A stretch of 56,041 nucleotides of DNA from the NCBI GenBank assembly GCA_945868875.1, contig CAMBMW010000002.1, positions 1 to 56,041 on the forward strand, given 5' to 3'. The notes under the pieces are model-generated. The model worked only from the letters and a program-made list of their open reading frames with translations, was not told the origin of the DNA and did not search any database. Numbering within the stretch: the first letter of the stretch is position 1; every line of letters begins with the position of its first letter. The position numbers were made by a program, and so were the translations under genes. This DNA is from an uncultured Treponema sp. (GTDB taxonomy: Bacteria; Spirochaetota; Spirochaetia; Treponematales; Treponemataceae). Positions 1-56,041 of the stretch are shown here, one piece after another.

Positions 1-4
1 ACTA

Positions 5-38
5 ATGTCAGGTTTAATCTTTTGATTGAACCTGACAT
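5..38. repeat. Imperfect inverted repeat (14-nt arms, one G.U) with 6-nt loop
   Basis: AATGTCAGGTTTAAT / ATTGAACCTGACAT around CTTTTG; no clear T-tract, so not called as a terminator. Confidence 0.6.
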
Positions 39-46
39 CTTTCATT

Positions 47-194
47 GAGGGGGTAGTACAACTCCCTCAAAACGGCGAAGTCAAGGCTTTAAACGTTAGC
101 GTGCCTTGACCGGTCGTATTCAGAGGGTAATACAACCCCTGAAAACGAGCGAGTCAAGGCCTTGAGCGAAGCGTGCCTTGACTCGCTCGTTTTC
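47..194. repeat. Two diverged ~74-bp GC-rich tandem units; second forms a perfect 20-bp stem
   Basis: Units share GGGTARTACAAC..., AGTCAAGGC and GCGTGCCTTGAC. Perfect arms GAAAACGAGCGAGTCAAGGC (141-160) / GCCTTGACTCGCTCGTTTTC (175-194). Confidence 0.75.
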
Positions 195-353
195 AAAAAA
201 AAACGAAATTTTATTAAATAAAAACAAAATAAGTAAAAAAAAATGCTTGACAGATTTTCTGTTTCGTTGTATAAGTTTTGTTTCAAAATTCATAAAATTT
301 CATATTCTTTATTGATTAATTCCCTTTTTTTCTATAAAATCAAAATATAACTT

Positions 354-1283
354 ATGAATATTCAAACAGAAGCTAAATTAAAGGAAGTTCTTGAACTTTT
401 AAGGCAGGGAAATCCTTTTGACGCACAAAGTATTATTAGTTCTCTTTTTGAAAATGATTTAGATTCTGCTGAATTAAATTATACTAATAAGTGTTGTGTT
501 TTCTGGGTTGAATCCATAAAACGTTTGAATTATATCAAAGATGTTTTTGAACGAAGTGAAGCTCTTCTTTTGGAATGGAAAACTTTTCAAAGTTATATTT
601 CCAGAGAAGAAACTTATGAACCTGCTTTTTTTGCAATGCAGTATGGTTTTTTTTCAAATGCATTACAAGAGTTCATAAAACTTATGGAAATGAAAGATTC
701 TTTTCAGAAAGCAGAAGTTTTTAAGAATGCCGGCATTTGTTATAAAAAACTTGGTGATTTTGTAAATGCAAAAGCCTTTTTGTCAGAAGCAAACAAGATT
801 TATCCTGGTTTGTCTGAAGTTATTGCAGAACTTGCAGATTGCTGTGCGCTTTGTGGCGAAGATAAATATGCAAAATTGTTTTTTAGAGAAGCATTTTTCA
901 TCGGACCTGAAAGTATTGATTTAGATTTTCTTGATTCAGAATTGATAAAATGTCTTATTTCGAAGACAAAGGAAAAAGGTTTTACGGGAAAAGTTCTTCA
1001 CTACTGGATTCCAGTTTTTGGTGTTTTGAATGGAGTTTTGAATATAAAAAGGGAGCTAACTTCTGTAGAAGTAGCACGTTTAAAAAAAGATATTTATGCA
1101 ATGGAAATGGAATATAAAGATCCGGCTTGTAACAGCGAAGTTATTGTTCCAAAACTGTTGAATAATTATTTTTGGCTTATGGATCATTATGAATTGTCAA
1201 GAGAAAATCCTGCAAAGATTAATGAAATGCTTATAAAAATAAAAGTTTTAGATTCATCGGTATACGATGCCTATATAAAGTAA
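354..1283 (+). CDS. Tetratricopeptide-repeat protein
   Basis: ORF 309 aa with TPR-like helices (AEVFKNAGICYKKLGDFVNAKAFLSEANKIYP). Confidence 0.7.
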   Translation: MNIQTEAKLKEVLELLRQGNPFDAQSIISSLFENDLDSAELNYTNKCCVFWVESIKRLNYIKDVFERSEALLLEWKTFQSYISREETYEPAFFAMQYGFFSNALQEFIKLMEMKDSFQKAEVFKNAGICYKKLGDFVNAKAFLSEANKIYPGLSEVIAELADCCALCGEDKYAKLFFREAFFIGPESIDLDFLDSELIKCLISKTKEKGFTGKVLHYWIPVFGVLNGVLNIKRELTSVEVARLKKDIYAMEMEYKDPACNSEVIVPKLLNNYFWLMDHYELSRENPAKINEMLIKIKVLDSSVYDAYIK

Positions 1284-1323
1284 ATGTTACCAGAGAGATG
1301 GTATAAAAAAATAGAGGAAACAG

Positions 1324-1392
1324 CTGCTTTTGTGGTGAGTTTATTGCAGATATCATGAAGATTTAGCGAACCACCAATGCAGAATTTTTTTT
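1324..1392 (+). terminator. Rho-independent-like terminator / possible attenuator upstream of greA
   Basis: CTGCTTTTGTGGT (1324-1336) pairs with ACCACCAATGCAG (1370-1382), 11 of 13 positions, followed by T8 at 1385-1392. Confidence 0.5.
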
Positions 1393-1404
1393 AGGAGTAA
1401 TAAT

Positions 1405-4116
1405 ATGGCAGAATTAGTTCAGTCAGTTCAGGACATGCTGAAAGAAGAAACTTGGACACGTGCAACAATTAGCAATTACACACAAAACAATTTAAAAGAA
1501 TTTGCAAATATTGTTGAAAAAGCACACAGTGAAAATTGTGCAGACGAAATTTATGACATATGTCAGGAACATTTGTCTCATTCAAAAGACAGTATTATTG
1601 CTCTTTATATCTGTGGAATTCTTGATTTACAGAAAGGTTCTCTTGATAATTCTTCTTTAGTAACTTTAGTTGATATTTTTAAAAACAATCACAAAGAACC
1701 AATTGTTACTTATCTGTGTGAAAGTATACTTGAAGATGATCCGAACAATAAATTTGCTTTGCGAACTTTGGCTGAAGGTTATCGTGCAGAAGGCAATGAA
1801 AAATACTGGGATTTGTATGCTCAGATTGTAAAAATTGATTTTGAAGAAGCTGACCTTGCAAGACTTCTTGCTGAACATTACGAAGAAGCTGGGGATGTTG
1901 ATATGACTGTAAGTTATTACAAAAAAGCAATTCTTCGTTATATCAACAATTCAAATTATAATGCGATTAAAGAAGTGTGGTCAAAACTGATTCAATACAT
2001 TCCTCAGGAAATTGATTTCTTCCAGCTTTTGCGAAGAAAGATTTCTAAACAGATGGGTGATATTCGCACAACAACATTGATGCAGGAACTTTACAACTGG
2101 TATAAGGATAATGCTCCAGCTAAAAAAGAATACTGGGATGTTGCAATCACAATTCTTAAACAGAATCTTGAAGTTGAACCAAAAGATATTTGGGCAAGAA
2201 AAGAAATTGCAGACTGTTTCCGTGGAAAATACAAAGAGCACAGTCATCTTGAAGAATATATCCGTACATCAAATTTGACACAAAGCTACCGAAATGTTTT
2301 TGAAGCAATAAACGATTTTGAAAAACACATCGCTTTTGATAAAGGAAGTTATGTTTTCCATAGAAACTGGGGCGTTGGCCGCATCAGAAAACTTGAAGGT
2401 GATGCTCTGACAATCAATTTTGGACGTGTAGTCGGCATAAAAGAAATGAAACTTTCTATGGCAGTTACTGCTTTGAAACCTCTTGCAAAAGATCATATTT
2501 GGGTTTTGAAAGCTACAATGCAGAAAGAAGATTTAATCAAATCTGTAAAAGCTGATAAAGCAGAAACTCTTAAAATCATTATCCGTAGTTTTGATAACAA
2601 TTGTGATTTCAAACGTATTAAGGCAGAACTCGTACCTTCAATTTTGACTCCAGGTGAATGGACTTCTTGGAATTCTGCAGCAAAGAAAATACTTGAAACA
2701 GATTCAAGTTTTGGTGTAAATCCAAATGACATTTCAATGTACACTGTTCGAGATGGAAATATTTCTCCAGAAGAAAAAATTTCAAATGAATTTAAAGCTC
2801 AGAAACAATTCTTTGCACGTGCTGACCTTTTGGTAAAATTCTTTGAAAGTGATGACACTGATAATTCAAGTGAACTTTTTGCAGAGATGTATTCATATTT
2901 CACAGGATATCTTAAAAACATTTCGAAAGTGAATGAACAGGTTTTGGCATCTTATCTTCTTGTTCGTTCAATTTCTGCAATCGATAAACAGTTTGCTTTC
3001 CCTGTGAAAGAAACTTTTGCCGAAATCTACAATAGAATAGAAGATCCAAAAGAAATTTACCTTTTGCTTAAAGACTCAAAATCTACACATTTTAAAGAAG
3101 ATTTTATCAGATGCATAAAGCTTCTTCCAAACTGGAACGAAGAATATGTAAAACTTTTCCCAATTGTGCTTAAAGAAGAACTTTTGAATGATTTAATTAA
3201 AGAAGGACATGTTGAAGATGTTCAGAAGCTTGTACGCACAAGTTTTGAAGCTTTCAAAGACTTCCGCGAAACAGTTCTGTTCTTCTTCAAAGAATGTCAG
3301 AATAAAGACTGGTTCAACGAAGCTGGCGTTTCTTACGAAAAGCAGTTGATAACTCTTATCAATATTATTGAACTTACTTTCCGTGAAATTAACAATCATG
3401 TTAATTCTACAGAAAACAAGAAAATCAATAAAAATGCAACTGATTTGTTGTTCAAAACAGATGCAATTTTCAATTATATGTTTGCAAATGGTGAAGATGC
3501 AGTCAAAAAGATGTATACACTCATTGATGATATTTCCGACATTGACCCTTCATACAAAGCTCTTGCAAGAAACAAGATTTTGGAAAAATATCCGGATTTC
3601 AAATTCCGTGTTTCTGAAGAAAAGAAGCAGCAGTCAGTCGGCTTGATTGTAACAGCTAAAAAGCTTGCTGAAAAGAAGGCTGAAGTTGATGAAATTCAGA
3701 ATGTTCTTATTCCAAAGAATGCAGCAGAAGTGGCTGATGCAAAAGCAAAAGGTGACTTGAAAGAAAATCAGGAATATAAATCAGCAAAAGAAGAGCAGCA
3801 CTTCCTTAATCTCAAACTTACAAATCTTCAGAATGAGCTTAATCGTGCTGTGGTATTTGACCCAACAACAAGCACAACAGCAATTATTTCTTTTGGAACT
3901 GTAGCAACTTTGAAAGACAATCAGACTGGAAACGAAGAAACATACACAATTTTGGGACCTTGGGAATCAGATCCTGATAACAACGTAATTTCTTACATGG
4001 CTCCATTTGGTGATGCTATTTTGAACAAAAAAGTTGGAGATGTTTTACAGTTCACAATTAACGAACACAAATATGATTACACTGTAAAAAACATTTCAAA
4101 GGCTAAAGATATTTAA
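1405..4116 (+). CDS. greA: Large GreA-family transcription elongation factor with long N-terminal TPR-rich extension
   Basis: C-terminal GreA features (IPKNAAEVADAKAKGDLKENQEYKSAKEEQ... and YTILGPWESDPDNNVISYMAPFGDAILNKKVGD); N-terminal ~700 aa helical repeats. Confidence 0.9.
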   Translation: MAELVQSVQDMLKEETWTRATISNYTQNNLKEFANIVEKAHSENCADEIYDICQEHLSHSKDSIIALYICGILDLQKGSLDNSSLVTLVDIFKNNHKEPIVTYLCESILEDDPNNKFALRTLAEGYRAEGNEKYWDLYAQIVKIDFEEADLARLLAEHYEEAGDVDMTVSYYKKAILRYINNSNYNAIKEVWSKLIQYIPQEIDFFQLLRRKISKQMGDIRTTTLMQELYNWYKDNAPAKKEYWDVAITILKQNLEVEPKDIWARKEIADCFRGKYKEHSHLEEYIRTSNLTQSYRNVFEAINDFEKHIAFDKGSYVFHRNWGVGRIRKLEGDALTINFGRVVGIKEMKLSMAVTALKPLAKDHIWVLKATMQKEDLIKSVKADKAETLKIIIRSFDNNCDFKRIKAELVPSILTPGEWTSWNSAAKKILETDSSFGVNPNDISMYTVRDGNISPEEKISNEFKAQKQFFARADLLVKFFESDDTDNSSELFAEMYSYFTGYLKNISKVNEQVLASYLLVRSISAIDKQFAFPVKETFAEIYNRIEDPKEIYLLLKDSKSTHFKEDFIRCIKLLPNWNEEYVKLFPIVLKEELLNDLIKEGHVEDVQKLVRTSFEAFKDFRETVLFFFKECQNKDWFNEAGVSYEKQLITLINIIELTFREINNHVNSTENKKINKNATDLLFKTDAIFNYMFANGEDAVKKMYTLIDDISDIDPSYKALARNKILEKYPDFKFRVSEEKKQQSVGLIVTAKKLAEKKAEVDEIQNVLIPKNAAEVADAKAKGDLKENQEYKSAKEEQHFLNLKLTNLQNELNRAVVFDPTTSTTAIISFGTVATLKDNQTGNEETYTILGPWESDPDNNVISYMAPFGDAILNKKVGDVLQFTINEHKYDYTVKNISKAKDI

Positions 4117-4163
4117 TTTTCTTAATCACAAAGAAATAGATTTAGAAAATTCTTGATTAGTTT

Positions 4164-4209
4164 GAAATAAGTTTGAAGAAGTAGTTTTACTTTTTTTCAG
4201 ACTTATTTC
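4164..4209. other. 13-bp stem-loop between greA and MBL-fold gene
   Basis: GAAATAAGTTTGA / TCAGACTTATTTC, one G.U pair, ~20-nt loop. Confidence 0.5.
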
Positions 4210-4228
4210 TCAAAGTTTGGAGTGAAAA

Positions 4229-5227
4229 ATGGAAAACTTTTCAACAAAAATGGTTGAACTTTCTGATGGCGTTTTTGTGATTCCCGGAAATACTAATGTC
4301 GGTGTCATAATCACTCAAAACTTCGAAAAAGAATTTTTTGGAACTGAAACTGAAAATCAAAATGAATGCAAAAATCAGATAATTCTTGTGGATTCTGGAG
4401 CTTCTGAAATCGATGGGGAATATATTCTTGATGTTTTAAAAGATTTTTTTGAACGTCAACAGGAAAGTTTTTGCGTTAAAGCAATCTTTTCAACACATTG
4501 TCATGCAGACCATGTTGGCGGGCACAATTTTATAAAACAGCAGACAGGCTGTAAAATTTTTTCACACGAAAACGAAAAATGGGGAATGGAAACTCCTCTT
4601 TTGCAAAGTTCAACTTTGTGGGGTGGTTATCCTCCTCATGAACTTAGAACCTTATATTTTAAACCTGAAAAAACTTCTGTTGATTTTACTTTTTCCCAAA
4701 AAGATGAATATTTTTTGAGTGACGAAAGAAAAATCACTTTTTTGGAAATGCATGGACATAGTCAATGTTCGATTTCAATTATCGTTAATTATAAAAATGG
4801 GAAAAAAATTATATTTTCTGGTGATTCAATTTTTCCTCGTGCAGAGATTGGAAAATATTGGATTCCATTGATTATTAATCCTGTGGAATTTATGGAATCT
4901 CTTGATGTTTTAACTTCAATTCCTGATGTTTTGTGGTGCATTCCAAGTCACGGTGATTTTCTTTCAAAAAATTTATCTGAAACTGCAGAATTGAATAAGA
5001 TTGCCATTTTATCAACTAGAATGTGCATCTTCGAAGCATTGAAAAAAAAGCCCCTGACAATCGAAGAAATTGTAAAATATGTTGCAGATAAAAATAATCT
5101 TGATATGGCAATGGGGCAGTACGCATTAATCAATTCAACCGTTCGTTCTTATCTTTCTGTAATGCATGACGCAAAAGAAATCAAAATGAAAATTGAAAAA
5201 AACAGACTTTATTTTTATACTGAATAA
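4229..5227 (+). CDS. MBL-fold metallohydrolase
   Basis: THCHADHVGGHN motif and downstream SGDSIFPR / PSHGD metal-ligand motifs. Confidence 0.9.
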   Translation: MENFSTKMVELSDGVFVIPGNTNVGVIITQNFEKEFFGTETENQNECKNQIILVDSGASEIDGEYILDVLKDFFERQQESFCVKAIFSTHCHADHVGGHNFIKQQTGCKIFSHENEKWGMETPLLQSSTLWGGYPPHELRTLYFKPEKTSVDFTFSQKDEYFLSDERKITFLEMHGHSQCSISIIVNYKNGKKIIFSGDSIFPRAEIGKYWIPLIINPVEFMESLDVLTSIPDVLWCIPSHGDFLSKNLSETAELNKIAILSTRMCIFEALKKKPLTIEEIVKYVADKNNLDMAMGQYALINSTVRSYLSVMHDAKEIKMKIEKNRLYFYTE

Positions 5228-5228
5228 T

Positions 5229-5960
5229 CTATAATCTGATTTGAATTGATTCGTCCCAGTTTTCAATGATGTGAACGCTGCTTGAAGTTCCAATTCTGTT
5301 TGCACCAGCCTCCAGCATTGTAATGACAGTTCTTGGAGAACGAATTCCACCAGATGCTTTTACTCCCATTTCTGGACCAACAGTTTTTCTCATCAGTTTT
5401 ATATGATGTTCGCTGGCTCCATTTGGAAGTGGATTTCCTGCAATGCCTTTTGGAGTTGCGAATCCTGTAGAAGTTTTAACAAAATCAGCTCCAGCTTTTT
5501 TTGCACATAAACAGCATGTTTCTATGGCAGTATCATCCAAAAAGCATGTTTCTAAAATTGTTTTTACAAGAATTGTTTTGCCTTTTTTATTTCCTTCCTG
5601 TTTTATTGCATTTACAACATCAAAAATATCTGTACCGACTTCAGAAAATCTTCCGTCTTTTGCAGCACCAATATTTATAACCATATCAATTTCATCTGCA
5701 CCGTTTGCAATTGCATTCAAAGATTCATTGATTTTATCTTTTGTGGTAACAGCACCCAGTGGAAATCCTACTACAGTACAAGTTTTTACATTCGAATCTT
5801 TGAGTTCAGTAGAAACTGCTGGAACATAAATTGGATTTACACAAACAGAAGCAAAATTATATCGTTTTGCCTCCTGACATAACTGGATTATTTCATTAAC
5901 ACCGGCTTGCGGAGCTAAAAGAGTATGGTCAATATACGAAGCTAATTCTTTTTTTGTCAT
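5229..5960 (-). CDS. deoC: Deoxyribose-phosphate aldolase
   Basis: YIDHTLLAP, VCVNPIYV, VGFPLGA, EIDMVINIGA, FVKTSTGF, VKASGGIR motifs. Confidence 0.97.
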   Translation of the reverse strand: MTKKELASYIDHTLLAPQAGVNEIIQLCQEAKRYNFASVCVNPIYVPAVSTELKDSNVKTCTVVGFPLGAVTTKDKINESLNAIANGADEIDMVINIGAAKDGRFSEVGTDIFDVVNAIKQEGNKKGKTILVKTILETCFLDDTAIETCCLCAKKAGADFVKTSTGFATPKGIAGNPLPNGASEHHIKLMRKTVGPEMGVKASGGIRSPRTVITMLEAGANRIGTSSSVHIIENWDESIQIRL

Positions 5961-6052
5961 AAACCTATAATATCAGTTGAAAATGTTTTTTTCAATCATC
6001 AAATATGTTTCCCATTGTAAAATTCAGATATTTTTGGTATTTTTATTTTATT

Positions 6053-6694
6053 ATGGAAAATGATTTGAAGTTACCTGCATTGGCTCCTTCTTTGCTTTCA
6101 GCCGATTTTTGCAGTTTAGAAAATGCGATTAAACAAATAGAAGAAAATGGTGGTTCTGTAGTTCATATTGATGTTATGGACGGTCAGTTTGTTCCTGAAA
6201 TCACATACGGTCAACCAGTTGTGCGTTCTATCAGAAAACTTACAAAACTGCCGTTCGATGTACATTTAATGGTAGAAAATCCAGAAAACAAAATAGATAG
6301 TTTCGTAGATGCCGGTGCTGATTGGATAACATTCCATTACGAAGCAACAAATCATGCTCACAGGCTTATTCAGATGATTCACGAAAGAGGAAAACTTGCA
6401 GGCGTATCAATTTGTCCGGGAACTCCAATTAATATACTATCGGAAATACTAAAATGTGCCGATATTATATTAGTGATGACTGTAAATCCAGGTTGGGGCG
6501 GTCAAAAAATTATTCAGTCCTGTGTTGAAAAGATTGCTGAATTAAAGAAAATTCGTGAGGAAAAAGGATATAATTATCTGATTTCTGTTGACGGCGGTGT
6601 GAATTCACAAACTCTGGAGAGTGTAAAATCTGCTGGTGCCGATATAATCGTTTCTGGTTCTGCATTTTTTAACAACACGTTAAAGTGGAGTTAA
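6053..6694 (+). CDS. rpe: Ribulose-phosphate 3-epimerase (ORF track starts at 6005; ATG 6053 preferred)
   Basis: APSLLSADF, VVHIDVMDGQFVPEITYG, DVHLMVENP, MTVNPGWGGQ, SVDGGVN motifs. Confidence 0.96.
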   Translation: MENDLKLPALAPSLLSADFCSLENAIKQIEENGGSVVHIDVMDGQFVPEITYGQPVVRSIRKLTKLPFDVHLMVENPENKIDSFVDAGADWITFHYEATNHAHRLIQMIHERGKLAGVSICPGTPINILSEILKCADIILVMTVNPGWGGQKIIQSCVEKIAELKKIREEKGYNYLISVDGGVNSQTLESVKSAGADIIVSGSAFFNNTLKWS

Positions 6695-6701
6695 AAACTT
6701 T

Positions 6702-7742
6702 ATGAAAAAAATTATTGCAGTATTAGCTTTAATTTGTTCCTTTTCATTTTTTGCTTTTTCATCAGAATCTGCTTCAATGGCTTTTGTTGAAGGTTGCAAA
6801 GCGTATTCAACAGGTGACTGGTCTTCTGCAAAAATCATGCTGAAAAAAGCTGTGTCGTATACTCAAAATCAGAATGCTGATACTTATTATATGCTTATCT
6901 CTGCTGAAATTAACGCTGGCGATTATAAAGGAGCACTTGAAGACTGCAATTATTATCTTGAACATTTTAAAAACAGTATTTATTATCCGAGAATTAGTTA
7001 TCAGAAAGGAAAACTTTTATATAATCTTGGTGAATATGAAAAATCAATTATTGCATTGAGTGATTTTTGCCATCAATATGAAAACAATGAATTATATCCC
7101 TATGCTTTGTTTTATATAGGCGAATCTTTGTACGAAGGTTACAGGTATAATGATGCTTTGGAAATTTATGATAGAGTGGTGACAGAATTTCCAGATTTTG
7201 AAAAAGTTTCTGCCGCAAAATATAAGATAGAATCAATTTCGCAGCGTTCCAGAGAAGAAAAATTGCTTTATCTTTTAAAACAGACTGGAGAAGAATATCT
7301 TTCTGCAAAAGAAGACTATGAAAAGCAGCTTCGTCAGTATAATTCAGAATCTGTAGCCTTGACACGTCAGAAGCTTCAGGAAACTCAAATTAGAAATGAA
7401 GAACTGGAAAAACAGATCGCAGATTTGCAGATGGAAGTTGCAAGTTTAAAGGCTGAAAACGAACAAAAAGAAGCTCTGTTATCCGTAATGAATAACAATC
7501 AGAAACAGAATTCCGAAAATCAATATGAAGAGTCTTCTGAAAATGATGAAAAGCAGATAGAAGATTCGTTTTCTGACAATTATATAAATCAGAATACCAT
7601 AAATGATTTGGATACCTTGAAGGAAGATAGTGACATTCCAAATCAAGAACCTTTTGATGAAACTAGAGAACAAATTCAATCAATGAAAGAAAAAGCACTT
7701 GAAATTCAAAGGATTTTAAACGAACAAACAGTTAATCATTGA
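6702..7742 (+). CDS. Exported TPR / YbgF-like protein
   Basis: N-terminal signal peptide, TPR repeats, C-terminal coiled coil. Confidence 0.65.
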   Translation: MKKIIAVLALICSFSFFAFSSESASMAFVEGCKAYSTGDWSSAKIMLKKAVSYTQNQNADTYYMLISAEINAGDYKGALEDCNYYLEHFKNSIYYPRISYQKGKLLYNLGEYEKSIIALSDFCHQYENNELYPYALFYIGESLYEGYRYNDALEIYDRVVTEFPDFEKVSAAKYKIESISQRSREEKLLYLLKQTGEEYLSAKEDYEKQLRQYNSESVALTRQKLQETQIRNEELEKQIADLQMEVASLKAENEQKEALLSVMNNNQKQNSENQYEESSENDEKQIEDSFSDNYINQNTINDLDTLKEDSDIPNQEPFDETREQIQSMKEKALEIQRILNEQTVNH

Positions 7743-7795
7743 AAGAATTAAAAAAATTGTTATAAAAAGCTTCCTATGATAATGAAGGAGAAAAA

Positions 7796-9037
7796 ATGAA
7801 AAAAAATAAAGTTTTATTTTTATTAATATTTATTATTGCTTTATTTATCTCATGTGCCTCTACAAAGAAGGAAAATACAGAATCAAATAAGAATATTGAA
7901 AAAGATAATAAAAAAGGAACAGCCAGTAAAAAGATGAGTTTTCTGGGCTGGATAGACGTTTCTGAAAAAGAAATGGAATTATCTATGGGTATTGTTACAG
8001 TTAAATTGAAACCAAAATTAGGTTCTTTTAATTATTTTGTTTCAAATAAAAACAAAAAACAGATTCCGGTTTTGTCCACATCAAATGAATATACAGGTAC
8101 TTCTGTTCAATTAAAAGTAGGAAATCAGGTTTATAAACTTATTTCCGATTCGAAAACAAAGGTGACAGCAGGAAAAGGTGAAAAAAAAATATATATGAAT
8201 TATGAAATTCCTTCAGTTGCTGATGTAAGAATTGATTTTAATTTTGTTTCAAGTGAGGATAATTCAAATTTTGATACTTTAAAAATTGTATATACAATAA
8301 CTAATACTGGAACAAAGAAAAAAGATTTCTCTGTAAAAACTATTTATGATACAACCCTAGGAGAATCCTCATCAACACATTTTTTTGTAGCTGATGATTT
8401 ACCTGTAAAAAATGAAGTTATGTATAAAACTATGCAAAATCAAAAATGGGTGATTTCAAAAAATAATAATGCTTCTGCTCAGTTTTTATTTAACGGTGGT
8501 GATACTACTGAACCACAGATTGTCGCTCTTGCAAATAAGGTAACACTGGAAAAAGATGTCTGGGAGCCGGAAATGTTCACATACAGAGCATTTGATACAG
8601 TATTATCTTATAATAATTCTGCTATTGGAGTAATCTGGCCTTCTGTCATGATTATGCCTGGAAAAACTTCTAAAATAATTCATTATGTTAATTTTGCTAC
8701 AGAAAATGAACAGCCGAAAGGTGAACGGTATGTCTATTCTCAGTCAGAAAAAACTTCAGATTTTTCCCAAAAGTTAATAGATTTTAATGATAAAAATGAT
8801 GAAAATAATGAAAATTATTTAGAACACAATGATGAAAAAAATCAGAATTATAATCTTCCTCTAGTGGAATTTAACGTAAATTCTTTAGAAAAAGAAAAAT
8901 TATCTGTTGAGTATGTAAATAAGCTTATTCAAAGAATAACAGAATTGGAAAAAGATTCTTCAATTGTTAATAGAGAAGAGATATTAATGTTGAACGCTGA
9001 ACTTGATTACATTTTATCTGTGCTACGCAGGCAGTAA
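7796..9037 (+). CDS. Putative lipoprotein, unknown function
   Basis: Signal peptide with lipobox-like LFISCAS. Confidence 0.65.
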   Translation: MKKNKVLFLLIFIIALFISCASTKKENTESNKNIEKDNKKGTASKKMSFLGWIDVSEKEMELSMGIVTVKLKPKLGSFNYFVSNKNKKQIPVLSTSNEYTGTSVQLKVGNQVYKLISDSKTKVTAGKGEKKIYMNYEIPSVADVRIDFNFVSSEDNSNFDTLKIVYTITNTGTKKKDFSVKTIYDTTLGESSSTHFFVADDLPVKNEVMYKTMQNQKWVISKNNNASAQFLFNGGDTTEPQIVALANKVTLEKDVWEPEMFTYRAFDTVLSYNNSAIGVIWPSVMIMPGKTSKIIHYVNFATENEQPKGERYVYSQSEKTSDFSQKLIDFNDKNDENNENYLEHNDEKNQNYNLPLVEFNVNSLEKEKLSVEYVNKLIQRITELEKDSSIVNREEILMLNAELDYILSVLRRQ

Positions 9038-9137
9038 TTTTTTATTGAGAATACGATGTAAACTGTTTATAAAAAAATTGCTGGATTTTTATCGAAAATT
9101 CTTGTAAACTGATATGAATTTGAGGTAAAATCATAGT

Positions 9138-10229
9138 ATGGCAAAAGATGCGCTTTCTTTGGCTTGGAGTGATATGAAATGCCGTCATTTTGCAACGGCA
9201 ATCAAACGTTTGGAATCTCGGGCTGATGTTTATGAAGAAAATTTTGAGTATTATCTTACTTTAGGAATTGCTTGTCTTTATGTGGGGGATGTTGGTGCGT
9301 CTTCTTCATATTTTCAGATGGCACGTAAAATAAAACTTACAGACACGAGACTTCTTCTTGGACAGGCTGCAATTTTTCTTCGGCGTGGTGATACAGCAAG
9401 GGCACTTCAATATTATCTTGAAATTCTTGAAAATGATCCTCAAAATAAGATAGCAGCCTCAGCAATGGAATTTATCAGAATTCATGGTGATTATGATACT
9501 ATTTGCAGATGGGTTGATACTGGTAGAATTGAGCAGTTTTATCCTCCGCTTGGAATTAATCCTCAAAAAGTTCGGCTAGTTTGTTTTGTTACTGCTGCAT
9601 GCATCGCTGGTTGTGTTTTTGCTTTTTCGTTATTGAATTCTCACAAGAAGATTTTGAATTTGAGACAAGATTTGTCTGTCCTTGAGCTTTCTTCTGATGA
9701 AAAAAATCAGGCTACTGAAAAAGATTTGTCTACTCAAAGTTTTAATTTTATTCTGTCTTCAAAAGAGATAACAAAAAAATATCAGAATGCATTAAATTTT
9801 TTTCAAAATCACAAAGATAATGCAGCTCAAATTGAAGTGAATTATATTTTAAATTCGAATGCGTCTGTTTCAATCAAAAATAAAGCTTCCATGCTCATGA
9901 CATATTTTGAAATTCCTGATTTTGATTCAATTTCTGATGTTCCTTCTTTTTCTGATGTCGGAAAAAATAATTGCCTTTACATTGACTGCTGGGTTGATTG
10001 GGGTGGAAAAATTGCAAATTTGAAAACTTACGAAAACGGTTCTTTTGACTGTGATTTATTGGTAGGGGACGAATCACTTTCCAGGTATGAAGGCACTGTT
10101 AGAGTTCATTTTGATTCTGCTGTCAACATTGATCCAAATAAATATGTGAAAATTCTAGGAAAAATTGCACTGGAAGATGGAATGATTTTTTTAAAAGGTC
10201 GTTCCGTTTATCAAAGTGTTTATAATTAG
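9138..10229 (+). CDS. TPR-containing membrane protein
   Basis: N-terminal TPR-like repeats, one internal TM segment (LVCFVTAACIAGCVFAFSLL). Confidence 0.6.
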   Translation: MAKDALSLAWSDMKCRHFATAIKRLESRADVYEENFEYYLTLGIACLYVGDVGASSSYFQMARKIKLTDTRLLLGQAAIFLRRGDTARALQYYLEILENDPQNKIAASAMEFIRIHGDYDTICRWVDTGRIEQFYPPLGINPQKVRLVCFVTAACIAGCVFAFSLLNSHKKILNLRQDLSVLELSSDEKNQATEKDLSTQSFNFILSSKEITKKYQNALNFFQNHKDNAAQIEVNYILNSNASVSIKNKASMLMTYFEIPDFDSISDVPSFSDVGKNNCLYIDCWVDWGGKIANLKTYENGSFDCDLLVGDESLSRYEGTVRVHFDSAVNIDPNKYVKILGKIALEDGMIFLKGRSVYQSVYN

Positions 10230-10365
10230 CAAAAAATATGATAGAATTGCTAATAGTTCAGTTCGATTAAAGCTGAGTATTTGGGTTTGTTAAAATAATA
10301 ATTTTTGATTAGGTTTACAAATGTAAAGTAAAAGATAAAAAATATCAAAAAAAAGTCAAAAAAAA

Positions 10366-10395
10366 TTGCATTTTTTTTTCTTTTTTTGGTATAAA
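10366..10395 (+). promoter_or_regulatory. Putative sigma-70 promoter of recA
   Basis: TTGCAT (10366-10371), 18-nt spacer, TATAAA (10390-10395), ~50 nt upstream of ATG 10444. Confidence 0.6.
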
Positions 10396-10443
10396 ATCGT
10401 TTGGTTTGAGCCATATTATATATTGGGAGGAAGGTGGCTTTTT

Positions 10444-11577
10444 ATGTCTAGTTCAAATTCTACTCCGATGGAATTATCGGAAAAAATGAAGGCTTTGGAA
10501 GCAGCGAGACTTCAGATTGAAAAACAGTTTGGTCAAGGTGCAATTATGAAGCTTGGTGATAAGGCTGATGTTACTGGAATTGAGGTGATTCCATCTGGTT
10601 CTATTCTGCTTGATGAAGCACTAGGAATTGGAGGGTATCCGAAAGGACGCGTTATAGAAATGTATGGTCCTGAAAGTTCTGGAAAGACGACTTTGGCTTT
10701 ACATGCCATAGCTGAGTCTCAGAAGCTTGGTGGTGTTGCGGCTTTTGTTGATGCAGAGCATGCTTTGGATCCTGTTTATGCTAAGAATCTTGGTGTGAAT
10801 ATTGATGAATTATGGGTATCTCAACCAGATACTGGTGAGCAGGCTTTGGAGATTACTGAAAATCTTGTTAGAAGTGGTGCTGTTGATATTATTGTTGTCG
10901 ATTCTGTTGCGGCTTTGACTCCTGAGAAAGAGATTGAAGGAGAAATGGGTGATGCTGTAATGGGTATGCAGGCACGATTGATGAGTCAGGCATTAAGAAA
11001 ACTGACGGCGATTATCGGAAAATCAAATTGTATTGTTATTTTTATTAATCAGATTCGTATGAAGATTGGAGTTATGTTTGGAAGTCCTGAAACTACAACT
11101 GGTGGACAGGCTTTGAAATTCTTTTCTTCGGTGAGACTGGAAATTCGTAGAGTTGAAACAATTGATGGTAAAGGCGATGAAGATGCAGTTGGAAACCGTG
11201 TACGTGTAAAGATTGTTAAAAATAAGGTTGCACCTCCTTTCAGGAAGTGTGAACTTGATATTTATTTTGGTAAGGGTATTTCTGCGAGTGCAAGTCTTCT
11301 TGATTCTGCTGTAAAACACGGAATTATTGATAAACGTGGTGCATGGTATACGATGGGTGAAGAAAAAATTGGTCAAGGTAAAGAAAACGCTACAAGTTAT
11401 ATCGAGCAAAATGTTGAACTTGCAAAAGAAATCGAAAAGAAAATTCGTGCCGAAGTATTTCCTGGTCAAGTGTTAAAACAAAAAGAAGAAGGTGTTTCTG
11501 CTGAAAAAGGAAAGAAAACTTCTAAAAAGTCAGCAGATTCTGAAACAAACGCTGATTTACAAAATGGACTTTTCTAG
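10444..11577 (+). CDS. recA: Recombinase RecA
   Basis: GPESSGKTT Walker [33 protein letters not shown] gggaggaagg before ATG 10444. Confidence 0.98.
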
Positions 11578-11580
11578 AAA

Positions 11581-12168
11581 ATGAAACGTGTTCTATTGGG
11601 ATTAGGTTCGAATAGACCATATAAAAGCTATACTTCATTGGAGCTTCTTTCTTTTGCAAGAAAGGAGCTCCTTTCTGTTCTTATAGATTGTGAGTTTTCT
11701 TCTGTATACAGAACTAAAGCAATGTATTACGAAAACCAACAGGATTTTTATAATATGGTTGCTGCAGGATATGTAAACGATGATAAAAATCCTTTTGAGT
11801 TATTAAAAACTATAAATCAGATAGAAGCAAAATATGGAAGAGATAGAAAAAAAGAATTTAGAAACGGACCACGTTCTTTGGATATTGACATTGAGTTATT
11901 TGGAGATGATGTTGTCTGCACTCAGGTTCTTGAAATCCCCCATAAAAGACTAAGTGAAAGAGCATTTGTTTTAATACCTTCTCTTGAGGTTTTAACAAAA
12001 CCTGCCGATGAATTAATAAGAAAGAAGTTTGCATGTTATCTTGACGAAATTAAAAAGAATACCAGCGTAGATGATGTGCAGAAAATCTATTCTTTTACAA
12101 AGGCAGAATCTTATGGAACAGACGAACAATGTTGCAGAAACTCAAACAATTGTGAAACATGCTTATAA
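11581..12168 (+). CDS. folK: 2-amino-4-hydroxy-6-hydroxymethyldihydropteridine diphosphokinase
   Basis: LGLGSNRP, NMVAAGYV, GRDRKKEFRNGPRSLDIDIELFGD, IPHKRLSERAFVLIPSLE motifs. Confidence 0.93.
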   Translation: MKRVLLGLGSNRPYKSYTSLELLSFARKELLSVLIDCEFSSVYRTKAMYYENQQDFYNMVAAGYVNDDKNPFELLKTINQIEAKYGRDRKKEFRNGPRSLDIDIELFGDDVVCTQVLEIPHKRLSERAFVLIPSLEVLTKPADELIRKKFACYLDEIKKNTSVDDVQKIYSFTKAESYGTDEQCCRNSNNCETCL

Positions 12169-12919
12169 GGCAGGAGAGTTTGAAGGACCTCTGGATTTAT
12201 TGTGGACATTAATCCGTGAAAGCAAAGTAAATATTTACGATATTCCTATTGCCCAGATTACAGAACAATATCTTGAATATTTGGATTACGCAGTTCAAAC
12301 TGATTTGGGAGATTTGTCAGAATTCTATAGTTGGGCTGCAAAACTTATCTATATCAAAAGTCGTATGCTTCTTCCAGTTGAAGTTGCTTATGATGATGAG
12401 GATGAGGAAGATCCGCGTCAGGAACTAGTGGAAAAATTGATTGAATATCAGAAGTTTAAAAAACTTTCATCACTTATGGAAGAGCAGGAAGATGATTCTG
12501 AATGGAATTTTGAAAGAAAAAAGATTCAAAGAGTTCTCCCTTTTGATGAAAATGAATCAATGTGGGAAGAGGTAGATACCTGGGAATTACTTCAGCAGAT
12601 GCAAAGTATTTTTAAGTCAATTATGAATCAATATTCAAATGAAAAAATTTTGAATATGTATGAAGAAATATCTGTGAACGAGAAAATCACTTTGCTGAAT
12701 GAATTGTTGGAAAATCACAGTGAATGTCTTTTTACAGATTTATTGACTAGACCTGGAAATGAAATGGATGTTATTTGTGCATTTATGGCAATCCTAGAGG
12801 CTGTGAAATTCAATATGATTCGTATAATGCAGAATAAGCTTTTTGGTGATATAAAAATTTGTGCACGCCCAAAAGAAGAAGGTTATATTCCTTCTGAAGA
12901 AGAACTTACAACAAATTAG
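12113..12919 (+). CDS. scpA: Segregation and condensation protein A (overlaps folK end)
   Basis: FEGPLDLLWTLIRESKVNIYDIPIAQITEQYLEYL; ATG 12113 preferred over ORF-track start 12071. Confidence 0.95.
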   Translation: MEQTNNVAETQTIVKHAYKAGEFEGPLDLLWTLIRESKVNIYDIPIAQITEQYLEYLDYAVQTDLGDLSEFYSWAAKLIYIKSRMLLPVEVAYDDEDEEDPRQELVEKLIEYQKFKKLSSLMEEQEDDSEWNFERKKIQRVLPFDENESMWEEVDTWELLQQMQSIFKSIMNQYSNEKILNMYEEISVNEKITLLNELLENHSECLFTDLLTRPGNEMDVICAFMAILEAVKFNMIRIMQNKLFGDIKICARPKEEGYIPSEEELTTN

Positions 12920-12922
12920 GAT

Positions 12923-13468
12923 ATGAAAATGGAATTTGAAAAAGAAACAGCATTGTGTGAAACTGTTTTATTTTTGGAAAGTGAACCTTTAACTGTCAAA
13001 ATGCTTTCAAATAAAGCACAGTTATCAGAAGAGGTTGTAGAAAAATGTATTGAAAGGTTAAAAGAAAAATATAAAGCAAATGATTCTGGAATTGAACTTG
13101 CAATGATAACTGGTGGCTGGACTCTTACACCAAAAAAAGAATATTGGGATGTTTTAAAAGAAGTGTATGGTTCAAAACGTGAAGGAAAACTTTCAAAATC
13201 GGCAATGGAAACTCTTGCTATTATAGCCTATTCACAACCAATAACTCGTGCTGAAATTGAACAGATAAGGGGTGTTGGAGTGGATAATATGATCAGACTG
13301 TTGATTGAAAGAAATCTGATAAAAGAAGTTGGTAAAAAAGAAGCGCCAGGAAGACCTGTTCTTTTTGGTACTACAAAAGAATTTTTAAAACTGTTCAGAC
13401 TCAATTCTATATCTGAACTTCCAAAACTTGATGAAGACGAACAAGAGAGGTTTGAACTTGCAAGATAA
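12923..13468 (+). CDS. scpB: Segregation and condensation protein B
   Basis: SKSAMETLAIIAYSQPITRAEIEQIRGV, APGRPVLFGTTKEFLKLF. Confidence 0.95.
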   Translation: MKMEFEKETALCETVLFLESEPLTVKMLSNKAQLSEEVVEKCIERLKEKYKANDSGIELAMITGGWTLTPKKEYWDVLKEVYGSKREGKLSKSAMETLAIIAYSQPITRAEIEQIRGVGVDNMIRLLIERNLIKEVGKKEAPGRPVLFGTTKEFLKLFRLNSISELPKLDEDEQERFELAR

Positions 13469-14222
13469 GTTTATAAATAAATCAGAATTACAGAGTGAAG
13501 AAAAACAGATTCGCCTTCAGGTTTATCTTTCACATTGTGGTGTAGCAAGCAGACGGGCTTCAGAAAAAATCATTCAGGAAGGACGTGTTTCTGTAAACGG
13601 GCAGATTGTAAGAGAACTTGGAACAAAAGTTAGTGATGATGATGATGTTTTAGTTGATGGAAAAAAAATCAGACTTGAAGAAAATAAACGTTATGTTCTA
13701 TTAAATAAACCTGCTGGATTTGTCTGTTCATCTTCAGATGAAAAAGGTCGTGCCTGTGCATGGGATTTACTTAAAGAAAAATATTCAGAAAGATTATATA
13801 ATGTCGGTCGACTTGATATGTACAGCAAAGGGATGATAATTTTTACAAATGACGGAGAATTTGCAGCTAAGTTATCACATCCTTCTAGTCAAATAGAAAA
13901 AGAGTATATAGTAGAAACAAGTCAGGATATTCCTCAAGATTTTCCAGAGAAATTTGAAAAAGGTATTCGTGTTGAAGGAAAATTTTATAAATGTCTTCAC
14001 TGTGAGATTTTAAAACCTAGAAAAATCAAAATTATTTTAATAGAAGGAAAAAACCGTGAAATTCGAAATGTATTGGATTCACAAAATATAGGTACTAAAT
14101 CATTAGTCAGAGTGCGTATTGGTAATGTAAAACTTGATGACTTAAAGCCTGGAGAATTTAGAGATTTAACAAAATTTGAAATTCAACGCTTGATTTCTCT
14201 ATGCGAAAACAAAAAATTATAG
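13428..14222 (+). CDS. rluB: Pseudouridine synthase, RluB/RsuA family (start uncertain)
   Basis: S4 domain (RLQVYLSHCGVASRRASEKIIQEGRVSVNG), VGRLDMYSKGMIIFTNDGEFA catalytic motif. Confidence 0.88.
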   Translation: MMKTNKRGLNLQDKFINKSELQSEEKQIRLQVYLSHCGVASRRASEKIIQEGRVSVNGQIVRELGTKVSDDDDVLVDGKKIRLEENKRYVLLNKPAGFVCSSSDEKGRACAWDLLKEKYSERLYNVGRLDMYSKGMIIFTNDGEFAAKLSHPSSQIEKEYIVETSQDIPQDFPEKFEKGIRVEGKFYKCLHCEILKPRKIKIILIEGKNREIRNVLDSQNIGTKSLVRVRIGNVKLDDLKPGEFRDLTKFEIQRLISLCENKKL

Positions 14223-14264
14223 TATATTAAAGATAAGTTTTATTATAAAAATGAGGATACTAAA

Positions 14265-14897
14265 ATGATTATAGCAATTGATGGTCCTGCAGGAACTGGT
14301 AAAAGTACAATCGCTTCGATGATTGCAAAGAAGCTTAACATAACTTTTTTGAATAGCGGTGGATTCTACAGAACTTTGACAATTGCAATTCTGGATGCCG
14401 GCGTTGATTATAGCGACGAAGAAAAAACAATTGAATTTTGCAGAAATCAGAAAATTGAATATACTGCTGATAGTCATTTTATTTTAAATGGAAAAGATGT
14501 TACAGCTCATCTTCATGATGACAGGGTAGCAAAAAATGTAGCACAGGTGAGTGCAATTATTCCAGTCAGACATTTTGTAAATGACTTGATGCGAGAGATT
14601 ACAAAATCTTTAAGCATCGTTTGTGAAGGACGAGATATGACAACTGTAGTCTTTCCTGATGCTGAGTATAAGATTTATCTTGATGCAAGTGCTGAAGTTC
14701 GTGCCAAAAGACGTTTTGAACAGGGTGTAAGTGATATGACTCTGGAACAAATAAAACAGTCAATTATTGAACGTGACAACATCGATAAAAATAAAAAGGA
14801 AGGAGCGTTAAAGATTGCAAAAGATGCAATATATATTGACACTTCTAACTTGACGATTGATGATGTTTGTGCGATAATATATAAACAAATTTCATAA
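14265..14897 (+). CDS. cmk: Cytidylate kinase
   Basis: IAIDGPAGTGKSTIASMIAKKL, NSGGFYRTLTIAIL, CEGRDMTTVVFPDAEYKIYLDAS. Confidence 0.94.
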   Translation: MIIAIDGPAGTGKSTIASMIAKKLNITFLNSGGFYRTLTIAILDAGVDYSDEEKTIEFCRNQKIEYTADSHFILNGKDVTAHLHDDRVAKNVAQVSAIIPVRHFVNDLMREITKSLSIVCEGRDMTTVVFPDAEYKIYLDASAEVRAKRRFEQGVSDMTLEQIKQSIIERDNIDKNKKEGALKIAKDAIYIDTSNLTIDDVCAIIYKQIS

Positions 14898-14912
14898 TTT
14901 AAAGGTTTTACA

Positions 14913-16628
14913 ATGGAAGAAATGGAAGTGGAAAAGGAAGTTGCCCAGAACTCCAAGGGAGACTTTCAGGCACAATTAGAGGCATCTCTGAAAGAATTCA
15001 ATGCACCTCAAGCAGGTCAGTTGGTAGAAGGAACAGTTGTTCAGGTCACAAACGATTATGTTTATGTTGACATTGGAGACAAATCAGAGGGATTAATCCC
15101 TGTTGAGGAGTTCGCAGAAGGTCTGCCGAAAGAAGGGGATAAGGTACAGGCATTGTTGTCAGGCCATAATGCAAATGGTCCTGTTTTATCAAAAAAGAAA
15201 GCTGATTCAAAACGCTTTTTAAAAGAAATTCAGGCAGCTTGGAAAGAAAAAACTCCAGTTGATGGAATTATTTCAAAAGTTGTAAAAAGCGGATATGAAG
15301 TTAACCTTGGTATTGATAAAACTGCTTTCTTGCCAATCAGTCAGGCTGATTCAGATAAAATTGAAAAACCTGAATCTTTGCTTGGTTTAAAGTCGAAATT
15401 CTATATTGAACGTCTTTATTCTGATAACAAACTCAATCCTGTAGTTAATAGACGTAAATATTTGGAAGAAGAGGTTGATTCAAAACGTGAAGCATTCTTT
15501 AACTCTGTTCAGATTGGTGATACAGTAAAAGGAACTGTAAAAAGTTTCACAAGTTTTGGTGCTTTCATTGATTTAGGTGGATTTGACGGTCTTCTTCACA
15601 TTAATGATATGAGTTGGGGTCATGTTGCACGCCCTAAAGATTTTGTAAAGAAAGGTCAGGAAATTGAATTAAAAGTAATTCGTCTTGATCCAGCTGAAAA
15701 GAGAATTAATCTTTCTTTGAAACACTTTACAGAAGATCCTTGGATTCATTTTGAAGAAAAATATCATGTAAATGATATTGTAAAAGGAAAAGTAACAAAA
15801 CTTACAGAATTTGGTGCTTTTGTTGAATTAGAAGAAGGAATTGAAGGTCTTGTTCATATCAGTGAATTCTCTTGGACAAAGAAAATCAATAAGCCTGGTG
15901 ATATGGTTTCTCTCGGTCAGGAAGTTGAAGCTGTTATTCTTGGATATGATATTCAAGCAGGACGTGTTTCTCTTGGATTTAAACAGGCAACTCCAAATCC
16001 ATGGGATACAATAAATGAAAGATATGCTCCAGGAACAAAAGTTCACGGAAATGTTGTAAAAATTACAAATGCAGGTGCTTTCGTTTCTCTGGAAGACGGA
16101 ATTGACGGATTCCTTCATGCTGATGATATTTCTTGGACAAAAAAAGTTAAACATCCTGGAAGCGAATTAACTGTAAATCAGGAAGTTGATGCTGTAGTTT
16201 TGGAATGTGATTCTGAGTCACACAGAATTAGAGTTGGAATCAAACAACTTACTGACAATCCTTGGAAGGAATTTGCTGAGCAGTATAAAGCTGGTTCAAC
16301 ATTGGAAGGTGAAATCACTTCAATCACTGATTTTGGTGTATTTGTTAAAGCTCCAAATGGAATCGAAGGTCTTGTAAACAAAGCAAATTTGAGTGATGAC
16401 AAAGATGTTCCTTTTGAAGAAGCTGTAACAAAATATAAAGTTGGTGATAAAATCAATGTATATGTTGTTGACGTAAAAGTTGAAAAAGAACAGGTTGCAT
16501 TCTCAGTTCGTGAGTACAAACGTAAACAGCAGCGTGATGAAATTTCTCAGTATATGTCTACTGCAAATGGTGATGATGAAGGTGCATACACTTTGGGAGA
16601 AATGTTAAAATCACAGAAAAATGACTAG
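14913..16628 (+). CDS. rpsA: 30S ribosomal protein S1
   Basis: Multiple S1 domains (GTVKSFTSFGAFIDLGGFDGLLHINDMSWGH etc.). Confidence 0.96.
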   Translation: MEEMEVEKEVAQNSKGDFQAQLEASLKEFNAPQAGQLVEGTVVQVTNDYVYVDIGDKSEGLIPVEEFAEGLPKEGDKVQALLSGHNANGPVLSKKKADSKRFLKEIQAAWKEKTPVDGIISKVVKSGYEVNLGIDKTAFLPISQADSDKIEKPESLLGLKSKFYIERLYSDNKLNPVVNRRKYLEEEVDSKREAFFNSVQIGDTVKGTVKSFTSFGAFIDLGGFDGLLHINDMSWGHVARPKDFVKKGQEIELKVIRLDPAEKRINLSLKHFTEDPWIHFEEKYHVNDIVKGKVTKLTEFGAFVELEEGIEGLVHISEFSWTKKINKPGDMVSLGQEVEAVILGYDIQAGRVSLGFKQATPNPWDTINERYAPGTKVHGNVVKITNAGAFVSLEDGIDGFLHADDISWTKKVKHPGSELTVNQEVDAVVLECDSESHRIRVGIKQLTDNPWKEFAEQYKAGSTLEGEITSITDFGVFVKAPNGIEGLVNKANLSDDKDVPFEEAVTKYKVGDKINVYVVDVKVEKEQVAFSVREYKRKQQRDEISQYMSTANGDDEGAYTLGEMLKSQKND

Positions 16629-16665
16629 TTTATATTGAAGAGATTTTCGATATTAATAAACTAGA

Positions 16666-16711
16666 AAACTGTCTGATGATTTTCTTTAAATTGTCAGACA
16701 GTTTATTTTTT
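16666..16711 (+). terminator. Rho-independent terminator after rpsA
   Basis: AAACTGTCTGA (16666-16676) / TCAGACAGTTT (16694-16704), then ATTTTTTAT. Confidence 0.75.
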
Positions 16712-16722
16712 ATAATAACAGA

Positions 16723-17625
16723 ATGAATAAAAATTTAGTACCTTTTGCCGGATTAAGTGCTTTTGCAATTCAAATGAGAGATTTAATTGATAATCTTTCA
16801 AAAGATAATGCTTCTGTTTTGCTTATTGGTGAAAGGGGAACTGGAAAACGTTTGATTTCTCAGCATATTCATTATAAAGCATCTGGAAATTTTGGGTACT
16901 ATTTTGAGATTAATTGTAAGTCTTTTGACAAACAGCAGATTATTGAATCTTTTTCTACTGTAGAAAATCTCATTGCATTAAATCAAAAAATAACTCTCTT
17001 TTTAAGTTTTGTAGATGAATTATCTGATGAAATGCAGCAGATTTTTAAAACTTTTTTACAAAAAACTGTAAAAAAAAGTTTGAATATAAAAATAATTTGT
17101 TCTGTTGAAAATTCATTGGAAGAAAAAGTTTCCAGAGGTTATTTTCTACCTGATTTATATTATAGACTTAATTCTGTGGTGCTCAATGTTTTACCATTGC
17201 GTCAACGGAAGGAAGATATAATTCCAATTGCTCAAACTTATTTAAAAAGTTTTAGTAAAAAATCAGGATATCATTTTTCAGATTTTTCTGAAGATGCAAA
17301 AACTGTGATGGAAAATTACATCTGGACTGGAAATGCAGATGAATTGATAAATGCTGTACAAAGGGCTTTTATTGTAGGAAATCCTCCTGTGATAAACAGT
17401 TCTGATTTGGGAGTTTTTAGTTCACAAATATTTTTTAATAATAATTGTCAAAATAATAATGAAAGAAAAACATTAAAAAATGCTATAGAATCTTTTAAAA
17501 AAGAATATGTGACAAAAATTCTTGAGGAAAACAGTTGGAATCAAACAAAAACTGCTAAAGTACTTGGAATACAACGTACTTATGTGATAAAATTAATAAA
17601 TGAACTTAATATTCAAAAAAAATAA
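16723..17625 (+). CDS. Degenerate enhancer-binding-protein-like AAA+ regulator with Fis-type HTH
   Basis: GERGTGK Walker A, LPLRQRKEDI, C-terminal HTH WNQTKTAKVLGIQRTYVIKLI; no GAFTGA loop. Confidence 0.75.
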   Translation: MNKNLVPFAGLSAFAIQMRDLIDNLSKDNASVLLIGERGTGKRLISQHIHYKASGNFGYYFEINCKSFDKQQIIESFSTVENLIALNQKITLFLSFVDELSDEMQQIFKTFLQKTVKKSLNIKIICSVENSLEEKVSRGYFLPDLYYRLNSVVLNVLPLRQRKEDIIPIAQTYLKSFSKKSGYHFSDFSEDAKTVMENYIWTGNADELINAVQRAFIVGNPPVINSSDLGVFSSQIFFNNNCQNNNERKTLKNAIESFKKEYVTKILEENSWNQTKTAKVLGIQRTYVIKLINELNIQKK

Positions 17626-17666
17626 AGTTATTGCTTTGTTGCAGAATTATTTTGGGAGAATTAATA

Positions 17667-18335
17667 ATGGCAGAGAAAGAAGAAAAACAGATATCAGGAA
17701 AAAAATTAGATAGTTTTTTGGAAAAAAACAGAAAACTTTTGGTTATTATATTAATTGCAATAGTTGTTTGTTTGACAGGATTTATTATTGCTGTTTCTGT
17801 TTCAGCAAATCAAAAGGAAAAAAATCTTTCAAGAATTGATGAGATTTCATTTACTATGACAGATGGTTCTCAATCATTAGAAGAAGGGGAATTGACGGCT
17901 CGTAAAATAGATGCTCTTGATAAATTACAGGAACTTGTTAATAAAAGTGGAATTGCAGGAGCTCGTGCAAATCTTTTATGTGCTGAAATATCTTTTCAGA
18001 TGGAAAAATATGAAGATGCATTGAATTACTGGAAAGCTGCTGCTAATAAAGCAAAGAAAACTTACATTGAACCAATTGCTTACTATCAGATTGCAGTTTG
18101 TTATGAACAATTGGGAAATGCTGAAGAAGCAGCTGTAAATTATAAACTTGCTGCTGAGTCAAAAGATTTTGCTTTGGCTTGTCATGCAAAATTCAGTTAT
18201 GGTCGTGTTTTGGAATCTTTAGGTAAGACAGAAGAGGCTATTGCTGTTTATACTGAATTAAATGACAGCAATCCTTCTGATGATTGGGCAAAACTTGCAA
18301 AATCTAGACTGATTTCACTTAAAAACTCAAAATAG
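17667..18335 (+). CDS. Membrane-anchored TPR protein
   Basis: N-terminal TM segment and TPR repeats (EPIAYYQIAVCYEQLGNAEEAAVNYKLA). Confidence 0.7.
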   Translation: MAEKEEKQISGKKLDSFLEKNRKLLVIILIAIVVCLTGFIIAVSVSANQKEKNLSRIDEISFTMTDGSQSLEEGELTARKIDALDKLQELVNKSGIAGARANLLCAEISFQMEKYEDALNYWKAAANKAKKTYIEPIAYYQIAVCYEQLGNAEEAAVNYKLAAESKDFALACHAKFSYGRVLESLGKTEEAIAVYTELNDSNPSDDWAKLAKSRLISLKNSK

Positions 18336-18345
18336 AAGGAACACT

Positions 18346-19074
18346 TTGAAAAAGACATTCTTAAAAAAAATAATTCTATTTTTCATCGTTTTGGAATGTC
18401 TTTTTTTATTTAACAGTAGTTGTGGGCTTGATGTTTTTACAATGATTAATCCACCTTATAGTTTGATTAATAAACCTGCTTATTATGATGTCGAAGTTTC
18501 ATCAAAATATTTTGAATTCTATACTAATGAAACAGAGGACAATGAGTTTGATGGAACTGCAGTATATTATAAAATATATAATAATGTTGAAAAACTCCAG
18601 TCTGATGTTGCATCTCTTGTTTCTTTAGCAAATGATTCTCAAAATAATTATAATGCTCCATACAGGTTGATAGAAAAAGGTTATTTTTATTATCAGCCTT
18701 TACGAAAAGAAGGAAACTCCAGTCAGATTTTAGTAGAATATACAGGTTATCCAAAAAAAGTTCATATTCGGTTGAGTGATTATAAAAATTTTAGTGATTT
18801 TTCTGCTTGCATTAAAATATCTGAAAACAATATTGGAAAACCATTAAGAAATTTATCTAATAAATCAACTTTCAATTTTTTTGCTAAAACTTCTTATGAT
18901 AGAATTCCTGAGAAAAATGATGATGATGTAAGATTTTCAGGAAATGCTACAGATGATGGATTGTACGTTTCTATGTTTGCCGTTGCAATAGGTCATAATC
19001 TTGATTATACACCAATCTATAGTAATATTCTTTATTTAGGTTCTGTTAAAATAAATCCAGAGGATTTTTCTTAA
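18346..19074 (+). CDS. Putative lipoprotein, unknown function
   Basis: Signal peptide followed by lipobox-like FNSSCG. Confidence 0.6.
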   Translation: MKKTFLKKIILFFIVLECLFLFNSSCGLDVFTMINPPYSLINKPAYYDVEVSSKYFEFYTNETEDNEFDGTAVYYKIYNNVEKLQSDVASLVSLANDSQNNYNAPYRLIEKGYFYYQPLRKEGNSSQILVEYTGYPKKVHIRLSDYKNFSDFSACIKISENNIGKPLRNLSNKSTFNFFAKTSYDRIPEKNDDDVRFSGNATDDGLYVSMFAVAIGHNLDYTPIYSNILYLGSVKINPEDFS

Positions 19075-19435
19075 CTATTTTTTTTGTATTTGAGTCATAA
19101 AAAAATATAAGTTTATTTAACTTTAACTATTCTTCAATGGTGTAAAGATTAAATCAACAAGAAACAATCTTGTTATTAAAAAATTGCTTAAAATCAGATA
19201 AAATCAAGAACAAAGTTAAATTACAATAAAACGACCTTGAAATAAATCTTCAGGACAATAATTCTTTTGGCGCAAATATAACAGAAGAAGAATATGTTAT
19301 TGAATGAAATGTTTTTTTCTGATAAAATCTATATGTAAAAATACTTGCGATGATTCTGCATATTTTTACTGCAATTTGTATGATTGTAATTTTTCTTTTT
19401 TTTAGCCGAGATGATTCAGCGGCAAGGAAGTTACC

Positions 19436-20659
19436 ATGAACATTGTAGTTATGGGGGCCCAGTGGGGTGATGAAGGTAAAGGTAAAATTGTTGATTACCT
19501 TGCACAAGATGCTAAATATGTAGTTCGTTTTGCCGGTGGTGCAAATGCTGGTCACACAATTGTTGTTGACGGCAAAAAATATGCACTCCATCAGGTTCCT
19601 TCTGGAATTCTTTATCCTGAAAAGTCTGTTTTTCTTGGTTCTGGTATGGTTATTGACCCAGAAGCTCTTTTTAAAGAACTTCAGATGCTCAAAGATAACG
19701 GAATTGATTGGGAAGGTCGTGTTTTTATTTCTGACCGTGCTCATTTAACTCTTCCTGGCTACAGAGAAATGGATAAATCTCGTGATGCTGCGCGTAAACG
19801 TCCTATTGGTACTACCGGTCGTGGTATTGGTACTACATATTCAATGAAATCTGAGCGTGATGGAATTCGTGTTGCTGATTTAGATTGGGATGAAAAATGG
19901 AATGATTTAGACGATGCTGATAAAAAATTTTTGGAGCAGTACAAAGACCAGTTGATTTCTATGCGCGTTAATATTGCAGCAAAAATGTTTGAATACCGTA
20001 ACGAAAATATTTTATTTGAAGGTGCACAAGGTGCAATGCTCGATATTGACTCTGGAACTTATCCTTATGTTTCTTCTGGTGCATCAGGTTCTTATGGAGC
20101 TGCTTCTGGAGCTGGAATCGGACCAAAGGCATTGGATAAAATTTACGGTGTTTTCAAGGCTTACGAAACTCGTGTAGGAAATGGTCCTATGCCTTCGGAA
20201 TTTAATGCTGAAACTGAAGGTGAACTTTGTGATTATGTTCGCAAGACAGGTAATGAGTTTGGAGTTACTACTGGTCGTCCACGTCGTTGTGGTTATCTTG
20301 ATTTAGTTGCTTTGCGTTATGCTTGTCATGTAAATTCTATTGATAATCTTGTTTTGACTCATCTTGATATTTATGATGATATGAATGAGATTGAAGCTTG
20401 TGTTGCTTATGATATTGACGGTCAGATTGTAACTGATTTCCCGGCTTCTATTCCTGATTTGAATAAAGCAAAACCTGTTTTGCAAAAATTTGCTGGCTGG
20501 AAACAAGCTATTACTTCATGTACTTCTTATGAACAGCTTCCAAAAAATGCAAAAGAATATATTGAATATATAGAAGATTTTACAGGTACAAAAGTTGGTA
20601 TCGTTTCTGTTGGTGCAGACAGAAATCAAACTTTTGTTCGTGAAAAAATCTGGAAATAA
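19436..20659 (+). CDS. purA: Adenylosuccinate synthetase
   Basis: GAQWGDEGKGKIVDYLAQ, RFAGGANAGHTIV, RPIGTTGRGIGTTY, TTGRPRRCGYLDLVALRYA. Confidence 0.97.
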   Translation: MNIVVMGAQWGDEGKGKIVDYLAQDAKYVVRFAGGANAGHTIVVDGKKYALHQVPSGILYPEKSVFLGSGMVIDPEALFKELQMLKDNGIDWEGRVFISDRAHLTLPGYREMDKSRDAARKRPIGTTGRGIGTTYSMKSERDGIRVADLDWDEKWNDLDDADKKFLEQYKDQLISMRVNIAAKMFEYRNENILFEGAQGAMLDIDSGTYPYVSSGASGSYGAASGAGIGPKALDKIYGVFKAYETRVGNGPMPSEFNAETEGELCDYVRKTGNEFGVTTGRPRRCGYLDLVALRYACHVNSIDNLVLTHLDIYDDMNEIEACVAYDIDGQIVTDFPASIPDLNKAKPVLQKFAGWKQAITSCTSYEQLPKNAKEYIEYIEDFTGTKVGIVSVGADRNQTFVREKIWK

Positions 20660-20695
20660 TTTTATAAGGTAATAATAACAAGGACAAACGAAGAG

Positions 20696-22063
20696 ATGAT
20701 AAGAAAGCTTACATTTGCATTTATTTCTGTTTTGTTTGTCCTTAATTTTTCATGTACTTCATCAAATGTTCAAAGCAAAAATAATTCAGCTAATCAAAAC
20801 AACTTAATAAAGGATGAAAATCTCAATACTTCGATTTCAGTAACTGATTCTGACGTTAATGAGATTGTAAGTAAAACTTCTGAAACAAAAGATTTGCGGA
20901 AGGATAAACAAGTTCAAAATCCCCCTGAAACGGAAGTTTTACAAGAAAAAGTTGTATTGGCTGAGGCTGATGATAAAGATGAAACTGATGATGAAATTAA
21001 GCTTCTTTTTGCTGGTGACATCATGGCACACACAAATAATTATCACATTTCTTCGTTTGATAAAATCTGGCGTGATGTAAAATATTTAATTGATGGAAAT
21101 GATTTAGTTTTTGCAAATATAGAGGCACCTATTGATACCACAAAACCAGTTTCTAGCTATCCAAATTTTAATATGCCACAAAATTATGTTCAGGCAGCTG
21201 TGGATGCTGGTTTTAATGTATTTTCGCTTTGTAATAATCATTCAAATGACCAGTATTTAGACGGAATAAAAGAAACGCTGAAAACTGTTGACAGAATTTG
21301 TGAAATGGCTGCAAAAAATGCACCCCCTCGTTCACTTTATTTTTCTGGACTAAAAAATTCAAAAGAAAGTGAATTTTCTTATAATATAATAGAAAAAAGC
21401 GGATGGAAAATCCTTTTTTTGCCGATGACTGAACTATTAAATCGTCCTGATTTTTCTGAATATATAAATTATGTAAAAACAGATGATGCTTCACGAAATG
21501 AATTCATTGATTATGTAAAAAAACTTAGAGAGAAGAATCCTTGTACAGTTTTTATTTTATCATTTCATACTGCTGAACCTGAATATACTAGAAATATAAC
21601 AAGTCGGCAGGAAAAATTTTATAAAGAGTTGATAAAAAATGGTGTTGATATTATTTGGGCAAATCATGCACATATTATAAAAAACCGTAAAATTATTGTG
21701 GATACTGAAACGAATTGTGATAAATTAATTATGTATGCAAATGGAAATACTATCAGCGGACAGAGACGGAATCCTGATTTAACTTCCAAAAATCCAAACG
21801 GAGAAAGAGATAATACTGGAGACGGACTTTTTTACAAGGTAACGTTAAAAAAAGACAACAACGGTTCTGTAAAAATTAAAAAATGTGAACCGATTTTTAT
21901 AACTACTTACATAAATACTGCAAATGAGTTTGTTTTAAAACCTCTGAATCAGGATTTTGTAAACTATCTTTACAGTGTGCCTCGCACAAATTGGGCTAAA
22001 TATATTGAACGCCGCATTAATATCAATCAAGAGGCAACAAAGGATTTAATAGAATGGCAATAG
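20696..22063 (+). CDS. CapA-family (PGA capsule biosynthesis-like) lipoprotein
   Basis: LLFAGDIMAHTN, NIEAPI, NNHSNDQYLDGI, ANHAHIIKN motifs; lipobox-like LNFSCTS. Confidence 0.8.
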   Translation: MIRKLTFAFISVLFVLNFSCTSSNVQSKNNSANQNNLIKDENLNTSISVTDSDVNEIVSKTSETKDLRKDKQVQNPPETEVLQEKVVLAEADDKDETDDEIKLLFAGDIMAHTNNYHISSFDKIWRDVKYLIDGNDLVFANIEAPIDTTKPVSSYPNFNMPQNYVQAAVDAGFNVFSLCNNHSNDQYLDGIKETLKTVDRICEMAAKNAPPRSLYFSGLKNSKESEFSYNIIEKSGWKILFLPMTELLNRPDFSEYINYVKTDDASRNEFIDYVKKLREKNPCTVFILSFHTAEPEYTRNITSRQEKFYKELIKNGVDIIWANHAHIIKNRKIIVDTETNCDKLIMYANGNTISGQRRNPDLTSKNPNGERDNTGDGLFYKVTLKKDNNGSVKIKKCEPIFITTYINTANEFVLKPLNQDFVNYLYSVPRTNWAKYIERRININQEATKDLIEWQ

Positions 22064-24666
22064 ATTATAAGGAATTACCTGTTTATGCACAAAAACAAAA
22101 AATATTAGAATGTCTAGAAAATAATCAGGTTGTGATTGTGGAAAGTCCGACTGGTTCTGGAAAAACTACGCAGATTCCTGTGATTTTGTATGAAGCTGGT
22201 TATACTACAAATGGAATAATAGGAGTGACTCAACCAAGAAGAATTGCAGCTTTAAGCGTAAGTGAATTTATTTCGAAACAAATGAATACTCCTTATCCTG
22301 GACTTGTGGGCTACAAGATGCGTTTTGAAGATGTCACAAATAGTGATACAAAAATCAAAATTATGACAGACGGAATTCTTTTGCAGGAAATGAAACTTGA
22401 TCCGTGGCTCAGCAAATACAGTGTTTTAATGATTGATGAAGCTCATGAACGAAGTTTGAATATTGATTTTGTATTGGGACTTGTAAAACGTGTATTAAAA
22501 GAACGAAAAGATTTTCATGTGATTGTTAGTTCTGCAACAATGAATACAAAAGTTTTCAGTGAATATTTTGATAATGCACCGATTGTTTCTATTGATACTG
22601 TAACTTATCCTGTTTCTGTTGTGTATGATCCTGTTGAAGGCGGAACTACAACTTTAACTGATGTGGGCGAAGAAAAACTTTTGACTAAAATTTATAATAC
22701 TGTCGATCGTGTTTTGGATAATAATGAAGACGGTTCCATTTTGATTTTTCTTCCTGGCGAAAAAACAATAAAAGACTGTGTTGATAAACTTGTTCATTCT
22801 CCAATCGGCAGAAAACTGCATATTGTGCCACTTTATGGTCGCCTTGCAAAAGAAGAGCAGGAACTTGTTTTTGAACCGGCACCAGAGAACAAAAAGAAAA
22901 TTGTCATTTCGACAAATATTGCTGAAACTTCCGTTACAATAAGTGATGTAACGACTGTGATTGACAGCGGATTGTGTAAAATGAATTTTTATAATCCAAA
23001 AAACTTTACTTCCAGTTTGAATGAAACTTTTGTTTCAAAAGCTTCCTGCAATCAAAGAAAAGGAAGGGCTGGAAGAACTCACAGCGGAACATGCTATCGT
23101 CTTTATTCCAGAACAGATTTTGAAACGCGTCCAGAATATACAACTGAAGAAATTTACAGAACTGATTTGAGCGAAGTCGTACTTAGAATGTCTGAACTTG
23201 GCATTACAGATTTTTATGATTTTGACTTTATTTCCAATCCTGGTGAAATCGGAATTATTGGCGCTGTTGATACTTTAAAAAAATTAGGTGCGCTCGAGGA
23301 TGACAATACTCTTTCTGATATTGGAAAATTAATGGTTCAGTTTCCGCTGGAACCTAGAATCAGCAGAATAATTGTGGAATCTGTTCTGCAATATCCTGAT
23401 GTAATCGATAAAACTTTGACTGCAACTTCTTTCTTGTCTGCAAATTCTCCATTTTTACTTCCTCAAAATGAAGAAATGGAAGCAAGAAAAGCTCATCATA
23501 GATTTCAGGATATGCAGGGGGATTTTGTAACTTATCTGAATCTTTACAATGCTTTTTTGCAGACTGATAACAGAGAAAAGTTTTGTAAAAAAAATTATCT
23601 TGATTTGAGGGTAATGCTTGAGATTGAAAATATCAAAGAACAGTTGACTCAGATTGTACGAGAAAAACTTGGTATTCCTGTGATAGAAAATAAAGGTGAT
23701 TTATCTGATTATTTGTGTTGCATTGCAGCTGGTATGATTCAATTTGTATGCGTGCGAACTGGTCGTGAATCTTATCACAGTTTAACAGCCGACCATATCT
23801 GCATTCATCCTGGAAGTGTAATGTTCAGACAAAATCCTGTTTTTATTGTCGCTGGGGAAATTGTGAGAACAAGCAGAGTTTTTGCAATGAGCGTTTCTCC
23901 GTTAACAAGACCAATGCTTGATAGAATAAATCCAAATCTGTATGAAAGACTTATGGCATGCAAGTCTTCCAAAATTACAGAAAAAGAAAATTTACGTGCT
24001 CAGCTTTTTGAAAATTATTCTGAGAAATCAAAAAGAAAAGGTTCAAAACTTACAGAAGGTGAAAAAAGAATTAAAAAACAGCAGGAGTTAATTGCAAAAA
24101 AAGGTTCAGATGAATCTTTCAGTTTTGGTTCTTATCTTTTTGAAACTAAAAAAATCAATGGAAAAAAGACTGCAATTTTGCCTCTTGAACAGTTTATCCA
24201 AGCTGTAAAAGATGAAAAAAATAAAGAGAAAATTAATGCATGCAAAAATCTGCGTGGAAAGATTGTTACAAATGATAACGGAACTTTACTTAGTGGAGAA
24301 AAAATTTCACTTATCATTGATATCATCAAGTCTATTGATTTGAATCCTATTTCAGAAAAGAGTTGGAACCGTCATTTGAATGTAAATGTTTTTGATGCAG
24401 TTGGAAAAGAACAGTTGATAGATTCTTTATGCTTTATTTTGCGCACGGCTATGGCTAAACAAAAAAACAGGGAATATGGATTTATATGTCTATTTACGGA
24501 TGGACGTGGAAATTATTGGTTTAAAGTTTCTCGTGGATTTTCTACTGCTTTAATGGAAAGTCATTCCAGTCTGGAAGTTTTAATCGAAGAGAATATTGAT
24601 TTTTCAAGCGAAGAAAAACATGAAATAAGTAAAGCTCTTGCTCTTGTAAATAAGTTTTATAAGTAA
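22054..24666 (+). CDS. DEAH-box ATP-dependent RNA helicase (HrpA/HrpB-like)
   Basis: SPTGSGKTTQ, DEAHERSLNID, SSATM, STNIAETSVTI, QRKGRAGR motifs. Confidence 0.93.
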   Translation: MAIDYKELPVYAQKQKILECLENNQVVIVESPTGSGKTTQIPVILYEAGYTTNGIIGVTQPRRIAALSVSEFISKQMNTPYPGLVGYKMRFEDVTNSDTKIKIMTDGILLQEMKLDPWLSKYSVLMIDEAHERSLNIDFVLGLVKRVLKERKDFHVIVSSATMNTKVFSEYFDNAPIVSIDTVTYPVSVVYDPVEGGTTTLTDVGEEKLLTKIYNTVDRVLDNNEDGSILIFLPGEKTIKDCVDKLVHSPIGRKLHIVPLYGRLAKEEQELVFEPAPENKKKIVISTNIAETSVTISDVTTVIDSGLCKMNFYNPKNFTSSLNETFVSKASCNQRKGRAGRTHSGTCYRLYSRTDFETRPEYTTEEIYRTDLSEVVLRMSELGITDFYDFDFISNPGEIGIIGAVDTLKKLGALEDDNTLSDIGKLMVQFPLEPRISRIIVESVLQYPDVIDKTLTATSFLSANSPFLLPQNEEMEARKAHHRFQDMQGDFVTYLNLYNAFLQTDNREKFCKKNYLDLRVMLEIENIKEQLTQIVREKLGIPVIENKGDLSDYLCCIAAGMIQFVCVRTGRESYHSLTADHICIHPGSVMFRQNPVFIVAGEIVRTSRVFAMSVSPLTRPMLDRINPNLYERLMACKSSKITEKENLRAQLFENYSEKSKRKGSKLTEGEKRIKKQQELIAKKGSDESFSFGSYLFETKKINGKKTAILPLEQFIQAVKDEKNKEKINACKNLRGKIVTNDNGTLLSGEKISLIIDIIKSIDLNPISEKSWNRHLNVNVFDAVGKEQLIDSLCFILRTAMAKQKNREYGFICLFTDGRGNYWFKVSRGFSTALMESHSSLEVLIEENIDFSSEEKHEISKALALVNKFYK

Positions 24667-24707
24667 AGAAAAGTGGAGTTTTTTTTAAGTTTAAATTCTC
24701 GTGGATT

Positions 24708-26267
24708 TTATTTTGTTTCTTTGTTTTTCTCATCGTCCTTTTCTTCGATATTGAGCATTTTTTGAATTCGTGATTTTATGCTGCTGTTTGTCTTTTTTTC
24801 ATCATAAAGGGAACGCATTTTTTCCAAAGCGGAATGAAATTTGTTTGTTTTGTAAATATCAAGTCCGAGTCCAATTGTTGTTGTATCTTTTGAGTCAAGA
24901 AATAAAAGACAAATGTTTTCAAAATCAGGATTTTCGTATTTTGCAAGTTCTTTTCCAATTGCATAACGTAAATCTTTCTTTTTATCATCTTTAACGCACT
25001 GTTCAGCCAGCTCAAGGATTTCGTTTAAACCAGCATGTTTTTCTTTCAAAAGGCATTCAATAATTTTCTTTTTTGTTGCATCGCCAGTTTTTTTATCCTG
25101 AAGCTTTGAAATTAAAAAATCATTTCCTTCATCAGTGTTTAAAAAAGCAACTGTTTTAATACTTTCTTCTTTGATTACTTTTTCACTGTCATTTTCAATT
25201 CTGTATATTAAAAAAGGTACAGCTTTTGTGTTTTTCATTTCCTGGCAAGCTTTAATAGATTCTTGTCGGACACGCCAATGTTCATCTCTTATTCCTTGAA
25301 TAATTGTGTTTTTTGCATCATAATTTTCGGGAAAATGAGAAAGTCCTTTTATAACGTATTGTCTAAGGTTTGGGTCGGTTGCCAGAAATGTTTCTATTAA
25401 AACAGGAACAGATTCTTCTTTTTGCATCAAACCGATTGCTTCTGCGGCGTACATTCTGACATAAGTATTTTCATCTTCATCTTCTAGAATGTTCACAATT
25501 TTGTCCCAGGTTTCCACTGCGTGCATTTTTCCGCAAGTACGCATAAGTGTTTGACGCTGCGGATCACTTAAATCTTCGCGTTCAAGAAATTCAACTAGAA
25601 AAACTGCTTCTGAAGGTCCACCAATTTCACCAATTGTGGAAATTGCATCATTAAAATAATCTTCGTTTTCAGTTTCTATAAGAGTTAATACTGCAGGAAT
25701 TGCCTGGACAGTTTTAACCGCACTAATATATTCAAAACCTGCTTTTACAAGGTCTTTTTTTGCATCATAAGGATCATTTATAAGTTCCACAGCAAAATCT
25801 TCAAGACAAGGGTCTTCCTGCTTTGTAAAATATTTTAAAATCTGAAGCTGAATTGTAACATTTTTTGTTTCTTGAAAAACATCGTAAAGTTCTTCTGTAA
25901 ATCTAGGATCATCATTTTTGATTAATTTTTCTACTAATTCAGAAATTTCAGATGGAATTCCATATTTTATTGTCTTTTTAAAATTTTCCTCATCTTTTTC
26001 AGTTTCATCTTTTTCGCGTGCTTTTTCTGCTTTTTCAGAATCTATTGGTTTTGGACGTTTTGCCGGTGGAATTTCTGCAAAACCAGATTTAGCACTTTTA
26101 ATTTCATCTGGTTTATCTTGAGTTTCTGAGTCTGTCGTTTCAAAATTCAGTAATACAGTGTCTTGACCAGAATCGGATTGATTATTTTGACTATTATCAT
26201 CAATCTCCTGAGCAAAAACTGTAAAACATAATAATATCGAAATCAAAAAAAATGATATTTTTTTCAT
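24708..26267 (-). CDS. Exported HEAT-repeat protein
   Basis: Signal peptide (MKKISFFLISILLCFTVFA) and HEAT-like repeats. Confidence 0.75.
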   Translation of the reverse strand: MKKISFFLISILLCFTVFAQEIDDNSQNNQSDSGQDTVLLNFETTDSETQDKPDEIKSAKSGFAEIPPAKRPKPIDSEKAEKAREKDETEKDEENFKKTIKYGIPSEISELVEKLIKNDDPRFTEELYDVFQETKNVTIQLQILKYFTKQEDPCLEDFAVELINDPYDAKKDLVKAGFEYISAVKTVQAIPAVLTLIETENEDYFNDAISTIGEIGGPSEAVFLVEFLEREDLSDPQRQTLMRTCGKMHAVETWDKIVNILEDEDENTYVRMYAAEAIGLMQKEESVPVLIETFLATDPNLRQYVIKGLSHFPENYDAKNTIIQGIRDEHWRVRQESIKACQEMKNTKAVPFLIYRIENDSEKVIKEESIKTVAFLNTDEGNDFLISKLQDKKTGDATKKKIIECLLKEKHAGLNEILELAEQCVKDDKKKDLRYAIGKELAKYENPDFENICLLFLDSKDTTTIGLGLDIYKTNKFHSALEKMRSLYDEKKTNSSIKSRIQKMLNIEEKDDEKNKETK

Positions 26268-27403
26268 ACTACACCCTGATGAAATTTTTCAAGAAAATCT
26301 TTTCTATATGTTTCAAATCTGTTTTCGTTTATGGCAACCCTAATTTCTTTTATCATATTATGAAGAAAATAAAGATTATGATAACTTGCCAAAATGGAAC
26401 TGAGAATTTCTTGTTCTTTAAAAAGATGACGAAGATATGCTTTTGAATAAGTCTGGCACACTTTGCATTTACATTCACTGTCAACTGGTCCAAAATCATG
26501 AATCCATCTTTCTTGTTTGATTGAAATCATTCCTCTGTGCGTAAAATATGAACCGTTTCTTGCATTTCTTGTTGGTAAAACGCAGTCAAACATATCAATT
26601 CCAGCCTGCACCGCATCAAGAATATATTCCGGAGTTCCAATACCCATAACGTATTTTGGTTTATCTTCTGAAAGATATTTTACTGTGTGATTCAAAAAAT
26701 GCTTGAATTCTTCAGGAGTTTCGCCAACGCTCAAACCTCCAATTGCAATTCCAGGCATATCAAGACTATCTACAAATTGCGCACTTTGCTGACGTAAATC
26801 TTCGAAAAAATTCCCCTGCACAATAGGAAATAAAATTCCTTTATATCCATTTTCGCGCTCTTTTTCCCATTCTTTTTTTGCACGAAGTAACCAGTCACTT
26901 GTTATTTTCAGTGCTTTTAGTGCATCTTTTTGAGAAGTTCCAGCTCCTGTGCAAACGTCCAGCTGCATTTGAATGTCTGAATTATATTTTACTTGATGAG
27001 AAACAACATTTTCTGGAGTGAACATATGATAACTTCCATCAATATGACTTTGAAAACGTACACCTTCATCAGTGATTTTTCGCAGTTTGGATAGAGAAAA
27101 GACTTGAAAACCGCCAGAATCAGTCAGAAAATTTTTCTGCCATTTTGAAAATCCGTGTAAACCACCAGCTTCTTTGATTAAATCTGGACCAGGTCTTAAA
27201 AAAAGATGATAAGTGTTCGCAAGAATAATTTCAAAATCAATTTCTTCAAGAAAATCTTTTGGCATTGCTTTAACAGTAGCATTTGTTCCTACTGGCATAA
27301 AAACTGGAGTTTGTACATCGCCATGTGCAAGATGAAGAACCCCTGTTCTTGCTTTTCCGTCAGAAGATTTATGATAAATATCAAATATTTTTTCCATTTT
27401 CAT
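26264..27403 (-). CDS. tgt: Queuine tRNA-ribosyltransferase
   Basis: PVFMPVGTNATVKAM, LANTYHLFLRPG, LTDSGGFQVFSLSKLRKI, GGLSVGE, YVMGIGTPEYI, FDCVLPTRNARNG. Confidence 0.97.
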   Translation of the reverse strand: MKMEKIFDIYHKSSDGKARTGVLHLAHGDVQTPVFMPVGTNATVKAMPKDFLEEIDFEIILANTYHLFLRPGPDLIKEAGGLHGFSKWQKNFLTDSGGFQVFSLSKLRKITDEGVRFQSHIDGSYHMFTPENVVSHQVKYNSDIQMQLDVCTGAGTSQKDALKALKITSDWLLRAKKEWEKERENGYKGILFPIVQGNFFEDLRQQSAQFVDSLDMPGIAIGGLSVGETPEEFKHFLNHTVKYLSEDKPKYVMGIGTPEYILDAVQAGIDMFDCVLPTRNARNGSYFTHRGMISIKQERWIHDFGPVDSECKCKVCQTYSKAYLRHLFKEQEILSSILASYHNLYFLHNMIKEIRVAINENRFETYRKDFLEKFHQGVV

Positions 27404-27489
27404 ACCTTTTTGTTTTGATTTATTGCGACAGGAAGCAACGCAACGTAATCTACCGCAATTTGTTCATAATAAACACTTTTATTAATTTT

Positions 27490-28566
27490 TTATGTTCTGC
27501 TGTATCTGAGTAAAATAATGCTCAGAATTGTGAAAAAAATGACAGGAAACCATGCTCCCATAAATGCCGAAATGTATCCGTGTTTTGCAAGTACCATGGT
27601 AATCATCATGGAAACATAAAACAAAACAGAAGCACTGATGCAGGAAGCGAGACTTATTAAAAGTACATTTTTTTTAGTTTTTCCAGTCAATCCAATTGAT
27701 AAAAATACTACAATAAAAACGATAAAAGGAAAAGCATATTTTTTGTAGTATTCAGAAAGTTCTTCATTATATGGAAGACCTGCTTTTTTTAAATGCTCAA
27801 CATAGATTTTAGCTTCTTTTGCAGTTACAGCCTGCACGTCAATGTTCGATTTTCTAAAAATTTCATAAGATTCATTAAGTCTGTCTGTATATTCTTTATC
27901 AAGCGGCACGATTTTCATTCCATGATTATCAGGAACATATTGAACCGCACCATCAAGATTCCAGATATTCTGGTCAAAATTCCATTGTGCCTGTGAAGCA
28001 AAAATGATAGATTCAAGATTTTTTTCTTCATCTCTAAAAATGAAATAAATTCTTTTTAATTGTTTATTATCCTCATAATATCTGTTAGCTTTATAAATAA
28101 TTCTTCCGTTATCAGAAAGAACAATAACATCAGAATTATTTTCATTTGTAGTTTTACCTAGCAGCTGATTTTGAAGTTGAACTTTTTTTTCATAAGTTTT
28201 TACAACAAATTTATTTTCAAAGGCAAAAAGACCAAAAGCAAGAATAAAAGAAACAAAAAGAATTGGAAAAGTAAATCTAAATAGTGAGACACCAGATGCA
28301 AAAAGTGCTTCAATTTCATTATTTGCATACATATCACTTAAAACATAAGATGTGGAAAAAAGAATTGCAACAGGAACAGAATACCAGATAGTTTTTGGAA
28401 CATAATTTGCCATCACTGTCAAAATGTCTTTTAAAGCACAGCCATTTTGAAGATAGTTAGCAATGTTCATAAACAAATCGACAAGGTTTAACACAAGTGC
28501 AAAAAAGGCCATTGCTCCAAAAAAAAGAGGAATAATTTTTTTAAACAAATAAATAACAAGTTTCAT
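27490..28566 (-). CDS. lptG: LptF/LptG-family permease (YjgP/YjgQ)
   Basis: Six-TM permease architecture; AILFSTSYVLSDMYANNEIEALFASGVSLFRF; adjacent paralogue. Confidence 0.8.
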   Translation of the reverse strand: MKLVIYLFKKIIPLFFGAMAFFALVLNLVDLFMNIANYLQNGCALKDILTVMANYVPKTIWYSVPVAILFSTSYVLSDMYANNEIEALFASGVSLFRFTFPILFVSFILAFGLFAFENKFVVKTYEKKVQLQNQLLGKTTNENNSDVIVLSDNGRIIYKANRYYEDNKQLKRIYFIFRDEEKNLESIIFASQAQWNFDQNIWNLDGAVQYVPDNHGMKIVPLDKEYTDRLNESYEIFRKSNIDVQAVTAKEAKIYVEHLKKAGLPYNEELSEYYKKYAFPFIVFIVVFLSIGLTGKTKKNVLLISLASCISASVLFYVSMMITMVLAKHGYISAFMGAWFPVIFFTILSIILLRYSRT

Positions 28567-29870
28567 TTTTTTAAGAGTTTTATTAAAAAGATAATTCCAA
28601 AAAATCCAATAACAAAATTAGGAACCCAGATACACCAAAAAGCGTTGGCACCAACTTTCTGCACAAAAAGCTGCCCCATAATCTGCATTGCCCAATAGAT
28701 TACACAAATTATAAGTCCCAAAAATAATCCTAGAGTTTGACCATTATGTTTTCCAAACAGAAAAGCAATGGAAAAAGCAAGAAAAGCAAAAAAAATCGAA
28801 CCAAAGGGGAGTGCAAATTTTTTGTGAAATTCCATAGTCCACAAGTTGACCCTCGTTTTCAAAGAAGGGTCAGACTTATATTCTTCTTTCATCTCGTTCA
28901 AGGCTTTTGTTAAATCATAAGTTGTCATTTCTCTGGCAGAGCGACTGGTCGTTCCTAAAACAGCTGTATCAAAAATGTTTAAAATAGTTTTTTCAGAATT
29001 CATGACATCAAAGTTTTTTCGATTTTCCTTATCGATTGAAACAACAATAGCATCATTCATATCAAGTTGCATCAAAACACCTTCCTGTTTTGCACCAGTA
29101 AGTTTTGAATCTCCAGCCACAATAATTCTGTCAGAGTCTTTATCAGAATCAAAAAGAATAATGTCAGAAACAGAAGAGCCGTCTACATCGCCAATTACAA
29201 CATGAGACTTATCGATTTTTTTTACACTGTTAGATTCAAGTTCAATTGATGGAGTGGAATTCATAATTTCACGCATCAGTTTGTTATATTTCATGTGTCC
29301 CAAAGGTAAAAGATAATCATTTACAAAAAAAGAACCAATGGAAATAATTAATCCCAAAGAAGCTACAGGAACTAGAATCTTCCAGAATGAAAATCCCGAA
29401 GCTCTGAAAATCAAAATCTCATTGCTGCTCATCATTCCGCCCAAACTCATCAAAAAACCAACCAAAGTTGCAAATGGAGCTGATTGAGCAACAATAAATG
29501 GAAGACTGTAAACCATAATCCTCATAACATCTTGAAAAGGAGCAGATTTTGCAAGAAGTTTTTCAACATCAAGCAGAATCTGGTTTACAAAAAAAATCAT
29601 AAAAAAGAAAAGAAACGAAACCAGAAAATATAAAAACAAGTCTTTAAAAAGATATTTAATTAAAATATGATTTTTAAGAGTTCCTTTTTTAAAAACTTTT
29701 ACCTGAATAGTTTCAATGCAACTGGAAATAAAAGAAAAAAAACGCAGGTTTTTCATATTTTTGAAAAAGTTTTTACCACGCGTTTTAAAATTAATCCATT
29801 TTCGCTCAAGAAAATCTGAAAAAGAGGAACACTCTGAAAAACTATTTTTATTCTCGTCCCGATAGCTCAT
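28563..29870 (-). CDS. lptF: LptF/LptG-family permease (YjgP/YjgQ)
   Basis: LVGFLMSLGGMMSSNEILIFRASGFSFWKILVPV; overlaps downstream paralogue by 4 nt. Confidence 0.8.
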   Translation of the reverse strand: MSYRDENKNSFSECSSFSDFLERKWINFKTRGKNFFKNMKNLRFFSFISSCIETIQVKVFKKGTLKNHILIKYLFKDLFLYFLVSFLFFFMIFFVNQILLDVEKLLAKSAPFQDVMRIMVYSLPFIVAQSAPFATLVGFLMSLGGMMSSNEILIFRASGFSFWKILVPVASLGLIISIGSFFVNDYLLPLGHMKYNKLMREIMNSTPSIELESNSVKKIDKSHVVIGDVDGSSVSDIILFDSDKDSDRIIVAGDSKLTGAKQEGVLMQLDMNDAIVVSIDKENRKNFDVMNSEKTILNIFDTAVLGTTSRSAREMTTYDLTKALNEMKEEYKSDPSLKTRVNLWTMEFHKKFALPFGSIFFAFLAFSIAFLFGKHNGQTLGLFLGLIICVIYWAMQIMGQLFVQKVGANAFWCIWVPNFVIGFFGIIFLIKLLKK

Positions 29871-29873
29871 TGA

Positions 29874-30320
29874 TTAAGATTTTACACCAGTAGAACCAAA
29901 ACCACCAGTTCCTCGCTCAGTTTCAGAAAGATTTTCAACAATCGAAAAATCAGCTTGTGTAACAGGCGCAACAATCATCTGTGCAATTCTGTCTCCACTG
30001 TTAATGACAAAATCCTCATCACCAAGATTAATCAATATGATTTTTATTTCACCGCGATAATCACTGTCAATAGTGCCAGGAGTGTTTAAAACAGTCACAC
30101 CATTTTTTGCAGCAAGCCCAGAACGCGGACGAATCTGAATTTCATATCCGTTTGGAATTTCAAAAAAAAGTCCAGTAGGAACAATTGCAGTTTTTCCACA
30201 TGCAACAGTTAAAGGTTTTTCCAAAAGAGCACATAAATCAGCGCCAGCAGCACCACAAGTTTTGTATTGAGGAATTACAGCACCTTTTTGTGCAATACAT
30301 TTAATATCAATTTTATTCAT
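29874..30320 (-). CDS. dut: dUTP diphosphatase (ATG at 30320 preferred)
   Basis: [60 protein letters not shown]. Confidence 0.97.
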
Positions 30321-30457
30321 AAATAAATTATACCATAAAACGTCATAAAAAAAAAGAAGGCAATGCACAGTAAAAAACTGCACAATGCCTTATCTAAAAT
30401 AAAAAAAAGTTACAAAAATACCGTTATAAATCAGATAACAGTCAGTTTCTGCAAATT

Positions 30458-32551
30458 TTATTTTGTTTCCAATGCATCAATATAAGAAAGATTAAGTCTT
30501 CCCTGTTTGTCCACTTCCAGAAGTTTTACAGGAATAACTTGACCTTCTTTTAGAACATCAGTCACTTTGTTTACACGCTGACGAGAAAGTTTTGAAATGT
30601 GACACAAACCTTCTTTTCCAGGAAGAATTTCAATGAACGCACCAAATTCCATAATTCGTTTAACAGTTCCCTGATAAATTGTGCCAACTTCAGGATCTTC
30701 TGTAATGCCTTTTACAGCTTTTTTAGCAGCTTCAGCGGCAATTCCAGTTTTACCATAAATTGTTACAGTTCCATCATCGTCAGTGTTGATAGTGACACCA
30801 TACTGAGCACACAACGCTTTTACATTTTTTCCGCCAGGCCCAATCAAAGCACCAATCTTGTCAACAGGAATCTTCATAGTAAGAATCTGAGGAGCACGTG
30901 GAGAAAGTGGAGCCGGTTTGTCGATACATTCCTTCATTTTTCCAAGAATATGCATACGACCAACGCGAGCCTGTTCCAAAGCATTTTTCATGATTTCAGT
31001 AGTAACACCAGGAATTTTAATATCCATCTGGAAACCAGTAATACCATCTTCAGTACCGGCAACTTTAAAGTCCATATCACCAAGATGATCTTCTTCACCA
31101 AGAATATCACTCAAAATCTTGTAGCGGTCATAATGTTCACCTTCAGTGATAAGTCCCATTGCAATTCCAGCAACCATTTTTTTCATAGGAACACCAGCTG
31201 CAAGCATAGAAAGACAGCCACCGCAAGTAGAAGCCTGAGAAGAAGAACCATTAGATTCCATAATTTCAGAAACAACACGAACAGTGTATGGGAATTCTTC
31301 ACGACTTGGAACCATAGGAGCCAAAGAACGGCGAGCAAGATTTCCGTGACCAATTTCACGACGACCAGTTGTGAGTTTTCCAGTTTCACCTACAGAATAT
31401 GGAGGGAAGTTATAATGGAGAATAAAGTGTTCACTTCTGTCTCCGTCAATATCATCATAAGTCTGTTCATCCATTGCAGTACCCAAAGTACAAACTGCAA
31501 GAGACTGAGTTTCACCGCGAGTGAACAAAGCAGAACCATGAGGCATAGGCAAAACATTGATTTCGCAGGAAATAGGACGGATTTCATCGCACTTACGACC
31601 ATCAATACGCACACCGTCATCAAGAATAGACTTTCTCAAAAGTTTATATTGAATATCATCCATTAAATTACAGAAAAGTTTAGCCTGAATAGGGTCAGAA
31701 AGCTGTTCAGCATATTTTTCAGCAAGCTGATTTTGTACTTTTGCAATCGCAATTCCACGATTCTGTTTTCCATCCTGGAAACAAGCTTCTTTCAAAAGAG
31801 GAGTAGCTTCTTCTTCAATAGCCTGAGCATTTTCAAGAGTAACATCAAGCGGATTCAAAGGAAGCTTTTCTTTTCCAGCTTTTTTTACAAGTTCTTCCTG
31901 CAAAAGACACATTTCCTTAATAAATTTTTCAGCTTCTGCAAGAGCACCAAGCATTACTTCTTCAGAAACTTCGTTTGCACCACCTTCTACCATTGTAAAA
32001 CCGTCTTTTGTACCAGCAACAACAATTTCCATATCAGCTTCTTCAATCTGCTTGAAAGTAGGATTGATTACATATTTACCGTCCAAAAAACCAACACGAC
32101 ATGCAGCAACAGGACCATGGAAAGGAATGTCCGAAATACAAGTAGCAGCCGAAGCAGCAAGAACAGCAAGAATATCCTGAGTATGTTCACCATCAGCAGA
32201 AACACAAGTAGGAACAATCTGCAATTCATGACCAAAAGAAGGTTCAAAAAGCGGACGCATAGGACGGTCAATAAGACGACTAACCAGAATTTCCTTATCC
32301 TTAGGACGACCTTCACGCTTTACAAAACCACCAGGAATTTTTCCTGCAGCATAAAATTTTTCATTGTACTCAACAGTAACAGGCACAAAATCCTGACCTT
32401 CTGTTACAGTGCTGGAAGCACAAATTGTTGCAATAATGGCAGCTCCGCCCCACTGAGCGTAAACACAACCATTAGCCTGCTTACCGATTTTACCAGTTTC
32501 CAAGATAAGATCAGCATCACCAAGTCTGTAAGTAACTCTTTCTACAGCCAT
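30458..32551 (-). CDS. pnp: Polyribonucleotide nucleotidyltransferase
   Basis: GKIPGGFVKREGRPKDKEILVSRLIDRPMRPLF, FPPYSVGE, GRREIGHGNLARRSL, KH (IGPGGKNVK) and S1 domains. Confidence 0.98.
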   Translation of the reverse strand: MAVERVTYRLGDADLILETGKIGKQANGCVYAQWGGAAIIATICASSTVTEGQDFVPVTVEYNEKFYAAGKIPGGFVKREGRPKDKEILVSRLIDRPMRPLFEPSFGHELQIVPTCVSADGEHTQDILAVLAASAATCISDIPFHGPVAACRVGFLDGKYVINPTFKQIEEADMEIVVAGTKDGFTMVEGGANEVSEEVMLGALAEAEKFIKEMCLLQEELVKKAGKEKLPLNPLDVTLENAQAIEEEATPLLKEACFQDGKQNRGIAIAKVQNQLAEKYAEQLSDPIQAKLFCNLMDDIQYKLLRKSILDDGVRIDGRKCDEIRPISCEINVLPMPHGSALFTRGETQSLAVCTLGTAMDEQTYDDIDGDRSEHFILHYNFPPYSVGETGKLTTGRREIGHGNLARRSLAPMVPSREEFPYTVRVVSEIMESNGSSSQASTCGGCLSMLAAGVPMKKMVAGIAMGLITEGEHYDRYKILSDILGEEDHLGDMDFKVAGTEDGITGFQMDIKIPGVTTEIMKNALEQARVGRMHILGKMKECIDKPAPLSPRAPQILTMKIPVDKIGALIGPGGKNVKALCAQYGVTINTDDDGTVTIYGKTGIAAEAAKKAVKGITEDPEVGTIYQGTVKRIMEFGAFIEILPGKEGLCHISKLSRQRVNKVTDVLKEGQVIPVKLLEVDKQGRLNLSYIDALETK

Positions 32552-32579
32552 ATTTTCCTCTTAAATAAAAAAAATTATG

Positions 32580-32801
32580 CCTGGAATTCACCACAGATTC
32601 ACACAAATAAAAACTTAGCCATTTTCATAAATTATAATTATATAGAATATAAAAAAGAATATTAAAGGAGGGGAAAGCCTTCCCCTGACTCGCACTACGT
32701 TGCTCGCCACCCCTTCTAGCGGGGCAAAAATCATTCCGTCGCTGCCCCGCAACGCCCCAAAATTTTTATTTGTGTGTACCCGTGATTCAACGAATTCCAG
32801 G
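32580..32801. repeat. 222-bp element bounded by inverted repeats, with GC-rich hairpin core, in the pnp upstream region
   Basis: CCTGGAATTC (32580-32589) / GAATTCCAGG (32792-32801); CACACAAATAAAAA (32600-32613) / TTTTTATTTGTGTG (32763-32776); inner AGGGGAA/TTCCCCT and GCGGGGCA (32719-32726)/TGCCCCGC (32743-32750). Confidence 0.75.
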
Positions 32802-32978
32802 AATCCTTGTGAAAAACTTCCACAAATACAATTTTAATCGATTATAAAGATTTTTTCAATTACTAAAAACTAAACTGCAATTTTTTTTTGCAAGATGTTT
32901 TTTTGTCACGCAGATTCAGATTGTTTCAAACAGGTAACTATCTCTTTGATTATTTGTATCATTTTTTTTTGTGTGCAA

Positions 32979-34838
32979 TTATCTGCTGATTAATGTAATA
33001 TTTCCACCAATAATTTGATATTTATCAAATACAAAATCATTTAATGCACGGGCAGCATCTTCGAAAGTTTTTCCTTCTGTTTTGCGGACATAAGCTGCTA
33101 GTTCTGGTGTGTATTTAATAACCGAACCTCTATTTGCAAGATGCACAAAATAATTCGCCACTTCTGCTATTCTTTGCTGCATTAGATATGCCATGAATTC
33201 ATTGTGCATAAGATAATCATCATTTTGATCATAACCAAGTTCTGGTTGACTTTTAAAATAATCTTTTAAGAATTGAATTGAAGTTTGATCCATGGTGTAA
33301 TAAACTGCACTTGTAAAATTTCTAAATTCTTCATCTTTAAAAAATAATGTATGCCATCCTTCGTGCGCTAAAAATGTGGAACGAAGATACGGAGCTGATT
33401 CTTGAGAAATGGAAACAATACCACCTTCGTGAGGAATAAAAACTGTTCCATCAAATTCTATAAGTTCATTTTCTAAAAGAATTTTTTTGAGGAGTTCTTC
33501 TTGTTTGTTGAGCGGAAAATTCTCCTTCAGAGCTTTGTTGAAAAAATTCGCCATAGAAACAGCACTGTAATCATGTGCATTGTAACCGTGTTTTCCTTTG
33601 AGCTGTTCATCTGTAAGAAGAGTGCCTTTGTAACCTTCTTTTTCAACAAAATATGCCATGCGTCTGAAAAAATTATCCTGAATATCATAATTTCGTGTAT
33701 CAAAAAATAAAATGCGTTCAAATCTATCCCATTCAAAAATTTCATAATCTAATGTTCGCCATGCAGATTTGTTGTAGTTAAGAATAAGTCCAGGATCTGT
33801 TCTTACGGGAATAAGTACTTGTCCTTCAGAATTTGGCTGATTGTATGTTGCTCTTAAGATAAACGAACTGATATGATCTGAGTTTTGTGTAATTTCAGCT
33901 CGAGAAAAAGGTGATTTTAATGCTGATGACGGAATGATTATTTGAGAATCAGTTTTTACACTATTGAGTGAAAATTTTTCTCCTCCCAAAGTGAAGTTAA
34001 TTAAAACTTTATTTTCGAGAGTTGATTTATTTTCTTTTGTTTGATCCAAAGTAATGGCAAATTCTGGCATGGAACTTACCGATGTATTTTCTACTGGAAA
34101 AACAAGGGACGCACCTGAAAAATCTATTGTATTGTTTGAAAAATCAAGATAACCTCCGTTTCCTGCAAAACCGTAAAATGGAACTTCATAGTTAATATCA
34201 AAACCAATTTCTGAAGGAACTGCACAGGCTGCAACAATTTTACAGTCGTAAGTGCTTGAAACAAAAAATCCTTTTGGAAGATTATCTTGAAAAGTTTTGT
34301 AATCCTGTTGTTTTTGAGTAGCAAGAGAAATATCAAAAGTTTGCGGCGCATTATCAAGATTTGTCTGAATTAGAGGATGCGAACTGTCAGAAATACTTTG
34401 TAATTCTTGTTTTGTAGAATGTGATAAATCTTTTTCAGTAAGAAAACCGAATTTTAGATAACTGTTTTGATATTCTTTGTCTTTTTTGGGAAGAAGATTA
34501 ATGCGGACAGTAATGGAAACTGTGGAATATTTTTCATAAACTGATGAAATCAACTGAAGTTGCTGTGTGGAAAATTTAAAAAAAGCAGTCTGCCCGTCTT
34601 TGATAATGCCTTTTTGTGCATACTTATTTATTGCAATCAGTGATGATGACCCCTTTGTTTCAATACATTCAAGATGAACTGCTGATTTATGTCTGTTTGC
34701 TGCAAAGAAAATAAGAATAATAAAAATAACAGCAAGTAAACTAGAACAAAGAATGATTGTTTTTTTCTGAAAGTCTGTTAATTTATGAAAAAAAGATGAA
34801 ATTCTGTGAGAAAATTTTTTTAAAAATGCAAAATCCAT
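32979..34838 (-). CDS. Membrane-anchored putative zinc metallopeptidase, unassigned family
   Basis: N-terminal TM; HEGWH matches HExxH (STFLAHEGWHTLFF), downstream HNEFMAYLMQQ as possible third ligand. Confidence 0.55.
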   Translation of the reverse strand: MDFAFLKKFSHRISSFFHKLTDFQKKTIILCSSLLAVIFIILIFFAANRHKSAVHLECIETKGSSSLIAINKYAQKGIIKDGQTAFFKFSTQQLQLISSVYEKYSTVSITVRINLLPKKDKEYQNSYLKFGFLTEKDLSHSTKQELQSISDSSHPLIQTNLDNAPQTFDISLATQKQQDYKTFQDNLPKGFFVSSTYDCKIVAACAVPSEIGFDINYEVPFYGFAGNGGYLDFSNNTIDFSGASLVFPVENTSVSSMPEFAITLDQTKENKSTLENKVLINFTLGGEKFSLNSVKTDSQIIIPSSALKSPFSRAEITQNSDHISSFILRATYNQPNSEGQVLIPVRTDPGLILNYNKSAWRTLDYEIFEWDRFERILFFDTRNYDIQDNFFRRMAYFVEKEGYKGTLLTDEQLKGKHGYNAHDYSAVSMANFFNKALKENFPLNKQEELLKKILLENELIEFDGTVFIPHEGGIVSISQESAPYLRSTFLAHEGWHTLFFKDEEFRNFTSAVYYTMDQTSIQFLKDYFKSQPELGYDQNDDYLMHNEFMAYLMQQRIAEVANYFVHLANRGSVIKYTPELAAYVRKTEGKTFEDAARALNDFVFDKYQIIGGNITLISR

Positions 34839-34898
34839 ATTAAAAATATAGCAGATTATTAAAAAAAAAACTATGGAAAACCGTTTTTCAGGAAAAAT

Positions 34899-35843
34899 TT
34901 ATAATGTGTTTGACCTGGAAGTTTTGTCGTTTAAAATTTCATAAAAATCTTCTATATTGATGCATTTCAATCCGCGTTTTTCAATTTTTGTTTTCATCTG
35001 GTCTGAAATTTCATTCTGGAAGATTACTGTTCCTCCAGTTGTAAGATGCTCGTATACACAGCCTCCGTATTCATAAATTCTTTTGACGAGTTCAAATGTT
35101 GTATCTACATCTTTGAAAAGTTTTCCGTCAATTTCGAATTTTTGACCGATAAGTTTTTTGAATTTTGGTTTTGGTGAAACTTTTCCAAAAAGTCGTTTTA
35201 TTTTTTCTGTCACTTCCCTGCGGTATGCACGTTCTTCTGCTTGAATAAGCATTTGTTCGCTGGAGATGAAAAATCCCTTGTTTTCTGTAAAAACCTGTTC
35301 GATGGATTTGCCTGTTTTTGCACATTCTGATTTTAAACACAACATTGTCATCATGGCATCGTCAACTGATTTGTGCGATTGAAATTTGGAAATGTTTACT
35401 CCAAATTCTTGTGCCCATTGTGACAGTTTTTGTTTTTTTCCATATTTATTTTCAAAATATTTTTCTGCATCAAAAGCCCTGAAATTGATGTAGTCGCAAT
35501 TATATCGCTGGCAGGCGCTGTTTACAAATCCAACATCATTGGAAACTGCGAAACCTCCGATATATCTGTTTCCGGTTGTAAAAAGTTTTTTTATGCTTTT
35601 ATAATAACTTTCAAAATTTGGTTTTGTGCGGAAAAAATCTTTGGAATAGGCAAGTTTACATTCTCCTTTGCCGCTTAAAATATACCAGTCGAATTCACAT
35701 TCTGGATTTATTACAACGTCTTCGCTTTCTATTACATTCAAATCATCATCGCAAATAACGTATCCAAGTGAACATATTTTTCCAATTCCTTCAAAAGTGT
35801 TTGCACATTCACAGTCAAAAAAGACAAAAGATTTATGATTCAT
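34899..35843 (-). CDS. 3'-5' exonuclease-like (DEDD/RNase T superfamily) protein
   Basis: FVFFDCECAN (ExoI-like), VSNDVGFVNSACQRY, SHKSVDDAMMTMLCL. Confidence 0.75.
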   Translation of the reverse strand: MNHKSFVFFDCECANTFEGIGKICSLGYVICDDDLNVIESEDVVINPECEFDWYILSGKGECKLAYSKDFFRTKPNFESYYKSIKKLFTTGNRYIGGFAVSNDVGFVNSACQRYNCDYINFRAFDAEKYFENKYGKKQKLSQWAQEFGVNISKFQSHKSVDDAMMTMLCLKSECAKTGKSIEQVFTENKGFFISSEQMLIQAEERAYRREVTEKIKRLFGKVSPKPKFKKLIGQKFEIDGKLFKDVDTTFELVKRIYEYGGCVYEHLTTGGTVIFQNEISDQMKTKIEKRGLKCINIEDFYEILNDKTSRSNTL

Positions 35844-36055
35844 AAAAGATTCCTGATTCTTTTTTTATATAGGACAATGTTGATTTTTTTTCTACAAAAA
35901 TGATTTTATCATAAAGTTTAAAAAAAATATATGGATTTAACTTTTATTGTATAGAAATTATTTTTTTTAACCTGAATAGCAAAAAAAACTTCCCTAGTAA
36001 ATTAGTAGGAAAAAGTGTGATATTTGTTGTCTAAATATCAAAAATTTAGTATATT

Positions 36056-36802
36056 ATGGTTATGTTATTAGATGTTAAAAATTTAAGTGCCTCGTTGGAA
36101 GATGGCAAAAAAATAATTGATGATTTATCTCTAAGTGTAAATTCTGGTGAAGTTCATGTATTGATGGGACCTAACGGCGCTGGAAAATCGTCTTTGGGTA
36201 ATACATTAATGGGAAATCCTGTTTATAAAGTTACTGGCGGTAAGATATTTTTCAAGGATAATGATATTACTGAGGAAGCTTGTGATAAACGTGCAAAACT
36301 TGGTATGTTCATGTCGTTTCAGTCGCCACTGGAAGTGCCAGGAATTTCTTTGGAAAGTTTTATTCGTTCTGCGATGCAGCAAAAAACTGGTGAACATGTG
36401 AAGCTTTTTCAATTTCAAAAGGAATTAAAAGCCTGCATGGAACTTTTGAATATGAATGCAGATTATGCAAAACGTGATTTGAATGTTGGTTTTTCTGGTG
36501 GAGAACGAAAAAAGTCTGAAATTTTACAACTTTTGATGTTGAAGCCTGATTTTGCAATTCTTGATGAAACTGATTCTGGACTTGATGTTGATGCTGTGCG
36601 TGTTGTTTCTGAAGGAATTAAAAAATATCAGGAAACAGTGGGCGGTGCACTTTTGATTATTACTCACAATGCGAAAATTCTTGAAAATTTGAAGATTGAT
36701 TATACTCATATTCTTGTGAAAGGTCATATTGTTCACACTGGTGACGGTTCTTTGGTTGAAAAAATTAATGCAGAAGGTTTTGAGCAGTTTTTAAAGAACT
36801 AA
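36056..36802 (+). CDS. sufC: Fe-S cluster assembly ATPase SufC
   Basis: GPNGAGKSSLGNTLMG, GFSGGERKKSEILQLLMLKPDFAILDETDSGLDVDA. Confidence 0.97.
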   Translation: MVMLLDVKNLSASLEDGKKIIDDLSLSVNSGEVHVLMGPNGAGKSSLGNTLMGNPVYKVTGGKIFFKDNDITEEACDKRAKLGMFMSFQSPLEVPGISLESFIRSAMQQKTGEHVKLFQFQKELKACMELLNMNADYAKRDLNVGFSGGERKKSEILQLLMLKPDFAILDETDSGLDVDAVRVVSEGIKKYQETVGGALLIITHNAKILENLKIDYTHILVKGHIVHTGDGSLVEKINAEGFEQFLKN

Positions 36803-36838
36803 TAGATTTTTTGTGTTTAAAATGCGGCAAGGATTGTA

Positions 36839-36912
36839 GGGGCTGGCGAAGCCAGTTCCGAAGCGTAGCGAAGGAATGAAACCCCGAAAAGCCTGGTTTG
36901 CGAAGCAAAGCC
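36839..36912. repeat. GC-rich cluster of GNA-loop mini-hairpins inside the suf operon
   Basis: CTGGC-GAA-GCCAG (36843-36855), TTCC..GCGTAGC..GGAA (36856-36876), outer GGGG/CCCC (36839-36842/36882-36885), TTTGC-GAA-GCAAA (36897-36909). Confidence 0.75.
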
Positions 36913-37001
36913 GCCCGAATAATAAAAATGATTATTGAAATTGTGGTTTCGAATTTGAAATTTTTTGGAAATCTGTTTTGATGTTTTTTTATTAATTTTT
37001 T

Positions 37002-38429
37002 ATGGAAAAAGCGATGGCTGAGAATAAAACTTTTGTTGATGATATAAATAGAGAATTTTACGATTTTCGCTACGAAGAAAATGAGCAGGATTTTTTTAGA
37101 ATTGAAAGTGGGTTGACTGCTGATATTGTGGCAAAAATCAGCGAGGAAAAAGGGGATCCGCAGTGGATGAAGGAATTCCGTTTGAAATCGCTTGAAATGT
37201 ATCACCGTCTGAGAGTGCCTGACTGGGGACCTGGAATCGAAGGGCTTGATATTCAAAATATTGCGACTTATGTTCGTCCTAAAACTCAAATGAGCGGTAA
37301 ATGGGAAGATGTTCCTGATGACATAAAAGAAACTTTTGAAAAACTGGGAATTCCTGAGGCGGAACGGAAATCTTTGGCTGGTGTTGGGGCTCAATATGAT
37401 TCTGAACTTGTTTATCATAATGTTCAGGAAGAAGTTGCAAAGCAGGGTGTGGTGTACATGGGTTTTGAAGAGGCTTTGAAGTCTGAGCAGTGGGGACCTA
37501 TGGTGCAGGAATATTTTATGACTCTCATTACTCCAAAAGATCATAAATTTGCTGCTTTGCATGGTGCTGTGTGGTCGGGTGGAAGTTTTGTTTATGTTCC
37601 AAAAGGTGTGCATTTGAGTTTTCCTTTGCAGTCGTATTTCAGATTGAATGCAAAAGGTGCGGGACAGTTTGAACACACTCTTATTATTGTTGATGAAGGG
37701 GCGGATTTGCATTTTATTGAAGGATGTTCGGCTCCAAAATATAATGAGGCTAATCTGCATGCAGGTGCTGTTGAACTTTTTGTGAAAAAAGGAGCGCATT
37801 TGCGTTATTCGACTATTGAGAACTGGTCTAAGAATATGTATAACCTGAATACTAAGCGTGCAAAAGTGGAAGAAAACGGTAGCATTGAATGGGTTTCGGG
37901 TAGTTTTGGTAGTCATATTTCGTATTTGTATCCTGAGTCTGATTTGATTGGAAGAAATGCTCGTGCAGAGTTTACTGGAGTTACTTTTGCTGGAGCTGGT
38001 CAGAGTCTTGATACTGGTGCCAAAATGGTTCATCTGGCGGAAAATACAACCAGTTTGATTACTACTAAGTCTATTTCAAAAGGCGGTGGTGAAAGTTTTT
38101 ACCGTTCTGCTATTTATATAGGAAAAGAAGCGAAAGGTTCGAAAGCCAGTGTTTCTTGTCAAAGTTTAATGCTTGACAGTAAAAGTCGTTCTGACACAAT
38201 TCCTGCAATGCAGGTGATGACTGATGATTGTGATGTTGGGCATGAAGCAAAAATTGGACGCATCAGTAATGAAGCGATTTTTTATTTGATGTCGAGGGGA
38301 ATCAGCGAAGAAGAAGCTAGAAGTATGATTGTAAGCGGGTTTGCAAATCCTGTGAGTAAGGAGCTTCCGCTTGAATATGCTGTTGAAATGAATAATCTTA
38401 TTCGGCTGGAGATGAAAAATTCTCTGTAA
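37002..38429 (+). CDS. sufB: Fe-S cluster assembly protein SufB
   Basis: HGAVWSGGSFVYVPKGVHLSFPLQSYFRLN, HFIEGCSAP, GFANPVSKELPLEYAVEMN. Confidence 0.97.
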   Translation: MEKAMAENKTFVDDINREFYDFRYEENEQDFFRIESGLTADIVAKISEEKGDPQWMKEFRLKSLEMYHRLRVPDWGPGIEGLDIQNIATYVRPKTQMSGKWEDVPDDIKETFEKLGIPEAERKSLAGVGAQYDSELVYHNVQEEVAKQGVVYMGFEEALKSEQWGPMVQEYFMTLITPKDHKFAALHGAVWSGGSFVYVPKGVHLSFPLQSYFRLNAKGAGQFEHTLIIVDEGADLHFIEGCSAPKYNEANLHAGAVELFVKKGAHLRYSTIENWSKNMYNLNTKRAKVEENGSIEWVSGSFGSHISYLYPESDLIGRNARAEFTGVTFAGAGQSLDTGAKMVHLAENTTSLITTKSISKGGGESFYRSAIYIGKEAKGSKASVSCQSLMLDSKSRSDTIPAMQVMTDDCDVGHEAKIGRISNEAIFYLMSRGISEEEARSMIVSGFANPVSKELPLEYAVEMNNLIRLEMKNSL

Positions 38430-38439
38430 TAGGAAAATT

Positions 38440-39696
38440 ATGATAGTTGAAAATGTAAAAACAAATATTGTACCTTCTCTGACATGGAACTGGCTTAAAT
38501 TAAATAATGATTTGCTTTCAATTGAAGGTCAAATTTGCGATTTTTATGAAAATAATGGAAATATTGTGGAATTGCCAGACGGTTTTTCTGTAAAAAATCT
38601 TTGTGATGTTGCTTTTCCGCAGGAAAGATTTGAGAATTTAAGTGGTGTTTTTAATCGTGCAAATCCAAAACCTTTTGATTCGGGATTTATTGCAAATTCA
38701 AAACAACAAAAAACAAATACTTTGGATAATGTAAAATCAGATTCTTCTGATTCAGAGCTTGTGGTACAACCTGAAAATGACGATGTGAATAATGCTAAAA
38801 TTCAAGAAACGAAGGAAGTTCATCCGCTTGAAAAAATAATCCTTGAAAATGCAAAAAATCAAAAAGTTATTGTGATTGAAGGTGAAGCAGAAAATCCTTT
38901 GATTATCAATTTTGATTTTTCTGATGATATTGATGGAAAAGATAATTGCAAGGCGGTGAACAGTTATAAGTTTGTTGCAAAAAAAGATTCGCGTGCAACT
39001 GTCATTTGTGTGTTCAAAGGGAATGATAACTGTGTTCTTGTAAAAAATGACATATATATAGAAGAAAACGCTGAATTAAAAATTATAAAAGTGCAGCTTA
39101 TGGATAATAAATCCCTGATGCTAGATGACACTGCGATTTTTCAGGAAAAGAGTTCTAAAGTTGATTTTATGCAGATTGAACTTGGAGCTGCTCATATAGA
39201 TTCAGGACTTCACGTTGTTTTAAAAGGTGATTATTCTAAGTTTGTGTCAAATATCGCTTATCTTTGTCGTGATGAACAGTATCTGGATATGAATCATATT
39301 GTTGAGCAATATGGAAAAAAATCTGAATGTAAGATGTTTGTGAATGGTTCGGTAAAAGATTCTGCTAAAAAAACTTATCGCGGGACTATTGACTTAAAAA
39401 AAGGATGTTGCGGTGCAAAAGGTAATGAAATGGAAGAGACTCTTTTGCTTTCTCCAAAAGCTGTGAATAAATCTTTGCCCGTCATTTTGTGTGATGAAGA
39501 AGATGTTGAAGGTGAGCATGGAGCAACTATTGGAAGGCTTTCTGCACAAATGTTGTTTTATATGCAGACTCGTTCAATTAGTCAAAAGATGGCAGAAGAA
39601 CTTTTATCAAAAGCAAAAGTACAGGCTGCTGCTGATTTGATTGAAAATCAGAACGTAAAAAATGAAGTTTTGGATTTTATAAATAAAATTTTTTAG
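38440..39696 (+). CDS. sufD: Fe-S cluster assembly protein SufD
   Basis: DEEDVEGEHGATIGRLSAQMLFYMQTRSIS and operon position. Confidence 0.9.
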   Translation: MIVENVKTNIVPSLTWNWLKLNNDLLSIEGQICDFYENNGNIVELPDGFSVKNLCDVAFPQERFENLSGVFNRANPKPFDSGFIANSKQQKTNTLDNVKSDSSDSELVVQPENDDVNNAKIQETKEVHPLEKIILENAKNQKVIVIEGEAENPLIINFDFSDDIDGKDNCKAVNSYKFVAKKDSRATVICVFKGNDNCVLVKNDIYIEENAELKIIKVQLMDNKSLMLDDTAIFQEKSSKVDFMQIELGAAHIDSGLHVVLKGDYSKFVSNIAYLCRDEQYLDMNHIVEQYGKKSECKMFVNGSVKDSAKKTYRGTIDLKKGCCGAKGNEMEETLLLSPKAVNKSLPVILCDEEDVEGEHGATIGRLSAQMLFYMQTRSISQKMAEELLSKAKVQAAADLIENQNVKNEVLDFINKIF

Positions 39697-39699
39697 GAA

Positions 39700-40980
39700 A
39701 TGATTATGAGTGATTTTATAAATGAAAAAAAAATTGATATGAAAAAATATCGTAAAGATTTTCCTTTTTTTAAAGCTATTGATGAGCATAATTCAAAAGA
39801 AAATGCTCAGCTTGTATATTTTGATACTTCTGCTACGGCACAACGTCCTTTTTTAGTAATTGATGCTATGAGTCACTTTTATGCAACTGCAAATGCAAAT
39901 CCTTTGCGTGGTCTTTATGATTTAAGTGAACGTGCAACATTGGCTTATGAACATTCTCGAAATGAAGTTGCAAATTTTATTAACGCACAGGATAGTTCGC
40001 AAATCATATTTACAAGAAATACAACTGAAAGTCTAAATCTTGTGGCGTACAGTTATGGACTTTCAAATCTTCAAAAAGATGATGAAATCTGTATTACAAT
40101 TATGGAACATCATTCAAATATTCTGCCATGGCAGATGGTTTGTCGTCAAACTGGTGCGAAACTTGTATTCATGGAATGTGATAAAGAAACAGGAATTATT
40201 AGTGATGAAGAAATTGAATCAAAAATCACAGAACGAACAAAAATCGTTTCTTGCGTGCATGTAAGCAATGTTTTAGGCGTGACAAACCCAATCAAAAAGA
40301 TTTGTAAAAAAGCTCATGATGTTGGCGCTGTGATGATTGTTGACGGTGCTCAATCTGCAGCTCACACAAAAATTGATGTGCAGGATCTTGATGCAGATTT
40401 TTTTGCTATGAGCGGTCACAAACTGTGTGGACCTATGGGAATAGGCGTTTTATATGGTAAAAAAAATCTTCTGGAAAAGATGCCCCCTTTTTTGACTGGT
40501 GGAGAAATGATTGAATATGTTACTCGCGAAAGTGCAACTTGGGCAGAAATTCCTCACAAGTTTGAAGCTGGTACTGTGAGCGCTGCAGATGCAGTTGGTC
40601 TTGGTGCTGCAATTCGTTACATAAAATCTGTAGGAATGGAAAACATTGAAGAGTATGATAAGTATCTGACTTCTAAACTGATTGATGGAATGGTAAAAAT
40701 TCCCCATGTGAATATAATTGGAAGTAAAGATGGCTCAAAACGCAGTGGAATTGCCACTTTTACAATTGATGGTGTGCATCCGCATGATATTGCATCGCTT
40801 TTGAGTGATGAGCATATTGCAATTCGTGCTGGACATCATTGTGCGCAGCCTCTTGGTCAGTATCTTGGAGTGCAGTCGAGTGCAAGAGCAAGTCTTTATT
40901 TTTATAATACACCAGAAGAAGTGGATATTTTTCTGGAAAAACTTGCAATGGTGCGAAAATGGTCAGGTTATAAAGATTAA
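39700..40980 (+). CDS. sufS: Cysteine desulfurase SufS
   Basis: VYFDTSATAQRP, FTRNTTESLNLVAYSYG, MEHHSNILPWQ, DFFAMSGHKLCGPMGIGVLYG, IRAGHHCAQPL. Confidence 0.97.
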   Translation: MIMSDFINEKKIDMKKYRKDFPFFKAIDEHNSKENAQLVYFDTSATAQRPFLVIDAMSHFYATANANPLRGLYDLSERATLAYEHSRNEVANFINAQDSSQIIFTRNTTESLNLVAYSYGLSNLQKDDEICITIMEHHSNILPWQMVCRQTGAKLVFMECDKETGIISDEEIESKITERTKIVSCVHVSNVLGVTNPIKKICKKAHDVGAVMIVDGAQSAAHTKIDVQDLDADFFAMSGHKLCGPMGIGVLYGKKNLLEKMPPFLTGGEMIEYVTRESATWAEIPHKFEAGTVSAADAVGLGAAIRYIKSVGMENIEEYDKYLTSKLIDGMVKIPHVNIIGSKDGSKRSGIATFTIDGVHPHDIASLLSDEHIAIRAGHHCAQPLGQYLGVQSSARASLYFYNTPEEVDIFLEKLAMVRKWSGYKD

Positions 40981-41004
40981 AATTATCTGAAACTGGAGCA
41001 GTAA

Positions 41005-41445
41005 ATGGAAACTAAGGAACTTTATCGTGAAATTTTAAATGAGCATAATATAAATCCTTCTCATAAACAGAATATGAATGAACCTACTTTTTGTCTGGAA
41101 GGTGTAAATCCAAGTTGCGGGGACCAAATTACTTTACAAATGAAACTAGGAGATGATGGAAAAATTATAGATGCAAGCTTTACTGGTTCTGGTTGTGCAG
41201 TAAGTCAGGCTTCTGTAGATATGATGGCTGATGTAGTTATCGGCAAAACAAAAGAAGAAGCTTTGGCGCTTGCAGATATTTTTGACAGAATGATAAAAGG
41301 AACTGTTTCTCAGGAAGAATTGGAACAACTGGATGAAGCTGCGGCACTGCAAGATGTTTCCCATATGCCTTCTCGTGTAAAATGTGCTATGCTTGGATGG
41401 CGGACAATGAAAGAAATGCTTGGTTTACCTCTTGATTCAAATTAA
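41005..41445 (+). CDS. sufU: SufU-type Fe-S scaffold/sulfur acceptor
   Basis: NPSCGDQITLQMKL, FTGSGCAVSQASVDMM, RVKCAMLGWRTM. Confidence 0.95.
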   Translation: METKELYREILNEHNINPSHKQNMNEPTFCLEGVNPSCGDQITLQMKLGDDGKIIDASFTGSGCAVSQASVDMMADVVIGKTKEEALALADIFDRMIKGTVSQEELEQLDEAAALQDVSHMPSRVKCAMLGWRTMKEMLGLPLDSN

Positions 41446-41475
41446 TTTTTTTGATATATTATTTCATACGTTTAA

Positions 41476-41549
41476 GGCGCTTTAGCTCAGCTGGATAGAG
41501 CAACTGCCTTCTAAGCAGTAGGTCGACAGTTCGATTCTGCCAAGCGTCA
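41476..41549 (+). tRNA. tRNA-Arg (anticodon TCT)
   Basis: Full cloverleaf: acceptor GGCGCTT/AAGCGTC, D-stem GCTC/GAGC, anticodon stem ACTGC/GCAGT with loop CTTCTAA, T loop TTCGATT; T-stem GACAG/CTGCC has one A.C mismatch. Confidence 0.93.
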
Positions 41550-41590
41550 AACTCTTAGTTTCTTGAAAAAGGAATTAAGAGTTTTTTTTT
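41549..41590. terminator. Terminator after tRNA-Arg, overlapping 3' end of convergent CDS
   Basis: AAACTCTTA (41549-41557) / TAAGAGTTT (41576-41584) followed by T run. Confidence 0.7.
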
Positions 41591-42150
41591 GCCCAGACAA
41601 AATCTTCTATTTCCTTTGTGTTTTCTGATGATTGTCTGCAGATTCCAAGTCTGAAAATTTTAATATTTTTTATTGGATTTTTTGTATTTCTGATGATTTT
41701 TTTGTTTTCGCTGGTAAAATTAGTGCTGTTATGAAGTTTTGAAACAGGCAGGTCGAAAAAAAAATCCAGATTTTCTGGTTCAGGAGAATGAGAATTTTGC
41801 ATAGTGATTTTTGCAGTGATGTAAACTGAGTTTTCAAAAACTTTCAGATTCTCCAGTAAAGAAACATTTTTTATGTCAGCAGCGAGTTTTTTTAATTGGG
41901 ATTTGTTTTTGCAAACAAAATCATCATGATTTAATTCAAGCCACAAAGGCAGCGGAGAATAAAAAAAAGATTCTGTCTGTGGGAATTTATTCTGAGATGA
42001 AAAACTGTTTTTGTCAGAAGCTAGTTTTTGAAAAACAGAGAGATTTAAACTTTTTGAAAGTTCTCTTTGAAATCGCACAAGAGAAAGTTCTATATCAGGA
42101 TGAAAAATTAAAACCGTTTTGGTCATAGAATCAAAAAAATCCAGATGCAT
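41575..42150 (-). CDS. Hypothetical protein
   Basis: ORF 191 aa abutting the MBL-fold gene; no family recognised; alternative start at 42126. Confidence 0.55.
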   Translation of the reverse strand: MHLDFFDSMTKTVLIFHPDIELSLVRFQRELSKSLNLSVFQKLASDKNSFSSQNKFPQTESFFYSPLPLWLELNHDDFVCKNKSQLKKLAADIKNVSLLENLKVFENSVYITAKITMQNSHSPEPENLDFFFDLPVSKLHNSTNFTSENKKIIRNTKNPIKNIKIFRLGICRQSSENTKEIEDFVWAKKNS

Positions 42151-42151
42151 T

Positions 42152-42730
42152 TTAGTTTATTTGTTTTTTAGTCAGATTTTGATTGTAAATTGCTTTTGCA
42201 GCTCCAAGAGTGGATGGAGGACCGTGTCCGGGCATCAAAACTGTGGTGTCAAGTTGTGAAAAGATTTTATGTTCGATATTTGAGCGTAAAATATATTCAG
42301 AATAACTTGAATTAGTTTTTCCAATTTCTCCAGATAGTAATACATCTCCTGTAAACAGAATGCTTCCAATTTTGTAAACTACCGAATCTGATGTGTGGCC
42401 TGGAATTGTGAGGTAACTTACCTGCATACCTTCTATTTGAGTAGTGCCATCACCTGTAATTACAGTTGTGTCATTTGCCGCTACTGTCCAATCTGCAGCA
42501 AACACTTTTGGAGAATAGATTTTTCGGAGTGTTTTAAGTCCATCGGCATGCGAACCGTGATTGTGGGTAATCAAAACAGCTGAAAGATTTAAATGATTGT
42601 CTTCAATTCGGGCAATTATTTCTTTTGTGATTTTTCCAGGATCAATAATAATTGCCTGGTTTGATATTTCATTTACAACAAGATAGCAGTTTGAAAATCC
42701 GCCTTCATTCAAATGGAAATAAACTTTCAT
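42152..42730 (-). CDS. MBL-fold hydrolase, glyoxalase II-like
   Basis: ITHNHGSHADG, PGHTSDSVVYKIGSILFTGDVLL, MPGHGPPSTLG. Confidence 0.9.
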   Translation of the reverse strand: MKVYFHLNEGGFSNCYLVVNEISNQAIIIDPGKITKEIIARIEDNHLNLSAVLITHNHGSHADGLKTLRKIYSPKVFAADWTVAANDTTVITGDGTTQIEGMQVSYLTIPGHTSDSVVYKIGSILFTGDVLLSGEIGKTNSSYSEYILRSNIEHKIFSQLDTTVLMPGHGPPSTLGAAKAIYNQNLTKKQIN

Positions 42731-43422
42731 AAAATGCCTCCATCTACAATGGAATTTCCAAATTCAATATTGTTTTTGTTAATTTTATCTTCCTCTGATT
42801 CAAATAATGCTTCTCGTGTGTTTGACATTTTAAATGAAACGTTTGTGCGGTTTGTATTGTAAAAAATTGTTTTTTTAATATTGCAGTTTCTAAATGATGT
42901 ATCGACGAGAGTTGCATTTATAAAACGAGAATTTAACAAGTCAGAATCATCAAAAGAACACTGATAAGCTTTAATTCCATTAAAATTATTTTGGACAAGA
43001 TCGCTTGAAGTGTAAAGCGTGTGTGTAAATGTTGCCATGGAAAATGAATTGAAAAGATTTTTGCTGTGGATGAAATTGCAGTCATTGAAAATGGCAAAAT
43101 CAAAAAAACACATTCTCAGAAGTAGATTTTCTGAATGAATATTTAAAAAAGTGCAGTTTGTAAAATTACATCCAAAAAATTTTTTGTTTGAAAAATCGAT
43201 ATTTGAAAAAATAAGTCCACAGGCATTTAATCCAACAATTTTATCATGTGTTGCAATGTAATTATAAATATCATCTTTGATTTTGCCTGGATTTGGAATG
43301 TGGTCAAGACAATAACTGTCTGATGAACATAAATTTCCGTTCTGGTCAAAAGTTGAAAGAGCATGATTATTGCAATAATTTACAAGACACTTATTTAAAG
43401 TAAACATAAGTTTATTATACAT
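42727..43422 (-). CDS. Pentapeptide-repeat-like protein
   Basis: Repeating A(D/N)LXX-like FxxCNFTNCTFLNIH..., NDCNFIHSKN, YQCSFDDSDLLNSRFINATLVDTSFRNCNIKKT. Confidence 0.75.
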   Translation of the reverse strand: MYNKLMFTLNKCLVNYCNNHALSTFDQNGNLCSSDSYCLDHIPNPGKIKDDIYNYIATHDKIVGLNACGLIFSNIDFSNKKFFGCNFTNCTFLNIHSENLLLRMCFFDFAIFNDCNFIHSKNLFNSFSMATFTHTLYTSSDLVQNNFNGIKAYQCSFDDSDLLNSRFINATLVDTSFRNCNIKKTIFYNTNRTNVSFKMSNTREALFESEEDKINKNNIEFGNSIVDGGIL

Positions 43423-43460
43423 TATTGCTAATATTTTTGAAAGGTTGTAAAATATTTTTT

Positions 43461-43751
43461 ATGATTTGCTGGAAATGTGGAAAAGAAATTTCATTGGAAA
43501 AAGTTACTAGAATGACAGAATGTCCTTTGTGCGGTTGTGATTTGCACAGTTGCAAAGGTTGTAAGTTTTATGATGAGTCAAGTCACTATGAATGCAGGGA
43601 GAACGTAGATTCTCTTGTAACCGATAAAGAGCGTGCAAATTTTTGTGATAGTTTTAGTGCAGAAGTTTCAGGTGCGAACATTGTAGATGCATCTTCGTAT
43701 GATGACAAAGCTAAAAAAGCAAGGGATTTGTTTAACAGTCTTTTTGATTAA
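43461..43751 (+). CDS. Small cysteine-rich zinc-ribbon-like protein
   Basis: CWKCGKEI...CPLCGCDLHSCKGCKFYDESSHYEC; ATG 43461 preferred. Confidence 0.65.
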   Translation: MICWKCGKEISLEKVTRMTECPLCGCDLHSCKGCKFYDESSHYECRENVDSLVTDKERANFCDSFSAEVSGANIVDASSYDDKAKKARDLFNSLFD

Positions 43752-43792
43752 GAAGTATTGATTTTTTATAGTGATATGGTTTGTTGTTGTTT

Positions 43793-44608
43793 ATGGTAGA
43801 TTTTGTTTTTCTTGATTCTGGGACAGGCGGAATTCCTTATTTAATGCATTTACTAGAAATCAAACCTGATGCAAAATGCGTTTATGTTGGCGATACTGTA
43901 AATTTTCCCTATGGCGAAAAAAATCATGAACAGATTGTAAGTGCAGTTTTGAATTGTGTAAAAGTGATTATCGAAAAATTTTCACCAAAAGTTATTGTTC
44001 TTGCCTGCAATACAATGAGCGTGAACAGTCTTGATGTATTGCGTGAAGTTTTTCCTAATCAAATCTTTGTGGGGACTGTCCCTGCTATTAAACTTGCCGC
44101 AAAAGTTTCAAAAAAAAGAAAAATTGGACTTTTGGCAACAAAGGCAACCGTTGAACATCCGTATAACAAAGATTTAAAAAATCATTTTGCACAAGACTGT
44201 CAAATGTTTTTGCGCGGTGATCCAAAACTGATTTCCTTTATAGAACACGAATCTTTTACAGCAACAAGTAGGGAACGGGAAGAGGCGTGTAAAGAAGCTG
44301 TAAAATATTTTGCACAAAAAGATTGTGATGTCATTATTCTAGGTTGTACCCATTTTTTGAATATCAAAAAAGAAATGCAGAAAGTGTGTGGTAGTGATAT
44401 TCAAGTTGTGGATTCTGTGGAAGGGGTAGTAAATCGAGCGTTAGATGTTTTTTCCAAAATCCAGAAAACTAACGATGGTAACGAGTCAAAGATAAATACA
44501 AATTATAGAGCAAAACTTTTTGTTACAGGTTTTAATGACAAAAAAGATAAAAAAGAGTATGATGAAATATGCAGCCGTTACAAACTGGAATTCGGCGGCA
44601 TTTTGTAA
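43793..44608 (+). CDS. murI: Glutamate racemase
   Basis: FLDSGTGGIPYL, YVGDTVNFPYGEK, LACNTMSVNS, GTVPAIK, LGCTHFLNIK. Confidence 0.93.
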   Translation: MVDFVFLDSGTGGIPYLMHLLEIKPDAKCVYVGDTVNFPYGEKNHEQIVSAVLNCVKVIIEKFSPKVIVLACNTMSVNSLDVLREVFPNQIFVGTVPAIKLAAKVSKKRKIGLLATKATVEHPYNKDLKNHFAQDCQMFLRGDPKLISFIEHESFTATSREREEACKEAVKYFAQKDCDVIILGCTHFLNIKKEMQKVCGSDIQVVDSVEGVVNRALDVFSKIQKTNDGNESKINTNYRAKLFVTGFNDKKDKKEYDEICSRYKLEFGGIL

Positions 44609-44629
44609 AATATTTTTTGTGAGGTTAAA

Positions 44630-45475
44630 ATGAAAAAAATTATTTCAGGAAAAGTTCGGGAAGTTTATGACCTTGAAGATGGAAGAATGGTGATTGTAAC
44701 AACAGACAGAATTTCAGCTTTTGATGTAATATTACCAACAATGATTACAGACAAAGGAAAAGTGTTGAACAGTCTTGCAAATTTCTGGTTTGATTATACA
44801 AAAGACATTGTAAAAAATCACATGATTTCATCAGATTTAAAGGATATGCCAGAAGAATTCCAGAAACCTGAATTTGAAGGAAGAACTATCCTTGTAAAAA
44901 AACTGAAGATGATTCCTTATGAAGTAATTGTACGTGGCTATATGTTCGGTTCAATGTATGAAGCTTACAAAAAAGGTGAACCGTTTTTAGGACATAAATT
45001 TGATAAAGAATATAAACAGGCAGAAAAACTTGAAAAACCAATTGTAACACCATCTACAAAAGCTGCAGAAGGTCATGATATCAACGTAACTTTACAGTAT
45101 ATGAAAGATGATTTGGGAGATGAACTTGGCTCAAAGATTGAAAAAGCTGCTCTGGAAGTATACAAAAAATGCTATGATCATGCATACAAAAATGGAATTA
45201 TCATTGCTGATACAAAATTTGAGTTTGGTTTGGATGAAAACGAAGATTTAGTTCTTGCAGATGAAGTTCTTACACCAGATTCAAGCCGTTTTTGGGATTT
45301 GAACAAATATCAAGTTGGTGGAAGTCCTGCTTCTTACGACAAACAGTTTATTCGTGACTGGCTCAAAGATAATGGTCTTGCAGGAGATCCAAATATAAAA
45401 GAAATTCCAGCTGAAGTAGTAGAAAAAACTTCTGCGATTTACAAAGAATGTGAAGAAAAAATCTGTCACAAATAA
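44630..45475 (+). CDS. purC: Phosphoribosylaminoimidazole-succinocarboxamide synthase
   Basis: GKVREVYDL, VTTDRISAFDVILP, VRGYMFGSMYEAYKKG, LADEVLTPDSSRFWDLNKYQVGGSPASYDKQFIRDWL. Confidence 0.97.
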   Translation: MKKIISGKVREVYDLEDGRMVIVTTDRISAFDVILPTMITDKGKVLNSLANFWFDYTKDIVKNHMISSDLKDMPEEFQKPEFEGRTILVKKLKMIPYEVIVRGYMFGSMYEAYKKGEPFLGHKFDKEYKQAEKLEKPIVTPSTKAAEGHDINVTLQYMKDDLGDELGSKIEKAALEVYKKCYDHAYKNGIIIADTKFEFGLDENEDLVLADEVLTPDSSRFWDLNKYQVGGSPASYDKQFIRDWLKDNGLAGDPNIKEIPAEVVEKTSAIYKECEEKICHK

Positions 45476-45530
45476 AAAAATAATAACTGAATTGGGATTT
45501 TTATTATATTTTCCCAGAAACAAGATAATT

Positions 45531-45570
45531 AAAAAGGGTGGTGAGATTTATTCTCGACCACCCTTTTTTT
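45531..45570. terminator. Bidirectional terminator between convergent purC and icd
   Basis: AAAAAGGGTGGT (45531-45542) / ACCACCCTTTTT (45557-45568), inner GAGA/TCTC, flanked by A and T runs. Confidence 0.88.
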
Positions 45571-45585
45571 AGTTTACGAAAAACT

Positions 45586-46782
45586 TTACATTCTTTCTCT
45601 TATTGCTTTAATAAACTGCCATGAATCAAGCACTTCTTTAGCTTTTGGTTCAGCAATGCGTGCAATATCTCCAGTCATATAACCTTCTTCGATAGTTTGC
45701 AAAGTAGCTTTTTCAAGTTTTTTTGCAAAATCAACGAGTTCGGTAGTTCCATCAAGTTCACCACGTTTTGCAAGAGCTCCTGTCCAGGCAAAAATTGTAG
45801 CAACAGGGTTTGTAGAAGTTTTTTCACCTTTCAAATATCTGTAATAGTGCTTTTGAACAGTTCCGTGACTTGCTTCATATTCAAAGTTTCCGTCAGGACT
45901 TACAAGAACAGAAGTCATCATTGCAAGCGAACCGCAAGCAGAAGCAATCATATCGCTCATAACATCGCCATCGTAATTTTTTGTAGCCCACATAAAACCA
46001 CCGTCAGAACGCATGACACGAGCAACAGCGTCGTCAATCAAAGTGTAAAAATATTCAATTCCAGCTTCATCAAATTTTGCCTTGTATTCATCATCAAAAA
46101 CTCTTTGGAAAATGGCTTTGAAGTTTCCGTCATAAGTTTTAGAAATGGTATCTTTTGCACCGAACCAAACACTTAGTTTTCTATCCAAAGCATAAGTAAA
46201 ACAACAGCGTGCAAAACTTTCGATAGATTTATCCAGATTGTGAATTCCCTGAATAATTCCAGGACCTTTCATATCCATTATAGTTTTGCGAATTTCTTTT
46301 CCATCTACGCCAGTGAAAACAAGTTCAGCTTTTCCAGCTGTAGGACATTTGATTTCGCAGTTTTTGTAAACATCGCCGTAAGCATGACGACCAAGAACAA
46401 TAGGTTTTTTCCAGCATGAAACTGTTCCATGAATATTTTTTACAAAAATAGGTTCGCGGAAAACAGTGCCGTCTAATTCAGCTCGAATAATTCCATTTGG
46501 AGAAGGAGTAAGCTGTTTTAGGTGATATTCCTCAACACGAGCCTGATTTGAAGTAATAGTTGCACATTTAACACCCACTCCTAAGCGTTTAATTGCTGCG
46601 GCTGCATCGTAAGTAACTTTATCATCAGAATCATCACGACTTTTAAGACTCAAATCGTAATATTCTGTTTTTAAATCCACAAAAGGCAAAAGGAGTTCAT
46701 CCTTAATCACCTGCCATAAAACACGAGTCATCTCATCGCCATCGAGCTCAGCGATAGCATTTTTCATTTGAATCTTAGCCAT
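45586..46782 (-). CDS. icd: NADP-type isocitrate dehydrogenase
   Basis: [114 protein letters not shown]. Confidence 0.97.
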
Positions 46783-46872
46783 AATGCACTTATTATAATA
46801 AATTTTATGTGGTCATTCAATTCTTTTAAAAAACTTTTGTAAAAATTAAAAAAAAGTATTTGGGAAAAAAAT

Positions 46873-47087
46873 GGGGACAGACCTCTATTAATTGGAAGTT
46901 GTGCGGTTAAAAGAGGGACAGTCCTCAATCGTTTAGAGAGTATGAAGTCTAAAACGGGGACAGTCCTATTTTTTTTTGTGAAACAAGGACTGTCCCTGTT
47001 TTAAAAATAAGGTATGTCCCTTTTTCCAAGCTTAAAAAACAAGGTCTGTCCCTCTTGTATTGAAGTGAAAAACAGGGACAGACCTTG
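46873..47087. repeat. Seven-copy bidirectional GGGACAG(A/T)CCT array
   Basis: Copies at 46873, 46914, 46956 (+), 46986, 47009, 47041 (-) and 47074 (+); near-perfect 17-bp inverted repeat 46951-46967/46986-47002 and perfect 14-bp inverted repeat 47040-47053/47074-47087. Confidence 0.85.
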
Positions 47088-47162
47088 AATTATCTGTCCA
47101 TGTGTTTTGTGAGATGTAAGAAAACTTTTTGTGGTATTTAAATGGCACCAAGCATGGAGCCG

Positions 47163-47215
47163 TAGCCGAAGGCTAGTCCGCAAGGACCGAGTGATTAACG
47201 AGCGGCGTAACGCGC
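47163..47215. repeat. GC-rich mini-hairpin cluster
   Basis: TAGCC-GAA-GGCTA (47163-47175), GTCC-GCAA-GGAC (47176-47187), GGCG-TAA-CGC (approx. 47204-47213). Confidence 0.7.
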
Positions 47216-47347
47216 CTACTTAACTGAATTTGTGCTGATAAATTTATTGTGAACTTTCCTTTTTTATTTATTTCATGGATTTTTTATTGAGAAAATGCGT
47301 GAATTGTGATAGAATTTTGTATATTTTTTTTATCTTTGGAGACTCTT

Positions 47348-49582
47348 ATGAAACTTTGGCAGTCTGGTGCTTATTTTGTTGACGGAAAACTGGTTGAATC
47401 GGCTGATGGTTGTAATGTCTGTGATGGCAGAAAAAAAACTATGGCTTATTCTATTTTGCAAAATCATAATACTTCTGGTGATGATGCAAAACTTAAAATA
47501 AAATTTGATAAAATTACTTCCCATGATATCACTTATGTTGGAATTATTCAGACTGCAAGAGCTTCTGGGCTTAAAAAATTTCCTCTTCCTTATGTTTTGA
47601 CGAACTGTCATAATTCGCTTTGTGCTGTTGGCGGAACTATTAATGAAGATGACCATATGTTTGGTTTGACTTGTGCGCAAAAGTATGGTGGAGTTTATGT
47701 TCCTCCTCACATGGCTGTTATTCATCAGTATGCTCGTGAAATGCTTGCTGAATGTGGCGGTATGATTTTGGGTTCTGACAGTCACACTCGTTATGGTGCG
47801 CTTGGTACTATGGCTATTGGTGAAGGCGGGGGAGAACTTGCAAAGCAGCTTTTGAATAAAACTTATGATGTTGCTTATCCTGGTGTGGTTGCTGTTTATT
47901 TAACTGGTGAACCAGTTCCTGGTGTTGGTCCGCAGGATGTTGCTTTGGCTATTATAAAGGCTGTTTTTGATAATGGTTATGTTAAAAATAAAGTTATGGA
48001 GTTTACAGGTCCTGGCGTTTCTAAGTTGAGTGCTGATTTCCGCATTGGTGTGGACGTTATGACTACAGAAACTACATGTCTTTCTTCTATCTGGCGTACT
48101 GATGAAAAAATTGAAGAATGGTACGAAATTCATGGTCGTCCAGATGCTTATAAAGAATTGAATCCTCAAAATGGTGCTTATTATGATGGTGCTATTGAAA
48201 TTGATTTAAGTGAAATTCGTCCGATGATTGCACTTCCGTTCCATCCTTCCTGCGCTTATACTATAGAAGAAGTGAATAAAAATTTAATGGATGTTTTGGA
48301 TGAAACTGAAAAGCGTGCAAAAATTTCTTTTGGTGATAAGGTTCAGTTTACGCTCAAAAACAAAGTGATTGATGGTAAGCTTTATGTTGACCAGGGTGTT
48401 ATTGCTGGTTGTGCTGGTGGTGGATTTGAAAACATTTGTGCTGCTGCTGATATTCTTAAAGGAAAAGATACTGGAAATGGCAAATTCCTTTTGAATGTTT
48501 ATCCAGCTTCTATGCCTGTTTATCAGGAATTGATGAAAAATGGTGCTTTTAGCGCTCTTGTGAGTGCAGGTGCTATTATTAAAACTGCATTCTGTGGTCC
48601 TTGTTTTGGTGCTGGGGATACTCCTGCAAATGGTGCATTTTCTATTCGTCATTCAACTAGAAATTTCCCTAATCGTGAAGGTTCTAAGATTCAAAACGGA
48701 CAGCTTTCTTCTGTTGCCCTTATGGATGCTCGTTCTATTGCAGCTACGGCAGCAAATAAAGGCTTCCTTACTGCTGCTACTGAATTTGATACAGAATTTA
48801 GTGGTAAAAAATATTTCTTTGATAAAGCTATTTATGATAAACGTGTTTATGATTCAAAAGGTGTTGCTCATCCTGAAGTAAATATTCAGTTTGGTCCAAA
48901 TATTAAAGACTGGCCTGAACAAAAAGAACTTGGTAATGATTTGCTTTTAAAAGTTGTTTCTGAAATCCATGATCCTGTTACAACTACTGATGAATTGATT
49001 CCTTCTGGTGAAACTTCAAGTTTCCGCTCAAATCCTCTTGGACTTGCAGAGTTTACTTTGAGTCGTAAAGATCCAGCTTATGTTGGTCGTGCAAAAGCTG
49101 TGCGCGATATGAATGATGAAATAAAAGCTGAGATTAAACAGGTTGTAACTGCATTGGCTAAAAAAGATGCTGATTTGGGAGCAAAGGCTGCAAGTGCTCA
49201 GATTGGTTCTACTATTTTTGCATGTAAACCTGGTGACGGTTCTGCTCGTGAACAGGCTGCAAGTTGTCAGCGTGTTTTGGGGGCAAGTGCTAATATTGCA
49301 AATGAATATGCAACAAAAAGATATCGTTCAAATCTTATTAACTGGGGAATGTTGCCTTTTGTTTATAAAGATGGTGATAAAAATCTTCCTTTTGTAAATG
49401 ATGACTATGTTTTTATTCCAGAAGTAAGAAAGATGATTTGTGATAAATTACCTTGCGTAAAAGCTTATGCCGTTAAAAAAGATGGCTCAGTCAATGAGTT
49501 TGAACTTTCAGTTGGAGATTTGACTGATGATGAAAGAAAAATAATTTTGGCAGGTTGCTTGATTAATTTTTATAGAGAATAA
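47348..49582 (+). CDS. Aconitase-family hydratase (YbhJ-like)
   Basis: [71 protein letters not shown]-like C-terminal motifs; ATG 47348 with upstream GGAG. Confidence 0.88.
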
Positions 49583-49585
49583 ACC

Positions 49586-49662
49586 AAAAAAAGCACCTCC
49601 TTGTAGTTTTTGACAATTTTTTTTATGGAATTATTGTTGAAATTTCAAGTGAGGTGATTTTT
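49586..49662. terminator. Long-loop terminator-like inverted repeat
   Basis: AAAAAAGCACCTC-CTTG pairs with CAAGTGAGGTGATTTTTT. Confidence 0.5.
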
Positions 49663-49683
49663 TAATCTTTTGGGGGTAAAAAA

Positions 49684-50463
49684 ATGGTTGATTATACTGA
49701 AGGTTCTAATAAACAATATCATACTGGTGTTGGTGCTGATGATATTGGAAAATATGTAATACTGCCAGGAGACCCCAAACGATGCAAAAAAATTGCAGAA
49801 CATTTTGATGATGCAAAACTTGTTGCAGATGTCCGCGAGTATACAACTTACACTGGTTATCTTGATGGTGTAAAGGTTAGTGTTACTTCTACTGGAATTG
49901 GAGGACCTTCTGCAAGTATTGCAATTGATGAATTAGTAAAATGTGGTGCTCATACTTTTATTCGGGTAGGAACTTGCGGCGGAATGCAGGAAGAAGTAAT
50001 CGGTGGGGATGTTGTGATTGCAACTGGTGCTGTTCGTATGGAAGGAACTAGTCGTGAGTTTGCCCCTATTGAATATCCTGCTGTTGCTAATATTGACTGT
50101 GTGAACGCATTGATTGATGCTGCAAAATTGTTAAATATCAATCATCATGTTGGTGTTGTTCAGTGTAAAGATTCTTTTTTTGGGCAACACGAACCAGAAA
50201 TTATGCCTGTAAGTTATGAGTTGGAAAACAAATGGCAGGCATGGCTTAGAATGGGCTGTTTGGCTTCTGAAATGGAAAGTGCTGCTTTGTTTATTGCGGG
50301 GCAGTTTATGCGAGTGAGAGTAGGCAGTTGTTTTCTGGTAGTTGCAAATCAGGAACGCGCCAAAAAAGGGCTTGAAAACAAACAGGTTCATGATACTGAG
50401 CTTGCAATAAAAGTTGCAGTTCAAAGTTTGCGAAATCTCATAAAAAAGGATTTTAATAAATGA
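49684..50463 (+). CDS. udp: Nucleoside phosphorylase (uridine phosphorylase-like)
   Basis: [59 protein letters not shown]. Confidence 0.92.
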
Positions 50464-52349
50464 AAAAAAAAATTGCTGTACTTTCATGTGGATGGTCATA
50501 TTACTTTATAAATGATTTTATAAACGGAATGAGAGAAAATCTCAAAGAAACTTCGGCTGATATATATCTTTTTAATTGTTATGATTATACTGAATTTTCT
50601 GGTTATCCGAATCTCACTGGTTATTCGGTTTATAAACTCATCAATTATGAAGATTATGATGGTGTCATTATTCTTTCTGATTTGATAAACAGTCCACGAG
50701 TTTTGGAGATGGAGCGTCAGCGTGTTTTAAAATCTGGAAAAAATGTTTTATCAGTTAATTCAAAATTAAAAGACATTTCTTCAATCCGAATTGATAATTA
50801 TTCTGGAACTTACGAACTTGTTTCACATCTGATTACAGAACATAAAATAACAGATTTTGCTTTTATTTCAGGGAAAGAAACTTCTGTTGATATTTGTGAA
50901 AGATATAAAGCATTTCGAGAAGCTCTTCAAAATAACAAAATTCCAATCAATATGGATAAAGTTTATTTTACACAAAGAAGTGATTATAATTCCACTTATG
51001 ATTTTCTTAAAGAAAAATTTCTTGATAAAGAAAGTTTTCCAAAAGCTTTTGTGTGTGCTACAGATTTGATGGCTATGGCTGTTTTGAAAGTAGCTATTGA
51101 AAAGGGGGTAAAGGTTCCCCAGGAAATGAAAATTATCGGATACGATGACATTCCATATTCAAGGCTTTCGAATCCTACGATTTCAACTGTAAAAAGCAAT
51201 GCTCACAAAGTGGGTGCGGAGGCAGCAAAAAGAGTTTTAAATTGTTTTAATGCAAATCAAATTGTCACTGTGAAAACTTCTCCAGTTTATAGGGAATCCT
51301 GCGGTTGTGAAAAAAAAGAAAATGATTCACTTGAAAATATTGCTTTTACAATGCTCGCAAGCGAAAAACAAAATGAATATTTCTCTGCACAAATGGAAAA
51401 TATTGAAGAAATCTTTACAGAAGCAACTGATGTTTTTACTCTTCTGACAAATCTTGAAGTTTTCTTTGCAAAAAATCACACTTTTGAGGGCTCAGATTTT
51501 TGTATTTTCCTGAAATCTGACTGGTCATCTGTTCTTATCAATTCTACAGAAAAACTTCCGCAGAATCTGTCTTATGGTCAGCAAGTACAGGCTATCACTT
51601 CTATTCAAAATAATGAAAAATATACAAGGGAAATCATAAACACAAGAGATTTGATTCCTTCAAAAATGAAGAGTGATGAAAATAATGTTTATTTGATTAT
51701 GCCGATTTATAATCATTCTTATGTTCACGGATATTATGTTTCCAAAAATAATCTTGCACTTATTGAAAAACATTATGGTTATACGTGGACTAGAACATTT
51801 GGAAATGCCATTGAACGTTTTAGAAAGCAGAATATGTTTAAAAATATGAGTCAGCAGTATCTGCGGCTTTCTACAAGAGATGCGCTTTCTGGCATGATAA
51901 ATCGAGTTGGACTTGAAAAAATTGCAAAACCATTTTATTCCCAAAATAAAAAAAATGGACTTACGACTGTGCTTTTCTTTGTGGATATTAACAAAATGAA
52001 GCATATTAATGATAATTTTGGACATTTACACGGAGATTTGGCAGTAAAAACTATTGCATCCTGTGTTATGGAGGCTATTCCAAAAACCTGGCTTCCAATT
52101 CGCTATGGTGGAGATGAATTTCTTGTTGTAGGGAACAGTAAGAATTACAACGGCGAAGATTATTGCAAAATTATCACTGATTTAATCACAAAAAAAACTT
52201 CGATTATGCAGTTGCCTTATAATCTGTCTGCAAGTATTGGAAGTTATTCTGTTTTACCAACATCAACTCTCACTTTGGAAGAAGCTGTTGAAAAATGTGA
52301 TGAAGTTATGTATAAAGTGAAAGAAGAATATCACAAAAGAATGCAGTGA
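50460..52349 (+). CDS. LacI-type periplasmic-binding-like sensor domain fused to GGDEF diguanylate cyclase
   Basis: N-terminal PBP-like fold ([51 protein letters not shown]); C-terminal [10 protein letters not shown]; no N-terminal HTH. Confidence 0.9.
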
Positions 52350-52362
52350 GGTTTTGTTTTTT

Positions 52363-53466
52363 ATGACTATTGATGCAAAACAGCTTTATTTTATACTTGA
52401 TAATACTCCTTCAGAACAAAACATTATGCTTGTCGGAAAACATGGTATAGGAAAGTCAAGAATTCTTGAAGAATATTTTTCTGCCAGAGGGCAAAAAGTT
52501 GTAACTCTTTTTTTGGGGCAGATGAGCGACCCTGGTGATTTAATCGGTTTACCAGAAAAAAACAGTAAGACTGGCAGAACAGATTTCATGCTTCCTTATT
52601 GGTTTCCTGTTGATGATAAACCTGTCGTGCTTTTTTTAGACGAATTGAACAGAGCCAGACCCGAAGTTCTTCAGACAGTTATGGATTTAACTCTGAACAG
52701 AAAACTTGCTGGAAAATCCCTTCCAAAAGGCAGCAGAATTATCAGTGCAGTTAATAATGGAAATGAATATCAATTGACAGATTTGGATCCGGCTTTGGTG
52801 AGCAGGTTTAACATTTATGAGTTTTCACCAACTGTAGAAGACTGGCTTGAATGGGCAAAGAATTCAGAAATTGACAACAGAATTATTTCTTTTATTTCTG
52901 AAAATCCTGATTTTTTGGATGAGGCGGATATTCAAAACGAAAGTGATAATTTTGAACGACATCCAGACAGACGAAGCTGGGAGAGAACAAGTGAGATTAT
53001 CAAAAAAGTTCATAATCTAACAAACAGTCATCGCATTTTGATTGGCGGAATTATTGGAAACAGGATAAGTTCCTTATTTTTTGAATATATTTCACAATTA
53101 CAATTTCCAACAGCAAAAGAAGTTTTGAAAGGTGACTTTGAAAATGTTTTGCAGAAACTTGAAACTCTTGAATCAATAAATCTTGTTGAATTGAATGAAT
53201 CAATTGTAAAATATCTTGATTATTTAGGAAAAACGATTGGAGAAACGAAAGTTGAAGGAGAAAATTCTTTATCAGATGAATTAAATCAAATCTTTTCTAA
53301 TCTGAATAAATATTTCGATTTTCTTGAGAATGAAAACAGTAAAGAATTAGTGACCCATTTTATCAGCCTTTTTGATTCAAAAAAATATCAGGATGCACAG
53401 TGTTTGATTTTTGAACGACAAACAGATTTCTTTTACAGAATGTTTAATCAGTTGAAGGAATTTTAA
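52363..53466 (+). CDS. MoxR-family AAA+ ATPase
   Basis: VGKHGIGKSRILEEYF, PVVLFLDELNRARPEVLQTVMDLTLNRKLAGKSLPKGSRIISAVNNGNEY. Confidence 0.9.
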   Translation: MTIDAKQLYFILDNTPSEQNIMLVGKHGIGKSRILEEYFSARGQKVVTLFLGQMSDPGDLIGLPEKNSKTGRTDFMLPYWFPVDDKPVVLFLDELNRARPEVLQTVMDLTLNRKLAGKSLPKGSRIISAVNNGNEYQLTDLDPALVSRFNIYEFSPTVEDWLEWAKNSEIDNRIISFISENPDFLDEADIQNESDNFERHPDRRSWERTSEIIKKVHNLTNSHRILIGGIIGNRISSLFFEYISQLQFPTAKEVLKGDFENVLQKLETLESINLVELNESIVKYLDYLGKTIGETKVEGENSLSDELNQIFSNLNKYFDFLENENSKELVTHFISLFDSKKYQDAQCLIFERQTDFFYRMFNQLKEF

Positions 53467-53500
53467 CTGCAAAACTCGTTTGTTTTGTGATTTATAAAAA

Positions 53501-54793
53501 ATGGAAAGTGTTGAGAAAAAATTAAAAAAAATAATTCAAAACTGGTTTTTCTCCAAACCTCTTTTTTTTACAATTGCCAGCTGGCATTCTCTTGTGGAAA
53601 ATTCTGAGCTTGCGGTGCCTCTTCGTTGTGGAAAGAAACGAATTGAATTTTCGCAGTTATTGTTGCAGAATGTGGAAATTGAGATTCTAGAGCATTATCT
53701 GGAACTTGAAATCTACAGAATTCTTTTAGGTCATCCTTATGCCAGAAAACCGTATAACTGCAAACAGAGCGTCTTGACAATTGCCAGTGATGTTACAGTT
53801 TATAAACTTTTGTCGCTGGAAAAAAACAATTTTATGAATTTGTTGAATCTTCCAAGCCTTGAATATTTGAAAAATCAAGCAGTGAGATTTCATACATTAA
53901 CGCATCCTTTAGGACTCAAGTGGTCAAAAAGTGAGGAAGAAAAATTTTTCCAGCGTAATCTTCATATCAACAATTCAACAGGATTTCTTGAAATAAATGA
54001 TGATTTGAATTTTGAGCAATGGTATAAAAAAATTTTATTTTTGATTCAGGAAACGGCAGTTGCTGGGGAAAATGCAGGTTTTTCTCAAGAAGTAGAAAAA
54101 TCGTTTGAACAGGAAGCTGAACTTTGGGAAGAAAATGAAGAAATTGAAAATAAAATTAAGTCTGAAATGAAAGAAGCTGAAATCTCAGAAGGTTGGGGTA
54201 GTGTGGGCGGCAATGTGCAGCGTCAACTTGTTGATAATTGCGATTTTTCTTTTGATTACAGACGCGCACTGATGAAATTTCGGCATAATATTGTGAATTC
54301 AAAACGAATGCTTACAAGAATGAAACCGAACCGACGTTATGGATTTTCTGCAATGGGAAGTCGTTATGACAGTAAAGCAAACCTTTTGATTGCTATTGAT
54401 GTGAGTGGTTCCATCACCGATGAAAGTATTGAACATTTTTATCATTGTATAAAACAATTTTTCTTTTTAAAAATAATAGAAAAGATTGATGTGATTTTTT
54501 TTGATGTAAATGTTATCAATAAAACCCCAATTGAATTGAAAAGAAAGATGAATTTAGAACAAGTCAGTGGAAATGGTGGAACAAATTTCCAGCCTGCAAT
54601 TGATTTCTTTTTTGAACATAAAAGTGATTATGACGGATTAATTTTTTTTACAGATGGTGAAGCAGATATTCCTGTCATTTCAAAAGGTTGTAAAGATATT
54701 TTGTGGATTTTAGACAGCAGACAAGCGTGGGAAAAATCAAAAAAATGGATATGTTCATTGGAAAAAAACAGTGCAACTTATCTTTCTTTTTGA
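53501..54793 (+). CDS. VWA-like protein with N-terminal putative metallopeptidase-like domain (DUF2201-type)
   Basis: LLIAIDVSGSITDESIEHFY, SGNGGTNFQPAIDFFFEHKSDYDGLIFFTDGEAD; N-terminal LEIYRILLGHPYARK. Confidence 0.85.
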   Translation: MESVEKKLKKIIQNWFFSKPLFFTIASWHSLVENSELAVPLRCGKKRIEFSQLLLQNVEIEILEHYLELEIYRILLGHPYARKPYNCKQSVLTIASDVTVYKLLSLEKNNFMNLLNLPSLEYLKNQAVRFHTLTHPLGLKWSKSEEEKFFQRNLHINNSTGFLEINDDLNFEQWYKKILFLIQETAVAGENAGFSQEVEKSFEQEAELWEENEEIENKIKSEMKEAEISEGWGSVGGNVQRQLVDNCDFSFDYRRALMKFRHNIVNSKRMLTRMKPNRRYGFSAMGSRYDSKANLLIAIDVSGSITDESIEHFYHCIKQFFFLKIIEKIDVIFFDVNVINKTPIELKRKMNLEQVSGNGGTNFQPAIDFFFEHKSDYDGLIFFTDGEADIPVISKGCKDILWILDSRQAWEKSKKWICSLEKNSATYLSF

Positions 54794-54855
54794 TGAAATG
54801 AAAAACTTCTGAGCTGAATCAAACATAACCGATAATTAATCTGGAGGGTAAAAAA

Positions 54856-55470
54856 ATGTTTAATGATATTGAATCTGATTTTTGGAAAGAACAACTTTCA
54901 GCTATGCAAAAAAATAATCTTCTGCGAAAAGATTCAGACAAACTTTATATGTCAGATTGCGAAGAAAAGTTTGAAGATTTTAAACTTCTTCATCCTGAAT
55001 TGGTTATTGAATCAACATGCGGTGCAAATTACTGTTCTCTTGAGTTTTTTGTAACGCAAGATATTAAACTTCGTCTTTTTGTGCAGAATCAAACAAAAAT
55101 TACTTTTTTGCAACGAACAGATGACGATTTAATCAAAATTGCCGATGCAAAATTTCCGAATAATCCTTTTAAAGAAATTGAAGAATTTTTATCGCACAAA
55201 ACAGAGTTGAATAAACAAATTTTAAAGTTAAAAGAAGACAGTCTGATAATTCAAAAGCGACAAAGGTTTGCAATATTTTTTATAGAGGCCTACCTTGAAA
55301 AAAAAATAAGCGAAACTTTTTTTTGGAAGATTCAAAAAAACAAACAAAATCTTTCAGTCGAAGTTCAAAGAATCAATAAAACAAAGGAAGTATTTTCTTT
55401 TGAAGTGAATCTGGAACAGGAAATAAAAACTCAAATAGACTTTCAGATAAAAAGAATTACTAATCTTTAA
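54856..55470 (+). CDS. Hypothetical protein downstream of MoxR/VWA pair
   Basis: 204-aa ORF with RBS ctggagggt; no family recognised. Confidence 0.65.
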   Translation: MFNDIESDFWKEQLSAMQKNNLLRKDSDKLYMSDCEEKFEDFKLLHPELVIESTCGANYCSLEFFVTQDIKLRLFVQNQTKITFLQRTDDDLIKIADAKFPNNPFKEIEEFLSHKTELNKQILKLKEDSLIIQKRQRFAIFFIEAYLEKKISETFFWKIQKNKQNLSVEVQRINKTKEVFSFEVNLEQEIKTQIDFQIKRITNL

Positions 55471-55494
55471 GTTGAATTTCATATTTAAACTTCA

Positions 55495-55594
55495 TTTGTA
55501 TACAAAACAAAATATTACAGATTTTATTGTCTATTTTTTAAAAATACTTGCATATTTTTGCAAAAAAATATATATTTTTTGTATATTTATGCAA
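55495..55594 (+). promoter_or_regulatory. Palindromic operator-like sites upstream of argG
   Basis: TTTGTATACAAA (55495-55506), TTGCATATTTTTGCAA (55548-55563), TTGTATATTTATGCAA (55579-55594). Confidence 0.45.
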
Positions 55595-55617
55595 ATAATG
55601 ACAAAAAGAGGTTTATT

Positions 55618-56041
55618 ATGGCAAATGACAAAGTAATTTTAGCTTATTCTGGTGGTCTTGATACAACTGTTATCATTCCTTGGCTTAAAGAAAATTACAA
55701 TTATGATGTAATTGCAGTTTGTATCGATGTCGGTCAAGGCGACGACTGGGAAACAATCAAAAATCGTGCTTTAAAAACTGGTGCTTCTGCATGTTATGTT
55801 GTTGATGCTCGTCAGGAATATATAGAAGAATACATTTGGCCTGCTCTAAAAGCAAATGCAGTTTATGAAGACGAATATCTTTTGGGAACTTCTACAGCAC
55901 GCCCATTGATTGCAAAAATTCTTGTAGAATATGCACGTCAAGAAAAAGCTGTTGCAATTTGTCATGGTGCAACAGGAAAAGGAAACGATCAGGTTCGATT
56001 TGAATTTGGTATCAAAGCTTTTGCCCCAGATTTGAAAGTAA
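55618..56041 (+). CDS. argG: Argininosuccinate synthase, 5' part (runs off window)
   Basis: [50 protein letters not shown]; frame open to window end. Confidence 0.97.

What the first reader, a model, noticed from the sequence alone, without database searches (positions are those of the whole stretch)
46873..47087. Seven-copy bidirectional GGGACAG(A/T)CCT array between divergent icd and the aconitase-like gene
Seen directly: seven copies of an ~11-nt core in ~215 bp. Three are forward (46873, 46914, 46956), three reverse (46986, 47009, 47041) and one forward (47074). Core variants are GGGACAGACCT, GGGACAGTCCT and one GGGACATACCT. Copies 3 and 4 form a near-perfect 17-bp inverted repeat; copies 6 and 7 form a perfect 14-bp one. 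From general knowledge, GGGGACAGACCCC-like motifs recur in several bacterial genomes near REP-associated tyrosine transposases (RAYT/IS200-like). This could therefore be a non-autonomous REP/BIME-like array mobilised in trans. Alternatively it could be a multi-site operator for the divergent promoters.
Basis: partly seen in the sequence, partly recalled or inferred. Interest (0 to 1): 0.7.

Follow-up and report, generated by a model that had tools for sequence, protein, structure and literature searches.

The report
Transposase-linked REP-like repeat array
The seven repeats upstream of a central-metabolism gene are one of many clusters of a short repeat present about 300 times in this bacterium and matched to its own "jumping-gene" enzymes, so they are most likely mobile-element litter of a known kind and not a dedicated gene switch.

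Summary
Seven copies of GGGACA(G/T)(A/T)CCT lie at 46874-47085, oriented + + + - - - +; shuffled sequence gives 0.29 hits. The array is not unique: the genome carries 299 exact GGGACAGWCCT copies against 1 for the reversed control, mostly intergenic. It encodes three intact 248-259-aa Y1/HUH transposases, each bracketed by the same repeat; their predicted fold best matches the E. coli RAYT-REP complex 4ER8. Across 196 genomes of the family, all 12 genomes with 10 or more copies have a homologue of this transposase. Genomes with more divergent homologues are often rich in GGGGACAGACCCC, absent here. The array is missing upstream of icd in 28 congeners, including one where icd and the aconitase-family gene are directly divergent, and is reshuffled in the nearest species. 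These are not canonical GTAG REPs: they fit the published TIRYT class (RAYT group 1, subclass 2.1; GGGGWSAS terminal repeats). Mobilisation in trans is inferred, not shown. New member of a known kind.

The parts
46874..46884 (+). REP-like core copy 1, GGGACAGACCT
46915..46925 (+). REP-like core copy 2, GGGACAGTCCT
46957..46967 (+). REP-like core copy 3, GGGACAGTCCT; left arm of hairpin 46950-47003
46986..46996 (-). REP-like core copy 4, GGGACAGTCCT; right arm of hairpin 46950-47003
47010..47020 (-). REP-like core copy 5, variant GGGACATACCT
47042..47052 (-). REP-like core copy 6, GGGACAGACCT; left arm of hairpin 47040-47087
47075..47085 (+). REP-like core copy 7, GGGACAGACCT; right arm of hairpin 47040-47087
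45586..46782 (-). icd, NADP-dependent isocitrate dehydrogenase (flanking gene, not part of the repeat system)
   Evidence: PF00180 and NCBIfam NF006156
47348..49582 (+). aconitase-family hydratase (flanking gene, not part of the repeat system)
   Evidence: PF00330 and NCBIfam NF008503
47143..47240 (.). separate 98-nt repeat at the right edge; two copies bound an extra gene in sister species G201

Best explanation
The array is one cluster of a genome-wide REP-like family whose unit is about 23 nt: an almost invariant 11-nt core GGGACAGACCT inside a weakly conserved, roughly symmetric AAAAC...(T/C)G.TTT frame. The family belongs to three resident HUH/Y1 transposases of the TIRYT type (RAYT group 1, subclass 2.1), whose genes are bracketed by the same element. 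Proposed mechanism: the transposase recognises the single-stranded core or hairpin at its own gene ends and at dispersed copies; over evolution it, together with recombination at the cores, spreads copies into intergenic DNA, where they multiply and shuffle locally into arrays. The array upstream of icd is such a cluster and not a purpose-built operator. Shown: high copy number, intergenic bias, bracketing of the transposase genes, co-occurrence and co-divergence with the transposase, absence at orthologous sites, module shuffling between sister species. Inferred: recognition, cleavage and mobilisation in trans by the transposase.
For: 299 exact copies against 1 for the reversed control. 18 of 129 copies in ORFs although ORFs cover 85%. 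Three intact Y1 transposases, all bracketed by the repeat; NCBIfam REP_Tyr_transpos 57-60 bits; HUH and Y---N invariant; best fold match 4ER8, the RAYT bound to a REP hairpin. All 12 of 196 family genomes with 10 or more copies have a homologue; none of 168 without one does. Core variant follows the transposase clade. GGGACAG on both sides of 14 of 23 homologue loci, shuffled expectation 0.2 upstream and 0.5 downstream in all. No array upstream of icd in 28 congeners; rearranged in G201. 117-nt tandem array with 6 copies here and 3 in G006.
Against: No clean empty site was found, so movement itself is not shown. REP_Tyr_transpos scores are below that model's cut-off of 80 bits. The frame around the core shows no covariation, so a conserved single-unit hairpin is not established. 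A few genomes have modest copy numbers without a detected homologue (G007: 15 GGGGACAGACCCC). Co-occurrence was not corrected for phylogeny.
Confidence: 0.85

Rival explanations
1. The array is a dedicated multi-site operator that co-regulates the divergent icd and aconitase-family promoters.
For: Seven copies in a divergent intergenic region; candidate sigma-70-like promoters on both sides.
Against: 299 copies genome-wide. None in 28 congeners upstream of icd, including G042 where the two genes are divergent at 527 nt. In G201 and G006 the two genes are about 3.3 kb apart, with an 861-aa gene between them in G201. Array order reshuffled in G201. Candidate promoters lie outside the array.
Confidence: 0.04
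2. The copies are binding sites of a host DNA-binding protein (chromosome organisation or global regulation), and the transposase only happens to share the sequence at its ends.
For: The core is nearly invariant (119 of 146 identical at up to 1 mismatch) while flanks vary freely, as for a selected protein site.
Against: Copy number tracks the transposase and is near zero in most congeners, where a host function should persist. The core sequence changes with the transposase clade.
Confidence: 0.06
3. The repeats are spread only by recombination and replication slippage at inverted and tandem repeats, with no part played by the transposase.
For: Neighbouring copies resemble each other; tandem units change in number; modules shuffle between species.
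Against: Does not explain why the dispersed core matches the transposase gene ends, nor the co-occurrence and co-divergence with the transposase.
Confidence: 0.1

Closest known systems
TIRtrons / TIRYT transposases and their TIR repeat families (Di Nocera et al. 2013, PMC3733652; mostly subclass 2.1 = RAYT group 1 in PMC6006769)
   Same: Y1/HUH transposase gene bracketed by inverted GGGGACAG-type repeats (GGGGWSAS consensus); the repeats also occur dispersed, in dimers and clusters; long C-terminal extension.
   Different: Larger repeat population (282-556 copies in three species) than the 'moderately abundant' families described; consensus here is RGGGACAG rather than strictly GGGG; the HTH families named for the C-terminus were not found by Pfam.
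Canonical REP / RAYT and REPINs (E. coli, Pseudomonas)
   Same: Hundreds of short intergenic, partly palindromic copies; related transposase fold (4ER8); arrays and mosaic clusters.
   Different: No GTAG foot, no long stem; most neighbouring copies are in the same orientation (55 same, 27 inverted) and singles are common.
IS200/IS605 insertion sequences
   Same: HUH/Y1 catalytic core; a broken IS200-like gene is also in this genome (C199).
   Different: The bracketed transposases are longer and score better with REP_Tyr_transpos than with the IS200 model.
BIMEs (bacterial interspersed mosaic elements)
   Same: Repeat units separated by spacers that shuffle as modules.
   Different: No regular alternation of orientation; spacers of the simple arrays are unrelated between loci.

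Membership tests
TIRYT / RAYT group 1 (subclass 2.1) repeat system | Y1 transposase with HUH and Y---NP signature | tested here: met
   Y1_Tnp 61-67 bits; H60, H62, Y119, N123 invariant, own proteins read YILQNP; fold match 4ER8
TIRYT / RAYT group 1 (subclass 2.1) repeat system | Gene flanked by inverted repeats with GGGGWSAS motif | tested here: met
   GGGACAG copies 58-157 nt upstream and 79-230 nt downstream of most genes; the preceding G is present in most relatives and in some own copies (position -1 is A in 73%, G in 26%). Orientation is inverted at C142, same-oriented at C120, mixed at C69
TIRYT / RAYT group 1 (subclass 2.1) repeat system | C-terminal HTH-like extension (Bac_DnaA_C, HTH_23 or HTH_28) | tested here: inconclusive
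   None of the three families found; HTH_7 in 2 of 8 members, best E 0.005; model has short C-terminal helices 214-226, 231-238, 242-247
TIRYT / RAYT group 1 (subclass 2.1) repeat system | Placement in subclass 2.1 by tree with reference sequences | not tested
   Reference sequences not at hand
Canonical GTAG REP / RAYT | GTAG or GTGG tetranucleotide at the 5' foot of the palindrome | tested here: not met
   Consensus of 141 full-context copies has no GTAG at either side
Canonical GTAG REP / RAYT | Stem-loop unit supported by compensatory changes | tested here: not met
   Consensus symmetry only; pairing at the frame positions does not exceed shuffles
REPIN | Inverted doublets as the main unit | tested here: not met
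   27 inverted against 55 same-oriented neighbour pairs; 25 of 61 clusters are singles
icd operator array | Conserved upstream of icd in related species | tested here: not met
   0 copies in 28 congeners; reshuffled in G201; one copy in G006
Any transposable repeat | Mobilisation by the transposase demonstrated | not testable with these tools
   Needs binding, cleavage or excision assays; no clean empty site in about 1.15 Mb of sister genomes

The most novel reading that the evidence does not exclude
In this genus (name not established by a tool), a TIRYT-type HUH transposase has built a repeat population as large as those of classical RAYTs without a GTAG foot or a long stem, and the 3' half of the core (ACCT, ACCCC, AG(C/G)) has diverged together with the transposase, giving a natural series from which the DNA-recognition code of RAYT group 1 could be read.
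Probability: 0.35. Interest if true: 0.5.

Novelty: new member of a known kind. Interest (0 to 1): 0.35.

Why it matters
It settles an apparent operator as mobile-repeat sequence, which prevents a false regulatory annotation of icd. It also adds a high-copy example to a class (TIRYT / RAYT group 1) whose link to dispersed repeats was described as limited (PMC3733652) or not found (PMC6006769) and whose DNA target is not established. Co-variation of core and transposase across congeners gives a direct route to test recognition.

Tried and rejected
Covariation of the frame around the core: none beyond shuffles, so no claim of a conserved single-unit hairpin. Rfam scan of 46700-47400: only sub-threshold hits to hairpin families. 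PDB sequence searches gave nothing useful; the fold search was needed. Empty-site hunt in about 0.78 Mb of G006 and 0.38 Mb of G201: informative copy-number differences but no clean empty site. Some core matches in ORFs are ordinary coding sequence (L047:14322 and L037:5164 align to variant codons in G006). Search of named genome contigs failed twice, the machine gave no answer. The 2017 RAYT classification paper is not held. Error corrected: the aconitase-family query was translated out of frame; the gene positions used here come and from the DNA alignment.

Full report
Observation. They are far beyond chance, 8 matches against 0.29 at up to one mismatch, and the two inverted pairs are real. 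The genes on either side are an NADP isocitrate dehydrogenase (- strand) and an aconitase-family hydratase (+ strand).

The array is one of many. The whole assembly (2.18 Mb, 204 contigs) holds 152 forward and 147 reverse exact GGGACAGWCCT; the reversed-pattern control gives 0 and 1. In the stretches I fetched, only 18 of 129 copies fall in ORFs of 120 aa or more although such ORFs cover 85% of the sequence. From 146 copies the core is nearly invariant, with a weak frame, AAAAC(A/G) before and (T/C)G.TTT after. The frame is symmetric by consensus, but its variants do not compensate each other. Copies occur as singles and in clusters of up to seven. Neighbours are same-oriented in 55 pairs and inverted in 27, and neighbouring copies resemble each other more than random pairs do, 0.64-0.68 against 0.53. 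Part of the population sits in 112-149-nt tandem units that mostly carry the core plus a longer shared body. The icd array is of the simple type with unrelated spacers.

The transposase. The genome has three intact Y1_Tnp proteins of 248-259 aa on C142, C120 and C69, plus a broken IS200-like gene on C199. Copies of the repeat lie on both sides of all three and next to the fourth. The proteins match NCBIfam REP_Tyr_transpos at 57-60 bits, below the cut-off of 80. They keep the HUH and Y---NP signature. The predicted structure has the E. coli RAYT-REP hairpin complex 4ER8 as its best match, E 3.1e-6 (that 4ER8 is the E. coli protein is from general knowledge).

Co-occurrence and co-divergence. 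In 196 genomes of the family, twelve have ten or more copies of GGGACAGWCCT and all twelve have a homologue of this transposase; none of the 168 genomes without one reaches ten (Fisher p = 6e-12, not corrected for phylogeny). Genomes whose homologue is 77-100% identical (G000, G201, G006) have 282-556 copies and no GGGGACAGACCCC. Eight genomes with homologues of about 46-58% identity have 22-115 copies of that variant. Homologues at 26-34% identity in other genera often have GGGACAGAG(C/G) at their flanks. GGGACAG lies on both sides of 14 of 23 testable homologue loci, against shuffled expectations of 0.2 upstream and 0.5 downstream summed over all loci.

The icd site in relatives. Twenty-eight congeners with icd 88-95% identical have no GGGACAG within 600 nt upstream of icd; one of these offers only 135 nt of upstream sequence. 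In G042 the aconitase-family gene is divergent at 527 nt with no copies. G201 (icd 99.7%) has seven copies, but the segments between cores are in another order: the spacer CTATTAATTGGAAGTTGTGCGGTTAAAA follows copy 1 here and copy 5 there. The facing copies 3 and 4 both read T at core position 8 here, and the corresponding pair in G201 both read A, so the two arms changed together. G006 (icd 98.5%) has one copy and a different repeat there. In G201 an 861-aa gene lies between the array and the aconitase-family gene, bounded by two copies of a 98-nt repeat, and in G006 the two genes are also about 3.3 kb apart. The direct divergence seen in this genome therefore most simply arose by loss of that segment. 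The candidate promoters lie outside the array. None of this fits a conserved operator.

Copy-number change elsewhere. A 117-nt tandem array on C28 has six copies here and three in G006 with 97% identical flanks. Other loci differ by one unit or by replacement with a different repeat. I found no clean empty site, so movement by the transposase remains an inference.

Relation to the literature. Di Nocera et al. 2013 (PMC3733652) named TIRtrons and TIRYTs: Y1 transposase genes flanked by terminal inverted repeats sharing a GGGGWSAS motif, some amplified as moderately abundant families in dimers or clusters. The 2018 survey (PMC6006769) assigns most of these to subclass 2.1, equal to RAYT group 1, notes HTH-like C-terminal extensions, and reports no REP-like sequences beside the genes. 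The present system fits that class, with a large repeat population. Membership by tree was not tested, and the named HTH families were not found.

Verdict. I rate it a new member of a known kind.

Noticed in passing
window 47143-47240; G201 locus L166 at 6185-6282 and 8994-9086: A 98-nt GC-richer repeat at the right edge of the array. In G201 two copies bound an 861-aa gene between icd and the aconitase-family gene; this genome has one copy and lacks the gene, which suggests loss by recombination between the repeats.
   Followed up: partly
L036:46-596, L047:11518-12117, L046, L066, L055: Tandem units of mostly 117 or 142 nt that contain the core plus a shared body with an inverted repeat (GAGTTTT...AAAACTC) and GCACGTGC/GCACGAG boxes; six copies here against three in G006 at one site.
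   Followed up: partly
L035:1-490 (C199): A broken IS200-like tnpA whose end abuts a core copy.
   Followed up: no
L077 upstream of icd; L186 about 18960-19080 (both G006): At two sites where this genome has simple arrays, G006 has different GC-rich repeats instead.
   Followed up: no
genome G007: 15 GGGGACAGACCCC copies but no homologue of the transposase among listed matches in a 94% complete genome: possible orphan population or missed gene.
   Followed up: no
window 46957-46996 against G201 L166: The two facing cores of one hairpin carry the same A/T change between sister species, as expected of arm-to-arm copying or replacement as a unit.
   Followed up: partly
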